64,000 nt of DNA, from contig JALOTZ010000001.1 of NCBI GenBank assembly GCA_025457615.1, positions 62,001 to 126,000 of the forward strand, written 5' to 3'. The notes under the pieces were generated by a model. That model saw nothing but the letters and a program-made list of their open reading frames with translations, was not told the DNA's origin and ran no database searches. Source of the stretch: Verrucomicrobiota bacterium (GTDB taxonomy: Bacteria > Verrucomicrobiota > Verrucomicrobiia > Limisphaerales > DSYF01). The number at the start of each line of letters is the position of its first letter. The first letter of the stretch is position 1. A program made the translations under genes and the position numbers. This document shows, piece by piece, positions 1-64,000 of this stretch.

Positions 1-63
1 GAGCAACGAGACAATCCCGTAGTTCTCGATGCCGCCCAGGTGTCGCAGAACGTTTTGTATCAT
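1..63 (-). CDS. cbb3 oxidase small subunit (CcoQ/CcoP-like), N-terminus only
   Basis: Only the first 21 codons lie in the window; the gene continues past position 1. The ATG is at 63-61 on the minus strand, 12 bases downstream of the ccoNO stop, and a strong GGAGGAGG ribosome site sits in that gap. The visible peptide (MIQNVLRHLGGIENYGIVSL) has the look of the short membrane subunit, or the N-terminal membrane anchor, that follows ccoO in cbb3 operons. Location and order support this role. The part seen cannot distinguish a CcoQ from a CcoP or a CcoQ-CcoP fusion. Confidence 0.6.
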   Translation of the reverse strand, partial: MIQNVLRHLGGIENYGIVSLL

Positions 64-75
64 GATGGCCTCCTC

Positions 76-2217
76 CTATTTCATCGCCACCGGCGGATTC
101 GTCGGCGCCTGCTTGATGTCGGTTCCCAGCCGCTGCAGATAGGCGATCAGCGCGACGATCTCCCGGTCCGCCGGCGCGTTGGTGATCATGCCCACCGCCA
201 GATTGGCCACCACCTGCTTCGACTGCGCCTCGAGGCTGGCCTGCGCCGTGGCGATTTGCTCGTCGGTGTAGGGCACCCCCGTCCGGCGCAACGCCCCCAT
301 CCGCGGACGAAGGACCGAGGTGTCCAGCTTCTGGCTCAACAGCCAGGGGTACGCCGGCATGATCGAGCCCGGCGAGGTCGAGCGCGGATCCTCCATGTGA
401 TTGTAGTGCCACGCATCCGGATACTTGCCGCCCACCCGGTGCAGGTCGGGCCCGGTGCGCTTCGATCCCCACAGGAACGGGTGATCATAGATATACTCGC
501 CCACCTTCGAGTATTCGCCGTAGCGCTCGGTTTCGGAGCGGAAGGGCCGGATCATCTGCGAGTGGCAGCCCACACAGCCTTCGCGGATGTAGAGGTCGCG
601 CCCCAGCACTTCGAGCGGGGTGTAGGGCTTGACGCTGGCGATGGTCGGCACGTTCTCCTTGACGAGGTAAAGGGGCACGATCTCCACCAGGCCGCCAATC
701 ACCACGGCAATCAGGCTCAGAACCGTGAAGGTGACGGGCACGCCTTCCAGCCAGCGATGCCCCAGCTTGGGCGATTCCTTCCGGGCCAGGTCCAAGGCGG
801 GAGCCTGGGCTTCCTGGTCGCCGATGAACTGCCCGCTCTGGGCGGTCTTGTAGAGGTTGATCATCATCAGGACAATGCCCAGCACATAGAGGCTGCCACC
901 GATGGCGCGCAGTTGATACATCGGGACCAACCGCACCACCGTCTCGAGGAAGTTCGGGTAACGCAGGAATCCGTCCTCGGTGAACTCCTTCCACATCAGC
1001 CCCTGCGTCACGCCGCTGGTGTACATCGGCACCACATAGAACATCATCCCCAGCAGCCCGACCCAGAAGTGGTAGTTGGCCAGCTTGACCGACCACAGCT
1101 TCGTGTTCCACAGGCGCGGGAACAGCCAGTAAAGCAGCGAGAAGGTCAGGAAGCCGTTCCAACCCAGGGCCCCGGTGTGCACGTGGGCGATGGTCCAGTC
1201 CGTGTAATGCGAGAGCGCATTGACGCTCTTGACCGCCAGCGTCGGCCCCTCGAGCGTGGCCATGCCGTAGGCGGTGACCGCCACGACCATGAACTTGAGC
1301 ATGGGTTCCTGCCGCACCTTGTCCCAGGCGCCGCGCAGGGTCAGCAACCCGTTCAACATGCCGCCCCAACTCGGCGCGATGAGCATCACGCTGAACGCCA
1401 TGCCCAGGGACTGCGCCCAGTTGGGCAGCGCGGTGTAAAGCAGGTGGTGCGGCCCGGCCCAGATGTAAACGAAGATCAGCGCCCAGAAATGAATGATGGA
1501 GAGCCGGTAGCTGAACACGGGGCGGTTCGCGGCCTTGGGCAGGAAATAATACATCAACCCCAGGTAGGGCGTGGTCAGGAAGAACGCCACCGCGTTGTGC
1601 CCGTACCACCACTGGACCAATGCATCCTGCACGCCCGCATACACCGAGTAGCTCTTGAACAGGCTCGCGGGAATGGCCAGGGAATTGAAGATGTGCAGCA
1701 TGGCCACCGTCACCGCCGTCGCGATGTAGAACCAGATGGCCACATACATGTGCTTCTCGCGGCGCTTCAGGATGGTGCCCAACAGGTTCACCGTGAACGC
1801 CACCCAGACCACCGCGATGGCCATGTCGATGGGCCACTCGAGTTCCGCGTATTCCTTGCTGGTGCTCAACCCCAGCGGCAGCGTCACCGCCGCCGCCACG
1901 ATGATGGCGTTCCACCCCCAGAAGTTGAACCAGCTCAGGGCGTCGCTATACATGCGCGCCTTGCACAGGCGCTGCAGCGAATAGTAGATGCCCATGAACA
2001 TGCCGTTGCCCACGAACGCGAAAATGACGGCGTTGGTGTGCAGCGGACGGATGCGCCCGAAGGTGGTGAACGGGGTGTCGAGGTTGAGTGCCGGCCAGAA
2101 CAACTGGCAGGCGGCCAACAGCCCCGCCGCCGTCCCCACCAGCGCCCACAAGGCCGTGGCGATGGCAAAAGCCCGGACAATCCGGTTGTCGTATTTGAAG
2201 GTTTCGATGTTGTTCAT
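76..2217 (-). CDS. ccoNO: cbb3-type cytochrome c oxidase, fused subunits I and II (CcoN-CcoO)
   Basis: Terminal oxidase of the cytoplasmic membrane that reduces O2 with electrons from c-type cytochromes and pumps protons. The 713 residues hold both subunits. Residues 1-460 are the twelve-helix CcoN part, with the low-spin haem ligand H60 (RPLHTN), CuB ligands H207 (WYGHN) and H257/H258 (GPHH), and the haem histidines in HVHTG (H345, H347). Residues 490-713 are the CcoO part, with one TM helix and a c-type haem site CVGCH at 548-552. Fusion of the two is known in several phyla. It overlaps ccoS by ATGA and precedes a third small subunit, so translation is coupled. No frameshift or missing ligand is seen. 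Confidence 0.97.
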   Translation of the reverse strand: MNNIETFKYDNRIVRAFAIATALWALVGTAAGLLAACQLFWPALNLDTPFTTFGRIRPLHTNAVIFAFVGNGMFMGIYYSLQRLCKARMYSDALSWFNFWGWNAIIVAAAVTLPLGLSTSKEYAELEWPIDMAIAVVWVAFTVNLLGTILKRREKHMYVAIWFYIATAVTVAMLHIFNSLAIPASLFKSYSVYAGVQDALVQWWYGHNAVAFFLTTPYLGLMYYFLPKAANRPVFSYRLSIIHFWALIFVYIWAGPHHLLYTALPNWAQSLGMAFSVMLIAPSWGGMLNGLLTLRGAWDKVRQEPMLKFMVVAVTAYGMATLEGPTLAVKSVNALSHYTDWTIAHVHTGALGWNGFLTFSLLYWLFPRLWNTKLWSVKLANYHFWVGLLGMMFYVVPMYTSGVTQGLMWKEFTEDGFLRYPNFLETVVRLVPMYQLRAIGGSLYVLGIVLMMINLYKTAQSGQFIGDQEAQAPALDLARKESPKLGHRWLEGVPVTFTVLSLIAVVIGGLVEIVPLYLVKENVPTIASVKPYTPLEVLGRDLYIREGCVGCHSQMIRPFRSETERYGEYSKVGEYIYDHPFLWGSKRTGPDLHRVGGKYPDAWHYNHMEDPRSTSPGSIMPAYPWLLSQKLDTSVLRPRMGALRRTGVPYTDEQIATAQASLEAQSKQVVANLAVGMITNAPADREIVALIAYLQRLGTDIKQAPTNPPVAMK

Positions 2218-2405
2218 GGGTTGTTCAGCAGTGATTGGTGAGCGGAAGGGGGCCGGGTCGCATGACCCGCCTCCTCCGTGAGGATGCGCATCGCGGGCGT
2301 GTCGGTGTCCTCATACTGGCCGGAACGCACGGACCACACATACGCAATGAGGAAAATCAAGGCCAGCAACAAGCTGACCGGAAGCATGAGATAGATCGCG
2401 GTCAT
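2214..2405 (-). CDS. ccoS: cbb3 oxidase assembly protein CcoS
   Basis: A 63-residue single-span membrane protein (MTAIYLMLPVSLLLALIF, then WSVRSGQYED). It matches the CcoS family, which is needed to insert haem and copper cofactors into CcoN. The open frame extends further upstream, but the ATG at 2405 was chosen because it overlaps the ccoI stop in ATGA and gives the standard CcoS N-terminus. Its own stop overlaps the ccoNO start in the same way. The C-terminal tail after the RILTEE segment is low in conservation, as is usual. Confidence 0.93.
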   Translation of the reverse strand: MTAIYLMLPVSLLLALIFLIAYVWSVRSGQYEDTDTPAMRILTEEAGHATRPPSAHQSLLNNP

Positions 2406-4933
2406 GATGTTCTTTCCCGGTCGAGATGCACGGCCAGTCCAGCCCGGCGGCTCATCCACCCCACCGCTCCGCACGCAAACGCGACCACGGAGACCGAACT
2501 CAGCGGCATCAGGATGGCGCAGACGATGGGAGACAACCGTCCCGAGGCGGCAAAAGCAAGCCCGATCACATTGTAGAGGAGGGAGATCCCAATGCTGGCC
2601 CACACCACCCGCACCGCCCCCTGCGCGAAGCGAAGAATGGCGGCCAAACCCGGGACCTGCCCCGCCTCCATGATCACGTCACTGGCCGGCGAAAAGGTCC
2701 CCACCTGCTCCACCACCGCCAGGCCGACGTCGCTCTGACGCAAAGCCCCGGCGTCATTCAATCCATCACCCACCATGAGCACCGACCGGCCGCCCTTCTG
2801 CAACTCGGCAATCGCCGCCAGCTTGTCCGCCGGCGACTGATCAAAGCGAACGCTGGAGCCGGGTCCCAGGAGCGCCTCAAACTTCTCGCGCTCACGACCG
2901 TTGTCTCCACTGAGCAAGACCAGTTCATGAGAACGCGCCAAGGCCGCCACCGCCTGGTCCACCCGGGGCCGCAGGGCGCCCCCCAGCTCAAACCACCCCC
3001 GCACCCTTCCACCCAGCGCGACATGCACGATCGTGCCTGTTCCAGTGAGGTGCGATCCGACTGATCCGTCCGATCCGTCCGATCCGACTGATTCAAGCCC
3101 CTGGTTCACCCACGTGCTCGACCCTAGGCGAACCTCGTGCCCCTCAACGCGGGCGCGCACACCACAACCCGCCACTTCCTCGAAGCCCTCCAAAGGCGGC
3201 GGCGTGCCGTTACTCAACCAGGCTGCCAGGCGGACGGAATTCGGATGCGCAGATCTGGCGGCGACCGCCTGGATCCAGCCCCGCTCGCGGTCGGACAACG
3301 GATCGCCGCGGAACCGTACGTTCCCCCGACTGCCCGAGGTGAGCGTTCCGGTCTTGTCAAACACCACCGCGTTGACCCTGGCCAGGTCTTCCATCACCTG
3401 GGCATTCCGGGTGAACACGCCAAACCGCCCCAGCCAGCGCTGCGCCGTCCCCAAAGCAAAGGGTGCACTGAGCGCCAAAGCACAGGGACAGGCCACGATC
3501 AGCACGGACGTGAAGGCCCGGATCGCCCGGGAAGGATCCTCCGCCCACCACCAGGCCCCGGCCGCCAAGGCCAACACCACCACACGCAGCGTGAACCCAC
3601 GGCTGAAGCGGTTGAGCAACGTATGGAGAGCACTGCCGCGCTGCTTCGCGAACGCTTCATGGCTCCAGAGCGACGTCAGATAGCTTTGGGAAACCGGCTT
3701 GATGATTTCGATGTCCATCGCCCCACCCACCGGCTGGCCCCCGGCATAGAGCCAGTCCCCGACCGATCGCTGGACCGGCTCCGATTCCCCCGTGACAAAG
3801 CTGTAATCAATCAGCCCGGATCCTTCCCTGACCCGCGCATCGGCCGGGATCAGTTCGCCCTGCCTCAGCCGCAACCGATCCCCCACCGCAAGCGCAGACA
3901 GCGGCACTGTGCGCTCGCCTGCCGCTTCAACCCGGCGAACCGCCAGGGGAAAGAAGGATTTGTAGTCCCGATCAAAGCTCAGATGCTGATACGTGCGATC
4001 TTGAAACACCCGCCCGATCAACAGGAAGAAGACCAGCCCGGCCATGGAGTCCAGATAACCGACACCGCGACCGCTCACGACTTCATACAGACTCTGCCCA
4101 AAGAGCGCCAACAGGCCGAGCGCGATGGGAAAGTCCAGCGTCAAGGTGCGCTGTCGCAGTCCCAACCAGGCCCCGCGCCAGTAAGACCCGGCGCTGTACA
4201 CCAGGACCGGCAAAGCCAGCCCCAGCGACACCCACCCAAACAACGGCTTGAAGACCGGCACGCTGAACCGGTCCATCCCGGAATACAGGCACACGCTGAA
4301 CAGCATGATGTTCCCAAAGGCGAATCCCGCCACGCCCAGCCGAAGGTACAGTGAGCGTGTCAGCGAACGTGCCTGAGGCCGATCCAGACTGTCCAGCCGG
4401 AGGGTGGGCTCGTACCCGATCGAAGTCAGCAAGGCGGCCAGCTCGCTCAACCGCATCCGCCCGGTCTCGAAAGTGATCGTCACCTGCTGCTTGCCGAAAT
4501 CGACAACAGACCGGCCGATGCCCGGACGCAGCTTGAACAGGTTCTCCAACAGCCAGACGCAGGCGACGCAATGGATGGCCGGAACCTGGAACGTCACCCG
4601 CGCCATCTGTCCATCGGAGTAATCCAGCAACCGATCGCGCAGCACCGGCTCGTCCAGATAGGCAAACCGATCCTCGACGACCGCCGACTTCACCTGGACA
4701 CCCGGCCGTTCGGCCAGGCGATAAAAGTCACCCAGCCCATTTTCGTGAAGGAACTCAAAAACCGTCAGGCAACCCTGACAACAGAAATCCCGCCCCTCCA
4801 CCCGAACCGCCCACCCCCGGCACGGCGATCCACAGTGAACACAAGCGGCCGGGCTGGCTTCGACAGCCAGACCGGCCACGGATAATCCGGCAGTTGTCTG
4901 TGGGGTCGCGGAGGTCGGCACAGAGCAATGCAA
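2402..4933 (-). CDS. ccoI: Copper-translocating P1B-type ATPase for oxidase assembly (CcoI/FixI)
   Basis: Membrane pump that supplies copper for cbb3 oxidase maturation. An N-terminal Cys-rich segment (CVHCGSPC, CCQGC) is followed by a heavy-metal-associated domain with HCVAC. Then come eight predicted TM helices, the TGES actuator loop, the CPC metal site, DKTGT phosphorylation site and GDGLND hinge. The length (843 aa) fits CcoI. The ATP-binding domain carries a Gly/Ser/Asp-rich stretch (GSDGSDGSVGS) encoded by a GATCCGTC-type minisatellite that looks inserted. The start is uncertain: the 4933 codon is TTG, a GTG lies at 4921, and no Shine-Dalgarno sequence is seen before either. ccoS and ccoNO follow with 4-base overlaps. 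Confidence 0.95.
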   Translation of the reverse strand: MHCSVPTSATPQTTAGLSVAGLAVEASPAACVHCGSPCRGWAVRVEGRDFCCQGCLTVFEFLHENGLGDFYRLAERPGVQVKSAVVEDRFAYLDEPVLRDRLLDYSDGQMARVTFQVPAIHCVACVWLLENLFKLRPGIGRSVVDFGKQQVTITFETGRMRLSELAALLTSIGYEPTLRLDSLDRPQARSLTRSLYLRLGVAGFAFGNIMLFSVCLYSGMDRFSVPVFKPLFGWVSLGLALPVLVYSAGSYWRGAWLGLRQRTLTLDFPIALGLLALFGQSLYEVVSGRGVGYLDSMAGLVFFLLIGRVFQDRTYQHLSFDRDYKSFFPLAVRRVEAAGERTVPLSALAVGDRLRLRQGELIPADARVREGSGLIDYSFVTGESEPVQRSVGDWLYAGGQPVGGAMDIEIIKPVSQSYLTSLWSHEAFAKQRGSALHTLLNRFSRGFTLRVVVLALAAGAWWWAEDPSRAIRAFTSVLIVACPCALALSAPFALGTAQRWLGRFGVFTRNAQVMEDLARVNAVVFDKTGTLTSGSRGNVRFRGDPLSDRERGWIQAVAARSAHPNSVRLAAWLSNGTPPPLEGFEEVAGCGVRARVEGHEVRLGSSTWVNQGLESVGSDGSDGSVGSHLTGTGTIVHVALGGRVRGWFELGGALRPRVDQAVAALARSHELVLLSGDNGREREKFEALLGPGSSVRFDQSPADKLAAIAELQKGGRSVLMVGDGLNDAGALRQSDVGLAVVEQVGTFSPASDVIMEAGQVPGLAAILRFAQGAVRVVWASIGISLLYNVIGLAFAASGRLSPIVCAILMPLSSVSVVAFACGAVGWMSRRAGLAVHLDRERTS
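3049..3095. repeat. GATCCGTC minisatellite inside ccoI
   Basis: Several near-identical copies of an 8-10 base unit (GATCCGTC / GATCCGACT) lie head to tail in the ccoI ATP-binding-domain region. They encode a Ser-Asp-Gly-Val low-complexity loop. The reading frame stays open. Confidence 0.75.
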
Positions 4934-5000
4934 ATGCTTGAATGCGAGAACACATTAGAGGGCAGCCGGTGGAAAGGCTTGCGCTATTTTGCCAAAACTG

Positions 5001-5037
5001 GACCCTATTTTGCGGCCGGTTAAGCCAAGATAGGGTC
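5001..5037. repeat. Long palindrome between ccoI and the lipoprotein gene
   Basis: Twelve-base arms GACCCTATTTTG (5001-5012) and CAAGATAGGGTC (5026-5037) pair fully if one G-U pair is allowed, with a 13-base loop. They are followed by two near-direct repeats, AGACTCGACTCGG and AGACCCGATTCGG. The block lies between two divergent genes, so it could be a regulatory site or the end of a small non-autonomous mobile element. No transposase is nearby. Confidence 0.55.
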
Positions 5038-5100
5038 AGACTCGACTCGGTTCTGGACCAGACCCGATTCGGTGATTACTGTTGTCGCCGCATTCGAAAG

Positions 5101-5451
5101 ATGGAGAAGGCACCACGTTACGGCTGGACGATTCTGCTCCTGGGGTTGTGGCTCGCGGGCGGATGTGCCGACACTGATGCGCCCCCGCCCCAGGAGCTCA
5201 CCATCGAGGAACTCAACGCCGCCCTGACCTATCTCGAGAAGTCTGGCAAACCCCAACCGCAATCCATCTACGACCTGACCAACCTCCCCGCCTTGCGCGG
5301 CAAGGTGTTTCCCAATCTGCCCGAGGGACAGTATTTCAGCATCGACCCGGAGAAGAACCAGGTGACGATCGAAATCGATCACCTGCCGGACATGCCAGAT
5401 GCCTTCCCGCATCAGCGCCCTTTCTGGGGGGAAGCTGGCGGAAAGAAGTAG
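5101..5451 (+). CDS. Small predicted lipoprotein, unknown function
   Basis: A 116-residue product with a clear lipoprotein signal: a positively charged start (MEKAPRYGW), a hydrophobic core, and lipobox LAGGC near residue 21. The mature part is soluble and acidic to neutral, with a Pro-rich neck (DAPPPQE) and the segment ELNAALTYLEKSGKP. It ends GGKK. The open frame extends back to 4942, but the ATG at 5101 is the only start that gives a normal signal peptide. It is divergent from the cbb3 copper pump. I do not recognise a family. The central segment, about tracts of disorder and a short beta region, resembles small Verrucomicrobia-type lipoproteins only in general style. Confidence 0.7.
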   Translation: MEKAPRYGWTILLLGLWLAGGCADTDAPPPQELTIEELNAALTYLEKSGKPQPQSIYDLTNLPALRGKVFPNLPEGQYFSIDPEKNQVTIEIDHLPDMPDAFPHQRPFWGEAGGKK

Positions 5452-5498
5452 CCCCGAGGGCAGGCGCTGGGGGGCACACAAACCATTCGCGCTGTGAA

Positions 5499-5600
5499 CC
5501 CCTGAACCGTAGCCGCCCATGTGCATGGGCAGATAGACACCCGTTTGCAGCGCCGGTCCGCGCTTTCACAAGCGCGGCTACGAAGGTGGAGGTTCAGGGG
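5499..5600. repeat. Inverted pair of REP-A elements
   Basis: CCCCTGAACCGTAGCCGCC at 5499-5517 and its inverse, GCGGCTACG followed by GGTTCAGGGG (to 5600), face each other across about 60 bases that contain further short hairpins. The right-hand arm contains the stop codon of the adjoining minus-strand membrane protein gene (TCA at 5594-5596). The same CGTAGCCG core recurs at 8036, 13611, 21189, 21315 and 44384. Confidence 0.7.
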
Positions 5601-6859
5601 GAGGTGCCAGGGATGCCACCCACGCCCTCCACGATCGCATCGTGGTCCGTGAACAGCAGGGCGTCGTGGACATAATGCACCAACAACACCGACAGGATCC
5701 CCATGTAGGTGTAGGCTTCATCCGAGCCGGGCAGGTCACCATGCACCCGGGGCCAGAACTTGCCCGCGGCCAGGATCAGGATCCCTGAAATCGGCAGCAT
5801 GGAGAGGCAGAGCATGTAGAACGTGCTCCAACCAGTGTCCCGATCCACTCGGCGCAGGGTGCCCAGGATCCCGGCCACGATTGCCCGGCCACGTCGGACC
5901 ATGCTGGCGCCAGTGCCGGAAGCACGCCGAACCCGTTTGGACAAGTCCTCCCAGAGATGCAGGAACCCAAGCCGCTTGCCCGTGCGCTGTTCCCGTAGCC
6001 GGTTGGCATACCAGGTCAACGCCAGGTACTGGAACGAATGCCACACGTTGATCCCCTGGAAGGCGGTGTCCATGTTGGGCATGGTGGGGGTCCAGAACAT
6101 CACCCCCACCGTGAAGCTGATGAGCAATGTCTTTGGCAGGTTGAACCGGCCATTGCGATACTCCACCACCGTCTTGCCGATGAACAGGAGGAGCATTCCG
6201 AAGAAGGCGGCAAACGCCAGGTAAGCCAGCCAGAAATAGCCGCCGAGCAGGTCATTAAACTTCAGCGACATCGGACCAATGTTGAACCGTCCCTCGGCCA
6301 TCTTCCACACCGCGATGGGATACAGGCTGGAAAACACCACTCCGTAATCCACAACGCGCGAGAACAAGGACAGGCGAAAGCCGGACCGCTTGTTGTAGGC
6401 TTCAGACACCCACACCAGTTGATGCAGAGCATGGATCGACGCCATCGAAAAGAAGATCGTCAGCAGCCAGACATACGATTCATAGGAATACAGGATCATG
6501 GTGACCACCGCGATAGGCACCAGGATCGAGGAAGCCACGAAGGCAAATTTCTTCCGGAGGAATTCGCGGTCCATGATGGTCCGCGTAAACGTGGCGTACA
6601 TGTGCGGCCCACCAATCAGCAGCGCCACCAGGTAGTTCACCATGACGCGCGCGTTGTAGGCTGTGGTTCCCTTGACGCCCGCATCCGCCGCCGAACCTCC
6701 CCCGAACACCACGTAGAAGAGATACACCGCGTAAGGAATCGCCACCAACCCGACGCTCAGCGTCAGGAATCCCAGGTCCCAACGCGCGCTGCGCAGCCAG
6801 GGAATGGCCCCCGCGCTCACGTGGGTTTCAGTTCCGAAACTCGCGGTCGTTGCCTGCAT
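5594..6859 (-). CDS. Multi-pass membrane protein, unknown function
   Basis: About 421 residues with roughly nine to eleven hydrophobic helices, beginning with ALL-alpha segments after residue 25. Recurrent His residues occur within or next to helices (LIGGPHMYATF, SIHALHQLVW, INVWHSFQYLALTW, LLVHYVHDALLFTDHD). This is typical of metal- or haem-binding membrane proteins, but no family motif is decisive. The ATG at 6859 was preferred over the longer frame start at 6949, since the added residues are not membrane-like. It stands alone between the lipoprotein gene and hemL. Its stop codon lies in a REP-A arm. Function unassigned; a role linked to respiration is only suggested by the His-rich helices. 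Confidence 0.75.
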   Translation of the reverse strand: MQATTASFGTETHVSAGAIPWLRSARWDLGFLTLSVGLVAIPYAVYLFYVVFGGGSAADAGVKGTTAYNARVMVNYLVALLIGGPHMYATFTRTIMDREFLRKKFAFVASSILVPIAVVTMILYSYESYVWLLTIFFSMASIHALHQLVWVSEAYNKRSGFRLSLFSRVVDYGVVFSSLYPIAVWKMAEGRFNIGPMSLKFNDLLGGYFWLAYLAFAAFFGMLLLFIGKTVVEYRNGRFNLPKTLLISFTVGVMFWTPTMPNMDTAFQGINVWHSFQYLALTWYANRLREQRTGKRLGFLHLWEDLSKRVRRASGTGASMVRRGRAIVAGILGTLRRVDRDTGWSTFYMLCLSMLPISGILILAAGKFWPRVHGDLPGSDEAYTYMGILSVLLVHYVHDALLFTDHDAIVEGVGGIPGTSP

Positions 6860-7068
6860 AGGTTGTCCCGCACGGCTCCCGAATGCCGTCCTCAAGACCG
6901 AAGCATGGTTTTCGGAGAAGCCAGTCACGTCAAGCCACGCGTCTGGCAACCGACATCAATGCCGATCCCGGGAACTTTGGTGGGGATTCCTGCCAATGAA
7001 CCGGGCCTCACCCTGACCCCACTCGTTTTCCACTCGACGCTTCACCCCCGGCCTCAAACAATGCCCGC

Positions 7069-8427
7069 ATGGCTGTGATTGGACCGAAATCCGAAGCCCT
7101 CTTCGCCGAGGCGCTCCGTTATCTGCCCGGCGGAGTCAATTCCCCCGTGCGCGCCTTCCGGGCGGTGGGCGGCAACCCGTTCTTCGTCGATCGCGCCGCC
7201 GGTGCCCACCTCTGGACCGTGGACGGCGACGAGTTGATTGATTACGTGGGCACGTGGGGTCCGGCGATCCTGGGCCATGCAAACCCGAAGATCATCGCCG
7301 CAGTCAAAGCGGCGGCCGATCACGGCACGAGCTTCGGCATCCCGAACCCTTTGGAGGTGACCATGGCGCGGCTCATCTGCACCATGGTCCCGAGCGTGCA
7401 GAAGGTGCGGATGTGCAATTCCGGCACCGAAGCCTGCATGAGCGCCATCCGGCTGGCGCGCGGGTTCACCGGACGCGACAACATCATCAAGTTCGACGGC
7501 TGCTACCATGGCCACGGCGATTCGCTACTGGTCAAAGCAGGCTCCGGAGCGCTCACGTTGGGCCATCCGGACAGCGCCGGGGTGCCGGCCGATTTCGCCA
7601 AGCACACGATCGTGTTGCCCTTCAACGATCCGGAAGCGCTGAAGGCCGCCTTCGCTCGTCACGGACAGGAACTAGCCGCAGTGATCCTCGAGTTGGTTCC
7701 CGCCAACGCCGGCCTTTACCTGCCCAAACCCGGCTTCCTCGAACTCCTGCGCAAGCTCGCGACGGATCACGGCACCGTGCTGATCGCCGACGAGGTAATG
7801 ACCGGGTTCCGGCTGGGACCCGCGGGCGCCCAAGGCCGTTTCGGCCTCACCCCCGATCTGTCCACGTTCGGCAAAATCATCGGCGGCGGACTGCCCGTGG
7901 GCGCGTTCGGCGGGCGGGCGGAGATCATGGATTGCCTGGCGCCACTGGGGCCGGTTTACCAGGCGGGCACGCTGAGCGGGAATCCGCTGGCCATGGCCGC
8001 CGGGATGGCGGCGCTGGAACAGCTCCACCTCTGCGTAGGCGCGGACGTGAGTTCGCGCACTTCTCCTGGGAGGACATCAGTGCCGACTGAGGTCACCCGC
8101 AATGATCCCTACGCACGACTCGAATCGCTGGGCGCCCAACTCGAGGCCGGCATGAAAGACGCCGCAAAATCTGCGGGCGTGCCAGTCCAATTCCAGCGCA
8201 TCGGCTCGATGTTCTGCGGCTATTTCACGTCGGAACCCGTTCACAATCTTTCTGACGCCATGAAATCCGACCGCAAACGGTTCAAGCAGTTCTTTCACGG
8301 CATGCTGACGGCAGGCGTTTACCTGGCCCCATCCCAGTTCGAAGCCGGTTTCCTTTCCACCGCGCACACCACGCAAGACCTCGAAGCGACCGTGGGGGCG
8401 GCTGCCAGGGTGATGAGATCCCTGTAG
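7069..8427 (+). CDS. hemL: Glutamate-1-semialdehyde 2,1-aminomutase
   Basis: PLP enzyme that makes 5-aminolevulinate from glutamate 1-semialdehyde in the C5 route to haem, which fits the large haem demand of this genome. The fold-type I features are all present: [11 protein letters not shown]-like start ([13 protein letters not shown]), the NSGTEA phosphate-binding turn, the DEVMTGFR segment, and the PLP lysine K269 in FGKIIGGG. At 452 residues it is about 20 longer than usual. The extra stretch (about residues 322-343, [14 protein letters not shown]) is encoded by REP-A-like DNA inserted in frame just before the C-terminal domain. The ATG at 7069 gives the canonical N-terminus; there is no clear Shine-Dalgarno sequence. 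Confidence 0.96.
8033..8089. repeat. REP-A element inside hemL
   Basis: CGTAGGCGCGGACGTGAG at 8034 onward followed by TTCGCGCA differs by two bases in 24 from the family A core. Downstream, AGTGCCGACTGA matches the inverse arm. The frame stays open through the element, adding about 20 residues to the enzyme. Confidence 0.75.
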
Positions 8428-8542
8428 CCGTGCGACGCGCAGAAGAAGTGCATTCTTGACAGTTAATAGACCGGCGTTAAGTTCAGCATCAATCCCAGAA
8501 GGTTGATCCACACACCAAGCTTTACAGTGACGGTGTCTTCGC

Positions 8543-9163
8543 ATGCCGGCACCCTCGCTTGCCTGGGCGCGTGGGCGGGTGGGAGTAACGAAAGGCTGCT
8601 GGATGAACGGCTTCGATGGCGCCTTGATCTCCCTCAACGGGGCCAACACCTGGAGCGGCCCGGTCACGTTGAACAACGGGGGGAACATCGTTACCTACGT
8701 CAACGCCAACTCGCTCACACTCAGCGGCGCGGTCGGCGGCGCGGGGGGGCTCTCCAAATGCGGCTTTGGCAACCTCATCTTGTCCGGAAGCACCGCCAAC
8801 ACCACCTATGTTCAGGTGGGCAAACTTCGCCTGGAAAAAACCATCGCCAATGCGGCCGTCCCGGCAGATGTGGTGATATACTACTACTCCTACCTGGCCG
8901 ACACCCATCCCCTCGACGTGGCAGACAACCTGCGCATCACCTCTTTCGCGCGCGGCCAGCATACGCCCAGCCACACCGTTTTGCAGTGGACGAGCAAGCC
9001 GACGCGGTTCTACGGCATCCAGCGACGCTCCTCATTGAGCGTGGCCAATCCGTGGGAAGATCTCTACACACTGCCCCTGCCGGGCGCGAACCATGCCGGC
9101 TTCGACCAGAGCGGAAGCCTGAACTTCTACCGCATCCGGGCCCTGCGGCCCTTGACCCCCTGA
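8543..9163 (+). pseudogene. C-terminal remnant of a secreted beta-strand-repeat protein
   Basis: The open frame (up to 206 codons) contains repeats of the autotransporter-associated beta-strand type (ANTWSGPVTLNNGG, SLTLSGAVGGAGGLSKCGFG, NLILSGSTANTT). It ends with the short domain seen at the end of many secreted proteins of this lineage (LQWTSKPTRFYGIQ ... GSLNFYRIRAL). It lacks a signal peptide and the N-terminal part expected of such proteins, and the first 20 codons before M21 look like noncoding sequence. I read it as a decayed gene or a 3' fragment left by a rearrangement. It lies 16 bases before the large repeat protein and on the same strand. Confidence 0.6.
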
Positions 9164-9178
9164 ACTGAAAGCGGACCT

Positions 9179-12100
9179 ATGAAAACGAATAAGCTCCTCT
9201 GTCTCTTGGCGATGCTGGCGGCGATTTCCGCCAGGGCCGGCGTGATCACCTGGACCAACACCAGTGGCGGTAATTGGAGCGCGGGCACCAACTGGAGCAG
9301 CAGCATGGTGCCCGGCGCCGCTGATGATGTGTGGATCACCAACGCGGGCACCTACACAGTGACGCAAGATGTCCAGGTCGCCGTCGCCAGCCTCGCCCTG
9401 GGCGGGGCCAGCGGCACGCAGATGCTCACCAACGCCGGAGCGACCTTGACTTTGAACAGCAACAGCGTGGTGAACTCCAACGGCCTCCTCGCCTTCGCCG
9501 GAACACTCAATGGAACCGGTTCCCTCACCGTGAGCGGAAAGCTCAATTGGACTGCAGGCAACCTGCGTGTGCCCATGTCGGTCACGGCGTCCGGCGTCCT
9601 GGAACTCAGCGGTACCGCCGACAAAGGGTTGACGGGAGCGCTCACCAACTTCGGGACGATGGCCCTGATAGGCGCCGGAAGGCTGTTGTTCGACCCGACA
9701 TTCATTGACAACCGCCCCGGCGCGTTGCTCGACCTCCAATCGGACGCCTCGATTGTGTTTTACAGTGGCGCGCCCTATGTCACCAACGCCGGCACGATCC
9801 GGAAATCGGCGGGCACCGGAACCAACATGTTCAGCGGTGTTCCACTCCGGAACACCGGCGTGGTGGAGGCGCAGAAGGGGACCATCGCTTTCAGCGCCAC
9901 GGGCACAGAGTTTAACCCCGGCACCCAGTTCCTTGGGGCGGGGACGAATCTGCTCTCGGGCGGTTCCATCACGCTCAACGGCCTGATTTCCTCGGAAAAC
10001 CTCGTGCTGGGCGGGGCAACCATCATCGGCACCAATACCCTCACCGGCACCGTGCAGTGGACCGCCGGCAACATCGAGGCCCAAGGCCAGGTGACCGTGG
10101 GCACGGGCAGCACACTCCACCTGGCCGGGCCTGCGGTCAAAGGCCTGGTCGGCACCCTGAACAACGACGGCTTCGTCACCTGGAGCAGCAGCGGCGACTT
10201 TCACATGGCATCCTCCACGTTCAACAACCATCCCGGCGCCCTCTTTGACGCGATGAAGGATGGCCTGATCCATTGGGCTGCCGGCAGCCAGCCGGTGTTC
10301 AACAACGCCGGCACTTTCCGCAAGAGCGCAGGAACGGGAACCACCTTGTTCAGCGGGGTGATCTTCCGCAACTCCGGCCTCGTGGATGTGGAGGCCGGCA
10401 CGGTGAGTTTCAACGTCAACGGCACCACCTTCGAGAACCGGAGCCAGTTCATCGGCGCCGGCACCAGCCTGCTTTCGGGCGGGTCCATCACGCTCAACGG
10501 CGCCATCGATTCGCAGAACCTGGTGTGGGGCGGCGCCAATATCATCGGCACCAACACCCTCTCCGGCACCGTGCTGTGGACCGCGGGCACCATCGAAGCC
10601 CAAGGACAGGTGACCATCGCCACCAACGGCGTCCTCCACCTGTCCGGCCCCGCCGTGAAAGGACTCGTTGGCACACTCAACAACGACGGCCTCGTCACCT
10701 GGAGTGGCGGCGGCGACTTTCACATGGCATCCTCCACGTTCAACAACCGGGCCGGCGGCGTCTTGGACGCGATGCAGGATGGGTTGATCCACTGGTCAGG
10801 CGGCAATCAACCGCTCTTCACCAACGCCGGCGTGTTCCGCAAGAGCGCCGGGACCGGTACAACCACGGTCAACAACATCCCTTTCGTCAGCACCGGCACG
10901 GTGGACGCCCAGACGGGCACCTTCGCCTTCAACGCCACGGGATCGCGGTTTGAATCGGGAACTCAGTTCCTCGGCGCCGGCACCAATCTGCTGGCGGGTG
11001 GGAACATCACGCTCAACGGCTGGATTTACTCGGAGAACCTGGTGTTCGGAGGCTCCTTCATCCTCGGCACGAACACCCTGAGCGGCACCGTGCTCTGGAC
11101 GGGCTCGAACATCGGCGACAGCGGCGTGGTGACCATCGCCACCAACAGCACACTCAGCCTCACTGGCGCCAACCTCAAAGGCATCAACGGCGTCCTGAAC
11201 AATCAGGGCACCGTCCGGTTGTCAGACTCCGGCACGCTGGCCTTCGCTTCCGCCAGCGTCCTGGCCACCATCCATAACGAACCGGGCGGACTCTTCGAAA
11301 TCCTCAGCGACGCCCCCATCGCCTGGACGGCCTACTCTCCGCCGCTGATCCTCAATGCAGGGACGATCCGCAAGTCGGCAGGCACCGGGACCAATCTGTT
11401 CAACGGCGTGCCGCTGCGGAACACCGGGACCGTCGAGGCGCAATCGGGGACCCTGGCGTTCAATGCCACGGGCACAGAGTTTGACTCCGGCACGCGGTTC
11501 CTTGGGGCGGGCACCAACCTGCTGGCGGGAGGAAACATCACGCTGAATGGCTCCATCCACTCGGAGAACCTGGTGTTCGGTGGCGCGCTCATCCTGGGCA
11601 CGAACACCGTGAGCGGCACCGTGCTTTGGACCGCCTCGAACATCGGCGACAACGGCATGGTAACCATCGCGACCAACGGCACCCTCCACCTCGTGGACGC
11701 CAACACCAAGGGCATCACCGGCGTACTGAGGAATCAAGGCACGGTCCGGTTGTCGGACTCGGGCCCGCTGGCCCTGGCCTCGGTCAGCGTCCTGGCCACC
11801 ATCCACAACGAACCCGGCGGACTCTTCGAGACCCTGAGCGACGCGCCGATTGCGTGGACGGGCTACAGCCCGCCGCTGTTCACCAACGCCGGCACCTTCC
11901 GCAAGACGGGCGGCACCAACTTCACGGACCTGAGCGGTGTGCCGTTCCACAACACCGGCACGGTCGATGTGCAGAGCGGCATCGTGCGGTTCTTGTCAGC
12001 CTACACGCAAACCGGCGGGCGGCTCCAGGTCGGGCTGAACAGCCTGACCAACTTCGGCCAGGTGCAGTTCGCCCAGACCGCCCCGCTCACCGGCACCCTC

Positions 12101-13588
12101 GGAGTCAACCTGAATGGCGGCTACGTGCCGGTGGCGGGCAACACGTTCGCCGTCATCAGCTACTACCCGGGCTACACCGGCGCCTTCACCGGCTTTGAGC
12201 TGCCGACGCAAGCGGCCTGGGAAACGAACATCTCACTCTACGGGCCCAACGCCGTGACCCTCGCCGTGCTGAACACGCGACCGACGATCAGTCCGGTGAC
12301 CGACAAGGCCACGGACGAACAGTTGCCGCTCAGCTTGGTCATCACGGGCAGCGATCCTGACCCCGGCCAGACGGTGACCTACGCGCTGCTGAGCCCTCCG
12401 GCCGGCGCTGCGATCCAGACCAACTCGGGCCTGTTCGCCTGGACGCCCTCCGAAGCGCAAGGCCCGTCCACCAACGTGATGACGGTGGAGGTCACCGACA
12501 CCGGCACACCCGGCCTGAGCGCCACACAGCAGTTCACCGTCGTCGTGAACGAAGTGAATCTCGTCCCCACGCTCACCGTCCCGCCGCCGCAAACCGTGGA
12601 CGAGTTGACCACCCTCACCGTGACGAATCTGGCCACCGACCCGGACCTCCCGGCCAACACACTCCGCTTCAGTCTCGTTGCCGCGCCGACCGGTGTGAAC
12701 CTGAACACCAACACCGGCGTGCTCACCTGGGTGCCGGACGAAACGCAGGGACCCGGCACCAACGACATCGCGATCCTCGTTACCGACAACGGTGTGCCGC
12801 CTTTGAGCGCAACCAAGAGTTTCACCGTCACCGTCTGCGAGGTGAACAGCGCCCCCATGCTGTCGGCCATCCCGAACCTCACGCACGTCGCCGGGGCCCT
12901 CCGCTGGATCACCAACTCCGCTTCGGATCCGGATGTTCCCTCCCAACCCCTCATGTTCAGCCTCGTCAACGCGCCACCCGGGATGAGCATCGGCCCTACC
13001 AGCGGCATTCTGGTTTGGGGCCCGCCGGTGAACAGCGCGCCGCTCACCAACACCGTCACCGTCCTCGTGACCGACAACGGCTCGCCCGCCTTGGCGCATG
13101 ACCGATCCTTCGTTGCCACCTTGACCCTTGTTCCGCGCCTGAACATTGCTCGCGCTTCCTCGAACCGCGTCGTGCTCTCCTGGCCAGCCATGGCGACGGA
13201 GGCCGGATTCGCGCTCGAATCCACCAGCCACCTGACGTCGCCGTCCGCGTGGCAAGCGGTTGCGGGCAATCCGGTGCTGGTGGCTGGAGATCACCGGTTG
13301 ACCAACGCCGCCACGTCCGTCGCACAAGCCTATCGTCTGGCGTCCACTCTGACGCCGCTCCCGACGCTTCAGATCGCAGCCACCCCGTCCAATGCCGTCG
13401 TCATCTCCTGGCCCACCACCGCGACCGCCGCCGGATTCGCGCTGCAAACTGCACTGGGCCTTCCATCACCCCCGGCGTGGGACAATGCGACGAACCCGGT
13501 TGGCCTGAACGGCAGCCTGAATTTCATCACCGATCTGATCACCGCCAGCCAACGCTCCTACCGTCTGCACCTTGTGCCGGCGCCATGA
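9179..13588 (+). CDS. Large secreted tandem-repeat protein with Ig-like C-terminal domains
   Basis: 1469 residues starting with a signal peptide (MKTNKLLCLLAMLAAISARA). Residues about 20-1000 form Gly/Thr/Asn-rich beta-helix-like repeats. Four copies of a unit of 173-177 residues carry the signature FLGAGTNLLSGG.ITLNG near residues 251, 424, 597 and 774. Residues about 1032-1310 hold three Ig/cadherin-like domains of the putative-Ig type (GSDPDPGQTVTYAL; ATDPDLPANTL; ASDPDVPSQPL). Two copies of a short domain follow (RVVLSWPAMATEAGFALES and VVISWPTTATAAGFALQT). There is no autotransporter barrel or LPXTG anchor. A cell-surface or extracellular structural or adhesive role is likely; substrate unknown. 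Close DNA identity between repeats indicates recent amplification. Confidence 0.85.
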   Translation: MKTNKLLCLLAMLAAISARAGVITWTNTSGGNWSAGTNWSSSMVPGAADDVWITNAGTYTVTQDVQVAVASLALGGASGTQMLTNAGATLTLNSNSVVNSNGLLAFAGTLNGTGSLTVSGKLNWTAGNLRVPMSVTASGVLELSGTADKGLTGALTNFGTMALIGAGRLLFDPTFIDNRPGALLDLQSDASIVFYSGAPYVTNAGTIRKSAGTGTNMFSGVPLRNTGVVEAQKGTIAFSATGTEFNPGTQFLGAGTNLLSGGSITLNGLISSENLVLGGATIIGTNTLTGTVQWTAGNIEAQGQVTVGTGSTLHLAGPAVKGLVGTLNNDGFVTWSSSGDFHMASSTFNNHPGALFDAMKDGLIHWAAGSQPVFNNAGTFRKSAGTGTTLFSGVIFRNSGLVDVEAGTVSFNVNGTTFENRSQFIGAGTSLLSGGSITLNGAIDSQNLVWGGANIIGTNTLSGTVLWTAGTIEAQGQVTIATNGVLHLSGPAVKGLVGTLNNDGLVTWSGGGDFHMASSTFNNRAGGVLDAMQDGLIHWSGGNQPLFTNAGVFRKSAGTGTTTVNNIPFVSTGTVDAQTGTFAFNATGSRFESGTQFLGAGTNLLAGGNITLNGWIYSENLVFGGSFILGTNTLSGTVLWTGSNIGDSGVVTIATNSTLSLTGANLKGINGVLNNQGTVRLSDSGTLAFASASVLATIHNEPGGLFEILSDAPIAWTAYSPPLILNAGTIRKSAGTGTNLFNGVPLRNTGTVEAQSGTLAFNATGTEFDSGTRFLGAGTNLLAGGNITLNGSIHSENLVFGGALILGTNTVSGTVLWTASNIGDNGMVTIATNGTLHLVDANTKGITGVLRNQGTVRLSDSGPLALASVSVLATIHNEPGGLFETLSDAPIAWTGYSPPLFTNAGTFRKTGGTNFTDLSGVPFHNTGTVDVQSGIVRFLSAYTQTGGRLQVGLNSLTNFGQVQFAQTAPLTGTLGVNLNGGYVPVAGNTFAVISYYPGYTGAFTGFELPTQAAWETNISLYGPNAVTLAVLNTRPTISPVTDKATDEQLPLSLVITGSDPDPGQTVTYALLSPPAGAAIQTNSGLFAWTPSEAQGPSTNVMTVEVTDTGTPGLSATQQFTVVVNEVNLVPTLTVPPPQTVDELTTLTVTNLATDPDLPANTLRFSLVAAPTGVNLNTNTGVLTWVPDETQGPGTNDIAILVTDNGVPPLSATKSFTVTVCEVNSAPMLSAIPNLTHVAGALRWITNSASDPDVPSQPLMFSLVNAPPGMSIGPTSGILVWGPPVNSAPLTNTVTVLVTDNGSPALAHDRSFVATLTLVPRLNIARASSNRVVLSWPAMATEAGFALESTSHLTSPSAWQAVAGNPVLVAGDHRLTNAATSVAQAYRLASTLTPLPTLQIAATPSNAVVISWPTTATAAGFALQTALGLPSPPAWDNATNPVGLNGSLNFITDLITASQRSYRLHLVPAP
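9780..11960 (+). repeat. Coding tandem repeats, period about 519-532 bp
   Basis: The block GGNGCNGG.AC.AA.CTGCT..CGGG is found at about 9930, 10448, 10967 and 11499. The spacings are 518, 519 and 532 bases, with long stretches of near identity around each, for example the sequence encoding NAGTFRKSAGTGT and that encoding DFHMASSTFNN. Units 1-2 and units 3-4 resemble each other more closely than the pairs do, which suggests successive duplications. Confidence 0.85.
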
Positions 13589-13610
13589 CGGTGGACAAAC
13601 CCCCGGCTTG

Positions 13611-13634
13611 GTAGCCGCCGACGTAAGTCGGCGC
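13611..13634. repeat. REP-A element
   Basis: A palindrome, GTAGCCGCCGACGTAAG followed by TCGGCGC, between the convergent genes for the tandem-repeat protein and the octahaem cytochrome. The stem is GCCGAC/GTCGGC. Confidence 0.7.
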
Positions 13635-13689
13635 ACTTTCTCGGACCCGGAAGGTCGCGCGTGCTCGCCTCCACTGCTGCGGTCAGGGC

Positions 13690-16011
13690 TTACGGTGAAC
13701 GACCGCTTTCGAGCATGCGCAGGAGCGCAGCCGCCGGCTGATGACCGGGCCCGATGTTCAACGCGCGCTGGGCGGCCTCGCGGGCTCCGGAAAGATCGCC
13801 GGCCTGCGCAAGCACCGTGGCCAGGGCGTAAGGCGGATGCGGATCGTTCGGCAACAAGGTTTCCGCGCGCAGGAGCGCGTCCACCGCTCCGTTGACCTCT
13901 CCCACCCCGGCCCTCGCCAAACCCAGATTGTACCAGGCACGGCCGTGCGCCGGGTTGAGTCGGACGGCCTCCGCAAGTGAAGCGCGCGTTCCTGAAACAT
14001 CCCCGCTTTCGTTCAGCGCCAGAGCGATTTTGTAATGATACTCCGCCTCGTTCGGCGCCAGACGGATCGCCTCGCGCAACTGCTCGACCGCCTCGCGCGT
14101 CCGCCCCACCATGCTGAGCACCACGGCCAGTTCATGGCGCAAGGCAGGCGAGTAGGCATCCCATTGCACAGCGGTTTCGTAGTGCCGCAGCGCCCCCGCC
14201 GTATCCCCCCGCGCCAGAAAATAGGAGCCCAGTTGCATCTGGCCGACGGGTTGATCGGCATTGTGCTGCAGGGAATACCAGAGCTCGCTTCGGGCCAGTG
14301 AGTTGGTCCCGATCTCCCCCCTGAGCGCACTGGCGGCCTGGAAGCGCACACCGCGGACAGGATCATCCAGCGCCGCGCGGAATGCCGCCCGCACCGCCTC
14401 ATGGCCCGCCGCCGCCAAGGGCGCCAGGGTGCGGATCACGTTGACGCGCACCAAGGCGTTCGTATCGACCAGCGCACCAAGCAACCCGCCAGCGACGCGC
14501 GGTTGATCAATCCAGGGGTCCAGCATGCCCGCCGCCACCGCCCGCCAATAAGGGATTTCGTTCGTGGCCAGCATGCCCAACAGGGGTTCCACCGCGGCCG
14601 CGTCGAGCCGCTTGGCGCGGGCAACGATGCGCGCGCGCTGGCGGTAGGGCCGGTCCATTTTGGCCCCATACCATTTCTTCACATACTCGATGGACCACTC
14701 GACCGTCCTGTCCTTGTGACAGCGGTTGCAGGCGTTGGGAATGTTAAACTCCTTGGTCAACACGGGATCCGGAATGGTGAACCCGTGGTCATGCCGCCAG
14801 TGCCGCTGCATGTAGGGCGTCTGGGGCAGGTGACAGCCGGTGCAAAGATTTCCGCTGTTGGTCTCGGAATGGAAACTGTGCTTCACCGGATCGATCTGGA
14901 TGGCGTTGGTGGTGCCGACCGCGTGGCAGGCGAGACACATCCAGTTGCTCGTCATGCGCACCTTGGCCGAGTGGAAGTCGTGACAATCCACGCAGCGGAC
15001 ACCCTTCAGGTGCATGCGGCTGCCGAGAAAAGCGGTGTACTCGTAATCCTCGTCCCAGTTCTGGCCGTCCGGATACCAGGTGTCCGTCTCGTCCACGATG
15101 CCCAACAAGTGATGGTCGTCGTAGGCCTCGCCGGGGTGGAAATCACCGGTGATCTCCATGCGCCGCGAGTGGCAGGAGGCGCAGGTGTGGAACATCTGCT
15201 CCCGGGTGAGCTTCCGGATCGTGGGATCGGCCACCTTGTCCCCGAACTTCCTCTGCCACTCCACATGGTCCTTCATCGGGCCATGACAGGCTTCGCAGCC
15301 AACCGTCCGTTCCGCCATGGTCGTGTGGTAGGTGTCGGCGGCCGGATCGTAGTGCTTGCGCACTCGCGTGTTGTGGCAGACAGCGCACATGCTGTTCCAG
15401 TTCATCCCGCGCCCGGTCCAATGCCCCCATTCCCCCGGCTGCCGATCCTCCTGACCATAGACATTGAACCATTCGTTGCTGACGGGATCCCAAGACGCCT
15501 CCAAGGTCTGCCAGCGTCCGCCGGGAAAGGGCGTCAGGAATTGGACCAACGGGTTGTTGCCGATGACGCGCTCGACCACGAACGGGCCGTTGGAGCCGCC
15601 CAAACCCAGGGTGAACACCTCATAGCGATCGCCGTCCTTGCGCACCGTGGTCTGCTGGCTGGCGTGTTGGAAGGTCTGGGCCGGAACAAACGCGGGATCC
15701 TCCCGGTGCGGCAGTGGGATGCGCTCGGCCAGACCGTGGTTCGACGCGCGCCAGAGCTGGTAAGCCTCCTCGTGGCACTCGCGGCAACTGGCCGAACCAC
15801 CATAGCGGGCGAACACCGCCGGTCCATCCTCCAGTTGGAACAGGTCTGGATGTGCGGCTGCATCCGGAGTGTCCGATGGCCGTATCGCCTCACCACGAAA
15901 TAGCCAAAGACCAAACCCAGTCACCAGCAGTGCGGCGGGAATGCCGATCCGGATCGGCCATGGCACACTGCGTGGAGAAGGGATGGAAGGATTCTTACGT
16001 CGTTTGCTCAC
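13690..16011 (-). CDS. Octahaem cytochrome c with HEAT and TPR repeats
   Basis: 773 residues. An N-terminal signal anchor (residues 20-40) exports the protein. Eight CxxCH haem sites are visible: CRECH (76-80), CAVCH, CEACH, CASCH, CVDCH, CLACH, CTGCH and CNRCH, all before about residue 440. Residues about 440-560 look like HEAT-type helical repeats and 590-770 like tetratricopeptide repeats (AVQWDAYSPALRHELAVV; LNPAHGRAWYNLGLAR). This is the layout of the c554-like multihaem/TPR family found in Planctomycetes and Verrucomicrobia. A periplasmic electron carrier or nitrogen/sulfur oxyanion reductase partner is plausible, but no catalytic motif tells which. It is transcribed alone, away from the respiratory operons. 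Confidence 0.88.
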   Translation of the reverse strand: MSKRRKNPSIPSPRSVPWPIRIGIPAALLVTGFGLWLFRGEAIRPSDTPDAAAHPDLFQLEDGPAVFARYGGSASCRECHEEAYQLWRASNHGLAERIPLPHREDPAFVPAQTFQHASQQTTVRKDGDRYEVFTLGLGGSNGPFVVERVIGNNPLVQFLTPFPGGRWQTLEASWDPVSNEWFNVYGQEDRQPGEWGHWTGRGMNWNSMCAVCHNTRVRKHYDPAADTYHTTMAERTVGCEACHGPMKDHVEWQRKFGDKVADPTIRKLTREQMFHTCASCHSRRMEITGDFHPGEAYDDHHLLGIVDETDTWYPDGQNWDEDYEYTAFLGSRMHLKGVRCVDCHDFHSAKVRMTSNWMCLACHAVGTTNAIQIDPVKHSFHSETNSGNLCTGCHLPQTPYMQRHWRHDHGFTIPDPVLTKEFNIPNACNRCHKDRTVEWSIEYVKKWYGAKMDRPYRQRARIVARAKRLDAAAVEPLLGMLATNEIPYWRAVAAGMLDPWIDQPRVAGGLLGALVDTNALVRVNVIRTLAPLAAAGHEAVRAAFRAALDDPVRGVRFQAASALRGEIGTNSLARSELWYSLQHNADQPVGQMQLGSYFLARGDTAGALRHYETAVQWDAYSPALRHELAVVLSMVGRTREAVEQLREAIRLAPNEAEYHYKIALALNESGDVSGTRASLAEAVRLNPAHGRAWYNLGLARAGVGEVNGAVDALLRAETLLPNDPHPPYALATVLAQAGDLSGAREAAQRALNIGPGHQPAAALLRMLESGRSP

Positions 16012-16406
16012 ATCAGTTGGGCGGCCAGCCGCAACGCCATCCTAGGGCAGCAACGACTGACGCGCCACCCCGCAAAGACAGGAATAGGGGGAAAGCTCGG
16101 AACGGCTTGACCTGAACACAAGCACGGAGCTCAGAGGATTCGGGCGGGGGTGCCTGCGCATGGGCAGGGAGAACCTCTAACACATGGAGCCGAGTTGGGA
16201 CCATGAACCCGTGGCAGAAGACCGCGGCTCCGTGAGCCGCAGCAACCTCGAAGGTCGGATGGGTGAGCGAGCGATGATGGACGCCCGGCGCAGCGCAGCC
16301 GCTGCGGGTCACGGACCCGCGCTCCGGAACAGCCGGTTAGCCGGTTCATGGCCCCCCTTTCTCCGTGCCAGTCCACGGCCATAGCGGTAACCTCGTTCAG
16401 CAACAC
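16012..16406. other. Divergent intergenic region with two REP-B elements
   Basis: This 395-base gap lies between the divergently transcribed octahaem cytochrome and tatD. It contains a REP-B copy at 16221-16250 (hairpin GCGGCTC-CGT-GAGCCGC) and an inverted copy at 16299-16328 (GCGGGTC-AC-GGACCCGC). No open frame with a credible protein and no clear promoter consensus were seen. Confidence 0.65.
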
Positions 16407-17276
16407 ATGCGCCTGTACGATGCCCACAACCATCTGCACGACGAACGCCTGACCCCCTGGCGGGAGCAATTCCTGCCGCAACTCCGCGAGGCCGGCGTGG
16501 CGCGCATGGTGGTGAACGGATCTTGCGAATCCGATTGGGCCGACGTGCTCTGCCTGGCCCGGCGCGAGCCAATCGTGCTGCCGTCGTTCGGCTATCATCC
16601 CTGGCATGTGCGGGAGCGGACGCCGGACTGGCAGCAGCGCCTCGTCCAGCTCCTGGACCAGGTTCCTTCGGCGATCGGCGAGATCGGCCTGGATCGATGG
16701 ATCCTGGATCAGTGGAAAGCTGATGAATCGCGAGTGGAAGGGACGTCCGCTCCGGGGCCCCCGGCCAACCTCGAGGAACAGGCTGACGTGTTCACCTGGC
16801 AACTAGGCCTGGCCGCCGAACGCAATCTGCCTGTCAGCATTCACTGCCTGCAAGCCTGGGGGTTGCTCCATGACATTCTCCGACGCGAGACGCGTCCGGC
16901 CTGCGGATTCCTGCTGCACTCCTATGGCGGCCCGGCCGAGATGGTGAAGCCCTTGGCCGACCTGGGCGCGTACTTCTCGTTGCCGGGCTATTTCGCGCAT
17001 GAACGCAAGCAGCGGCAGCGGGAGGCGTTCCGCCGAGTCCCGCCCGAACGGCTGCTGATTGAAACCGATGCTCCGGACCAATGCCTGCCTGAAACGCGGG
17101 ATTGTTTCCCGCTAACCGACCCCGGGGACGGACGGCGGTTGAATCATCCAGCGAACATCGGCGCCGTGTATGAATTCGCCGCAGACCTGTTGGGCGAGAC
17201 GATCGAATCGCTGGCAGAACGTGTGGAAGCCAATTTCCTGAGACTGTTTCAGCAGCAACCCAGACCACCCCACTGA
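16407..17276 (+). CDS. TatD-family metal-dependent hydrolase
   Basis: 289 residues with the complete TatD metal-site set: HNH near the start (YDAHNHLHD), Glu in GEIGLDR, His in SIHCLQ, His in LLHSYGG, and Asp in ETDAPD. The family contains 3'-5' DNases and related amidohydrolases with a TIM-barrel fold, acting in the cytoplasm. The ATG at 16407 is favoured over an upstream GTG at 16365, because MRLYDAHNH matches the family start. An insert after residue 110 (KADESRVEGTSAPGPPA) makes it slightly longer than TatD. It stands alone on its strand. The substrate cannot be read from sequence. Confidence 0.9.
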   Translation: MRLYDAHNHLHDERLTPWREQFLPQLREAGVARMVVNGSCESDWADVLCLARREPIVLPSFGYHPWHVRERTPDWQQRLVQLLDQVPSAIGEIGLDRWILDQWKADESRVEGTSAPGPPANLEEQADVFTWQLGLAAERNLPVSIHCLQAWGLLHDILRRETRPACGFLLHSYGGPAEMVKPLADLGAYFSLPGYFAHERKQRQREAFRRVPPERLLIETDAPDQCLPETRDCFPLTDPGDGRRLNHPANIGAVYEFAADLLGETIESLAERVEANFLRLFQQQPRPPH

Positions 17277-17430
17277 CCCGCAGCCGCACGACAGTCCCAT
17301 GGCTGCGGTCGAGTGCGATGCCCCTACCGGCTTTGAGTCGCACCCAGGCGCCCTTCCTCGTGTCAGAGCTCCTGCGGAGGGAGGACGCTCCAGGACCTGA
17401 CGGAATCCCGGAGGGCACTGGGGAGGCGAC

Positions 17431-18066
17431 TCAGCCGCCAACGCGATAGGCCAGCCCGCGCTCCGCGCACAACGCTATCAGATCATTCACAGCCACCTCG
17501 ACCGCTTGTTCCTCGCCACTGGGGTTGAGCACTGGGGGACGCAGGATGAACACTTCAAATTCCACCCCAGCGGGGGCCTTGGCAGCCAGCATGTCCAGGC
17601 TCTCGATCAACATTGCGCGATCCACGGGGCGCGGACCAACCCAATAGCCGGCCTTGGTATCAATCAGCACGGCGTCGCCTGCGTTGAGTTGCTTGCTGAA
17701 TTCGCGGAAACCCTCCACCCCATTCAGCGAATCCCGGGGGATGGCCACCCGGTCCTTGCAGAACCACACCCCGTTGATCTGTTCCGGCCAGAGGGAAAAC
17801 CGGGACTCGGCAATCTGCGCGACAAAGGGCGAAGCGACCCCGATCCGCTTGGGGAAAGCCGGAGCCTGGGCGCGCAACTCCTGGAGCTGCGCCTTGGTCA
17901 GCGTGACGGTCCGTTTGGATTCGACCTCCGCCAACTGGCTCTCGGACAGGGCAAGTATCAGATACCGGTCGTCGAGGAACTCCCTGGCGTGCGTGGTCAG
18001 ATCCTCAGCCAACAGAAACCGGAAGCTGCAGGACAGGATGGAAACGATGGCGAACAACTGCTTCAT
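17431..18066 (-). CDS. Exported protein of unknown function
   Basis: 211 residues. A signal peptide (MKQLFAIVSILSCSFRFLLAE) is followed by a mixed alpha/beta domain without Cys pairs. A near-perfect AAGGAGGA ribosome site lies 6 bases before the ATG, one of the few strong ones in this window, so the start is well supported and expression may be high. Segments such as RIGVASPFVAQI and YWVGPRPVDRAMLIESLDML show no known motif. The gene lies alone, convergent with tatD. I do not recognise a family. Confidence 0.75.
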   Translation of the reverse strand: MKQLFAIVSILSCSFRFLLAEDLTTHAREFLDDRYLILALSESQLAEVESKRTVTLTKAQLQELRAQAPAFPKRIGVASPFVAQIAESRFSLWPEQINGVWFCKDRVAIPRDSLNGVEGFREFSKQLNAGDAVLIDTKAGYWVGPRPVDRAMLIESLDMLAAKAPAGVEFEVFILRPPVLNPSGEEQAVEVAVNDLIALCAERGLAYRVGG

Positions 18067-18371
18067 GGCGATCCTCCTTGATCTCGGGCGGATCCCATCA
18101 GACGAAATCCGCCGGATTCCATGAAAAGCCTCAGCCGTGCCATTTCAGCTGCGCAAACGTTCGTCACGGGCTAACCCAACCCGGAACGGCCATCCCCCTG
18201 ATAGGGAACGACTTCAGTGCACCTCACCACCGAATCTCTCAAGCCGAAAAGCCGTTGATCGATATCCGGCAACCGCCGAATCTGAATCCGAGACGGGAAG
18301 TCCTCAACTGAAAGCCGCAGGCCCCACCGGGGAACTCCGGCTGGTCAATTCGGAAGCAGCGACCCAAGGCG
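18067..18371. other. Intergenic region, nothing recognised
   Basis: About 305 bases between the stop of the SYLF gene and the start of the unknown exported protein, both on the minus strand. It must hold the promoter of the latter. No REP element, RNA motif or credible small gene was seen. Confidence 0.4.
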
Positions 18372-18917
18372 CTATTTCTTCTCAGGCAACGGCGTGTAGT
18401 CGAATTTCTGTCCGCCGATGCTGGCCTCTGCCATGAGTCCCTTCTTGGGCAGGATGATCACCGCCATGCCATTCTGGTAATCCGCTTTCTGGGCCACGCC
18501 TTCCGCAGCCGCCACCGCGCTGACCCCGGCGCTCATCTCAAATCGCCCCTCCTTGAACTTGTTGAGCGCGATGCGGTCGGAGAACAGGATGACCTCGATG
18601 AAGGTCTGTCCGCCAATCTGGGCGCCAATGGTGGCTTGCGACAGCTTGGCGGTGCCAATCAGCTTCTTGCCCTCATACACCTCCCCCGCCCCGCCCGCGC
18701 CGCCCACAATGAACCCCCCCTTGCCCACGTTGGGAAAGATGACGGATCCGTGCGCCTTGTTCAGGGCCGCCTCAAACGTGCTGTCCTTCTCCTTCAGCAG
18801 CTTCAGGGCTTCATCCACTTGCTGGCGCAGCTCCTCCGGAGATCCGGCAGACGCCGTCCAGGCGAACGCCACGCAGAGGGTGGCCATCAACAGTGCGAAT
18901 CGAAATGTCTTCTTCAT
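18372..18917 (-). CDS. Exported SYLF-domain lipid-binding protein
   Basis: 181 residues. The signal peptide MKKTFRFALLMATLCVAFAW ends near ASA. The mature part is the SYLF/YSC84 domain: an amphipathic helix, then GSVIFPNVGKGGFIVGGAGG, a Gly-rich barrel and KKGLMAEASIGGQ. The fold binds phosphoinositides in eukaryotes and probably lipids in bacteria, in the periplasm. The frame opens 24 codons earlier, but only the ATG at 18917 gives a signal peptide. The gene is divergent from ruvX with a 92-base gap. Confidence 0.9.
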   Translation of the reverse strand: MKKTFRFALLMATLCVAFAWTASAGSPEELRQQVDEALKLLKEKDSTFEAALNKAHGSVIFPNVGKGGFIVGGAGGAGEVYEGKKLIGTAKLSQATIGAQIGGQTFIEVILFSDRIALNKFKEGRFEMSAGVSAVAAAEGVAQKADYQNGMAVIILPKKGLMAEASIGGQKFDYTPLPEKK

Positions 18918-19009
18918 GCCGACATCCTTGAACGCCAACCCGCCGACGTCAAGTCCCCGCCCATGAACTTTGCATTGCGTTTCCCGCACGATTTTGACGC
19001 AATCCCGAG

Positions 19010-19435
19010 GTGCGCATCCTCGCCCTGGATCATGGAACCGTCCGCATCGGCGTGGCCGTGAGCGATGAACTCAAGGTCATCGCCTCGCCGCTCGAATACA
19101 TTCCCGCCGAACCGTTGGCAGAGGCCCTGGACCGATTGAAAACCCTGGTGCGGGAAAAGGAGGTCGGGCAGATCATCGTGGGCATGCCCCGCAACATGGA
19201 CGGCAGCTATGGCCCGGCGGCGGAAAAAGTGCGGCAATTTGTCGCGGAACTGAAGCCAACCCTCAACCTGCCGATCCGCACCTGGGACGAGCGCCTCACG
19301 TCCGCCCAAGCCAACCGCATGCTGATCCAGGGCCATGTCCGCCGACAGGACCGCAAACAGGTCGTGGACAAGATGGCCGCCGCGATCCTGCTGCAGAGCT
19401 ACCTGGACAGCGGCGCAGGTGGAGTCATGGCGTGA
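19010..19435 (+). CDS. ruvX: Holliday-junction resolvase-like nuclease RuvX (YqgF)
   Basis: 141-residue RNase H-like protein of the YqgF family, which is involved in 16S rRNA 5'-end maturation or Holliday-junction resolution. The acidic catalytic set is present: D7 in LALDHGTVRIGVA, Glu in TWDERLTS, and Asp near VVDKMAA. The start codon is GTG (MRILALDHG). It is followed by truA after 15 bases, an arrangement that suggests an RNA-maturation operon. Confidence 0.92.
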   Translation: MRILALDHGTVRIGVAVSDELKVIASPLEYIPAEPLAEALDRLKTLVREKEVGQIIVGMPRNMDGSYGPAAEKVRQFVAELKPTLNLPIRTWDERLTSAQANRMLIQGHVRRQDRKQVVDKMAAAILLQSYLDSGAGGVMA

Positions 19436-19450
19436 TGGAGTCGTGTCTCG

Positions 19451-20257
19451 ATGAAAAGCCAGCACTCCAACATTGCCCCCCCCCACGCCTCCATTCCCGC
19501 CGCGAAGGTCAAAATGCGGCTCACCATCGCCTACGACGGCACCCACTACTCCGGCTGGCAGGTGCAAAAGGGCAGTACCGGCGTCCAGGATGTGGTGGAG
19601 CGAGCCCTCGCCGGAGTCATCCCCGGCCACCATCGACTGCACAGCTCAAGTCGCACCGACACCGGGGTGCACGCGTTGGGGATGGTGGCCCACGTCGAAC
19701 TGCCAAAGGACAAGCTCAAAGTCCCACCGCGAAAACTCCGGCTCGCCTTGAACGCGCACCTGCCCGGGGACATCCGCATAGTCACGGTCAGCCGGGCCCG
19801 CCCGGGTTTTCATGCCCGTTTCGACGCCACCGGCAAGCAATACCGCTACTTCGTGTGGAATCATCCCGCGATGAATCCCCTGCTCCGCACCACCGCGTGG
19901 CACGTGCCCCAAGCCCTGGACCTGGCGGCCATCCGCGCCGCAGCCGCGCATTTCGTCGGCCAACACGACTTCCGCTCCTTTGCCGCCAACCGCGGCTATG
20001 CGTTCCACGATACCGTCCGCACACTGACCCGGTGCGGCGTCCGGCGCAGCGGTTCCCTGCTCACCTTCATCATCGAAGGCGACGGCTTCCTCTACCGGAT
20101 GTGCCGCGGCATGGTGGGAACGCTGATCCAGGTCGGGCGGGGCCGGTTTGGGGCGGATGCCATCCCGGAGATGTTCCGGCATAAGGATCGCCGCATTGCC
20201 GGCATGACCGCACCCGCCCATGGACTGGTGCTGTGGAAGGTGAACTACGGACGCTGA
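19451..20257 (+). CDS. truA: tRNA pseudouridine(38-40) synthase
   Basis: Isomerises uridines 38-40 in the tRNA anticodon stem. 268 residues with the catalytic Asp in SSRTDTGVHA, the YDGTHYSGWQ start of the domain, KQYRYFVW and GDGFLYRMCRGMVG, all diagnostic of TruA. An N-terminal extension (MKSQHSNIAPPHAS) precedes the true domain start at M22. Either ATG could be used, and the later one at 19514 would give the usual length. It lies just downstream of ruvX. Confidence 0.95.
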   Translation: MKSQHSNIAPPHASIPAAKVKMRLTIAYDGTHYSGWQVQKGSTGVQDVVERALAGVIPGHHRLHSSSRTDTGVHALGMVAHVELPKDKLKVPPRKLRLALNAHLPGDIRIVTVSRARPGFHARFDATGKQYRYFVWNHPAMNPLLRTTAWHVPQALDLAAIRAAAAHFVGQHDFRSFAANRGYAFHDTVRTLTRCGVRRSGSLLTFIIEGDGFLYRMCRGMVGTLIQVGRGRFGADAIPEMFRHKDRRIAGMTAPAHGLVLWKVNYGR

Positions 20258-20270
20258 TCCATGCCTGGCC

Positions 20271-21125
20271 TCAGGCGTAGAGCACCGACTTGAGCTCGTG
20301 GTTGAGCACGCTCATGAAGCCGTAGCGTTTGTCGGGGTCAAACTCGAGACAGCGCAGAATGGCGATCTCCAGACGGGACGGCAGGTCCGGGTTGTATTCG
20401 CGCGGCGGAACCGGGCTCTTGGGATTGGACTGCGCGGCGACGATTTCCGTGGGCGTTTCGCCCTCGAACGGCTTGTGATTGGTCAGGAGTTCGTAGGCCG
20501 ATACGCCAAAGGCGAAGATGTCCACCCGTTGATCGAAGGGCTCCCCCTTCAACTGCTCCGGCGCCATGTAGGACGGCGTGCCGGGATTCTTCGAGGGCCG
20601 ATGCGGTTTGCCGGTGATGGGCTGGGCCAGGTCGAAGTCCACCAGCTTCACGGAGCCGTTGCGGGAAATGTGCAGGTTCTCGGGCTTGAAATCCAGATGC
20701 ATGAACCCGCTCTCGTGCACATGCTCGAGCGCGGCGGCTGAATCCAGGATGATCTGCGCCACGTTCTCCAGCAGAACCGGGTCGTGCCGCGCATAAAGCT
20801 CCTTGAGGTTGTCCCCCTCCACGAAATCCATGAGGCAGTAATACTGCCCGTCCAGCTTGCCGTGCTCGTAGTAACCAATGATGTTGTCGTGACTCTGCAC
20901 CTTCGCCAGCGTCTCGCAGCCGCGACTGAACCGGCGTCGGGCCGCCGATTCATGCTTCAACGCGGCGCGCAGGCGGCGCAGAGCGTAGGTCTTGCCGCGC
21001 GAATCGGTCGCCAGCCAGATGTCCGCCATCCCGCCACTGTTGATCAATTCGTGCAACTGAAACCGCCCGAAGGGACCCGGTCCGGTCTCCTCGCTCTCCC
21101 CGCCTTTCCTGAACAGGCTCAGCAC
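20271..21125 (-). CDS. Hanks-type Ser/Thr protein kinase fold with altered catalytic motifs
   Basis: 284 residues forming one kinase domain with no receptor or TM segment. The P-loop (INSGGMADIWLA), helix-C Glu (about E71), HLDFKPEN catalytic loop (D145, K147, N150), PEQLKGEPFDQRVDIFAFG and C-lobe are clear. Three key sites differ from active kinases: the VAIK lysine is Arg (YALRRL, R50), HRD is HLD, and DFG is DFD (D163-F-D165). Asp145 and Asp163 remain, so weak activity or a role as a pseudokinase scaffold is possible. It is convergent with truA. Confidence 0.88.
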   Translation of the reverse strand: MLSLFRKGGESEETGPGPFGRFQLHELINSGGMADIWLATDSRGKTYALRRLRAALKHESAARRRFSRGCETLAKVQSHDNIIGYYEHGKLDGQYYCLMDFVEGDNLKELYARHDPVLLENVAQIILDSAAALEHVHESGFMHLDFKPENLHISRNGSVKLVDFDLAQPITGKPHRPSKNPGTPSYMAPEQLKGEPFDQRVDIFAFGVSAYELLTNHKPFEGETPTEIVAAQSNPKSPVPPREYNPDLPSRLEIAILRCLEFDPDKRYGFMSVLNHELKSVLYA

Positions 21126-21188
21126 GAGCCGGGTTATAGCATCCCGGGACCGGGATGGCCATCCTCTTTGCAGCCTGCCGCCAACGCT

Positions 21189-21249
21189 GAACCTCGTAGC
21201 CGTGGACGCCTGCCTGTGCGGGGCACGCAGACAGGTGAGTCCGCGCTGA
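21189..21249. repeat. REP-A element interrupted by a nested hairpin
   Basis: The left part GAACCTCGTAGCCGTGGACG (21189-21208) and the right part TGAGTCCGCGCTGA (21236-21249) join to a full family A element if 27 bases (21209-21235) are removed. Those 27 bases are themselves a near-palindrome (CCTGCCTGTGCG / CACGCAGACAGG). Confidence 0.7.
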
Positions 21250-21314
21250 TCTCCGGCTCCGACCGCGGAAGGGCGCCCGAATGGCTTGAGGGCGGCGTCC
21301 AGTTCGCGATGATG

Positions 21315-21349
21315 GCGCCGACTGACGTACGGCGGCTACGGTTCAGGGG
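21315..21349. repeat. Inverted REP-A element
   Basis: The inverse copy GCGCCGACTGACGTACGGC followed by GGCTACGGTTCAGGGG lies 65 bases after the interrupted copy and faces it. Together they form an inverted pair, as at 5499-5600. Confidence 0.7.
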
Positions 21350-21426
21350 CGTCGTGGCCCCAACTCACGTCCAATCTTGGAGGTGTTCGCTTCCCATGAA
21401 CCCTGGTCCTCGATTACCGTTCCGCG

Positions 21427-22164
21427 GTGGCGTGGGTAATTCCAAGGGCAGGGCTGAACCGGGTGCTCAGGTGGTTGTATCCGGACGCCTGCCAGATTTG
21501 TCACGTCCACCACGCGACCCCGGCCGAGGGTTATGTGTGCAATGATTGCTGGCGCGGGGTGCGATTCATCGAGGCCCCGTTCTGCGATCGGTGCGGGCTG
21601 CCGTTCGAGGGCGAGATCACGACCCGATTCGAGTGCGCCAACTGCCAGGAATTGGATCTCCACTTCGATCAGGCGCGCTCGGCCGTCCTGGCGCGCGGCG
21701 TGGTGCTGGATGTCATTCACCGTTACAAATACCGACACGCCCGCTGGTTCGAGCCGTTCCTGGCCGACCTGCTCATCCGCCGGGCCGCCCCGGTGCTGAA
21801 CCCGTCCGACTGGGACGCGCTGGTGCCCGTCCCGCTGCATCCGGTGCGGCAACGGGAGCGTGAGTTCAACCAGGCGCATCAACTGGCCACGCACCTCAGT
21901 CAGGCGACCGGAATTCCAGTGAAGGCGGAGGCCCTCCGACGGGTGCGCCCGACCCGCACCCAGACCCTGTTGAGCCGCGAACAACGCGCCGGTAATATCC
22001 GTGGGGCGTTCGCCTTGCACGATCCGAACCCGTGGAAGAACCGCTCCTGCGTGATCGTGGATGACGTCCTCACCACCGGCGCCACCACCAGCGCCTGCGC
22101 CCGGGAACTCAAAGCCGCCGGGGCCCGCCGGGTTTGCGTCTGGACAGTGGCTCGCGGAGTCTGA
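21427..22164 (+). CDS. ComF-family phosphoribosyltransferase-like protein
   Basis: 245 residues. The N-terminus carries four CxxC pairs (CQIC, CNDC, CDRC, CANC) that would bind two zinc ions. The C-terminal half has the type I phosphoribosyltransferase fold with the PRPP motif VIVDDVLTTGATTS. ComF proteins support DNA uptake in naturally competent bacteria and are widespread elsewhere, where the reaction is not settled. The start is GTG at 21427; GTG at 21463 is an alternative. Nearby pilus genes at 34.9-39.7 kb could supply an uptake machine, but no comEC/comEA is present in this window. Confidence 0.9.
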   Translation: MAWVIPRAGLNRVLRWLYPDACQICHVHHATPAEGYVCNDCWRGVRFIEAPFCDRCGLPFEGEITTRFECANCQELDLHFDQARSAVLARGVVLDVIHRYKYRHARWFEPFLADLLIRRAAPVLNPSDWDALVPVPLHPVRQREREFNQAHQLATHLSQATGIPVKAEALRRVRPTRTQTLLSREQRAGNIRGAFALHDPNPWKNRSCVIVDDVLTTGATTSACARELKAAGARRVCVWTVARGV

Positions 22165-22245
22165 ATACTCCCTCCGGTCAAGGGCACCAGGCTGGGACCC
22201 GGGGTTTGCGCATGCCGCGGCACCTCGACGCCTGGCACTTGAGAT

Positions 22246-23193
22246 ATGGCAAGAACAAAGCAGGCCAACAAGACCTTGGGGCTCGAAAGCTCCGAGCCCG
22301 CCCTCACCCCACCCCCGCTGCCCAACGAGGCCACCACGTTCACCAAGAAGCCGAAGCTGGCTTCCGGTCCAGGCCGCAAGAAGGAAATCCCCGAGGGCCT
22401 CTGGACCAAGTGCCCGAAGTGCAGCGCGATGGTCTTCGACAAGGAACTGGACGAGAACCTCAAGGTCTGCACCAAGTGCACCCATCACTTTCCCATCGGG
22501 GCCCGCGAACGCATCAACTCCCTCGTGGAAACCTGTTCCTTCGAGGAAATGAACGCCAACCTCGAGAGTGTGGACGTGCTCGAGTTCACCGGCGTGGCCT
22601 CCTACAAGTCCAAGCTCGAGGCCTACCAGAAATCCACCGGACTCAAGGACGCGGTCATCACCGGCATCGGGCTCATCGGCACCCGGCGCGTGGCCCTCGG
22701 GGTCATGGACTTCGGCTTCCTGGGCGGCTCGATGGGATCCGTCGTGGGGGAGAAGCTCACCCGCCTGATCGAGGCGGCCACGCACAAGAGCATCCCGCTG
22801 ATCATCATCTCGACCAGTGGCGGCGCCCGGATGTATGAGGGGATGTTCAGCCTGATGCAGATGGCCAAGACCTGCGCTGCCCTGGCCTACCACGCGAAGG
22901 CCCGGCTGCCCTACATCAGCGTCCTCACCCATCCCACCACCGCCGGCGTCATGGCCAGCTACGCCAGCGTCGGGGACCTGATCGTGGCCGAACCCGGCGC
23001 CATGATCGGCTTTGCCGGCCCGCGCGTGATCAAGGACACCACGCAAGCGGAACTGCCCCCCGGATTCCAAACCGCCGAGTTCCTCCTCGACCGCGGCCTC
23101 ATCGACACCATCGTGCCGCGCAAGGACATGAAACAGCGGCTCGGGGATTACCTCGACTACCTCGGCGCGGGCCGGTCCGCCCATGCGCAGTGA
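22246..23193 (+). CDS. accD: Acetyl-CoA carboxylase carboxyltransferase subunit beta
   Basis: Transfers CO2 from carboxybiotin to acetyl-CoA at the first step of fatty-acid synthesis, with AccA. 315 residues. The N-terminal zinc ribbon is present (CPKCSAMVF...CTKC), followed by the crotonase-like fold with LGGSMGSVVGEK and IISTSGGARMYEG oxyanion-loop segments and GVMASYASVGD. A 40-residue Pro/Ala/Lys-rich leader precedes the domain. It is followed by rfbA after 51 bases and may share transcription with the rhamnose genes. Confidence 0.97.
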   Translation: MARTKQANKTLGLESSEPALTPPPLPNEATTFTKKPKLASGPGRKKEIPEGLWTKCPKCSAMVFDKELDENLKVCTKCTHHFPIGARERINSLVETCSFEEMNANLESVDVLEFTGVASYKSKLEAYQKSTGLKDAVITGIGLIGTRRVALGVMDFGFLGGSMGSVVGEKLTRLIEAATHKSIPLIIISTSGGARMYEGMFSLMQMAKTCAALAYHAKARLPYISVLTHPTTAGVMASYASVGDLIVAEPGAMIGFAGPRVIKDTTQAELPPGFQTAEFLLDRGLIDTIVPRKDMKQRLGDYLDYLGAGRSAHAQ

Positions 23194-23244
23194 ACCTCCT
23201 TTAGGCTCGCCTTGGCGCGCGCGGTTCCGATAGCTTCCGGCGCG

Positions 23245-24132
23245 ATGAAAGGCATCATTTTGGCTGGGGGGGCCGGATCCCGGCTCTACCCATTGACCCG
23301 CGTGGCCAGCAAGCAGCTCCAGCCGGTCTATGACAAGCCCATGGTCTATTATCCCCTCACCACCCTGGTCGAGGGAGGCGTGCGCGAGTTCTGCCTTATT
23401 TCGACCCCGCAAGACCTGCCCCGATTCCAGCAATTGCTGGGCGACGGAAACCAGTGGGGGCTCTCCATCGAGTATCGCGAACAAGCCCGGCCCGAGGGCA
23501 TCGCCCAGGCCTTCCTGATCGCGGACTCCTTCATCGGCAAGGACGCCGTCACGTTGATCCTCGGCGACAACGTCTTCTACGGCGGCGAAAGCTTTCAACG
23601 GGCGTTTCGCGAGTTCGAGCGCGGGGCGGTGATTTTCGGCTACCACGTTCATGACCCGGAACGGTATGGCGTGGTGGAGTTCGATGCCCACGGACTCGCC
23701 ATTTCCATCGAGGAAAAGCCCACGCAACCGAAGAGCAATTACGCCGTGCCCGGACTCTACCTCTTCGACAACGAGGTGGTGAACATCACCCGGGCGCTGA
23801 AGCCCTCGCCGCGCGGCGAGTTGGAGATCACGGACGTCAACATGGCCTACCTGCGCCGGGGCCGGTTGAAGGTGTATCGCCTCAACCGCGGCTTTGCCTG
23901 GCTGGACGCCGGCACCAGCAGCAGCCTTCACGAAGCTTCGGCCTACGTGCAGACCATTGAGAAGCGGCAGGGCGTCAAGATCGGGTGCCCCGAGGAAGCC
24001 GCGTTTCGACAGGGTTTCCTCTCCCTGGACCGGATGAAATCGCTGACGGACAGCATGCCCAAGTGCGAATACCGCAACTACCTGCTGCAAGTGATCGAGG
24101 AAGCGCGCCACCTGCCCGCGGAACCGGCATGA
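23245..24132 (+). CDS. rfbA: Glucose-1-phosphate thymidylyltransferase
   Basis: First enzyme of dTDP-L-rhamnose synthesis: makes dTDP-glucose from dTTP and glucose 1-phosphate. 295 residues with the nucleotide-binding start GIILAGGAGSRLYPLTR, LGDNVFYG, FDNEVV and ITDVN, plus FAWLDAGT. The ATG at 23245 is chosen because GIILAGG must follow it directly, although the frame is open from 23212. The stop overlaps the start of rfbC (ATGA). Confidence 0.97.
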   Translation: MKGIILAGGAGSRLYPLTRVASKQLQPVYDKPMVYYPLTTLVEGGVREFCLISTPQDLPRFQQLLGDGNQWGLSIEYREQARPEGIAQAFLIADSFIGKDAVTLILGDNVFYGGESFQRAFREFERGAVIFGYHVHDPERYGVVEFDAHGLAISIEEKPTQPKSNYAVPGLYLFDNEVVNITRALKPSPRGELEITDVNMAYLRRGRLKVYRLNRGFAWLDAGTSSSLHEASAYVQTIEKRQGVKIGCPEEAAFRQGFLSLDRMKSLTDSMPKCEYRNYLLQVIEEARHLPAEPA

Positions 24133-24689
24133 GGGTGATTCCCCAAGGCATTCCCGACCTGCTCCTGATCGAACCCGAGGTGTTCGGCGATCCGCGCGGG
24201 TTCTTCTTCGAGAGCTGGAACCACGCGAAATACGCCGCCGCCGGGCTGCCGCAAACTTTTGTCCAGGACAACATCTCGCTCTCGAGACGCGGCATCCTCC
24301 GCGGCCTGCACGCGCAGAACCCGAGATCCCAGGGTAAACTGGTCCAGGTGCTCCAAGGCGAGGTCTTCGATGTGGCGGTGGACATCCGCAAGGGCTCACC
24401 CACCTTCGGCCAGTGGCGCGGCCTTTCCCTGTCTGCTCAGAACAAACGCCAGCTCTGGATCCCGCCCGGGTTCGCCCACGGCTTCTTCGTGGTCAGTGAC
24501 ACCGCCCTGTTTCACTACAAGTGCACCGACTGTTACTCGCCCGGCGACGAGTTCACACTGCTCTGGAACGATCCCGACGTGGGCATCGCCTGGCCCGAAG
24601 GAACCCCCATCCTCTCGGCCAAGGATGAAAAGGGACTGCGCCTGAAAGACATCCCCGCCGCGAAACTGGAGTTCCAGACTCACCCCTGA
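24129..24689 (+). CDS. rfbC: dTDP-4-dehydrorhamnose 3,5-epimerase
   Basis: Third enzyme of the dTDP-rhamnose pathway, a cupin-fold epimerase. 186 residues. Diagnostic segments are FGDPRGFFFESWN, SRRGILRGLHAQ (catalytic His), DVAVDIRKGSPTFGQW, LWIPPGFAHGF and LLWNDPDVGI. It starts inside the rfbA stop (ATGA) and its own stop overlaps rfbD by one base. Confidence 0.97.
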   Translation: MRVIPQGIPDLLLIEPEVFGDPRGFFFESWNHAKYAAAGLPQTFVQDNISLSRRGILRGLHAQNPRSQGKLVQVLQGEVFDVAVDIRKGSPTFGQWRGLSLSAQNKRQLWIPPGFAHGFFVVSDTALFHYKCTDCYSPGDEFTLLWNDPDVGIAWPEGTPILSAKDEKGLRLKDIPAAKLEFQTHP

Positions 24690-25567
24690 TGAATCGTCCC
24701 CGCATCCTCTTGCTCGGAAAGAACGGCCAGGTGGGCTGGGAGTTGGTCCGCACCTTGGCGCCACTGGGACCGGTCACGGCAGTGGATTTTCCAGAAGTCG
24801 ATTTCACCCGGCCGGACTCACTCCAACCCTGGCTTCGCGAGAGCAACCCCACCGTCATCCTCAACGCGGCCGCTTACACCGCCGTGGACCAAGCTGAATC
24901 GGAACCCGACCTCTGCCTGGCCATCAACGGCACCACCCCGGGCGTGCTGGCCGAAGAAGCCGCCCAGCGGGGAGCGTTGCTGGTTCACTATTCGACCGAT
25001 TACGTGTTTGACGGCACCAAAACCTCGCCCTACACCGAGAACGATCTGCCAAACCCACTGGGGGTTTACGGTCGGACCAAACTGGCCGGGGACCAGGCGG
25101 TTCGACAATCAGGCTGTGACCATTTGATTTTCCGGCTCTGCTGGGTTTACGGGGCGCGTGGGAAGAACTTTCTGCTGACCATGAATCGGCTGGCCAATGA
25201 ACGGGAGACTTTGCGCGTCGTGGCCGACCAACACGGATGCCCGACGTGGTCACGCCTGATCGCCGAGGCCACCGCCCAAGCCCTCGCGCGGGCGCTATCT
25301 TCGCCCAACCGCTCCCACCTTTGCGGCACCTACCATCTGGCCGCTTCCGGTCAGACCACCTGGCACGGGTTCGCCAAGGCCATCATCGAGTCCATGCCCG
25401 CGGATCGCCGCTGCTGCCAGCAGGTCGAAGCCATCACCACCGGTCAATATCCGACCCCGGCCCGGCGTCCAGCCTACTCGGTGCTGGACTGCGGCAAACT
25501 CGAACGCACCTTCGGCCTGCGCCTGCCCGACTGGCGCACCAGCCTGAACCAGGTCCTGGAGACATGA
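24689..25567 (+). CDS. rfbD: dTDP-4-dehydrorhamnose reductase
   Basis: Last enzyme of the pathway: reduces dTDP-4-dehydrorhamnose with NAD(P)H. 292 residues of an extended short-chain dehydrogenase. The nucleotide-binding start is LLLGKNGQVGWEL, followed by NAAAYTAVDQAE, STDYVFDGT and YGRTKLAGD (catalytic Tyr-x3-Lys), all typical of RfbD. The stop is followed after about 50 bases by rfbB, with a TCTGCC-type minisatellite in the gap. Confidence 0.96.
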   Translation: MNRPRILLLGKNGQVGWELVRTLAPLGPVTAVDFPEVDFTRPDSLQPWLRESNPTVILNAAAYTAVDQAESEPDLCLAINGTTPGVLAEEAAQRGALLVHYSTDYVFDGTKTSPYTENDLPNPLGVYGRTKLAGDQAVRQSGCDHLIFRLCWVYGARGKNFLLTMNRLANERETLRVVADQHGCPTWSRLIAEATAQALARALSSPNRSHLCGTYHLAASGQTTWHGFAKAIIESMPADRRCCQQVEAITTGQYPTPARRPAYSVLDCGKLERTFGLRLPDWRTSLNQVLET

Positions 25568-25579
25568 ATGTCCTGACTG

Positions 25580-25607
25580 AACTCTGCCTTCTGCCCTCTG
25601 CCCTCCG
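25580..25607. repeat. TCTGCC minisatellite between rfbD and rfbB
   Basis: Imperfect tandem units ACTCTGCCTTCTGCCCTCTG then CCCTCCGC in the 49-base spacer. The same kind of unit, in inverse orientation, lies in queG at 51093-51123. Confidence 0.65.
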
Positions 25608-25616
25608 CACTCCACC

Positions 25617-26648
25617 ATGAACCTTCTCATCACAGGCGGCGCTGGATTCATCGGTTCCAACCTGATTCATCACATCATTGACCAGCCGGTCATCCAACGA
25701 CTGGTCAACCTCGATTGCCTCACCTACGCCGGCCATCCGGAAAATCTGGCTGCCGTGGCCCGGCACCCGAAGTACGTCTTCGAGCCGGTGGACTTGCGGG
25801 ACAAGGAAGCCACGGTCCGGGTCCTCCGGGACCACCACATCACCCACGTGATGCACCTGGCGGCCGAATCGCATGTGGACCGCTCCATCACCGGCCCGGG
25901 GGATTTCATCACCACCAACATCGTCGGCACCTTCAACCTCCTCGAAGCCTGCCGGTCCGCCTGGCTCAACCTGCAATCTGCAATCTCCAATCTGCAATCC
26001 TTTCGTTTCCACCACGTCTCCACGGACGAAGTTTACGGGTCGCTGGGCCCGACCGGCCTGTTCACGGAAACCACCCCTTACGCGCCCAACTCGCCCTACT
26101 CCGCCAGCAAGGCATCCAGCGACATGCTCGTGCGCGCCTACCACCACACCTACGGACTCCCGGCGGTCATCACCAATTGCTCCAACAACTACGGTCCCTA
26201 CCAGTTCCCCGAGAAGCTCATCCCGGTGGTGATCCTGAGTTGCCTGAACCGCAAGCCCATCCCGGTTTATGGCGACGGCATGAACGTTCGCGACTGGCTC
26301 TTTGTCCGGGACCACGCCGAAGCCCTCTGGCAGGTACTCACCCGCGGACGCGACGGCGAGACCTACAACATTGGCGGACACAACGAGTGGGCCAACCTCC
26401 GCATCGTCGAGCTGATTTGCGACCTGGTGGATGAATTCAAGCCCACCCTCGGCGGGAACACGCGACGGCTCATCACCTTCGTCAAGGACCGGCCCGGGCA
26501 CGACCGGCGCTACGCCATCGACGCCTCGAAGATCCAGCGCGAACTCGGCTGGACCCCTGCCCACACGTTCGAGACCGGGATTCGCGAGACGGTGAAGTGG
26601 TACCTGGACAGCGCGGACTGGGTGCGCGCGGTCAGCACCAAGGCCTAA
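25617..26648 (+). CDS. rfbB: dTDP-glucose 4,6-dehydratase
   Basis: Second enzyme of dTDP-rhamnose synthesis. 343 residues. The Rossmann start [14 protein letters not shown], the [11 protein letters not shown] motif, STDEVYG, and YSASKAS (catalytic Tyr-x3-Lys) are intact. The segment [12 protein letters not shown] before [13 protein letters not shown] is encoded by a CAATCTG minisatellite, but the loop there varies in length in the family. The gene order A-C-D-B differs from the enterobacterial B-D-A-C order. It is the last gene of the cluster. Confidence 0.97.
25971..26001. repeat. CAATCTG minisatellite inside rfbB
   Basis: Head-to-tail CTGCAATCTGCAATCTCCAA then TCTGCAATCC, four imperfect units in a variable loop before the catalytic STDEVYG segment. 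The frame remains open. Confidence 0.7.
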
Positions 26649-26936
26649 CCCGATTGGCAAGAAGAGTCTCTCGGCCGGCAGGGCCAGCAGACTTTGACCG
26701 GGGACCAAAGCGAAAACCGGCAACGTTTTGGTCAAGAAACGGTCAAGATGGATCAGTTCTCGGGCTGATTTTACTGGCCTGCGCCTGCGAGGACCGGTAG
26801 TGTTCGCAGGCTTCAGGCGAGGACGCAGCCGCCCGGGATAACGCAAACGGCGATGGCTGCGTACCGACCCGGCCGCGCAGCCCTTGCGCGCGCGCCGGCC
26901 TCCCGAAGTCCACTGAAGCAACATCAACACGAAAAC
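26649..26936. other. Intergenic region upstream of pckG
   Basis: 288 bases. It contains a possible hairpin GCCTGCGA (about 26784) / TCGCAGGC (about 26805) and two similar runs AACGTTTTGGTCAAG and AAACGGTCAAG, but no consensus promoter was convincing. The frame of pckG stays open for 28 codons before its ATG, but those codons look noncoding. Confidence 0.4.
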
Positions 26937-28754
26937 ATGAGCGCGACAACAACACTTGGAAACGGCAAGACGACCCACGCGGCCCTGCAAGCCTGGGTCC
27001 AGGAAATGATCCAACTGTGCCAACCCGCTGCCGTCTGGTGGTGCGATGGCTCGGGAAGCGAAAACCAGCAGCTCTGCGAGGCACTGGTCAAGGCCGGCAC
27101 CTTCACGAAGCTGGATCCCGCCAAACGCCCCGGAAGTTACCTGGCCCGCTCGCATCCCAGCGACGTCGCCCGCGTCGAGGATCGCACGTTCATTTGCTCG
27201 AAGACGAAGCAGGAAGCCGGCCCGACCAACCACTGGGCCGACCCGGCGGAAATGAAGGCCAAGATGAAGCAGCTCTTCAAGGGCTGCATGAAAGGCCGCA
27301 CCCTGTACGTCATCCCCTTCGCCATGGGGCCGCTGGACTCCCCCATCTGCAAGGTCGGCATTGAGATCACGGACTCCGCCTACGTGGTGGTGAACATGCG
27401 CATCATGACCCGCATGGGCCAGGCGGTGCTCGACAAGCTCGGCACGCACGGAAAGTTCATTCCCTGCATGCACTCCATCGGGGCCCCGCTCCAGCCCGGG
27501 CAGGCCGACGTGCCGTGGCCCTGTGAACCGGATCCCAAGAACAAGTATATCGTCCATTTCCCCGAGGAACCCTCGATCTGGTCCTACGGCTCGGGCTACG
27601 GCGGCAACGCGCTGCTGGGCAAGAAATGCCTGGCGCTGCGCATCGCGTCCACCGAGGCGAAAAAGGAAGGCTGGATGGCCGAGCACATGCTCATCCTGGG
27701 CCTCACCTCACCCGCCGGCAAAAAGCACTATGTGGCCGCCGCCTTCCCCAGCGCCTGCGGAAAGACCAATCTGGCCATGATGCAGCCCACCCTGCCCGGC
27801 TGGAAAGTGACGACCCTGGGCGACGACATCGCCTGGATCCGCGTGGGCGAGGATGGCCGGCTCTACGCCATGAATCCCGAAACCGGCTTTTTCGGTGTCG
27901 CGCCCGGCACCTCGGCCAATTCCAATCCCAACGCGCTGGCGGCCTGCGCCAAGAACACGATCTTCACCAACGTGGTCCTCACGCCCGACAACAACGTCTG
28001 GTGGGAGGACATGGGCGTGCCCGCGCCGGCCCGCGGCATTGACTGGCAGGGCGGCGAGTGGACGCCGGACAGCGGCAAGAAAGGTGCGCATCCGAACTCC
28101 CGCTTCACCGCCCCGGCCTCGCAATGCCCGGTGCTGGATCCCGACTGGCAGAACTCCGCCGGGGTGCCGCTCTCGGCCATCATTTTCGGCGGACGCCGCC
28201 CCAGCACCATCCCGCTGGCCAATGAAGCCTTTGATTGGGAGCACGGGGTGTTCATGGGATCCGCGTGCGGTTCGGAAACCACCGCCGCCGCGCTGGGTTC
28301 CGCCGGCGTGTTGCGCCGCGACCCGTTCGCCATGCTGCCGTTCTGCGGCTACAACATGACAGATTACTTTGCCCACTGGTTGTCCATCGCGGGCAAGACC
28401 GACCGCCGCAAGCTGCCCAAGGTTTTCTTCGTGAACTGGTTCCGCAAGGACGACACCGGCAAATGGCTCTGGCCCGGATTCGGCGACAACAGCCGAGTGC
28501 TCAAGTGGATCTGCGAACGAGTGGACGGGACCGGCAAGGCCGAGAAAACGCCCATCGGCAACATTCCCACCAAGGATGCCCTTGACCTCTCCGGTCTGGA
28601 CATCCCGGCCGAGGACTTGGATCAGTTGCTCGCGGTGGACAACCCGGGCTGGAAGAAGGAAGTGGCCGGGATCGAGGAATACTACCAATCGCTCGGCGGG
28701 GTTCCCGCCTCTCTGCAGGCGCAACTCGCGGGGCTCAAGCAGCGGCTCGGCTGA
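26937..28754 (+). CDS. pckG: Phosphoenolpyruvate carboxykinase (GTP)
   Basis: Converts oxaloacetate to phosphoenolpyruvate with GTP, the entry step of gluconeogenesis. 605 residues, the normal length for the GTP class. The P-loop with its reactive cysteine ([13 protein letters not shown]), GDDIAWI, the N-terminal substrate segments [19 protein letters not shown] and [13 protein letters not shown], and NWFRKD are all present. The ATG at 26937 fits the family start. It is monocistronic, and a GC-rich hairpin follows its stop. Confidence 0.97.
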
Positions 28755-28783
28755 CACATTCCCCGGAAGCCCGCTGACCTTCA

Positions 28784-28815
28784 AAGCCCCGACGCCGGCA
28801 ACGGCGCCGGGGCTT
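28784..28815 (+). terminator. Hairpin after pckG
   Basis: The stem AAGCCCCG-CGCCG / CGGCG-CGGGGCTT has one internal mismatch and a GCAA loop, 30 bases after the pckG stop. There is no clear T-run, so it may act as a weak or factor-assisted terminator. Confidence 0.6.
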
Positions 28816-29035
28816 CTGCCTGGAGCGCAGCGACGTGTGGGTGACCCTCCATAAGTTGTAGGGTCATGGAGCGCAAACTGCCGGTGCATCTTCGGATCGC
28901 ATAAGGCAGATGGGTGGACAGGAATGTCCGCGCCCCGCTTCGTCACCCAAAGCACTCGAGAAACGTGGAAGGGCTTCAGACAACCCCGATCGGGCGAAGG
29001 ACGGCTGTGGCCCCGATTGCTCGCACCCTGAACGC
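28816..29035. other. Intergenic region between pckG and the Cys-rich gene
   Basis: Part of a 329-base gap between convergent genes. It holds a perfect seven-base palindrome TGACCCT (28842) / AGGGTCA (28860) and fragments such as TGGAGCGCAAACTG and GGACAGGAATGTCCGCGC, which resemble degenerate dispersed repeats. No gene was seen. Confidence 0.45.
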
Positions 29036-29064
29036 AAAAACCCTGCTGCCATGGGCAGCAGGGT
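29036..29064 (-). terminator. Rho-independent terminator of the Cys-rich gene
   Basis: On the minus strand, an 11-base perfect stem ACCCTGCTGCC / GGCAGCAGGGT with a 3-base loop is followed directly by TTTTT. It lies 20 bases after the stop of the Cys-rich gene. A classic terminator. Confidence 0.9.
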
Positions 29065-29083
29065 CCACGTAAAGTCCAACCTG

Positions 29084-29260
29084 TCAGTGCTCGTGCTTTT
29101 CAGCCTTGTGGCACTTGCATTTGCAGTCGGCACCACAGTCCTTGCACTTCTTGCAGCATTCCGTCTTGGGCTTCCCCTCTTCGGCGCCGCACTTGCCGCA
29201 GTTCGCACTGGCCGTGCACGCAAAGGCCACCAGGGCCAACAACGCAATCATGTTCTTCAT
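29084..29260 (-). CDS. Small exported cysteine-rich protein
   Basis: 58 residues: signal peptide MKNMIALLALVAFACTASA, then a 38-residue mature chain with nine cysteines (NCGKCG, ECCKKCKDCG, DCKCKCH) and a His-rich tail. A good AGGAAC ribosome site and a perfect terminator flank it, so it is very likely a real, well-expressed gene even though short. The Cys/His density suggests metal binding (copper or zinc) in the periplasm; this is inference. The longer frame reaching 30007 is a shadow. Confidence 0.85.
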   Translation of the reverse strand: MKNMIALLALVAFACTASANCGKCGAEEGKPKTECCKKCKDCGADCKCKCHKAEKHEH

Positions 29261-29473
29261 CTCTGTTCCTTTTTTGGTTTTTTTGACGGGCTGAAGCTTG
29301 ACAGCCGCCCGCCGTGGTTCATTGGCTTCCCGCCTTCGGACCTGCAGGAAGTTGCAGGACTCTGATACAACGTATTCGAAAATGCAACCCTGCTTTGCTG
29401 CTTTGCTGCGCAATGGGCGATCCGGGTGGCATTGACAGGTTGTTGAGGCTGAGGGAGATTCGGCCCACACGTG

Positions 29474-29959
29474 ATGCGAAGTCCCATGACGGTCGCCCGG
29501 TCCGTTCTCTGGTTGGCGGGCTGGATTCTGCTCAGTTTTGCGGCCGGGGTGTTGGGAAGTCAGTTCACGCCCGGTGGGTGGTACGCCGCGCTGGCCAAAC
29601 CGGCATGGAATCCGCCCGACTGGATCTTCGGTCCGGTCTGGACCGCCCTTTACACGATGATGGGTTGCGCCGCCTGGCTGGTCTGGCGGCAGGGGGGCTT
29701 TGCGCAACAGCGGACAGCACTGCTCTTGTTCCTGGGACAACTTCTCCTGAACGCCGCCTGGAGCTGGCTGTTCTTTGGACTGCACCGGCCGGGGATCGCC
29801 TTGGTCGAGATCATCGTGCTGTGGGGGACGGTGTTGCTCACGCTGGTGAAGTTTGCCAGAGTAAGCCCAGGAGCAGCCTGGCTGCTGGCACCCTACCTGG
29901 CATGGCTGAGCTTCGCCGCCGCCCTGAACTTTGCCTTGTGGCAGCTCAACCCTGGATGA
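29474..29959 (+). CDS. tspO: TspO/MBR-family membrane protein
   Basis: 161 residues with five hydrophobic helices and family signatures: PGGWYAALAKPAWNPPDWIFGPVW-type loop (WYAALAKPAWNPP) and LLLNAAWSWLFFGL. TspO proteins bind porphyrins and are linked to tetrapyrrole or light and oxygen stress. The start is GTG at 29471 or ATG at 29474, after a GGGAG ribosome site at about 29455. The photolyase gene follows after 61 bases on the same strand, which supports a light-response unit. Confidence 0.93.
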   Translation: MRSPMTVARSVLWLAGWILLSFAAGVLGSQFTPGGWYAALAKPAWNPPDWIFGPVWTALYTMMGCAAWLVWRQGGFAQQRTALLLFLGQLLLNAAWSWLFFGLHRPGIALVEIIVLWGTVLLTLVKFARVSPGAAWLLAPYLAWLSFAAALNFALWQLNPG

Positions 29960-30020
29960 CTGAAGGACACGGAAGTGGATCCGCCGGTTCCCGATCGGCG
30001 GCTTCACCGGTCAGCCCCTG

Positions 30021-31478
30021 ATGATGAACGCGACTTTGCTCTGGCTTCGACAGGATCTGCGCCTGGCGGATCATCCCGCCCTGCACGCCGCCTTGCATCG
30101 AGGCGGCCCGGTGATCCCCGTGTTCCTTTGGGCTCCGGATGAAGCTGGGGACTGGCCGCCCGGAGGTGCATCGCGCTGGTGGCTGCATCACTCACTGAAC
30201 TCCCTCCAAGCCGATCTGGAAGCCGCCGGATCCCGGTTGATTCTGCGTCGAGGGCCCTCGGAATCGGCACTCCGCGAACTCTGCCAACAGACGGGGGCGG
30301 ACGCGGTTTACTGGAGCCATCGGTACGAACCCTCGTTGACCACCCTGGATCAGCGGGTGAAGGAATCGCTGGCGGGTGCCGGCTTGGAGGCGCGCAGTTG
30401 GAATGCCTCCCTGCTGCATGAGCCTTGGACCGTTCAGAACAAGGCCGGGAAACCGTTCCAGGTGTTTACGCCCTACTGGCGGCATTGCCTGTCCCTGGCG
30501 GAACCTGAAGCTCCGCTGCCCGCCCCGAGGAAACTCCCGGCTCCGGCGCGCTGGCCAAGCACACTCGATCTTCAGGAGCTTGAACTGGAGCCAAAGATCT
30601 CCTGGACAGACGGGCTGCGGCAGTCCTGGCAACCGGGTTCCACGGGTGCGAAGGAGCAGTTGAGTGGATTCTTGCACGAGAGCTTCGACAACTATGGGGA
30701 GCATCGGAATCGTCCGGATCTGCCCGGCACCTCGCGCCTTTCACCGCACCTGCATTTTGGTGAGATCTCACCGCGACAGGTCTGGCACGGCCTGCGGCGC
30801 CTGGCGCAGCAACGCCACCTCGGCGAAAGGCAGTGGCGCAACTCGCAATTCGTTGCGGAGCTGGGCTGGCGGGAGTTTTCGCATCACCTGCTGTTCCACT
30901 TTCCCCACACCACGAGAGAACCGTTGCACCCCGAGTTTTCACGGTTCCCCTGGCGCACCAACGCAGAGCACCTGAAAGCCTGGCAACGGGGTCAGACCGG
31001 CTACCCGCTGGTGGATGCCGGCATGCGCGAACTCTGGAACACAGGTTGGATGCACAATCGCGTCCGCATGGTCGCGGCTTCTTTCCTGGTCAAGGACCTC
31101 TTGATCTCGTGGCAGGAAGGGGCGGCCTGGTTCTGGGACACGCTGGTGGACGCCGATCTTGCCCAGAACACGCTGGGATGGCAGTGGACGGCCGGCTGCG
31201 GCGCGGATGCCGCTCCCTATTTCCGAGTCTTCAATCCCGCAAGCCAGGGCGAGAAGTTTGATCCCCACGGAGACTACGTCCGCCAATGGTGCCCCGAACT
31301 GGCCGGGCTTCCCGCGGAATGGATCCATCGCCCCCACGAAGCGCCGGCTTCGGTCCTGAATCAGGCCAGAGTCGAACTCGGCGTGAAGTATCCCCACCCC
31401 ATCGTCAGCCATCCCATCGCGCGCGATGTGGCGCTGGAAGCCTACGCACGAATTAAGGGATCAACCCGACCCGCCTGA
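30021..31478 (+). CDS. phrB: Deoxyribodipyrimidine photolyase
   Basis: 485 residues. Repairs cyclobutane pyrimidine dimers with light, using FAD and an antenna. The N-terminal antenna domain is MMNATLLWLRQDLRLADHPA. The C-terminal FAD domain has the segments SRLSPHLHFGEISPRQVW, ELGWREFSHH, TGYPLVDAGMREL, GWMHNRVRMVAASFL and WQWTAGCGADAAPYFRVF, all diagnostic of class I photolyases. Two adjacent ATGs at 30021 and 30024 could serve. It follows tspO. Confidence 0.96.
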   Translation: MMNATLLWLRQDLRLADHPALHAALHRGGPVIPVFLWAPDEAGDWPPGGASRWWLHHSLNSLQADLEAAGSRLILRRGPSESALRELCQQTGADAVYWSHRYEPSLTTLDQRVKESLAGAGLEARSWNASLLHEPWTVQNKAGKPFQVFTPYWRHCLSLAEPEAPLPAPRKLPAPARWPSTLDLQELELEPKISWTDGLRQSWQPGSTGAKEQLSGFLHESFDNYGEHRNRPDLPGTSRLSPHLHFGEISPRQVWHGLRRLAQQRHLGERQWRNSQFVAELGWREFSHHLLFHFPHTTREPLHPEFSRFPWRTNAEHLKAWQRGQTGYPLVDAGMRELWNTGWMHNRVRMVAASFLVKDLLISWQEGAAWFWDTLVDADLAQNTLGWQWTAGCGADAAPYFRVFNPASQGEKFDPHGDYVRQWCPELAGLPAEWIHRPHEAPASVLNQARVELGVKYPHPIVSHPIARDVALEAYARIKGSTRPA

Positions 31479-31526
31479 AACCGGACCCACCGGGCGCCAA
31501 CTCGGGTTCAGCACGGCTTCCGGGGT

Positions 31527-32591
31527 TCACTGGCTGACCACCACCTTGAGCGCCCGGGGATGCGGCCTGGATGCGAGGTCAACCGCGCAACCGGTCTGAT
31601 CCAAGGGAAACCGGTGGGTGATCAGTGGCCGCACATCCAACGTCCGGGAGAACACCAAACGCGCCACCTCGGATTGCAGGGTCGCATCCGAAGAGTAACT
31701 GCCGATGAGATCCACTTCGTCCACACAGATCCGGGCGAGGTCCAGCGGGGTCTTTTCCCCGCGCTTGGTGTGGGCGAATAGCAGAACCTGCCCCCCCCCG
31801 CGCACCCATTCCAGCGATTGGCACACGACCTGGTCCACGGGCACCGCGATCACCGCGGCGTCAAGTCCGCGCCCTCCCGTCCATCTGCGGATGCTCTGAG
31901 GCAGGGAGACAGCGTCGGCACGCATCGCCCAACTTGCCCCGAATTGGCGAGCCAGCTTCAATCGTGCAGGCAGCCGGTCGGTGGCCAGCACCCGAACCCC
32001 CTGCAACTGAAGCAGGCGGGTGAACATCAACCCGATGGGGCCCTGCCCGGCAACCAGCGCGGTATCACCCTGCGAAAGCGCGAGGCGTTTCACGGCCTTC
32101 AGCACGGTGTTGACCGGCTCCAACATCGCCCCCTCCTCGAACGAATTCTGGCGCGGAATCCTGACGACACCGGGAAGCACGAACGACATGACGCGCACAT
32201 ACTCGGCATACCCTCCGCCCGCCGGCTCAAAACCGGCCGTCACCCCGGTCCGCTTGTAGGTCAGACACTGGGCGAAGGCGCCATGGCGGCAGAAATGACA
32301 ATCCCGACAGGGCACATGATGGTGCAGGCCCACCCGATCGCCCACCCGAAACCCGCGAACCGCAGGGCCGACCTTCGCGATGACACCGGAGGTTTCATGC
32401 CCGAACACCCGCGGCGGATCCACGGTGCCATGCGTGATCTTCTTGATGTCCGTCGGACAAACGCCACACACCGCGACGCGCACCAGCAGTTCGTTTTGCC
32501 CGATACTGGGCACCGGGACGGTCTCCACCCGCAGCAGTCGAGGTCCCCGGTAAACGACCGCGCGCATGACATCCGGGATCGCAATCATCAA
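31527..32591 (-). CDS. Zinc-dependent medium-chain alcohol/sugar dehydrogenase
   Basis: 354 residues. Catalytic zinc ligands (CGVCPTD, GHET) and the structural zinc cluster (CRDCHFCRHGAFAQC) are present, together with the Rossmann site VAGQGPIGLMF. It resembles the sorbitol, threonine and galactitol dehydrogenase group; the substrate cannot be fixed from sequence. The start has two adjacent ATGs. It is 23 bases downstream of the RluA-type gene and likely shares its transcript. Its promoter is not evident. Confidence 0.9.
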   Translation of the reverse strand: MMIAIPDVMRAVVYRGPRLLRVETVPVPSIGQNELLVRVAVCGVCPTDIKKITHGTVDPPRVFGHETSGVIAKVGPAVRGFRVGDRVGLHHHVPCRDCHFCRHGAFAQCLTYKRTGVTAGFEPAGGGYAEYVRVMSFVLPGVVRIPRQNSFEEGAMLEPVNTVLKAVKRLALSQGDTALVAGQGPIGLMFTRLLQLQGVRVLATDRLPARLKLARQFGASWAMRADAVSLPQSIRRWTGGRGLDAAVIAVPVDQVVCQSLEWVRGGGQVLLFAHTKRGEKTPLDLARICVDEVDLIGSYSSDATLQSEVARLVFSRTLDVRPLITHRFPLDQTGCAVDLASRPHPRALKVVVSQ

Positions 32592-32615
32592 TGGCGCACA
32601 CCAATAGGCGATCCA

Positions 32616-33371
32616 TCACCGCGTGGAAAGCAGACTCTTCAGTTCCGGGATGACGTGAGCGGGCAGCTCACAGAACTCCTGGAAAGCCGGTTCGGGTTCC
32701 GCGACAAAAGCCCGGGGCCGATCCCACGGCGGCAGCACCAGGCCAACAGCATGGAGCGCATGCTGGTCCAGGATGAGCCGCTTCCGTTGCTCCGCAGTCA
32801 ACTGCCCGCGCACGAAATCGAGGTAGATCTGTTCGTCCCCCCCGTAGAGTTTGTCTCCCACAATCGGGTGCCCGATATGGGCGAGGTGAATGCGGATCTG
32901 ATGCTTCCTCCCGGTTTCAGGTGCAACCTCCACAAGGGAAAAGTCCCCTTCTCTCCGGCGGAACGACTTCGACAGTCGATACCGCGTCACCGCAGGCCAT
33001 CCATCCTCGCGAACGCAATCCTTGATGGCGGTTTGGGCCTGGGCATCCTTGCCGAGAGGAGCCGCGATGCAGCCGGCTGGGGCCTGCATGTGACCGTGGA
33101 CGATGGCCAGATAAGACTTCTGAACCGTCCTGGCTTCCCAGGCCTTTCCGAGCTGGCGGGCGGTTTCCGTGGTCTTGGCCACCAGCACCAGGCCCGAGGT
33201 TTCGCGGTCCAGACGATTCACCAGGTGTCCGGACCGGCCCAAATAAAGCCGGACGCGGCCCACCAGGCTGGAAAAGTCGTCACCTTTCGTCGGGTGACAG
33301 ACCAACCCTGCGGGTTTGTTGATCACCAGCAGTTGGTCATCCTCGTATATAATGGGAAACAGGCGGCCCAT
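32616..33371 (-). CDS. RluA-family pseudouridine synthase
   Basis: About 251 residues. Modifies uridines in rRNA or tRNA. The catalytic motif HLVNRLDRETSGLVLVAK carries the essential Asp, preceded by LLVINKPAGLVCHP and followed by ETGRKHQIRIHLAHIGHPIVGD. No S4 domain is present. The ATG at 33371 is chosen over a TTG at 33389. The rRNA or tRNA site is not clear from sequence. It is followed closely by the zinc dehydrogenase gene on the same strand. Confidence 0.93.
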   Translation of the reverse strand: MGRLFPIIYEDDQLLVINKPAGLVCHPTKGDDFSSLVGRVRLYLGRSGHLVNRLDRETSGLVLVAKTTETARQLGKAWEARTVQKSYLAIVHGHMQAPAGCIAAPLGKDAQAQTAIKDCVREDGWPAVTRYRLSKSFRRREGDFSLVEVAPETGRKHQIRIHLAHIGHPIVGDKLYGGDEQIYLDFVRGQLTAEQRKRLILDQHALHAVGLVLPPWDRPRAFVAEPEPAFQEFCELPAHVIPELKSLLSTR

Positions 33372-33475
33372 ATCCAGCCGGCGGCCCAAGTGGCATGTGA
33401 ACGCTGGCGAGTCGTTGTTCGATCCGGCGCTGGATTCGCCGCTTGTGATCCGGTGCGCTTACCGTATGCTTCCGC

Positions 33476-34081
33476 GTGGTGAAAGGAAAGAACCTGCTAC
33501 CCTGGTTGCTGTTGGGGGTGTTCGCCCTCTCGCGCCTGCCGGGCATGCTGCCTGAGAACTTCAGTGCGGCCTATGCGCTGGCCTTCTGTGGGGGGCTTTA
33601 CCTGAGCCGCCGGCTGGCTTGGACGGTCCCGCTGGGCGTGCTGCTGGGAACCGACCTGCTGCTGAATCTGCTCTACTACCATCACCCCGTGCTCGATGGC
33701 TACATGGCCCTCAAGACCCTGGCGTTCGTGGGCATCGTGGCGTTGGGACGCCTGTTCAAGCCGGGGATGGCCTGGTGGAAACTGTTGGGCGGCGGCCTCC
33801 TGGGCGCCTTGCTCTTCTACCTGGCCACCAACTTCGCCTCCTGGCTGTATGATCCTGGCTACCCGAAGACACTCGCGGGCTTGTGGCAGGCACTCACGAC
33901 CGGGCTGCCCGGCTATCCCCCGACGTGGACCTTCTTCCGGAACACGATGATGAGTGGAGGCCTTTTCACGGCGCTGTTTGTGGGAAGCATGAAGCTCAAC
34001 GAGGCTCCTGAGTCCAACGAGGAACCAGAGGCATCCGCCGAGGAGGAGGAAGCCGAGGCACCGGATCGCGCCAAGGCCTAA
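33476..34081 (+). CDS. DUF6580-like membrane protein
   Basis: 201 residues. Five or six hydrophobic helices (LLPWLLLGVFALSRLPG, AYALAFCGGLYLSRRLAW, GVLLGTDLLLNLLYYHH) and the KTLAFVGIVALG and YLATNFASWL segments resemble the DUF6580 family of small membrane proteins. The C-terminus is an acidic tail (EEPEASAEEEEAEAP). The start is GTG (33476 or 33479). The function is unknown. The phosphoesterase gene follows after 40 bases. Confidence 0.78.
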   Translation: MVKGKNLLPWLLLGVFALSRLPGMLPENFSAAYALAFCGGLYLSRRLAWTVPLGVLLGTDLLLNLLYYHHPVLDGYMALKTLAFVGIVALGRLFKPGMAWWKLLGGGLLGALLFYLATNFASWLYDPGYPKTLAGLWQALTTGLPGYPPTWTFFRNTMMSGGLFTALFVGSMKLNEAPESNEEPEASAEEEEAEAPDRAKA

Positions 34082-34121
34082 GACCCGAAGCGCCCGGACC
34101 GCTCGCACACCTTGGACTTTC

Positions 34122-34583
34122 ATGAAGATCGGCATCCTGTCGGACACCCACAATTACCTGGATCCCAAGATCCGCACCGTGTTTCAAGGTGTGGACCACA
34201 TTCTTCATGCGGGGGACGTGGGCATGCCGTGGATTCTGCTCGAGCTGGGGAGCATTGCCCCGGTGACCGCCGTTCTGGGCAACACGGACCATGGAATCGC
34301 CCTGCGCGAGACCGAGGTGTGCGAACTCGATGGCCAGACCTTCCTGGTCCACCACATTGTCAACCCCTCCGCGCCGTCGGAAAACGTTCGCAACCACGTC
34401 AGGAGGGTCCGGCCGGACGTGATCGTCTTCGGGCATACGCACAAGGCGTTCGAGCAGTCGATCGCCGGCACACTCTTCTTCAACCCTGGCTATGCTGGCA
34501 AACCCCGTTTTGCGGACCCTCGGAGCGTAGCCATCCTCCACTGCGGCCCCGGCGAGATGGCGTCGGAGTTTATTCCTCTCTGA
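34122..34583 (+). CDS. Metallophosphoesterase, YfcE/MJ0936 type
   Basis: 153 residues. The five metal motifs are present: DTHN near the start (ILSDTHNYLD), HAGDVG, LGNTDHG, LVHHI and FGHTHKAF, followed by FNPGYAGKPR. Members are small cytoplasmic phosphodiesterases. It comes 40 bases after the DUF6580 gene and may form a pair with it. Confidence 0.93.
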   Translation: MKIGILSDTHNYLDPKIRTVFQGVDHILHAGDVGMPWILLELGSIAPVTAVLGNTDHGIALRETEVCELDGQTFLVHHIVNPSAPSENVRNHVRRVRPDVIVFGHTHKAFEQSIAGTLFFNPGYAGKPRFADPRSVAILHCGPGEMASEFIPL

Positions 34584-34884
34584 CGCGCTGTTCCCGGACG
34601 GCGCAAACTGTTCGGCAGCCGTGCCCAAACTTGGGACAGGCAGTCTGTGTAACCATGCACGACCCGGGCTAAGGCCCCTGCAGCTCATCATCCACTGTTG
34701 CCGCCGGCTGGCCGCTCAATTGCTCCGTTCCACCACAACCAGGCGTTCCCTCCAGCAGGCCTCACGGCGGCGTGGGCTTCTGGTGGAAAGTGGAACGCAT
34801 GTTGCGGGAGATTTACGGAACCGCGGCCAAGGGGCCGGGGTCGAAGTCTGAGGTTACCAGAGACACGGAGAGCTTGAATTCATC
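34584..34884. other. Intergenic region upstream of the pilus operon
   Basis: 301 bases between the phosphoesterase stop and the pilM ATG. It contains a sigma-54-like site at 34791-34805 and otherwise no recognisable element. A run of near-random sequence without open frame precedes it. Confidence 0.5.
34791..34805 (+). promoter_or_regulatory. Candidate sigma-54 promoter of pilM
   Basis: TGGAACGCATGTTGC matches the -24/-12 consensus TGGCACG-N4-TTGC at all but one core position and has correct spacing. It lies 80 bases before the pilM start. Type IV pilus genes are often sigma-54 dependent. No rpoN or activator is in the window. Confidence 0.4.
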
Positions 34885-35958
34885 ATGGAAATGCCTTTCT
34901 CGAAGCCACAGGCGCCGAAACGCCGCGATCATGTGATCGCGGTGGATCTCGGCGGCCGTACCACCAAGGCGGTCAATGTGCAACGACGCGGGGACGCATT
35001 CGTCCTCACCAGTTATGCGGTTCTGGACGCGCCGGTTTCCGACCGGACGGCCTCCGCGGACGTGCTGGCCGAACATCTGAAAAGCGTCTGCGCCAACCTG
35101 GAAGGGCGCTGCAAGGCCATGAGCCTCGCGGTCTGCGTCAACGATTCCGTGGTCCGCCAGGCAGAACTCCCCACCATGTCGGTGGAGGACATGCGGATGG
35201 TCCTCAAGACCAACTCGCGGATCTATCTCCAGCAGGAATATCCCAACCACGTGTTCGACTGCCATGTCATCCCCTCCCCGGCCTTGGAGGCCGAGGGGCA
35301 AAAGCCGAAGCATAGTGGCCTGCAAAAGCAGAAGGTGCTGGTGGCCGGGGCCAGGGCGCAATTGCTGGACGAGCTCCAGGAAGCGGTGAGAGGGGCCGGG
35401 TTCGTGCCGGATCACGTGGTGCCCAACCTGGTCGGCCCCATTAACGCGTTCGAGTATGCCCAGCCCCAGGAGTTCGCCAACGAGGTGGTCGCACTGATCG
35501 ACATCGGGTTCAACGGCTCAACGATCAGCCTCCTGCAACAAGGCGAATTGGTGATGACCCGCGTGCTCGCCACCGGTTCCGATCAGTTGACGTCCGAACT
35601 CGCGGAAAGCATGGGCATCAGCTACGCCGAGGCCGAGGGGATCAAGGTCGGCATGCCCGCCGAAGTCGAGGGGCAACTGGCCGGGCTGATCGGGCCTCTG
35701 GGCCGGGAATTGCGCGCCTCCATGGACTTCTACGAACACCAGCATGATCGCCCGGTCACCCGGGTGTATGTCTCGGGGGGTGCGGCGCGATCCGAACTTA
35801 TCCTCCAGCTCTTGCAGCAGGAATTGATGGCCGAATGCAAGCCCTGGAATCCCACCAGCTTCATGGAAATCTCCGTGCCGGCCCAACAGGCGGCTGAACT
35901 GGAACAGGTTTCACCCCAATTGGCGGTGGCCGTTGGAACCGCCATGGCCACCCTCTGA
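34885..35958 (+). CDS. pilM: Type IV pilus inner-membrane ATPase-like protein PilM
   Basis: 357 residues with an actin-like fold: IAVDLGGRTTKAVNV near the start, LIDIGFNGSTISLL and RVYVSGGAARSEL (adenosine motif). Cytoplasmic PilM binds the N-terminus of PilN and couples the pilus platform to the motor. It starts the cluster pilM-pilN-pilO-pilP-secretin, where the genes are separated by only a few bases. The 5' end is MEMPFSKPQAPKRRD, before the actin domain. GspL-like replacement of PilM-N is possible in a type II system, but the separate PilM supports a pilus. Confidence 0.9.
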   Translation: MEMPFSKPQAPKRRDHVIAVDLGGRTTKAVNVQRRGDAFVLTSYAVLDAPVSDRTASADVLAEHLKSVCANLEGRCKAMSLAVCVNDSVVRQAELPTMSVEDMRMVLKTNSRIYLQQEYPNHVFDCHVIPSPALEAEGQKPKHSGLQKQKVLVAGARAQLLDELQEAVRGAGFVPDHVVPNLVGPINAFEYAQPQEFANEVVALIDIGFNGSTISLLQQGELVMTRVLATGSDQLTSELAESMGISYAEAEGIKVGMPAEVEGQLAGLIGPLGRELRASMDFYEHQHDRPVTRVYVSGGAARSELILQLLQQELMAECKPWNPTSFMEISVPAQQAAELEQVSPQLAVAVGTAMATL

Positions 35959-35960
35959 TT

Positions 35961-36635
35961 ATGCCTATCCGAATCAATCTACTGGCCGAAGCCCAGATGG
36001 CTGAGGAGTTGCGCCGACGCGACCCCGTCAAGCGCGCGATCTGGGTCGGGGTGTTGCTCATTGCCGCCGTTCTGGCCTGGACCAGCGTGCTCCAGGCTCG
36101 CATCACCCTGCAGCGATCCCAAGTCAGCCGGCTCCAGAACAGTATTACCCGGATGCAAGCGGATTACAGCAGCATCGTCAACAATCAGAAGTCCCTGGCC
36201 GAAGCCCGCCAGAAGCTCGCGGCTTTGGAACGTCTCAGCACCAATCGATACCTCAGCGCCAACCTTCTGGACGCGCTGCAACGGGCCTATGTCCAGGATG
36301 TGAGGGTGATCAAGTTGAAGACCGACTTCAAATACGTCATGACGGAGGCGACCAAACCCAAGACGAACGCCTTCACAGTGATCGAAGGGAAGCCGGCCAC
36401 CGCCACGGAGCAGATCACGGTGCATATCGAAGCGATCGACTCCTCCGCCAATCCCGGCGACCAGGTCAACGACTACAAGGAAACCGTCGCTTCGTTGGAG
36501 CATCTGGACGAGGTCTTTCGCGAAACCACGCCGGAGGTCCGCCTCACCGGCCTCACCCCTCCCCAACCCGACGGGAACGGGCGCCCATACGTGCTGTTCA
36601 CCCTCGAATGCAACTACCCGGAGAAAGTTCGATGA
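35961..36635 (+). CDS. pilN: Pilus assembly protein PilN
   Basis: 224 residues. The PilM-binding motif is INLLAEAQM near the start, followed by one TM helix (IWVGVLLIAAVLAWTSV), a coiled-coil (QRSQVSRLQNSITRMQ) and a ferredoxin-like periplasmic domain. It begins two bases after pilM and overlaps pilO by four (ATGA). Confidence 0.85.
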   Translation: MPIRINLLAEAQMAEELRRRDPVKRAIWVGVLLIAAVLAWTSVLQARITLQRSQVSRLQNSITRMQADYSSIVNNQKSLAEARQKLAALERLSTNRYLSANLLDALQRAYVQDVRVIKLKTDFKYVMTEATKPKTNAFTVIEGKPATATEQITVHIEAIDSSANPGDQVNDYKETVASLEHLDEVFRETTPEVRLTGLTPPQPDGNGRPYVLFTLECNYPEKVR

Positions 36636-37210
36636 AACATCTGTCCAAGGAAAAAAAGCAACATCTGCTGTTGGTCGTGCTGGGCACCCTGGTCATCCTG
36701 GCCGGCATCTGGTTCGGCCTGGTCAAATGGCAGCAGGGCCGCATTCATAAGCTGGCCGCAGAACGGAATGCCACCCAGGTCGAACTGGACAGCATGACCG
36801 ACACCCTGGAACGCTCGGCGAAGATCGCCAAAGAGACCGAGGCCCAGCTCAAGGAACTGGAACGCGCCGAATCCCAGATGGCCTCCGGAGACCTGTACGC
36901 CTGGATCTACAACACCGTTCGCGGGGTCAAGGCCCGTCATCCGAATGTCGATATCCCGCAATACAGCACCATTCTGGTAGGCGAGACCACCCTGCTTCCG
37001 AAGTTCCCCTACCAGCAAGCGAGCATGACCATCGCGGGCAAGGCGTTCTACCACGACCTGGGCGCATTCGTTGCCGACCTGGAGAACCAACTGCCCTACG
37101 TCCGTGTTCAAAACCTCGAGATTGATCCCGCCCCTGCAACCGAGGGAGGCTATACCGAGAAGCTGGCCTTCCGCATGGAATTGGTGACGCTGGTCAAACC
37201 AAACGCGTAA
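36632..37210 (+). CDS. pilO: Pilus assembly protein PilO-like
   Basis: 192 residues. Short basic cytoplasmic start (MKHLSKEKKQHLL), a single helix (LVVLGTLVILAGIWFGLV), a coiled-coil, then a small alpha/beta domain. Length, order and architecture identify the PilO partner of PilN. The ATG at 36632 was chosen for the ATGA overlap with pilN rather than the frame start at 36608. Confidence 0.8.
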   Translation: MKHLSKEKKQHLLLVVLGTLVILAGIWFGLVKWQQGRIHKLAAERNATQVELDSMTDTLERSAKIAKETEAQLKELERAESQMASGDLYAWIYNTVRGVKARHPNVDIPQYSTILVGETTLLPKFPYQQASMTIAGKAFYHDLGAFVADLENQLPYVRVQNLEIDPAPATEGGYTEKLAFRMELVTLVKPNA

Positions 37211-37235
37211 GAACCTCAAGGCGCCCCTGTCGAAC

Positions 37236-37700
37236 ATGAAAACCATCCCCCCCTCTCCCGGCCTCCAGTGCGCTCAACCCATCCGAGTGGCCCTGGTGAC
37301 CCTCGCGCTGCTGGCCGGGCCATCGAGTGCCACGGACAAAGCCACACCCAAACAGCCGCAGGCCACCACCCCAAGACCGTCGGCCACCTTCGTCCTGCCG
37401 AACACGCTCAACGAAGGACGCGATCCCTTCTACCCCAGCTCGACCCGCGTCATCGCCGCCTCCCGTCCCATCGAAAAGGCCGGTCCCGGGCCGGCGACGC
37501 TTGAACTCAAAGGGATTTCCGGCACCTCCGAACAACCCTTGGCCATCATCAACAACCGCACCTTCGCGGTCGGTGAGAGGGACTTCATCACCACCGCAGA
37601 AGGCCGCGTTTCCGTCGAATGCCTGGCCATCGAAGGGACCAAGGTTAAGGTCAGTGTCCAAGGAGAAACCCGCGAACTGGTCCTCCGCAAGGGCATCTAA
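37236..37700 (+). CDS. PilP-like periplasmic pilus protein
   Basis: 154 residues. A signal-like N-terminus, a Pro/Thr-rich linker (KQPQATTPRPSATFV), then a small beta domain (LELKGISGTSEQPLAIINNRTF ... VKVSVQGETRELVLR). It lies where pilP is normally found, linking PilNO to the secretin. The resemblance to PilP is moderate, and the call leans on position. Confidence 0.65.
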   Translation: MKTIPPSPGLQCAQPIRVALVTLALLAGPSSATDKATPKQPQATTPRPSATFVLPNTLNEGRDPFYPSSTRVIAASRPIEKAGPGPATLELKGISGTSEQPLAIINNRTFAVGERDFITTAEGRVSVECLAIEGTKVKVSVQGETRELVLRKGI

Positions 37701-37873
37701 CCTCCCGCCAGCCTCGCTCCCGGGATTCTTCACCTCCCTTCAGATCCTGCCCAAGCCCGGGCGCATCCGACGCACGGTGCAGCCTAGACGACCGTACACG
37801 ACCCGGCGGGGCTTTATAAGATTCGCGACGCGAACGCGATACAACTTGCCTTGATGGACGACAGACGCGGGCT

Positions 37874-37888
37874 TGGCACCACGACTGC
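37874..37888 (+). promoter_or_regulatory. Weak sigma-54-like site before the secretin
   Basis: TGGCACCACGACTGC has a perfect TGGCAC and a one-base mismatch (CTGC for TTGC) at correct spacing, 68 bases before the secretin ATG. This is the second such site in the pilus cluster. Confidence 0.25.
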
Positions 37889-37955
37889 TCCCCTGCACCC
37901 CAGGAGAACGAGGAAGGTCAAAGAAGCCCTCCTCCAACACACAATCGGAAAGACA

Positions 37956-39662
37956 ATGAAACGAATCAATACATACGTCGTGCTGGCGGGAATGATGGCG
38001 TTGACCTTCACCCTCCAAGCGGAACCAACCACACCGCCGGCGGACCCGGCCTTCAACAACCCTGACCCTGTTCCGGAACAGTCGTCCCAGGTTCTGGACA
38101 GTCAGGAGCCAACCACCACAGCCTCCAAGGAAGCAGCGCTCTATGCGGCGGTTCGAGAGGAGCAGGTGGCCACGGCCGGTGAAACCGCAGTTTCTTCGGC
38201 AGCGCCATCCACAGAATCCACCTCAACGGCATCTCCCGAACCCGCGACGACGCCAGTGACCCAGGAAACCGCTTCGGTCCCGGCGGAGGCACAAGCGCAA
38301 GCCGTCGAAGCCGCGCCGGAACCGGCTGAGGCCACCGTGGTGATTCCACTGATCGTGATGGACGAAGTCCCCTTGATGGACGCGATCCGCAATCTGGCTC
38401 GTCAGGCCGAGATCAACTACATGGTCGATCCCAAGGTCCCCTACGGGCAGATGGGTGAAGACGGTACCGTGACACCGCAACCGATTCTCTCCATTCGCTG
38501 GGAGAACGTCACCGCGGAACAAGCCCTGGTGGCGGTGCTCAACAACTACAACCTCCAGATCACAGAGGATCCCAAGGCGAAGATCTTTCGCATCACCGTC
38601 AAGGATCCAGCCGCCCCGGACCCCCTGGTGACCAAGATCATCCAGCTCAAGTATGCCTCGCCCAGCAACGTGGTGTCCGCGGTCCAAAGCACCTTCACGG
38701 ACAAGCGCAGCAAGGTGGTGGCCGACGTCCGCACCAGCCAGATCGTCGTGGTGGCGACGGAAAAGGAAATCGTCTCGGTGGAGACGATGATCGAACAACT
38801 CGACAAGCCCACCCGCCAGGTGCTCATCGAGGCCCGCCTCTACGAAACCACCGTGAATCCCAAGACCATCAAGGGCATTGACTGGACTGGAACCCTGAAG
38901 GATCAAACGGTGACCTTCGGAAACGACCCCTCGGGCAGCGGCAACCTGTTTGCTCAGACCGTGGGTCAAGGCATGGCGTTTAGTCCCGACACCTTCTTCC
39001 TGACGGCCGACGGACTCAGCATTGCGTTGAACTTCCTCAACGAACACTCCGAAAGCAAGGCGGTGGCGACTCCTCGGGCGGTCACGCTCGACAATGAGAA
39101 GGCGCTCCTGAGCGTAACCAGGGCCTATCCCATCTTCAAGAACACTGCCGGCACGCAGGGATCACCGGGCGGATCCGAGGTGACTTACACCAACCTGGGC
39201 GTCGTCTTGGAGGTCACCCCTCGCATTTCAGCCAACGACACGGTGAACCTCAGGGTGGTGCCCGAGGTTTCCGCGATCTTTGATACGACCCGCAAGATCG
39301 TCGCAGACACCGTGAACGAAGCCGACATTTATGACATTCGCCGCATCGAAACCCGCGTTCTGATCCCCAGCGGCAACACGCTGGTGCTGGGCGGCTTGCT
39401 GCGGGATACCACCCGTCAAAACAACATCAAGGTGCCGGTGCTGGGTGACATTCCCGGACTGGGCCTGCTCTTCCGGCAGGACAGCAAGTCCCGCGACAAG
39501 GTCAACCTGATCACGTTCATCACACCCACCATCGTGCAGGATTCGGACTTCCAGCCGACGCCTTCCGACTACTTGAAGAACAAGTTTGAGGAGCCGGACA
39601 ATACGCAGTGGGGCGCCTGGGACAGTGGTAAGCCCAAGGATTGGAGCAAGCGCAAGGAATGA
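37956..39662 (+). CDS. pilQ: Secretin (PilQ/GspD-like outer-membrane channel)
   Basis: 568 residues. After a signal peptide (MKRINTYVVLAGMMALTFTLQA) comes a long Pro/Thr/Ser/Ala-rich linker (to about 120). The STN-type domain follows (VPLMDAIRNLARQAEINYMVD), then an N-domain (IIQLKYASPSNVVSAVQSTF) and the secretin core with AYPIFKNTAGTQGSPGGSEVTYTNLGV-type segments, ending VLGDIPGLGLLFRQ and LITFITPTIV. It forms the outer-membrane gate of a type IV pilus or type II system. The frame opens at 37851, but the ATG at 37956 gives the signal peptide. It is followed by a strong hairpin. Confidence 0.93.
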   Translation: MKRINTYVVLAGMMALTFTLQAEPTTPPADPAFNNPDPVPEQSSQVLDSQEPTTTASKEAALYAAVREEQVATAGETAVSSAAPSTESTSTASPEPATTPVTQETASVPAEAQAQAVEAAPEPAEATVVIPLIVMDEVPLMDAIRNLARQAEINYMVDPKVPYGQMGEDGTVTPQPILSIRWENVTAEQALVAVLNNYNLQITEDPKAKIFRITVKDPAAPDPLVTKIIQLKYASPSNVVSAVQSTFTDKRSKVVADVRTSQIVVVATEKEIVSVETMIEQLDKPTRQVLIEARLYETTVNPKTIKGIDWTGTLKDQTVTFGNDPSGSGNLFAQTVGQGMAFSPDTFFLTADGLSIALNFLNEHSESKAVATPRAVTLDNEKALLSVTRAYPIFKNTAGTQGSPGGSEVTYTNLGVVLEVTPRISANDTVNLRVVPEVSAIFDTTRKIVADTVNEADIYDIRRIETRVLIPSGNTLVLGGLLRDTTRQNNIKVPVLGDIPGLGLLFRQDSKSRDKVNLITFITPTIVQDSDFQPTPSDYLKNKFEEPDNTQWGAWDSGKPKDWSKRKE

Positions 39663-39706
39663 TCAGTGATTAAGCAACTGTCCTGAGAACAGTTCATCAC
39701 GAACAC

Positions 39707-39740
39707 GAAACCGCCGCCCCCTGGGGCGGCGGTTTCCGCT
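39707..39740. terminator. Strong hairpin between pilQ and DUF971 gene
   Basis: Thirteen-base stem GAAACCGCCGCCC / GGGCGGCGGTTTC with a four-base loop, then CGCTTTT on the plus strand. It sits between two convergent genes and can end transcription from both sides. Confidence 0.85.
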
Positions 39741-39751
39741 TTTGCGGCAGG

Positions 39752-40069
39752 CTAAGGCGCCTGCTCTGTCCCCTGCCCCAACGCCCTCAGATACTCGAAC
39801 GAGTAGAGCCCCGTCGAGTGCCCATCCCCCCAAACCGGCTGCAACGCGTAACCGCCCACGGGAAGAATCCGGGTCATTTGAAACGAGGTTGGTGTCAACG
39901 GGATTTCAGGCCCCCGGTGGACATTCCCCATTACATCCATCTCGCCCTTGCACCCGGCACAAGGACAATGCCGCCGCAGCGCCTCCAAACGGATGAAGGT
40001 CTCCCCGCCGTCCTCCCACTTGATGGCCAGTTCATCCCCCAACACCTGCAGATCTGCAATTCGCATCAT
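39752..40069 (-). CDS. DUF971 (gamma-butyrobetaine hydroxylase-like N-terminal) protein
   Basis: 105 residues, one DUF971 domain: LAIKWEDGGETFIRLEALRRHCPCAGC. The CPCAGCKGE segment carries closely spaced cysteines that bind zinc in the related hydroxylase N-terminal domain. The stand-alone form occurs in many bacteria with unknown role. It lies 12 bases after the class V aminotransferase, so the two may be co-translated. Confidence 0.88.
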   Translation of the reverse strand: MMRIADLQVLGDELAIKWEDGGETFIRLEALRRHCPCAGCKGEMDVMGNVHRGPEIPLTPTSFQMTRILPVGGYALQPVWGDGHSTGLYSFEYLRALGQGTEQAP

Positions 40070-40081
40070 GATGGTTCGGAT

Positions 40082-41233
40082 TCAAACAAGGTCCAGCAAC
40101 CGGTTCAACTCTTCATCGGTGTTGTAGAAGTGCGGCGAGACCCGGATGAACCTTCGTCCCCGCCGATCGGTTCTCAGGCTCGTCACCACCCCCTGCTCCA
40201 ACAACTGCGCATGAACCCGGCTGACGTCCCGGTCGCCGGCTCGGAAGGAAACAATCCCGCTGGCCGCACTCTCTCCGGCTGCCGCATGCAACACCTCCCA
40301 CCCGCGCGCTTCCAACCCGTCCACGAGCAGCGATCGCTGACGGAGCAATTCGACCGCAATGTTGCCCACTCCAACCTCCAACAGGAGCTCGAAGGCTGCG
40401 TTGAGCCCCACGATCCCGAGGAGGTTGTGAGTGCCCGCCTCATAACGCCGCGCTCCGTCCCTGAAGACCAATTCCTCCTGCGCCACAAAATCCGGACATC
40501 GCACATTGTGCCAGCCAAGCAGGGTCGGCTTCAATTGGTCCTGGACACCGGCACGAACGTAGAGAACACCCGCCGCACAGGGCCCCAACATCCATTTGTG
40601 CGCATCCGCAGCCAGAAAATCCACATGCCGCACACTCGTGGGAAAGGCCCCGACCGTCTGAATGCCATCCACACAGAACAACACCCCCCGGTCATGAAGC
40701 ACCTGGCCGATGGCATCCAGATCGATCCTCCACCCGCCGATGAAGTGGCAGGAAGCCAGCGCCACCAGACGGGTCTGGGGATCCACCTGGGCCATCACTT
40801 CGTCAGGAGTGATCAGCCCAAGTTCCTGCGTCTGCAGACGGCGCACCTCCACCCCCCGATCGGCCAATGCCATCCACGGGTAAACATTCGAGGGATAATC
40901 ATCGAAGTAGAGCACGACATTGTCACCGGAACGAAAGTGGAGCCCTGCCGCCACCAGGCTCAAGGCGAGGGAAGTGGGTCCCACCAGCGCAATTTCATCG
41001 GCTCCACATCCCAACAGCCTCGCGGCCAGCTCACGGCTCCGGGAGATGGCGGACGGGAAGAACAGGCTTTCCTGGTCGCCCGTGGTGCTGGCGGCGGCGC
41101 ATTGGCAAATCGCCTCCGCCACCCGAAACGGGAGCGGACAGACCCCCGCATGGGCGAGGAACGCCTTGCTCTCAGCAACAGGGAACTCCCGCCGCCGCAA
41201 CGCCTCATCCGAGTGCAGTTGAGAAAGGGTCAC
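40082..41233 (-). CDS. Aminotransferase class V (cysteine desulfurase/isopenicillin epimerase-like)
   Basis: 383 residues of PLP fold type I. The PLP lysine is in ADAHKWMLGP, with VDGIQTVGAFP and HFIGGWRIDLDAIG. No cysteine appears at the canonical SufS/NifS loop, so it may be a transaminase or epimerase instead of a desulfurase. Substrate unknown. It sits between polyprenol-phosphate mannose synthase and DUF971 on the same strand, with 12 and 54 base gaps. Confidence 0.88.
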   Translation of the reverse strand: MTLSQLHSDEALRRREFPVAESKAFLAHAGVCPLPFRVAEAICQCAAASTTGDQESLFFPSAISRSRELAARLLGCGADEIALVGPTSLALSLVAAGLHFRSGDNVVLYFDDYPSNVYPWMALADRGVEVRRLQTQELGLITPDEVMAQVDPQTRLVALASCHFIGGWRIDLDAIGQVLHDRGVLFCVDGIQTVGAFPTSVRHVDFLAADAHKWMLGPCAAGVLYVRAGVQDQLKPTLLGWHNVRCPDFVAQEELVFRDGARRYEAGTHNLLGIVGLNAAFELLLEVGVGNIAVELLRQRSLLVDGLEARGWEVLHAAAGESAASGIVSFRAGDRDVSRVHAQLLEQGVVTSLRTDRRGRRFIRVSPHFYNTDEELNRLLDLV

Positions 41234-41287
41234 AGTTCAGAATGCCTGAGTCTCAGGAACCGAAACCGGCGTACGGTGCACTCAACC

Positions 41288-42055
41288 TCAACGAGCCGAC
41301 TCGGCGCCGTTGGCACCCGCCAGTCCTCGACTCACCCGCACGCTTCGCCGGCACCGGTTCTGGAGCCAAAGCCGCAGGACCATCAGCACCGCCTCCCGGA
41401 CAATGTGGCCCGACATCTTGGAATGGCCCTTGATCCGGTCGGTGAAGATAATGGGCACCTCCTCGATGCGCATCCCCTGACGCCAGAGGCGATGGGTCAG
41501 CTCGATTTGGAAGCTGTAACCATTGGACTGGATTTCATCCAACTTGAGAGCCTCCAGAGCCCGGCGCCGAAAGCACTTGTAACCCCCGGTGGGATCGGTG
41601 AAGGGCATCCCGGTGACGATCCGCACATACAGCCCCGCCCCCCGGCTGAGGATCAGTCGGCTCAAAGGCCAATTGATCACCCGGACCCCCCCCTTGTATC
41701 GAGTCCCCAGCACACAGTCGGCCTGGGCTGCCGCCTCCAGAAAGGCAGGAATGGCATCCGGATCATGCGAGAAATCGCCGTCCAGCTCGAAGATGAACTC
41801 GAAACCGTGCTCCAAGGCCCACTTGAACCCGGCAATGTAAGCGCGCCCCAGTCCGTTCTTCCGCTCGCGATGCAGAACATGAACCTCGGCATGCTTCGCG
41901 GCCAACGCGTCAGCGATCCGTCCCGTTCCATCCGGCGAGTTATCGTCCACCACCAGGAGATCCACCGGCACGGGCAAACTCAACAGCCGTTGCGCGAGCT
42001 TCGGCAGATTCTCGCTCTCATTGTAGGTGGGAACAATGACGAGTGTGTTGCTCAT
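41288..42055 (-). CDS. Polyprenol-phosphate mannosyltransferase (DPM1-like, GT2)
   Basis: 255 residues, GT-A fold. LVIVPTYNESENLPKL, the DDNSPDGTG metal/nucleotide motif, LGRAYIAGF, ELDGDFSHDPDAIP (second DxD-type site) and DPTGGYKCFRRRAL identify the dolichol/polyprenol-phosphate mannose synthase group. It transfers mannose from GDP-mannose to a lipid carrier at the inner membrane. No C-terminal membrane segment is present, like single-domain members. The ATG at 42055 gives the family start. It follows lysE with a 54-base gap. Confidence 0.92.
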   Translation of the reverse strand: MSNTLVIVPTYNESENLPKLAQRLLSLPVPVDLLVVDDNSPDGTGRIADALAAKHAEVHVLHRERKNGLGRAYIAGFKWALEHGFEFIFELDGDFSHDPDAIPAFLEAAAQADCVLGTRYKGGVRVINWPLSRLILSRGAGLYVRIVTGMPFTDPTGGYKCFRRRALEALKLDEIQSNGYSFQIELTHRLWRQGMRIEEVPIIFTDRIKGHSKMSGHIVREAVLMVLRLWLQNRCRRSVRVSRGLAGANGAESAR

Positions 42056-42109
42056 ATGGCCACGCACGCGACGGGATAACGATCCAACCCCGTCCAGACA
42101 AGTCCCGGA

Positions 42110-42748
42110 TCAGCCGACCACCTCCGACAGGAGTGGGCGGATCAGATAGACCACCCCCAGCGCCAGGATACAGCCGTTCAGAATCCTGCCCAAGCGTTCG
42201 CCTCCGCTCTCTCCCAGACGGGCTCCCATGAAAGCCACCCCCTGGGTGATGCCCAACCACAAAGTCATGCCCCCCAGGAAAACCGCGACCGCCAGCCCGG
42301 CCATCCCTTCAACCCCCAGCCGCGCCTGCACCCCCCCCAGAACCGCCAGTACCGCCGTCATGGTGACCAACGTGACCGGATTCAGAATCACCCCCAGCAA
42401 GGAAGAGACAAACTGGGCGGCCAGGCTCCCGTAGTCGTTCCCAGACCCCATTTCAACCGTACGCCCGCACCGGGTCATACCCCAGATTCCCACCGCCACC
42501 AGAAAAAGCCCGAGGCCCACCGTGAGCATCATTTCGTGTCCCGCAACCAATCGAGTCACACGGCTCAAGCCCTGTGCCGCCACCACACACCAGAAGGCCG
42601 AGGCCAAGGTCAGTCCACACGCGGACGCCAACCCCGCCATACGGCCGCGCGCCAAGGTGCGCTGAACACAAACCATACCCATCGGCCCCAGCGGGATCGC
42701 CGCCAGAAAGCCGACTGCCAAGCCCTGCCAAACCAGATGGGGTGTCAT
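42110..42748 (-). CDS. LysE/RhtB-family amino-acid exporter
   Basis: 212 residues with six hydrophobic helices. The N-terminal GFLAAIPLGPMGMVCVQRTL and the NPVTLVTM motif are typical of LysE/RhtB transporters. The ATG at 42748 gives the normal start. Substrate unknown. It is the first gene of a minus-strand run that continues with mannosyltransferase, aminotransferase and DUF971. Confidence 0.9.
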   Translation of the reverse strand: MTPHLVWQGLAVGFLAAIPLGPMGMVCVQRTLARGRMAGLASACGLTLASAFWCVVAAQGLSRVTRLVAGHEMMLTVGLGLFLVAVGIWGMTRCGRTVEMGSGNDYGSLAAQFVSSLLGVILNPVTLVTMTAVLAVLGGVQARLGVEGMAGLAVAVFLGGMTLWLGITQGVAFMGARLGESGGERLGRILNGCILALGVVYLIRPLLSEVVG

Positions 42749-42851
42749 GCACAACCCGCAGGCCCATACCGCACTGCGACGCAAGGCCTGAAGGGCGGGC
42801 CGATTATGCGGATTCGTCCCAGAAAAACAAGGGGGTTCCGCTCCGTCTCAG

Positions 42852-43009
42852 CAATTCTCATTTTGGAGCGCGGGTCCCTCCACCCTCCGCAGTGGCCCTG
42901 CTACGGTGGACGGGCGACCCGCAGCAGCTTCGCCTGGAACAAGGCATCCGAAAGATGGAGAACGGCCTTCCGTAGCGGGGGTGCTGCGGCTCATGGAGCC
43001 GTATCTCCG
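42852..43009. repeat. REP-B elements before the DUF748 gene
   Basis: Left arm CAATTCTCATTTTGGAGCGC then GGGTCC (42852-42876), right arm GACCCGCAGCAGCTTCGCCTG (42916-42937); about 38 foreign bases fill the loop. An inverted, diverged copy (GTGCTGCGGCTCATGGAGCC then GTATCTCC) follows at 42981-43009. The stretch 42749-43178 (430 bases) otherwise holds no recognised gene. Confidence 0.7.
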
Positions 43010-43178
43010 GGCCAACAGGAGAATGGCTGGCTCCGTCTTGCAGGACGCGAAGTTGTGGCGGGGGCATCCTCGTCTGCGAATTCGAAGAATGCTCAGTCCA
43101 GTGTGCGTGGCGACCGGAAAGTGGCCCACACCCGCAGGGCGGAAGCCCCGCGCCCCATGCTCTCAAAACTCCTTTCCG

Positions 43179-44345
43179 GTGGCCAAACCGCCGCCGCTCG
43201 CCTGGAGTCATCCCGACAAACTCGATGAAAACCAGCTTCATCTCCTGGTTCAGGCGAGGCGCGGGAAACAGGCGGCTTGGGCAACCGGAGCATTGCTCGC
43301 CTATGCGCTCATCGGCTTCCTTCTGCTGCCTTGGATCCTGCACCGGGTGCTCCCGGAACAGGCCGGCCAACTCCTCGGGCGGCAGGTCACGATCGAGCAG
43401 ATCCGCATCAGCCCGTTCGCACTGTCCGGTTCCCTCCAAGGCCTGAAGATCAAGGATCTCGACGGGACCCTGCTGCTGTCCTGGGACGAGGTGTATGGGA
43501 ACTTCCAGCTCTCGTCGGTCTTCCACCGGGCGTTCACGTTCCGGGAGGCTCGCGTGGTGAAGCCCTACGTGCATGTTCAGATCAACCCGGATTACTCCTT
43601 CAACATCTCGGACATTCTCCGAAGAATCGAGGATCGCTCCGCACAGCGCCCACCGGAGGAAAACCGGTCCGTCCCCGCCCTGCGCGTGGAACGGTTGCAG
43701 ATCACCAACGCGGCTGCCCGCGTGTCCGACCTGACCCTGCGCATGCCCTTCCACCGCCAGATCGGGCCACTCAACCTGGTGATCCGGAAGTTCCACACCC
43801 ATCCCGACAACGAAAATCCCTATTCCATCGCCGGCTCGATGGAGACGGGGGAGCGCTTCGCGTGGAGCGGACGATTCTTCCTCTCCCCCCTGCGTTCCGA
43901 GGGCGAACTTCACATCGACAACGTACGCCTCGCCAACTACGCCCCGCTCTACCAGGACTTCGTCAGCCTGAACCTGTCGGATGGCCTCATCGATCTGGCT
44001 GCGCACTACCGCTTTGAATACGGAGGGACCAACCATTTCCTGGCCGTCAGCAACGCTGCCTTTCACCTGGCCAACCTAAAAGACAGCGCGACCACCGACT
44101 CCACCGCGAACGCCCTGGCGCTGGGCGATATGAAGGTCGCCGGGGTCGAGGCGGATCTTTGGAACCGGTCAGCCCGGATCAAGTCCGTCACAGTCCGGGA
44201 TGGCGAAATCCTCGTGCGCCGCAACCGGGATCAAACCATCAACCTGATCCAGGAGGTCGGCGTGGAGCCCGGGCGACTCCACCTCACTGAAAGCCAGCAA
44301 GCCACACCCCGCGACGGCAGCAGAGCCTTCCTGCAATTGCAGTGA
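43179..44345 (+). CDS. DUF748/AsmA-like membrane-anchored protein, possibly truncated
   Basis: About 388 residues. One N-terminal TM helix (GALLAYALIGFLLLPWILHRV) is followed by a beta-rich domain of the AsmA/DUF748 type (LLGRQVTIEQIRISPFALSGSLQG, IKDLDGTLLLSW, VVKPYVHVQI, DGLIDLAAHYRF, GDMKVAGVEADLW). Such proteins usually run to 1000 residues or more; here the frame stops at FLQLQ, so the C-terminal repeats are absent. The start is uncertain: GTG at 43179 is a compromise, since earlier codons overlap REP-B DNA. The family bridges inner and outer membranes and affects lipid transport. Confidence 0.7.
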   Translation: MAKPPPLAWSHPDKLDENQLHLLVQARRGKQAAWATGALLAYALIGFLLLPWILHRVLPEQAGQLLGRQVTIEQIRISPFALSGSLQGLKIKDLDGTLLLSWDEVYGNFQLSSVFHRAFTFREARVVKPYVHVQINPDYSFNISDILRRIEDRSAQRPPEENRSVPALRVERLQITNAAARVSDLTLRMPFHRQIGPLNLVIRKFHTHPDNENPYSIAGSMETGERFAWSGRFFLSPLRSEGELHIDNVRLANYAPLYQDFVSLNLSDGLIDLAAHYRFEYGGTNHFLAVSNAAFHLANLKDSATTDSTANALALGDMKVAGVEADLWNRSARIKSVTVRDGEILVRRNRDQTINLIQEVGVEPGRLHLTESQQATPRDGSRAFLQLQ

Positions 44346-44383
44346 GCCCGCACCGCCCGGAATGGCCCTTTGCCCCTCTCTTC

Positions 44384-44418
44384 CCCCTGAACCTCGCAGC
44401 CGTGGACGTCAGTCGGCG
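44384..44418. repeat. REP-A element overlapping the glycosidase stop
   Basis: CCCCTGAACCTCGCAGCC then GTGGACGTCAGTCGGCG is the family A core. The TCA at 44409-44411 in CGTCAGTCGG is the stop codon of the minus-strand glycosidase, so the repeat supplies the protein's end. Confidence 0.7.
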
Positions 44419-47033
44419 ACGCGGATGACCCGGAGGGACGCGATGTTGACGAAGTTGTAGGCGGCCGGCCCGCCCCCCGGGTGTGCCGTGTAACGCTCGT
44501 TCCCGGCCAGGCAGCTCATGTTCCGCGCACAGTCATCCTCGAAAATCCGCAGCGCATAGGTCCGGCCTGCCTTCAACCTGGCGGGGACCGCCGAAGACAA
44601 CTCGAAACGCCGCCAGTCGCCGGACTGCGGCATGACGAGGTAGCCGGAGCCGACGACGGTTCCCGAATCGGCATCGCGGACCTCCAGCTTCTTGACGCCG
44701 CAGGTGATGCCGGTGTTGACCGGGCCGGCGCCGTTCGCGAATTCCACCCGGACGAGATGGTTCCCGCTCCGAACCGCGGTGAATCGGCTGGCTTGGAGTG
44801 TGTGCTCCGCCGCTCCCCAATCACGGAAGTAGCGCCCCTCCGTCAGGATGCCCCCCTGATGTTCGAGCGCCGTCGCGGGAATGATCCACTGGTTGTTGGT
44901 CGTGGCGCAAAACCTTGCGGGGGTCAGGTGCGAGGCCGCGCCCGTCGCCCCATCAATCGCCTCGACGGCATAAAAGTGCGCCACGCGATCGTAGTCCGAG
45001 GACTGAAGGTCCACCCAGACGTTGGTTTCGACGCGGGCGGCGCAGAGGCGTCCGTTGCGGTAGATGTTGAAGGTTGACAGGTTCGGGCCGCGGGCCAGGA
45101 ATCGCAGTTCCAACCGGCCATTGACCGGCCTGAGCGCGCCCGCGCCGGTGTCGTCCCACTCCGGCTGCAGGGGACCATAAATGGACGGCAGGTCGGCCAC
45201 CATGGCGGCCGGGACAACTGAGCCCGCGTGGGCACTCTCTGAAGGACTCTCCAATTCAATGTCCCACGTGCTGCGGGTTGGGAGGGAGGCGGACGCGACG
45301 AAGTCCGTCCCGATGAGCTTGCCGTTCAGTTTGATCCGGGCAATGCGGCACGGCGCGCGACCCTTCATTCCAGCCGGAGGCAGGTGAACCCGCACCTGCA
45401 ACTGCTTGCCCTGGTAGGTGAAGTTGTCGAACTCCACCTGCTGGCTGGTCCCAAACGTTTCATTCCGAAGCCGGGCCGTCACGCATGGCAGGAAGCGGAT
45501 GCCGTCCCAGGAGGTTTCCAGGCCGAACACCACATCCTGCACCATGGCGAGGTAGCCGGCGACCGACCACAGTTGTCGGCGGGAGTTGATCACCGGACCA
45601 CTCAACAGGCCGTTGCTGACCTGTGCGCGACCAGTGACGAGGTCGAAGTTCTCCATGTTCGACAGGTTGAAGGCCGCGCCGCGCATCAACGAACGGATGC
45701 CCTGATCGACGACATCCGCCGATCCAATCCGGCGGCCGGCTTTGGTCCAATAGGCGGTCACGAACGGCCAGATGGCCTGGTTGTGATAAATTGGCACCGT
45801 GCGTTCCTGCGGCCAGACCACGGGCGGACCAAACGGCCCGCAGGGGTAACGGCCCAGGATGGACGCGGCCTGCTGGTCGTCGGCCACTCCCAGCAGGATG
45901 GCGAGAGATTCTCCGAGAAGATCATATCGATGCGTCCGGATTGCATGCGCCGGATCCGCAAAGAGGCACGTGCTGTAGAGACCGGCTTGCGGATCGTAAA
46001 GATGGCGGTTGATGGCGGTCCGCAGCGCCCGGGCCCAGCCGGCATAGCGCGCCTGCTCCTCGCGACGGTCCAGCCGGCCCGCATACTCGGAGGCCGTCTG
46101 CAACGCGAAGGCATACGCGGCGTTAACCGACAGCGCCTTGGACGCCGCAATAGCCAGCACGTTGTCCTTGGTCCAGCCCGGATAGGTCTGCTCGCGCCAG
46201 TCCAGAAAGGACTGCTCACCGCGATAAAGACCGTCCTGGGGATCGAAGATCACCCGGCGGTCATGTTCGAGGGTGTCGCGGAGAATGGGGTACACCTGTT
46301 GCAAAAACTCCGCGCGCCGGGCCTCCGGGAGGAACTTCAGCGTCTCGCTGGCGCCCAGAATCCAGACGATGCGGTCACTCGAAACCGGGTAACTGCCGCC
46401 GGACCCGGTGTCCTGCACCATCTGGTTGGGGAAGCCGCCGGGGACCGAGGCTTTGAGCCGGGACGATTTGAACAACAGCGAATTGACCGCGCGCTCGGGA
46501 TCGAAGCCGCCCAGCGCAAGGTGGGCCGAGTAGGAGAGGTCACGGGTCCAGACGTAGGTCCAGAACTCGCCCGTCTGAAACGCCTCGAGCGGCGTGGGCG
46601 CGCCCCGGCCGTAGGCCCCATCCTTGATTTCGGACACCGAGTTCTGCACGGCTTCATGCACGGCCAACGCATAAAGGCCGTCGAAAAGCAGGTTCCCGGT
46701 GCGAAGCCGCGCATGGCCGGGCGTCTCGGCGAACGTGAGGGTCTTGTCCGGTGGCGTGTTGTCCCGCAACTCGGCGTTGCTGGTGAGCGTGTACTTACGC
46801 ACTCCACCCTCCTCGCGGGCGCTGATGGTGGCGCGCAGCGGGCCTTCGACGAAAGACTCACTGGTCTGCGCCGGGGAGCTGGAGGGGCCGAGGCCCACCG
46901 CCCACAGCAAGGCAAGCACGAGCATCTGGCGGGGCGCTGTCAACCGCACCAACACGCTGACAGGAGGAATGGACGCGGATGATTGATTCACGACCCGAGG
47001 ATAGTCCGCGCTTGGCAGGTAAGTCCATGACAT
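44409..47033 (-). CDS. Secreted six-hairpin glycosidase-like protein
   Basis: About 874 residues. A signal-like segment (MLVLALLWAVGLGPSSSPAQ) starts about 36 residues in. Then comes an (alpha/alpha)6 barrel with the signature FWTYVWTRDLSYSAHLALGG, which recalls the WTRD segment of GH63, GH133 and related debranching enzymes, and KDGAYGRGA. The region about 600-700 is a linker, and the last 120 residues form a beta-sandwich, possibly carbohydrate-binding (WGAAEHTLQASRF; RKLKAGRTYALRIFED-like). Substrate unknown. The start is uncertain: frame 47099, ATG 47033 and ATG 46925 are all open. The C-terminus lies in REP-A DNA. Confidence 0.8.
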   Translation of the reverse strand: MSWTYLPSADYPRVVNQSSASIPPVSVLVRLTAPRQMLVLALLWAVGLGPSSSPAQTSESFVEGPLRATISAREEGGVRKYTLTSNAELRDNTPPDKTLTFAETPGHARLRTGNLLFDGLYALAVHEAVQNSVSEIKDGAYGRGAPTPLEAFQTGEFWTYVWTRDLSYSAHLALGGFDPERAVNSLLFKSSRLKASVPGGFPNQMVQDTGSGGSYPVSSDRIVWILGASETLKFLPEARRAEFLQQVYPILRDTLEHDRRVIFDPQDGLYRGEQSFLDWREQTYPGWTKDNVLAIAASKALSVNAAYAFALQTASEYAGRLDRREEQARYAGWARALRTAINRHLYDPQAGLYSTCLFADPAHAIRTHRYDLLGESLAILLGVADDQQAASILGRYPCGPFGPPVVWPQERTVPIYHNQAIWPFVTAYWTKAGRRIGSADVVDQGIRSLMRGAAFNLSNMENFDLVTGRAQVSNGLLSGPVINSRRQLWSVAGYLAMVQDVVFGLETSWDGIRFLPCVTARLRNETFGTSQQVEFDNFTYQGKQLQVRVHLPPAGMKGRAPCRIARIKLNGKLIGTDFVASASLPTRSTWDIELESPSESAHAGSVVPAAMVADLPSIYGPLQPEWDDTGAGALRPVNGRLELRFLARGPNLSTFNIYRNGRLCAARVETNVWVDLQSSDYDRVAHFYAVEAIDGATGAASHLTPARFCATTNNQWIIPATALEHQGGILTEGRYFRDWGAAEHTLQASRFTAVRSGNHLVRVEFANGAGPVNTGITCGVKKLEVRDADSGTVVGSGYLVMPQSGDWRRFELSSAVPARLKAGRTYALRIFEDDCARNMSCLAGNERYTAHPGGGPAAYNFVNIASLRVIRVAD

Positions 47034-47339
47034 GGCTTGGTCCAGATGAGCTTGCTCTTGATGACAATGTGCGTGGCAGCAGGATTGCCCCAACCTCACC
47101 CGTGCGAATACCGGTCAAGGCCCCAACTCCCCACCGGCTCATGGGGAGATCATACGGATCCAGGCCACGTTTGGGAATAGCTGTCCTCCGTCCGCACACC
47201 CTCCAACCTGCCAGCCTGACCCGACATGAGAATGGCGGAAACCCCCTTGACGGACCCCGCCTTGGGTGGCACGACATTCAGAATGAAGCCCCCGGAGGAC
47301 GATAGGCAACGGAACATGGGGCGTGGACGGGCGTTCCGC

Positions 47340-47534
47340 GCTTCGCTTCTGGCCTTGGGAATCCTGTTCTGTCAGGCAGCCCTGCGGACAAAAGGGGTTC
47401 CGTTCGAGCTCCACCTCTACGAGCGCGGCGGTCACGGCCTGGGCCTCCACGAACGCCGCGACGCGCCCAACACACGGCACCCATGGACCGTTGAATGCGC
47501 GCGCTGGCTGCGCGAGCGCGGCTGGACCCGCTAA
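47340..47534 (+). pseudogene. C-terminal remnant of an alpha/beta-hydrolase (esterase)
   Basis: The last 60 or so codons of the open frame read ALRTKGVPFELHLYERGGHG ... HPWTVECARWLRERGW. This is the C-terminal end of acetyl-esterase/dipeptidyl-peptidase-like hydrolases, including the catalytic His in GGHG. The rest of the domain (nucleophile, oxyanion hole) is missing and the upstream codons are unrelated. I call it a gene remnant. It lies between the glycosidase and the carotenoid gene. Confidence 0.6.
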
Positions 47535-47779
47535 CCCGTGCGACGGCATGGGGTTCGGCCTCTGACACGGACATGGAGCGGGAGGAGGTCCCGGCGGCCC
47601 CGGTGCTGACAAGCTCCGTCCTGGAAGACAGCGCCGGTTCCAGCCATTCGCAAGCTGACCTCAATGATGAATGCACCGTCCAAATGGCCGGGACAGACGC
47701 CTTCTTGCATTTTCAAGGCTTGGAGCCGCACCGCGCGCGGCGTATAAGTCCCTCAAGAATCTGCAGGCGCTTGGACACC

Positions 47780-49258
47780 ATGAACAAAAAACACGTCGTC
47801 GTGATCGGATCGGGATTGGGCGGGTTGTCTGCGGCCATTTCCCTGGCGCAGGATGGCTATGCCGTCGCCATTCACGAGAAGAACGCGCAGATTGGCGGCA
47901 AGCTCAATGTGCTCAAGGCGCAGGGCTACAGCTTCGACCTGGGCCCCTCCATCCTCACCCTGCCCCACATCTTCGAGCGGCTGTTCGAGCGGTCGGGCCG
48001 CAAGATGAGCGATTACATCCCCATCCGCACCCTCCGGCCCCACTGGCGCAATTTCTTCGAGGACGGCACCGTGGTGGATCTGTATCCCGAACCGGAATTG
48101 ATGGCGGAGGAGGCGCGCAAGGTGGGCGAGGACCCGGCCAACGTCGAGCGGTTCCTCGAGTATTCCTCCGGGCTCTACGACCTGGTCAACTCGGGCTATT
48201 TCGAGCGGGGTCTGGACACCTCGAACGAGTTCGCGAAGTTCTATGGCCTGCTGAAGTTCCCGAAGTTCGACCTGTTCCGCACCATGCATGGCGGGGTGAA
48301 GCGGTTCCTCAAAACGCGCCACCTCCAGGATGTCTTCGATTATTTCATCAAGTACGTCGGGTCCTCCGCCTACCACTCGCCGGCATTCATGAACTGCCTG
48401 CCGGCCATCCAGTTTCGTTTTGACCTGTGGTATGTGGACGGCGGCCTCTACCACATCGCCCTCGGGCTGCAGCGGCTCCTGGACGAACTGGGGGTCACCG
48501 TGCATCTCAACAGCGAGGTCACCGAGGTTCGGCGCGACGGAAGCCGCGTCACCGGCCTGGTCGCCAACGGCCAGTTCCATCCGGCCGACATCCTCGTGTC
48601 CAACATGGAGGTGATCCCTGCCTATGAGAATCTGCTGCGGGAAGACGAGGCCTTTCTGCGGTCGCTCGAGAAATACGAGCCGGCCTGCTCGGGGCTGGTA
48701 CTCGAGCTGGGCCTGGACTGCCAATACCCCCAGCTCGCCCATCATAACTTCCTGTTCTCCGAACATCAGCGGGAACACTTCCACACCGTGTTCCGCAAGC
48801 GCCAGTTGCCCCCGGACCCGACCATCTACCTCGTAGCCGCGTCCCGAACCGACCCGACGGTGGCGCCGCCGGGTTGCGATTGCCTGAAGATTTTGCCGCA
48901 TATTCCGCACATCGACGATGCCCACCCGCTGACGCGCGAGGATTACCTGGCGTTCAAGGAACGGGTGCTGGACAAGCTGGAGCGGATGGGACTCAAGGAT
49001 CTGAGAAAGCACGTGGTCTTCGAGCATTGCTGGACGCCGCTGGACATCCGGGAGCAATACTACTCGAACAAAGGCTCGATCTACGGGGTGGTGAGCGACC
49101 GGTTCAAAAACCTCGCCTTCAAGGCGCCCAAACAGAGCGCGAAGTATCCGAACCTCTTCTTTGTGGGCGGTTCGGTGAATCCCGGCGGCGGCATGCCCAT
49201 GGTGGTGCTCTGCGGACAGAACGTCGCCAAGAAGGTTGTGGCCTGGGACCGGGGATAG
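47780..49258 (+). CDS. Phytoene desaturase-like FAD oxidoreductase (CrtI/CrtN family)
   Basis: 492 residues. The FAD-binding start is VVVIGSGLGGLSAAISLAQD followed by EKNAQIGGKLNVL and GYSFDLGPSILTLPH; the C-terminal segment FFVGGSVNPGGGMPMVVLCG closes the FAD site. These match bacterial phytoene desaturases and related carotenoid oxidases. The precise reaction (dehydrogenation, oxidation or isomerisation) is not clear, and no crtB or crtE is nearby. The ATG at 47780 fits; the frame opening at 47495 does not encode a family N-terminus. It stands alone on its strand. Confidence 0.9.
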   Translation: MNKKHVVVIGSGLGGLSAAISLAQDGYAVAIHEKNAQIGGKLNVLKAQGYSFDLGPSILTLPHIFERLFERSGRKMSDYIPIRTLRPHWRNFFEDGTVVDLYPEPELMAEEARKVGEDPANVERFLEYSSGLYDLVNSGYFERGLDTSNEFAKFYGLLKFPKFDLFRTMHGGVKRFLKTRHLQDVFDYFIKYVGSSAYHSPAFMNCLPAIQFRFDLWYVDGGLYHIALGLQRLLDELGVTVHLNSEVTEVRRDGSRVTGLVANGQFHPADILVSNMEVIPAYENLLREDEAFLRSLEKYEPACSGLVLELGLDCQYPQLAHHNFLFSEHQREHFHTVFRKRQLPPDPTIYLVAASRTDPTVAPPGCDCLKILPHIPHIDDAHPLTREDYLAFKERVLDKLERMGLKDLRKHVVFEHCWTPLDIREQYYSNKGSIYGVVSDRFKNLAFKAPKQSAKYPNLFFVGGSVNPGGGMPMVVLCGQNVAKKVVAWDRG

Positions 49259-49279
49259 CGGCTGACCCTGAGAAACCGG

Positions 49280-50131
49280 TCAGGCTTCGCCGCCGAGCGC
49301 CTGCTTCAGCGACCGGCGGATTTCGCGCAGCCGCTGGGGGTCAGTCAGCTTGCGACCCTCACCATCCACGACGTGAAAGGTGTCCCGCGCCAGGGCCCCC
49401 TGGGTGCGCACGTCCGCCTGCTGAAGGTTGGCGCCCGCCTCCGCAATGGCGTTCAGAATGTCATAGAGCAGACCCATCCGGTCGGGCGTCCGGATCCGCA
49501 GCAGCGTGCTGGAGGAGGAGGACCGGTTGTCAAAGGAAAGCCAGGGCGCGGCGCGGCGGGGAGACTCCAGATACTGGTGCCGCGAACAGGCCCAGACGGA
49601 GGCGAAACGCGGTGGACTCGACAGCGCGCCGTCCAGCAGGAAGCCAAACCGCTTGAGCTTCTCGTCCGACGCCCGGCCCGGAGCATCCTGGTCGCGGATC
49701 AACAGCAGGTCCAGGACGATCTGGTCCGCGCGCGTGAACGCCCGCGCTTGCTCGATGTTCAGTTCCACCGCGCTGAGGCAGGCCGCGGCCTTGGCCAGCA
49801 ACCCGCGCCGGTCCCAGGTGCAGAGCATCAGACGGGTCGAATCGCTCTCCGGGGAATGCTGCCAATCCAGGATCGGCAGGGTGGGCGGCACATTCGAGCG
49901 TGTGATCTTGCCCAGAAAGGTGTGGATGGTGGAAAGCCCCCAGACCAGCTCGCCCTCCGCAAGATTATCCCAGTAATGTGCCGGCATGCCCTCAAAGTGC
50001 GCCTCCACCTCGTCCGCGCCAATCCCGGCCAGCGGCTGGCGCTTCAGCCACTCACGCAAGTGCTCACGTCGCTTCCACCCGGCGCTTCGCGGCGCGGCTT
50101 GCTTTCGTCTTGCTGTTGTCCTGGCGGCCAT
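49280..50131 (-). CDS. ACT-domain protein resembling the C-terminus of GlnD
   Basis: About 283 residues. After a Lys/Arg-rich start, segments such as FEGMPAHYWDN, LMLCTWDRRGLLAKAAACLSAVELNIEQARAF and LLRIRTPDRMGLLYDILNAIAEAGANLQQADV match the paired ACT domains at the end of PII uridylyltransferase. The nucleotidyltransferase and HD domains are absent, so it is a stand-alone sensor-like protein that may bind amino acids. The ATG at 50131 was chosen for a GAGG-type ribosome site; 50179 is the alternative. Confidence 0.85.
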   Translation of the reverse strand: MAARTTARRKQAAPRSAGWKRREHLREWLKRQPLAGIGADEVEAHFEGMPAHYWDNLAEGELVWGLSTIHTFLGKITRSNVPPTLPILDWQHSPESDSTRLMLCTWDRRGLLAKAAACLSAVELNIEQARAFTRADQIVLDLLLIRDQDAPGRASDEKLKRFGFLLDGALSSPPRFASVWACSRHQYLESPRRAAPWLSFDNRSSSSSTLLRIRTPDRMGLLYDILNAIAEAGANLQQADVRTQGALARDTFHVVDGEGRKLTDPQRLREIRRSLKQALGGEA

Positions 50132-50206
50132 GGCGGATGTTTTCCTCGTCCGAATCCTAGCACGGTCAGGGGTGGGCATGGCAAGACCGCCGAACGGCCC
50201 GCCAGG

Positions 50207-50255
50207 AATTCTCATCTTGGAGCGCGGTCCGCGACCCGCAGCAGCTCCGCCTGGA
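50207..50255. repeat. REP-B element before aroK
   Basis: AATTCTCATCTTGGAGCGC then GGTCC, loop GC, GACCCGCAGCAGCTCCGCC and TGGA. This is the most complete REP-B copy: both arms and both flanks match the copies near 42.9 kb. Confidence 0.75.
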
Positions 50256-50325
50256 CTCAGGCCGCCGGGAGGGTCCGGCTAGAATGCGCGTGCACTGAGG
50301 GCGGGCATGCGCTATTGGGTGGGCG

Positions 50326-50865
50326 GTGCAGTCCAGCCGTGCCATCCGGAACATCGCGCTCATTGGCTTCATGGGGTCGGGCAAGACCAGCGTGGGCCGG
50401 GCCCTGGCCGAACTGCTCGGATTCAAGTTTGCGGACACCGACGAACTGATCGAAGGCCGGGCGCGGAAACGCATCACGGACATTTTCGAGCAGGACGGCG
50501 AGCCCGCCTTCCGCGAGCTGGAACGGACGATCGTGACCGAGCTGGCCGGCTCCCACAACCTGGTGATCTCCACCGGCGGCGGATTGCCCATCCAGCAGTC
50601 GAACCTGGACAGCCTTAAGACGCACGCCCTGGTTGTTTGTCTCTGGGCCACGCCGGACAAGATTTTCGAGCGCGTGCGCAGCCAGTCGCATCGCCCCCTG
50701 CTCAACGTGCCTGATCCCCTGGGCCGCATCCGGGAACTGCTCGAGGCGCGCACGCCCTTCTATAAACAGGCGGATGTGCTGGTGACCACCGAGGGACGTC
50801 CGGTGCGCGAGGTGGCCCAGCAGGTCGCCAACCAGTTCCACCTCGCGCGCGCCGCCGCGTCATGA
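50326..50865 (+). CDS. aroK: Shikimate kinase
   Basis: 179 residues. Phosphorylates shikimate on the route to aromatic amino acids. P-loop GFMGSGKTSVGRALAE, DTDELIEGR (shikimate-binding Asp/Arg), and ISTGGGLPI are present. Start codon GTG. The stop overlaps queG in ATGA, so the two are co-translated. Confidence 0.95.
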   Translation: MQSSRAIRNIALIGFMGSGKTSVGRALAELLGFKFADTDELIEGRARKRITDIFEQDGEPAFRELERTIVTELAGSHNLVISTGGGLPIQQSNLDSLKTHALVVCLWATPDKIFERVRSQSHRPLLNVPDPLGRIRELLEARTPFYKQADVLVTTEGRPVREVAQQVANQFHLARAAAS

Positions 50866-52028
50866 AGGAGGCCATCCGGAACCGGGCGCTCGAACTGGGG
50901 TTTGACGCCTGCCGGTTCACCACCGCCGCCGCCCCGGCCTCCGCCGGCCGTTTCCAAGAATGGATCGCCTCCGGCCAACACGGCGACATGACCTGGCTGG
51001 CACGCAACGCGGACAAACGCGCCGATCCACAGCGGGTCCTGCCGGGCGCCCGGAGCGTCGTGTGCGTGGCCCTGAACTATGGCCTGGGGCCAAGTCAGAA
51101 CGCAGATGGCAGAGCGCAGAGTCCCGCATCCGACCCGCCAGCTCCAGTCGGCGGAGACTGCGTGGCGCGTGACGCCTCCGGCGGCGGCGCGGGTCAAACC
51201 AGGCGCGAGAGCGCCCGCACCACACGCAACAGGCATCAAGGTTTCCTCGCCCGCTACGCCCGCCATCAGGACTACCACGACGTCATGGGCGCGGGACTCC
51301 GGCAATTGGCGGAGTTCATGAACGAACTGGGCGGCGGCACCACGCGCACCCGGTGGTACGTGGACACGGGCCCGATCCTGGAGCGGGACCTGGCGCAGCA
51401 GGCCGGACTGGGGTTCGTGGGCAAACACACCAATCTTATCAGCCGCCGGTTCGGCAATTGGATCCTGCTGGGCGAGGTCCTGACCACCCTCGAACTGGAG
51501 CCGGATGCGCCTGAACAGAACCGTTGCGGCACCTGCGCGCGCTGCCTGGCCGCCTGCCCAACCCAGGCCATCACCGCCCCGTTCCAACTCGACGCCCGCC
51601 GCTGCATTTCCTACCTGACCATCGAACTCAAAGGCCCGATCCCGGAGGAATTCCGTCCCGCCCTGGGCCACCGCATCTTCGGCTGCGACGATTGTCTGGA
51701 GGTTTGTCCCTGGAACCGGTTTGCATCCGAATCGCGCCTGCTGAAGTCCTGTCGGCGCGCGGATCTGGACACGCCCGATCTGGTGGAACTGCTGGCGTTG
51801 GATGGGACGTCCTTCAAGCAACGCTTTCGGGGAACTCCGATGGAACGCGGCAAACGCCGCGGTTTGCTGCGAAACGTCTGCGTGGCCCTCGGCAATGTGG
51901 GTGACGCACAGGCGCTGCCCGCGCTGGAAAAGGCGTCACAAGACCCCGAACTCTTGATCTCGGAACACGCTCAATGGGCGCTGCGCCGGATCACGGAGCG
52001 ACTCAGCGTAGAGCCAGGACCATGGTAG
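50862..52028 (+). CDS. queG: Epoxyqueuosine reductase
   Basis: 388 residues. Performs the last step of queuosine synthesis on tRNA with cobalamin and two [4Fe-4S] clusters. The cluster ligands are CGTCARCLAACP and CDDCLEVCP. The N-terminal domain carries WLARNADKRADPQRVLPGAR. The C-terminal HEAT-like tail (NVCVALGNVGDAQALPALEK) is standard. An insertion of about 45 residues (from SQNADGRAQSP to about residue 126, Arg/Ala/Pro-rich) lies after VVCVALNYG, before the YARHQDYHDV segment; it is partly encoded by TCTGCC minisatellite DNA. It starts inside aroK, and its stop falls in a convergent hairpin. Confidence 0.94.
   Translation: MKEAIRNRALELGFDACRFTTAAAPASAGRFQEWIASGQHGDMTWLARNADKRADPQRVLPGARSVVCVALNYGLGPSQNADGRAQSPASDPPAPVGGDCVARDASGGGAGQTRRESARTTRNRHQGFLARYARHQDYHDVMGAGLRQLAEFMNELGGGTTRTRWYVDTGPILERDLAQQAGLGFVGKHTNLISRRFGNWILLGEVLTTLELEPDAPEQNRCGTCARCLAACPTQAITAPFQLDARRCISYLTIELKGPIPEEFRPALGHRIFGCDDCLEVCPWNRFASESRLLKSCRRADLDTPDLVELLALDGTSFKQRFRGTPMERGKRRGLLRNVCVALGNVGDAQALPALEKASQDPELLISEHAQWALRRITERLSVEPGPW
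51093..51123. repeat. TCTGCC-type minisatellite inside queG
   Basis: AGTCAGAACGCAGATGGCAG then AGCGCAGAGTC, which on the minus strand reads GACTCTGCGCTCTGCCATC. It is the inverse of the unit found in the rfbD-rfbB gap at 25580-25607. Confidence 0.65.
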
Positions 52029-52069
52029 GGCCGTCGCGGCCCAGGCGCCGAAGCGCCAGCGCCCTACCA
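52023..52069. terminator. Hairpin between queG and the ACIII-linked operon
   Basis: An outer stem TGGTAGGGC / GCCCTACCA (52023-52031 / 52061-52069) encloses an inner hairpin GGCGC-CGAA-GCGCC. The queG stop codon (TAG, 52026-52028) is in the left arm. It lies between two convergent transcription units. It may be a REP of a third type or a shared terminator. No T-run is visible. Confidence 0.6.
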
Positions 52070-52104
52070 AACGCTGCGCTGTGCGCGGCCCGGCGGGGTC
52101 CGGC

Positions 52105-52716
52105 CTACTGCACCGCCTTGAGCTCGACGGCGGACCAGGGTTGGGTGCGGCCTTTGGTGGCGTTACGGGTCGCGGTGACCTGCTCGGTCGTCACCGGTGG
52201 AGCCTGGTTGCCCCAGGCGTTGCGCATGTAGGTGAGCACGGCAGCCAGATCCTCGTCCGGCAAGGCTGCGCCCATGGCCGGCATGGCCAGATTCCATTCC
52301 TGCCCCTTCACCGTGATCGGTCCGGCCAAACCCTGGAGCGGAATGCGAATCAACTGGCCGACATTGTCCGTCAGAACCCACTCGGACCCCACAAAGGTGG
52401 GGGCCTGGCCGGGTTTGCCGGCGCCATCCACGCCGTGGCAGAGGGCGCACACTTGTTCATACACCACCTTGCCGCGGATCAGCAGGCGGTCGCCGCCGGT
52501 GGAAGGTTGCAACGACTCGATCTGTTTGAGCGAGGTGAACGGCGCGTGGACGACCGGGTTGAACCAGGCCGCAGTCCAGTCGAAATAAAGCGCCCCCCCG
52601 AAGAACAGCAGGATTGGCAACACCATCAGCCACATCGGCACCGGCGCCGTCCCCACCGGCGGCTCGGTGTCCCGGCCGGAGCTGGCAGCGAAGCTGGAGG
52701 CGGTGGAATCGTTCAT
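52105..52716 (-). CDS. CcoP-like membrane-anchored cytochrome c
   Basis: 203 residues. One N-terminal TM helix (PMWLMVLPILLFFGGALYFD) anchors a c-type haem domain with CALCH at 90-94, KVVYEQVCALCHGVDGAGKPG, and the axial Met in LAMPAMGAALPDEDLAAVLTYMR. It is the last gene of the ten-gene operon, overlapping the CcoO-like gene by four bases, so it is likely the periplasmic electron-transfer part of that module. Confidence 0.9.
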   Translation of the reverse strand: MNDSTASSFAASSGRDTEPPVGTAPVPMWLMVLPILLFFGGALYFDWTAAWFNPVVHAPFTSLKQIESLQPSTGGDRLLIRGKVVYEQVCALCHGVDGAGKPGQAPTFVGSEWVLTDNVGQLIRIPLQGLAGPITVKGQEWNLAMPAMGAALPDEDLAAVLTYMRNAWGNQAPPVTTEQVTATRNATKGRTQPWSAVELKAVQ

Positions 52717-53594
52717 GGAACCGGTGTCGCGTTGGTCGCGGAAGCCACAGGAACCGCTGCCGGGGCGGGCGCGGAAAACGGCGCCTCGAAGAGCGGCACG
52801 TCCGTCTTCAAACTGAGCAGGTAAGCCACCAGCGCCTTTGCCTCGCCTGTGGGCACGATCTCAAAACCGGGCTCGGGCGCCAGATCGCCTTCCAGGACCA
52901 GAGCGTCCGGGGACGGGGTCTGACGAATCTTGCGCTTCTCGAACAGGAACCGGTAAGGCGGCATGCTGGATCGCTCCACCACCTTGTCCGGCGCATAAAG
53001 ATGTTTCAGATGCCACACCGGGTCCGGCTGGCGCACGCCAATGTTCGCCAGGTCCGGTCCGAGGCGTTGCCACCCCAGCAGAATCGGCTGGTCCTGCAAG
53101 TAATCCCTCGCCACCGACCCGCGCTGTCCCCAGCCGCGCTTGATGTCGCTCCCCGTCGCCCGGATGCGAATCATCGCCTTGGCCCCGGCATCCTCCAAGG
53201 TCTTCTGGGCAAAGTCCGCGCGGCTCTTGTCCACATCCACGAGCAAGTCCCGGGGCAGTCCCACCAGGGGGTTGTCGGCCAGGCTCAGGTCCAGCAGCTT
53301 GAACGCGGAAAGCACCTGGGCCTGGTTCGTGCCGGCGCTGGCCAGGATTACATCCATTGCCGCCCCCTCCTGCCGGACCTGACGGCTGTGACAATGGTAA
53401 CAACCGTTGGCGCGATACACCTGCGCCCCCTGCGCCGCCAAACCGGGCCGGGGCTGGGGATACAAGTCCGATCCACCCGTCACCATCCCCAAGCTGGCGC
53501 GTCCGATCTGGAGTTGGGGCACCAGGATGAAGCCCGCCCAGGAGGCGGACAGCGCGACGAACCCGGTCAGGAACAGCATTCCGGCGTGCTTCAT
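52713..53594 (-). CDS. CcoO-like monohaem cytochrome c subunit
   Basis: 293 residues. An N-terminal helix (GMLFLTGFVALSASWAGFI) anchors a CcoO-type domain with haem site CYHCH at 65-69 (YRANGCYHCHSRQVR), LGPDLANIGVRQPDPVWHLKHL and SSMPPYRFLF, whose Met211 would be the sixth ligand. These segments parallel the CcoO half of the ccoNO fusion at 76-2217. It lies between the ligand-free CcoN-like gene and the CcoP-like cytochrome, each overlap four bases. Confidence 0.92.
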   Translation of the reverse strand: MKHAGMLFLTGFVALSASWAGFILVPQLQIGRASLGMVTGGSDLYPQPRPGLAAQGAQVYRANGCYHCHSRQVRQEGAAMDVILASAGTNQAQVLSAFKLLDLSLADNPLVGLPRDLLVDVDKSRADFAQKTLEDAGAKAMIRIRATGSDIKRGWGQRGSVARDYLQDQPILLGWQRLGPDLANIGVRQPDPVWHLKHLYAPDKVVERSSMPPYRFLFEKRKIRQTPSPDALVLEGDLAPEPGFEIVPTGEAKALVAYLLSLKTDVPLFEAPFSAPAPAAVPVASATNATPVP

Positions 53595-55048
53595 GCCGGG
53601 CCCTCCGATGCCGCGGGGACGCCGCCAGGTTCATCAATGACCTGCCGAATCTGCGCCCGGACCAACCGGAGCACCAGGACCAGGACGTTCACGGGGAGCA
53701 ACAGGTGTCCGAGGATGAGCAGCAACTGGCCCATGGACGCGACCCGGATGGGCATGAGCGTTCCAGCCGCCACGTCCACAAAGGGGATCCGAGCATCGGC
53801 CAGCCGGGTTCCCTGTTGGAATCCGCCCACGAGCAGGGGCACGACCACGAGCACGAGGCCGATGGAGGCCAGCCAGAAATGAATCCGCGCCAAGGCCGGG
53901 AACGGCAATGACGCACCGGCGATGCGCGGAAGTATCAGGTAAATCGCGCCCAGCAGCACCATGGTGCCGAAGCCCTGCACAAGCCATTGGAACAGGGCCG
54001 GCTGGACCAGGGTCAACGCGGCGGTCTTCCACAAGGCCGTGCTGTTCAGCACCACCACCAGCACGGTCCAAAGCACCCAGGCGCGGATCCCGAACCGCAG
54101 GCAGCGGGAGGGCTCCATCCCCGGCGCGGAACCGACCGGGCAGAGGCTCCGGAGGTTGAGCAGGACCGCCAGCATTGGCATCAGCAGGCAGACCGACATC
54201 ACCCGGCTGATGGCCGTCATCCACGCGGGCACCGGGGCCTGCAACGGCACACCGGTCCAGGGACCGCAAAGGATGAGCGTGATCAAAGCGAACAGGGCAA
54301 GGTGCCGGCTCGGAAGCGCCTTCTGTTTGAGCACCGGGAAGAAGTAGAACCCAACAGCGATCCCAAAGAGGGCCAGCAACACCACCTGCAGTTGAGCCAG
54401 GGCCCACCCATGCACGGCTCCCTGCGCCATTCCCCGAACCGGCCAGAGTTGCAACAAGCCCATCGCGGTCGCGTAGATCCAGGGAAACCAGAGCAGGCTG
54501 AGACCGGCAAACCATTGAGCCGGATGCAGCTCGGGCACGGCCCGGCATCGGATCGTGTTCAGGCCCGAAACGCCCACCAGCACGGACGCCAGGAGCAACA
54601 GCCAGCCGGCGTAGAGCGGGAACTCGAAGTGCTCGAATCCGCTGGCATCCCCCGCGAGAAGTCCGATCGTTCCCACCAGGATCCCGAGGTTCCAGGCCTT
54701 CGCGCCCAGGATCACCAACGCAGGCTGCGCCAATGGCGTTCGACCGAGTCGCGCCAGGATCCACAGCGCTGCCGCCCAACCTGCCGGGATGCAAAACCCG
54801 TAAAGCAGGAGGTGGTTGGCTACTGGCGCCATCCGCCCGTAGCTCAACCAGGCGTAATCGGCGAACAGGGCGGGCGCGTGGAAGCTCATCGACGCCACCA
54901 GGTAAACCACGGCGGAAAGCGCCAGCCAGAACGCCGCCCCCGGATAGAGCCCCAGCAAGGGCCAGCGACAGGACCGGTCGATTCCAGTGGCTGGAAGGTC
55001 AGCGGCTGACTCCGGAGCAGAGGGAGCGGATTGGAGAGACGGACTCAT
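53591..55048 (-). CDS. CcoN-like membrane protein lacking all haem/copper ligands
   Basis: 485 residues with about twelve hydrophobic helices laid out as in oxidase subunit I. It aligns with the CcoN part of ccoNO without gaps at YGRMAPVANHLLLYGF (FGRIRPLHTNAVIFAF in ccoNO). The low-spin haem His is Ala77, the first CuB His is Ala218, and the GPHH pair is GPWT (264-265). The haem His pair of HVHTG maps to about 352-354 (LFQ). There is no His at all from 250 to about 388, so copper and haem cannot be bound there. It is encoded in frame without stops and kept in an operon with intact cytochromes. A structural or electron-conduit role is likely; oxidase activity is not. Confidence 0.85.
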   Translation of the reverse strand: MSPSLQSAPSAPESAADLPATGIDRSCRWPLLGLYPGAAFWLALSAVVYLVASMSFHAPALFADYAWLSYGRMAPVANHLLLYGFCIPAGWAAALWILARLGRTPLAQPALVILGAKAWNLGILVGTIGLLAGDASGFEHFEFPLYAGWLLLLASVLVGVSGLNTIRCRAVPELHPAQWFAGLSLLWFPWIYATAMGLLQLWPVRGMAQGAVHGWALAQLQVVLLALFGIAVGFYFFPVLKQKALPSRHLALFALITLILCGPWTGVPLQAPVPAWMTAISRVMSVCLLMPMLAVLLNLRSLCPVGSAPGMEPSRCLRFGIRAWVLWTVLVVVLNSTALWKTAALTLVQPALFQWLVQGFGTMVLLGAIYLILPRIAGASLPFPALARIHFWLASIGLVLVVVPLLVGGFQQGTRLADARIPFVDVAAGTLMPIRVASMGQLLLILGHLLLPVNVLVLVLRLVRAQIRQVIDEPGGVPAASEGPA

Positions 55049-55060
55049 CCGGGGCGTGGC

Positions 55061-55444
55061 CTACTCGAATTCGCTGGGCTTGGCCGGCGGCGGCGGGGGC
55101 ACGAAGGTGGCCGCTTCGACCCGGTTCGACAGCTCCGCCCGGGCCTGGGCGGGATTCTGCCAGGCGGCGGCCGTCAATTCCACAGCCCGGTCCAAAGGCA
55201 GGCGCACGATCCCCTTGGCTTGGTCCACCCAGCCGTAGGAACCGAGGGCGGCCTGTTCGGCGGCGCGCAGTTCGGCGAGGTTGGCTGCGCGCAACGCCGC
55301 CCGCTCCGCGGTGAGCGACGGCGGGGTCGTGTAATGCTTCATGGCCCAGACCAGGGCGGCCACGATGAGCAAGGCGGCCACAGCCACCAGCGAGGTCAAG
55401 CCGCCCCTCACGCCGCGGCCGGTGGTTTCGTTCCCGCAACTCAT
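55061..55444 (-). CDS. Small membrane-anchored protein of the ACIII operon
   Basis: 127 residues. One N-terminal TM helix (LTSLVAVAALLIVAALVWAM) and a periplasmic tail with an Ala-rich helix and the segment LGSYGWVDQAKGIVRLPLDR, ending with a Pro-rich stretch (FVPPPPPAK). Proteins with this WVD.AKGIVR.P..RA segment are encoded next to cytochrome oxidase and SCO genes in several phyla, as far as I recall. Here it overlaps actF by four bases and precedes the CcoN-like gene by 12. No cofactor site. A role in assembly or docking is inferred. Confidence 0.75.
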   Translation of the reverse strand: MSCGNETTGRGVRGGLTSLVAVAALLIVAALVWAMKHYTTPPSLTAERAALRAANLAELRAAEQAALGSYGWVDQAKGIVRLPLDRAVELTAAAWQNPAQARAELSNRVEAATFVPPPPPAKPSEFE

Positions 55445-56727
55445 TGTCGGCCTCCTTCCGCTTCCGGCGGGCTGTCCACAAAGTAATCCGCTTCATCGAT
55501 GTCCCCGCCGGAGATGGGCGTCGCCACCGGATGCGAGAGCCCCATCGCCTCGATCAATCGCGGATCCTTGAGCGGGTACGGCGCCGCGCTGCGGTATTTC
55601 CTGAGGAACAGCTTGGCCAGCAGCCCGACCATGAAGGCGGTGCACCCGGCGTCCAGCCACATCCAACGCACCGGGTACCCCTCGGGATGCAGCGCGGGCA
55701 TGATGTTGAACGAGAGATCGAAGTAGTGCATGGCCCAGGCCCAGGCGACCAGCGGCGCCATGACCAGCGGGGTGCTTTTGGCATCGATGCGCAGCAGGGC
55801 GAGGAATGGCAGGAAGAAATGGCCGAAGATGAGGATCAGGCTGATCCAGAACCACGTTCCCTGCTCGCGGATCCAGTACCAGAAAGTCTCCTCCGGGATA
55901 TTCGCGTTCCAGATGATGAAATACTGGGAGAAGGTCACATAGGCGTAGAACACCGTGAACGCGAAGAAGAGCGTTCCCAGGTAATAATACTGGTGGTTGT
56001 GGAGCACGGGGGACAGCACCCGCTGCCGGTCCAGCAGGGCCATGATCATGTAGGCACTCACCAGGGTCAGCCAGACGCTGCCCGCGAAGTACCACACCCC
56101 GTACATCGTCGAGAACCACTGGTGCTGCAGCGCCTTCATCCACATCACCGCGGCGAGCGTGGTGGTGATGGCGAACAGGAAGATGCCCCAGTAGGAATAG
56201 AGCCGCATCTTGAAGGTGCACCGGGCCTCGCCCGTCTTGTCCTGCTCGATGGACCAGCGCAGCAGCCCCCGGCTCAACACCCACCAGACGACGAAGTTGA
56301 ACACCGCCACCAGGTAGAACCCGGTCGTGGTGAACAGCGGCAGCTTGGCGTGCACGGCATGGTCGGTGTGCGGATCGTTCTGCATCCAGCCATAGAGATG
56401 CTTCGGCGCCAGGAGCGCGATGGGGATAAACAGCACGGCCATCCAGGGCGACAACAGCGTGGCCATGTGCTCGAGGAACCGCCGCTGCGGCACCGACCAG
56501 CCGGCGTCGAAGAGGTGATGCACCAGCACCAGGAACAGGGCTCCCACCCCCAGGCTCAGGCAGAACATGAAACCCAGCAGCCATGAGTGGGCGAATTGGT
56601 CGAGGTTCACCAGCGCCCCGGCGACGGCGAGCAGACCGCCGCCCACCAGCAGGATATTGGGCACCTTGCGCCAGCCCGAGAGATCGAGCGGCGGCGGCAG
56701 TTGGGCGCGTTGCTTGAGATCGCTCAT
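55441..56727 (-). CDS. actF: Alternative complex III subunit ActF (NrfD-like)
   Basis: 428 residues, about ten TM helices of the NrfD/PsrC type, the second quinone-related membrane subunit of ACIII. Segments such as GWSVPQRRFLEHMATLLSPW, RGLLRWSIEQDKTG and WVWREQGTWFW-like (WIREQGTWFWISLILIFGHFFLPF) are typical. It lies three bases after actE and overlaps the next small gene by four. Confidence 0.93.
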   Translation of the reverse strand: MSDLKQRAQLPPPLDLSGWRKVPNILLVGGGLLAVAGALVNLDQFAHSWLLGFMFCLSLGVGALFLVLVHHLFDAGWSVPQRRFLEHMATLLSPWMAVLFIPIALLAPKHLYGWMQNDPHTDHAVHAKLPLFTTTGFYLVAVFNFVVWWVLSRGLLRWSIEQDKTGEARCTFKMRLYSYWGIFLFAITTTLAAVMWMKALQHQWFSTMYGVWYFAGSVWLTLVSAYMIMALLDRQRVLSPVLHNHQYYYLGTLFFAFTVFYAYVTFSQYFIIWNANIPEETFWYWIREQGTWFWISLILIFGHFFLPFLALLRIDAKSTPLVMAPLVAWAWAMHYFDLSFNIMPALHPEGYPVRWMWLDAGCTAFMVGLLAKLFLRKYRSAAPYPLKDPRLIEAMGLSHPVATPISGGDIDEADYFVDSPPEAEGGRQ

Positions 56728-56730
56728 ACG

Positions 56731-57375
56731 CTATTTCCTCAGGGCCGCCTGGGCGGAGGCCGGCACATCCTCGGGGGTGCCCAACCGGGCCAATTGCAGG
56801 GCGCGCACGTAAGCCACCACCGCCCACCGATCCGGCACATCAATCTGGCCCGCGTAACCCTGCATCAAACCCTTGCCGTAGGAGAGGGTGTTGAAAATCT
56901 CGCCGTCCGGCATCTGCACCATCCGCTTGTCGTGCAGGTTGCCGATCACGGCCATGCCATACTTCCTGGTGATGCCGTTGCCGTCGCCCAGGGCACCGTG
57001 GCATGGAGCGCAGTTGATCGTGTAGCGCTCCCGGCCGCGTTCCAGAAGCCGCAGATCCACGGTCATCGGGTTCAAATCCACGAAGTTGGTCTTGCCCGGG
57101 AGCCGTCCGGTGTTGACCGCCGCGTCCTCGTAAGGGAACACGGGGCCGGCGGCGGTCTGGAGGGGGGTGCTGCGGGCGATGGTGCCCGGCACCGGCATCT
57201 GCGAGCTGCGTCCGTTGGCAAAGAACCCGTTGGGCGTCTGCGGCCGCAGCTTGAGCTGGCGATCCATGTCCGGAAACACCTCGATCGGGGTGCGCCGGCT
57301 CAGGCTGCCGCGAAACCCGGCGATGGCCACCACGAGCACCACGACCACAGCCAGGAGGGTCAGAAAAATGCGCAT
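56731..57375 (-). CDS. actE: Alternative complex III monohaem cytochrome ActE
   Basis: 214 residues. A signal anchor (RIFLTLLAVVVVLVVAIAG) and one c-type haem domain (YTINCAPCHGALGDGNG, axial Met in MVQMPDGEIFNTLSYGKGLMQGYAGQI). In ACIII ActE accepts electrons from ActA. It overlaps actD by one base. Confidence 0.94.
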   Translation of the reverse strand: MRIFLTLLAVVVVLVVAIAGFRGSLSRRTPIEVFPDMDRQLKLRPQTPNGFFANGRSSQMPVPGTIARSTPLQTAAGPVFPYEDAAVNTGRLPGKTNFVDLNPMTVDLRLLERGRERYTINCAPCHGALGDGNGITRKYGMAVIGNLHDKRMVQMPDGEIFNTLSYGKGLMQGYAGQIDVPDRWAVVAYVRALQLARLGTPEDVPASAQAALRK

Positions 57376-57905
57376 TATTCCTCCACCAGTTCGATGCGCG
57401 GGCTGCCGGTGGACTCCAGCAACTTGCGGGTTTCGGCCTCGTCGTACCTGGGATCCGCCGTCTCGATCACCAGGAAGAACTTGTCATGCGTCACCAGCTC
57501 GAAGCGCTTGTGCTTGAGCAGGGGATGATGCAGGCGCGGCAGGCGGTTCAGAATCAGCATGCCCCCCAACGCCCCAAAAGCGCCCAGCAGGATGGTCAGC
57601 TCGTACGACGGCGGGAAGGCCGAGAAGGGGCTGAACATCGGTTTGCCGCCAATCAATATGGGGTAATCGAACCGGTTCATGAACCAGATCATCAGCATGC
57701 CGGTCGTGTAACCGGTCACGCCCCCGAGGAACGAGAACCAGCCCACCTTCGAATTCTTCAGCCCCATGGCCTTGTCCATCCCGTGCACCGGGAAGGGGGT
57801 GAAGACGTCCCACTTGCGAAACCCGGCGTCGCGCACCTTCTCGGCCGCGTGCATGGCGCCGGCGGGGGTGTCAAACTCGGCGATGATGCCGTAAGCCGTG
57901 CTCAT
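57375..57905 (-). CDS. actD: Alternative complex III subunit ActD (DUF3341)
   Basis: 176 residues, a DUF3341 protein with two TM helices ([34 protein letters not shown]) and the start [25 protein letters not shown]. ActD holds the membrane part of ACIII together. It overlaps actC by ATGA and actE by one base. Confidence 0.94.
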
Positions 57906-59338
57906 CCGTGATGTCCTCCGTGTCTGGCTCCCCCCAGCGGATGATGCGGATCCGCCTGCGGCGTCACGCCTTTGACCTCCGAGATGGCGATCACCGGCAG
58001 GAACCGCATGAAGAGGAGGAAGAAGGTGAAAAACAGTCCGAACGTGCCCAGATATGTCATCACGTCAATCAGGGTCGGCTTGTAAACCGCCCAGTTCGAC
58101 GGCAGGAAGTCGCGGTGCAGCGAGGTGACCACGATCTCGAACCGCTCGAACCACATCCCCACGTTCACCAGGATCGAGATGACGAACACCACCAGCAGGT
58201 TTTCGCGGATCTTCCGGAACCAGAACAACTGCGGGATCACCACGTTGCAGCCGATCATCGTCCAGTACCCCCACCAGTAGGGGCCAAACGCGCGGTTGTA
58301 GAAGGCGAATTGCTCGTAGGGCGACCCGCTGTACCAGGCGATGAACACCTCCATGCCGTAGGCGTAGCCCACGATCGATCCGGTGGCCAGCGTCACCTTG
58401 CACATCAAATCCACGTGCCGGATCGTGATGATGTCCTCCAACCCGCAGATCTTGCGGATCGGAATCAACAAGGTCAGCACCATGCCAAACCCGGAGAAGA
58501 TCGCCCCGGCGACGAAGTAGGGCGGGAAGATCGTGGTGTGCCAGCCGGGAAGCTGCGACACCGCGAAGTCCAGGGACACGATCGAGTGCACGGACAACAC
58601 CAGCGGCGTGCTCAACCCGGCCAGGATCAGATACGCCTTCTCGTAGTTGCTCCAGTGCCGGTTCGAGCCGGTCCAGCCCAGCGAGAACAGCCCGTAGGCG
58701 AACTGCTTGATCTTCGTCTTCGCCCGGTCCCGCAGCACGGCCAGGTCGGGGATCAAGCCCATGTACCAGAACAGCAGGGACACGGTGAAGTAGGTGGACA
58801 CCGCGAACACGTCCCACATCAGCGGCGAGCGGAACTGGGGCCAGATGCCGTTGGCGTTGGGAATGGGGAACAGCCACCAGGCAAACCACACGCGGCCGAC
58901 GTGGATCACGGGGTAGATGCCGGCGCACATGACCGCGAAGATCGTCATGGCCTCGGCCGCGCGGTTGACCGCCGTGCGCCATTTCTGCCGCAGCAGGAAC
59001 AGGATCGCGGAGATCAGCGTGCCCGCGTGGCCGATGCCGATCCACCAGACGAAATTGATGATCGGCCACCCCCACATGACCGGGTGGCAGTTGCCCCACA
59101 CCCCCACGCCCGTGGAGATCTGGTAGGCGATCATCCCGAAACAGGTGGACATCATCCCGACACTGATGACGAACGCCACCCACCACCACGCCGGCGTGGG
59201 CCCTTCGTTGATCGCGCAAATGCGGTCGGAAATCCAGCCAATCGGCCGGTGGTTCCGCACCAGGGGCGCCCGCTCGAGCTCCTTCGGAACGGAAGGCGCC
59301 GATAGGGATCCGGAGAGGACTGTCGCGTCAGCCGCCAT
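57902..59338 (-). CDS. actC: Alternative complex III subunit ActC (NrfD-like quinol subunit)
   Basis: 478 residues with about ten TM helices of the polysulfide-reductase NrfD fold. It carries [36 protein letters not shown] and [33 protein letters not shown], typical of the menaquinol-oxidising subunit. It overlaps actB by one base and actD by four. Confidence 0.95.
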
Positions 59339-62300
59339 CAGTGGCCTCCTTTCTCCGCCCCGTGCGGAACGGCTGCGGCGGCCCCGTGCGGCGCGCTTCC
59401 ATGGGATTCAAAGGGACTGCCCATCTTGGATTCGTATTCTTCGAGGCTCAGGGGGGACGGGCGGTAGTCGGGCATGGCCGGGTTCGGATTGCGCACCTTG
59501 GCCAGGTAGGTGAGCCGCGGCTTGGTGAGCAGGAACTCGAGCACGCTGTAATCGCGCGCCTGGCGCTTGAGCTTCGACACCCGGCTGTCCGGATCGGCCA
59601 CGTTGCCAAACACAATTGCCCCCGCCGGACACGCCTGCTGGCAGGCGGTCTGAATGGTTCCGTCCGGCACCACCACGTCTCCGGACGCCCCCGCCTTGAC
59701 TTTCTGCGCGATCTTGGCGGACTCGATGCGCTGGAGGCAGAACGTGCACTTCTCCATCACGCCGCGCATGCGCACCGTGACCTCGGGATTCTTCACCAGC
59801 TTGAGGAGTTCCCACTCGTCCTCGGGCCGCCGCCCGAACGGCCCTTTGTAGAGCTGATCGATCGGACGCTTGTTGTAATCGAAGAAATTGAAGCGGCGAA
59901 CCTTGTACGGGCAGTTGTTCGAGCAATAGCGGGTGCCGACGCAACGGTTGTAAATCATCACGTTGAGCCCCTCGTGATCGTGCGCGGTGGCGTTGACCGG
60001 GCACACGCTCTCGCAGGGGGCGGCTTCGCAGTGCTGGCACATCATCGGCTGCGTCACCACCTGCACGTCGTCAATCCACGCCTCGAACTGCTGCTCGCTC
60101 TCCGGCGCCAGGATGGCCTGGTCCGGAATGCCGCGGTCGTTGTCGCGGCCGGCGAACTGCTCCTTGTCGGTGGTGTAGTAACGGTCCAGGCGCAACCAGT
60201 GCATCTCGCGTCCGCGCGCCACCTGCTCCTTGCCCACAATCGGGATGTTGTTCTCGCTCTGGCAGGCGACCACGCAGGTCGAACAACCCACGCAGGCGTT
60301 CAGGTCCACCGACATGCCCCATTGATGATGCGCCGACCGCGCGGCCTCATCGAGCGGGTTGGGATAGATCGGCGCCGGCCACTCGGGCGCGCCCTCCGGA
60401 CGCGGCGGCTCGTGCAGTTTCATGCCGGACGCGAAATCCGGATGCTCGTTGAACTGCGCGAGGTTGGCCTCCCGGATGATCGGGCGGCCCTCCATGGACC
60501 AGTGTTCCTGCGGACAGGAAAGGCTGTAGGTGCGCCCCGTGCGGGTGACCTTGGCCCCGAGCGCGATGTGGGCGCCAGCCGAGGTCCGCACCGCGTAGGC
60601 GTTGTAACCGGTCCCCTGCCCGACGCGTCCCGACTTGCGGCGCCCGTAGCCCAGGGTCAACCCCAAAACGTGATCGGCCTGGCCGGGCTGGATCCAGATG
60701 GGCCCCTCGACGGAGTGGTCGCCCAACTGGATGGTCACCACGTCCTGGTTCTGACAGCCAAGCGCGCGGGCGGTCTTCCGGCTGACCAGGACCGCATTGT
60801 CCCAGGTGAGCTTGGTGATCGGGTCGGGCAATTCCTGCAACCAACCGTTGTTGTTGTAGCGGCCGTCGTCCAGGCTGTAATCCCGGCGGAAAACCACTTC
60901 CAGCGTGTCCGCGCCGGCCCGGCTCCCATCCGCCGTCGCCACCAGCGACCGGACCTTGCCGGCATTGAGGCTCACGTTCACGGGCTGAACCGTCGAGCCC
61001 GCCAGGAAGCCGTCGTGCAGAAACTTGCGCCAGGCGCCCTCGGCGTCCCCGCCTTGCACCAGCCCGGCAAACGTCTCGCGCACCACATCGTACGCCGACG
61101 CCGCGCCCAACCCGGCGAGCCGGGCCAGCACATCGAGTTCGGAAATGCCCCCAAACAGCGGCGCCATCAAGGGCTGGATGGGCACCAGGGTCCCGTCCGC
61201 CGTGCGCGCGTCGCCCCAGGTTTCGAGGTAATGCGCCATGGGCAGGTGCCACGTCACGCCCGCGGCGGATTCATCCTCGTAGTAGCCCAACCGGACCACC
61301 GTCCTGGCCTGGCGCACCGCCTCGGTCCACTTCACCTGGACCGGCGCCGTGTAGGCCGGGTTGCCCCCGAGAATGATCAGGGTGTCAATCAGCCCGGCGT
61401 TGAGCGCCCCGCCCAACTCCTCGACCGACCCAATCCCCTGCGGCGTGGCCGGATGGTATTCAACGGTCCGCCCCGCCCCGCCCAGCGTGTGGGTGATGGC
61501 ATGAGCCAGGGCATGGACTGCCAGGGGTTGCCCGAGTCCGGCCACCACCAGGACCTGCCCGGCGTGCGCCTTCAAATCGTTCGCGCATTCCTCGATCCAA
61601 CGGGGATCCACACCCTCGGCCAGCGCCTCCCCCACCGGGATGCCCACCGCCGCGGCCAGCGCCCTGGCCACGCCCAGGACCGCGCTGCTGGGGAGCCGCA
61701 GCCGATGATCGGCGTTGGCGCCGGTCAGCGTCATCAGGCTCTCGACCACATACAGGCGGTTCATCGTGTCGCCCGGCTTCTCGACGCGGCGACCCTGCGT
61801 GAACCGGCGGATGTGAGTGTGGGCGTCCTCCTCGGTGCCCATGAAATCGCAGTCGAGCGAAAGCACCACCCGGGCGGCGTCAAACTTGTAACGAGGCTGA
61901 ACCGGCTGGCCGAACACCTCGGAAGCCGCCAGCCGATGCATGTCAAACCCGACCGGCTCATGCTCATACCAGCGGGCCCGGGCCATCCGCCCGCGCAACA
62001 TTCCCTGCAAACGCTGGCGTGAAGGGCAGTTGCCCCGCTCCATCAGGAACGCCAGACCCTCGCCCTGGTTGGCCAGAAAGCGCGTCCCCGTCTGCGTGAG
62101 AAAGTCCAGGGCCGCCTCCGGCGCGACATTGTTGCCCCCGCGGGTGAAACGCTGCGCCCGATCCGGATCATACAGGTCCAAAATGGACGCCTGTGCAAAA
62201 CGGTCCGTCCCCCCGCTGCTGTCCGGATGCAGGGGGTTGCCCTCGACCTTGATTGGACGTCCGTCGTGGGATTTCACCACCAACGGGAGGGCGCCACCCC

Positions 62301-62610
62301 GGGTGGGCATGGCGGTCGCATAGTACTGAGCCCGGCCATGCACATAGCCTTCCGGCTGCTGCGCAAAAGGCTCAAGCTTGAACTCGGGCCGCCGGCATCC
62401 GGTCAGGCCCAGCCCCGCCAACGCGAACGAGGCGGACATGATCTTGACGAAGTGCCGCCGCGACACCGGGTCCGTGAACTCGCTGGCGCCGGACGGAAAC
62501 TCGCGCTCGAGCCACTGCCGGAACTCGGGGGTGTCGGCCACCTGATCCAGGCTGCGCCAGTAGGTGCGGCCCATCTCCGGTTCCGGACAAGCAGGAGGAA
62601 TCGTCTTCAT
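59338..62610 (-). CDS. actB: Alternative complex III large Fe-S subunit ActB
   Basis: 1090 residues. An N-terminal segment [20 protein letters not shown] carries a Tat-like signal. A molybdopterin-oxidoreductase-like region without cofactor is followed by a ferredoxin-like part with four cysteine groups ([45 protein letters not shown] and [12 protein letters not shown]), as in ActB with three 4Fe-4S clusters and one 3Fe-4S cluster. It is the core periplasmic electron relay between quinol and the haem subunits. It overlaps actA by ATGA. Confidence 0.96.
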
Positions 62611-63275
62611 CGGTGGCAGGCAGAGCAGTGTTGCAGGGATTCAACCTTCCAGTCGTGCACGAACTTCTGCCCGTTGGCCCGCTGCAATTCGGCATTCTGC
62701 CGGGGATCCGCGCTCCACTGCCAGGTCAGGTCCGTCACCTTGTCCGGCGGACGGATGAACGCCGCCGGATCCCGGTGACACTCGAGGCAAAACGCCATCG
62801 AGAGGGGCTTGGCGTGGTACACCTCGTCCATCACGTTGATCTGCCCGTGGCAATGCACGCAACTGATCCCCCGATTCACGTGGACCGAGTGGTTGAAATA
62901 CACGTAGTCCGGGGTGCGATGAATCTGGACCCAGGGGATCGGCTTGCCCGTGGCGGCGCTCTGGCGGACCAAGGCCAGCCGGGGATCGTCCTTGAGCACC
63001 TGGCTGTGGCAGTTCATGCACGTGCCGGACGCGGGCAGGTTGGAAAACCAGGACTTCTCGACGGCACTGTGGCAGTAGCGGCAATCCATCCCCAACTGGT
63101 CCACATGGATCGCGTGCGAAAACGCCACCGGCTGCACCGGCTGATAGCCGACGCGCGCGTACTTCGGCGTAAAATAATACCAGACCCCCGCCGTCACCCC
63201 GGTGCCGATCAAAATCAAGCCCGCGAGCATCAACAGCGGCAGCCGGTTGGTCCACTTGGGAAAAATGGCCGACAT
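62607..63275 (-). CDS. actA: Alternative complex III pentahaem cytochrome ActA
   Basis: 222 residues. A TM anchor (LPLLMLAGLILIGTGVTAGV) precedes a periplasmic domain with five CxxCH sites: CRYCH, CMNCH, CVHCH, CLECH and CSACH. ActA takes electrons from ActB and hands them to ActE or an external acceptor. The ATG at 63275 was chosen; TTG at 63284 is not needed. It is the first gene of the operon. Confidence 0.96.
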   Translation of the reverse strand: MSAIFPKWTNRLPLLMLAGLILIGTGVTAGVWYYFTPKYARVGYQPVQPVAFSHAIHVDQLGMDCRYCHSAVEKSWFSNLPASGTCMNCHSQVLKDDPRLALVRQSAATGKPIPWVQIHRTPDYVYFNHSVHVNRGISCVHCHGQINVMDEVYHAKPLSMAFCLECHRDPAAFIRPPDKVTDLTWQWSADPRQNAELQRANGQKFVHDWKVESLQHCSACHR

Positions 63276-63346
63276 GTGAATCAAAAACGGTCAGACCGAC
63301 ACGAATTCTGATTGACCCCCTCACACACCCGTCAGGAGGCGCGCTG

Positions 63347-63374
63347 ATTGTTCATTTCGCAGCCTGCCCGTCAA
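63347..63374 (-). promoter_or_regulatory. Candidate sigma-70 promoter of the ACIII operon
   Basis: On the minus strand TTGACG (63374-63369) and AACAAT (63352-63347) match -35 and -10 consensus at five and four of six positions, spaced by 16 bases. It lies 72 bases before actA and after the terminator of the preceding gene. Confidence 0.4.
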
Positions 63375-63393
63375 ATGTTTTTTCAAACCAAAG

Positions 63394-63426
63394 AAAAACC
63401 GGGAGCGGCTTGCGCCGCTCCCGGTT
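63394..63426 (-). terminator. Rho-independent terminator upstream of the ACIII operon
   Basis: On the minus strand, an 11-13 base stem CCGGGAGCGGC / GCCGCTCCCGG with a 4-base loop is followed by TTTTTC. It ends the gene to its right (63453 onward). Confidence 0.9.
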
Positions 63427-63452
63427 CGTGTCTCGGGAAATCCCAGCTCCGG

Positions 63453-64000
63453 CTATCTCCTCAGCCTGAAATACTGCTGTCCACCCGAGGTGGGCACGTT
63501 GGTCGAGGACACGCCCCGCGCCTCGAAGAGATCCGAGAACGGCCCGGCCACGTTCGTGCTGCCCTGCATGTAGGCGCAGGGGAGGCCGGCCCACTGCAAT
63601 TGCACGTTGCCGGGGGTCGAGGGCTTCGCAGCCAAACCGCCGATCGCGTCTTCTGTGTAATCGTAACCTGGAGTGCTGTTGATGAACTTGTCCACCGGCA
63701 TGACGTAGTTGGTGACACCAGGCGTTGTCCGGATGTAGCGGACGTGGTCTTGACCAGACCCGGCTTCGTTATCCGCGCCTCCCAGCGAATACTTGTATTG
63801 CACCCGCAGGGCGCTGCCCGCCAGGAACCGGTTCGAGATGGTGACCGTGTGGATATCCGAACTCGGGCTCTTGGTCAGCACCAACTCCGCCATCGGCGTC
63901 GGACCCCAATCCGGGTCGGGAGTCCCCTGGGAATCCCAACTCACAAAACTCCCGTTGATGTACACCAGTTGCGACCCGCTGCCGTCGTAGTTCGTTCCGT
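63453..64000 (-). CDS. C-terminal part of a secreted protein, unknown function
   Basis: The frame stays open to the window edge, so the 5' end lies outside. The 182 codons seen begin with YDGSGSQLVYINGSF and contain SSDIHTVTISNRFLAGSALRVQYKYSLGG and the C-terminal domain VQLQWAGLPCAYMQGSTNVAGPFSDLFEA ... QQYFRLRR. This terminal domain resembles the one closing the remnant at 8543-9163 and many exported proteins of this lineage. The substrate and full size are unknown. A strong terminator follows the stop. Confidence 0.7.
   Translation of the reverse strand, partial: GTNYDGSGSQLVYINGSFVSWDSQGTPDPDWGPTPMAELVLTKSPSSDIHTVTISNRFLAGSALRVQYKYSLGGADNEAGSGQDHVRYIRTTPGVTNYVMPVDKFINSTPGYDYTEDAIGGLAAKPSTPGNVQLQWAGLPCAYMQGSTNVAGPFSDLFEARGVSSTNVPTSGGQQYFRLRR

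Follow-up and report, generated by a model that had tools for sequence, protein, structure and literature searches.

The presence of haem-copper oxidase subunit I is read as a sign of aerobic respiration, and the cbb3 type is taken to signal a high affinity for oxygen. In cbb3 oxidases this subunit is CcoN, whose ligands in Pseudomonas stutzeri are H60 and H349 for haem b, H347 for haem b3, and H207, H257 and H258 for CuB. The closest described systems on the quinol-oxidizing side are the ACIII complexes of Rhodothermus marinus and Flavobacterium johnsoniae, in which a c-haem domain, part of either ActA or oxidase subunit II, connects ACIII to the oxidase (PMC5928083, PMC8552683). Their ActABCDEF core is shared with the operon described here, and oxidase genes often lie downstream of it; in both species, however, the oxidase follows ACIII directly and a CcoN-like subunit, which our operon possesses, is absent. 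ACIII itself offers a likeness to what is proposed below, as the molybdoenzyme-like domain of ActB (CISM family) is also a fold of catalytic origin that now serves within a respiratory complex.

A haem-copper oxidase subunit I that lacks all of its ligands is not known to have been described, and the open papers searched contain none, though subscription journals may. The initial annotation of the locus, which recognised no described system of this make-up, stands with regard to ligand loss in the open literature and fails with regard to gene arrangement: ACIII genes beside a C-type oxidase have already been published, as a working oxidase, for verrucomicrobial methanotrophs and Opitutaceae (PMC8498564, PMC6688271, PMC11102522). 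The gene set is named a cbb3-type oxidase in four papers (PMC6688271, PMC8498564, PMC10205796, PMC11102522), and it belongs to the same operon family as the one analysed here.

The CcoN-like subunit and its operon

The window is the whole stretch of DNA that was analysed, 64,000 nucleotides from a Verrucomicrobiota bacterium. Its operon runs from 63284 down to 52105 on the minus strand in the order ActA-B-C-D-E-F-small protein-N-O-cytochrome, where N is the CcoN-like and O the CcoO-like subunit (Table 1). The ActA-F set is complete, with ActC, ActD and ActE recognised by Pfam, ActA by its five CxxCH motifs, and ActB and ActF by gene order and conservation. The small protein is possibly ActG-like. 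Four-base ATGA overlaps join N to O, O to the cytochrome and ActF to the small-protein gene; the overlaps described earlier are real on the downstream side of N, and on its upstream side the small-protein gene is separated from it by 12 bases. No CcoG, CcoH, CcoI or CcoS gene was seen within the window operon. The intact CcoN-CcoO fusion in the window, together with an aa3-type subunit I and a cytochrome bd encoded elsewhere in the source genome, indicates that the organism has other oxidases. Two further contigs of this genome (C15, C95) carry open reading frames of 516-517 aa (L084:436-1986; L085) whose match to the COX1 profile is confined to the C-terminal portion of that profile; in L084 this match occurs twice.

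Table 1. Features of the ACIII operon, the comparison gene and the fused chains (window positions unless a locus is given)
Feature	Position	Strand	Remarks
Cytochrome c, membrane-anchored, mono-haem, CcoP position	52105..52716	minus	Pfam Cytochrom_C E 3.7e-11; overlaps CcoO-like gene by 4 bases
CcoO-like mono-haem c subunit (O)	52713..53594	minus	CYHCH, SSMPPYRF; Pfam FixO E 2.1e-21; 4-base overlap with N
L7/L12 C-terminal-domain-like insert in O, aa 77-147	53154..53366	minus	Pfam PF00542 E 5.7e-4
CcoN-like subunit (N)	53591..55048	minus	485 aa, 12 TM helices; six haem/Cu ligands and active-site Tyr all gone
Small one-TM protein	55061..55444	minus	127 aa; no Pfam/NCBIfam family; present in most orthologous operons
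ActF	55441..56727	minus	by operon position; no Pfam/NCBIfam match
ActE, mono-haem cytochrome c	56731..57375	minus	Pfam
ActD	57375..57905	minus	Pfam ActD E 6e-66
ActC (NrfD family)	57902..59338	minus	Pfam NrfD E 1.2e-23
ActB	59338..62610	minus	1090 aa; read from sequence and operon order
ActA, pentahaem cytochrome	62607..63284	minus	five CxxCH
Intact CcoN-CcoO fusion	79..2310	minus	744-aa open frame; all six His and Tyr; comparison gene
Fused N-O-cytochrome c chain after ACIII	L191:6629-8944		f59/g60 genome
Fused N-O-cytochrome c chain after ACIII	L198:6793-9117		f59/g60 genome

The coordinates first assigned to N were right, and its strand is minus. The description of about twelve helices in the CcoN layout is borne out by the helix count and by a structural model of CcoN type. 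Matches to Pfam COX1 (E 2.8e-17) and NCBIfam TIGR00780 ccoN (E 2.1e-18) extend over nearly the full length, and the closest sequence matches with a solved structure are cbb3 CcoN proteins. The AlphaFold model, for which 47 orthologues served as input, has a pLDDT of 93 and a pTM of 0.92; Foldseek ranks CcoN first against it (3mk7, 9g6b and 8smr, with TM scores by query length of 0.83-0.85), followed by NO reductase and other oxidases. With the CcoN of P. stutzeri (3mk7) the protein shares the 12-helix fold (TM 0.83-0.87), about 21% identity and adjoining CcoO-like and CcoP-position cytochromes, but it differs in lacking the haem and copper ligands and the active-site Tyr and in being attached to an ACIII operon.

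Alignment confirmed the previously noted Ala77 at the low-spin haem His and Ala218 at a CuB His, and it places P268/L269 at the CuB His pair. The pair corresponding to HVHTG is non-His, as had been stated, with Leu352 and Gln354 aligned to haem b3 H347 and haem b H349. The reading of GPHH as GPWT is correct as to the loss of ligands, but it lies a few residues out of register: GPWTGVP and WAGPHH align at their W. The active-site Tyr of helix VII, six residues ahead of the CuB His pair, is also missing. Histidines occur only at positions 57, 79, 140, 175, 213, 249, 390 and 448, so that the region from 250 to 389 has none (250 to about 388 in the initial annotation). Since this region is free of His and intact orthologues align in register, a misalignment masking the ligands was rejected. 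The protein is therefore a CcoN by fold and sequence kinship that lacks the His ligands and the Tyr of CcoN and scores far below its equivalog cut-off (66.5 bits against 583, the intact ACIII-linked form being below it as well at 238). Judged from the residues present, a ligand-free CcoN cannot fill the annotated oxidase role at that site, and haem b, haem b3 and CuB are presumably absent from it.

Loss of the ligands across Verrucomicrobiae

Sampling covered the class and the phylum with one genome per species, many of them metagenome bins. A first search of relatives matched 52 of 58 genomes, a few of which have only a true CcoN or fragments. In total, 122 distinct ACIII-linked CcoN orthologues were found in Verrucomicrobiae, so the gene set does recur in other genomes; operon order was constant among the sampled orthologues and N kept its position in about 120 genomes. 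One locus in the collection (L038) is a short metagenome contig labelled Phycisphaerales. We refer to ACIII-linked sequences with 0-3 ligand His as the lost form and to those with 5-6 as the intact form, with the caveat that for the most divergent sequences the assignment of ligand columns varies with the alignment. The lost form accounts for 93 of the 122 and the intact form for 29 (six His in 28, five in one); as 93 orthologues have the loss in common, it is not a chance event. The active-site Tyr follows the same division, being present in 29/29 intact sequences, in 0/93 lost ones and in 8/8 CcoN proteins without ACIII linkage. Its presence in every intact orthologue argues for an oxygen reductase and against the idea that these are NO reductases.

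Intermediate states also exist. The sequence with five ligands (L092:1423-2937), in which one CuB His is replaced by Arg, is possibly an early step of ligand loss. The low-spin haem b pair alone (HNQRYH) is kept in three f65 genomes (L101, L108, L110), and the CuB triad alone (AHHHxK) in L031, L033 and L050. Ligand loss is thus piecemeal. The series from full site through low-spin pair only, CuB triad only and nothing to the fused chains described below is a rare record of an enzyme turning into a structural part. The replacements seen in the window recur residue for residue in a same-genus orthologue of 65% identity; in most lost sequences, no one residue takes the place of the His.

A tree that omits the ligand columns and is rooted on CcoN without ACIII linkage groups 92 of the lost sequences together, while the remaining one (L120) nests among the intact ones, so the ligands disappeared twice or more. 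When the tree was built from 40 rows, the f65 sequences joined the intact ones; their placement is unsure, and a third loss is probable on this basis. Forcing the keepers of the CuB pair together was rejected (AU test on 40 rows, p 2.6e-49), which means that the CuB site disappeared repeatedly or, less likely, was regained. Branches in the lost group are long, and its monophyly may be partly due to long-branch attraction. Orthologues with histidines had been named as a possible refutation of a repurposed subunit; such sequences do exist, but because the root lies on intact CcoN these 29 represent the ancestral state rather than a regain. On this reading the ancestor of the window protein was a C-type oxidase linked to ACIII, and those 29 sampled relatives still carry it with an intact site.

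The lost form remains under selection. Pairwise dN/dS of lost N sequences (Nei-Gojobori) is 0.06-0.23, with 0.23 for the window against L041, and falls among the values for ActE, ActF, O and the cytochrome. Measured against the divergence of ActF, however, N changes in the lost group at about double the rate seen in the intact one (1.38 versus 0.68). Low dN/dS combined with a doubled N/ActF ratio indicates that N is constrained, but less so than an active oxidase, and that part of the signal is relaxed constraint. No internal stop was found in the matched frame of the 93 lost copies, and dN/dS is not near 1. Sequencing error or decay was rejected for the window gene on the stop-free frame, the low dN/dS and the identical residues of its same-genus orthologue. 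Strongly conserved residues number 14/181 on the periplasmic side, 10/119 in the membrane core and 3/153 on the cytoplasmic side; the periplasmic bias is modest (p 0.02) and common to the membrane core.

The c-haem partners of N are also retained. Wherever O was found it keeps CxxCH, in 87/87 lost and 32/32 intact loci. Purifying selection, the maintained operon position and these intact partners uphold the earlier proposal that the gene is repurposed rather than decaying. A long insert after the haem motif of O occurs in 24/83 lost loci and 0/32 intact ones (p 0.0002 with kinship ignored, the inserts being confined to the order of the window and its neighbours). The copy in the window folds like the C-terminal domain of ribosomal L7/L12 (Foldseek TM 0.82 to 1ctf, 34% identity), and PF00542 is matched in orthologous O subunits with a best E of 5.8e-15. 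An L7/L12-type insert thus sits in a periplasmic c-type cytochrome in the window, in L041-L049 and in others, and the O subunit of L049 apparently has two copies in tandem.

Other oxidases, fused chains and the proposed role of N

A further COX1-family match was found in all lost-form genomes except G018, G043 and G049, with only a fragment in G017. Of these three, G018 and G043 encode cytochrome bd at full length, and G049 is 82% complete. The intact form is the sole haem-copper oxidase, with cytochrome bd absent, in G064 and G261 (98-99% complete), and it is the only COX1 match in G060 and G038. Since many intact genomes carry further oxidases, the association between loss and another oxidase is one-sided, and oxidase replacement is too simple as the cause of each loss. 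In several families, genes for aa3-type oxidases adjoin the operon: COX1 comes directly after the cytochrome c gene in Methylacidiphilaceae (L134, L139), COX2 lies between the two in L143 and L151, and COX2/COX1 are downstream in other families. An aa3 COX1 is also found downstream of the intact form (L156). The ACIII genes of outgroup classes, and those of G067 and G075, precede what looks like a caa3 set, judged by protein size, helix number and CxxCH, and N is absent there. Other lineages (L195-L197) lead from ACIII straight to caa3 with no such subunit, so ACIII does not as a rule require the N-O-cytochrome arm.

In nine f59/g60 genomes, of a genus that is probably Akkermansia, the N domain is followed by the O and cytochrome haem motifs within one chain of 772-775 aa, read directly in two of them and recognised by full-length search matches in the rest. 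The fused N domain aligns with the family by hhalign (probability 94, E 1.5e-7), and its dN/dS is about 0.34 (one pair). No COX1-family gene was found in the ten f59/g60 genomes searched, all 99-100% complete. In G007, an 8-helix protein of no recognisable family (L193:7408-8517) occupies the place of N ahead of O and cytochrome c. G007 has no haem-copper oxidase either, and in genomes of this kind the arm cannot be connecting ACIII to one.

We consider it moderately probable that N is a pseudo-oxidase, serving as a membrane platform for cytochromes that draw electrons from ACIII. This is in line with the scaffold between ACIII and cytochromes suggested in the initial annotation, which fits best among the roles considered. 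The points in favour are the constant operon, the retained haem c of O, selection, the CcoN fold, the conservation bias, the adjacent aa3 genes, the fusion, the presence of another terminal oxidase in nearly all lost-form genomes as against the intact form standing alone in G064 and G261, and the c-haem bridge of R. marinus and F. johnsoniae as a precedent. Against it count the f59/g60 and G007 genomes that lack a haem-copper oxidase, the modest size of the conservation bias, the relaxed constraint on N and the lineages in which ACIII does without N. N would press the CcoO-like and CcoP-position cytochromes against ACIII, and these two would form its electron-exit arm, with electrons passing from menaquinol through the FeS clusters of ActB and the haems of ActA and ActE to the two c haems. 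The final acceptor would be separate, either the aa3-type oxidase of the same cluster (in several families) or oxidases encoded elsewhere, and a non-oxidase where haem-copper oxidases are missing. A retired oxidase would in this way carry the bridge from ACIII to its acceptor. Gene order, translational coupling and fusion are what connects N with ACIII, of which it may be a stable part.

Other functions would fit some of these observations. N might bind a cofactor or quinone through other residues, such as non-homologous haem ligands or menaquinone in the emptied pocket, and so join in transmembrane electron transfer; relatives with only the low-spin pair or the CuB triad suggest that partial sites can be stable, and His79 of the window lies two residues from a lost ligand. 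This is rather unlikely, however, given that His79 is unconserved (N, D, L and S are commoner there), that the window protein has no His between 250 and 389, and that most lost sequences replace the ligands variably (A, S, Q, G, F, W, Y; N, Q, A, S, G and others). The proton paths of haem-copper oxidase folds would suit a role for N within ACIII in energy coupling rather than cytochrome docking, whether it conducts ions or protons or simply faces the lipid. Yet the only D/E/K/R/H residues in the middle third of the window helices are Lys117, Arg322 and His448, and none occupies a position of this third conserved at >=85%, which leaves such a function little likelihood.

N might also help to assemble a different terminal oxidase, or the c cytochromes, as a chaperone or assembly factor; the other oxidase found in nearly all lost-form genomes speaks for this. 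It would then not be a stable subunit, though, and translational coupling to O and the cytochrome, together with single-chain fusion in genomes lacking a haem-copper oxidase, suggests that N is one; we think a role in assembly improbable. That N is a decaying relic kept merely by its operon location agrees with its faster divergence than its neighbours and with the erratic replacement of ligands. It is largely refuted by 93 stop-free lost copies, dN/dS of 0.06-0.23, a confident CcoN fold and common conserved residues, and is very unlikely. Extending the platform reading, we give an even chance to the broader view that in most Verrucomicrobiae ACIII forms a distinct respiratory complex with ligand-free N, O and cytochrome c, where the former oxidase would be the electron-exit arm even without a haem-copper oxidase (as in the probable Akkermansia), and that the methanotroph cbb3 is the same complex and would reduce no O2.

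The gene set in verrucomicrobial methanotrophs

Ten f63 genomes carry pmoA, which within this class we take to mark Methylacidiphilaceae, and all ten have the lost form. The published methanotroph cbb3 is presented as a working oxidase, but subunit I in these genomes retains no more than one ligand of the six (SESHFV or ADAHQx), and with such a sequence it cannot bind the cbb3 cofactors. A hidden true cbb3 was rejected, because a profile search of Methylacidiphilaceae for a second CcoN, which scores true CcoN elsewhere at about 1e-60, matched the lost form only. Loss of the metal site across a bacterial class means that such oxidase annotations can be false; papers on Methylacidiphilum credit growth at low oxygen partly to this gene set. 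Culturable relatives with either form exist, which makes the proposal testable.

In L139:631-12480, nosZ-family genes, the small protein, N, O, the cytochrome, aa3 COX1 and COX3 are consecutive. This order, with nos genes directly upstream of small protein-N-O-cytochrome-aa3, agrees with the nos-ACIII-cbb3-aa3 cluster reported from Methylacidiphilum caldifontis IT6 (PMC11102522). N is absent from G063, which belongs to another genus of f63. Methylacidithermus pantelleriae has been singled out as being without the full oxidase set (PMC8498564), and G063 may belong to its genus. Two COX1 homologues of 465-467 aa (L174, L175) look like NorB by motif.
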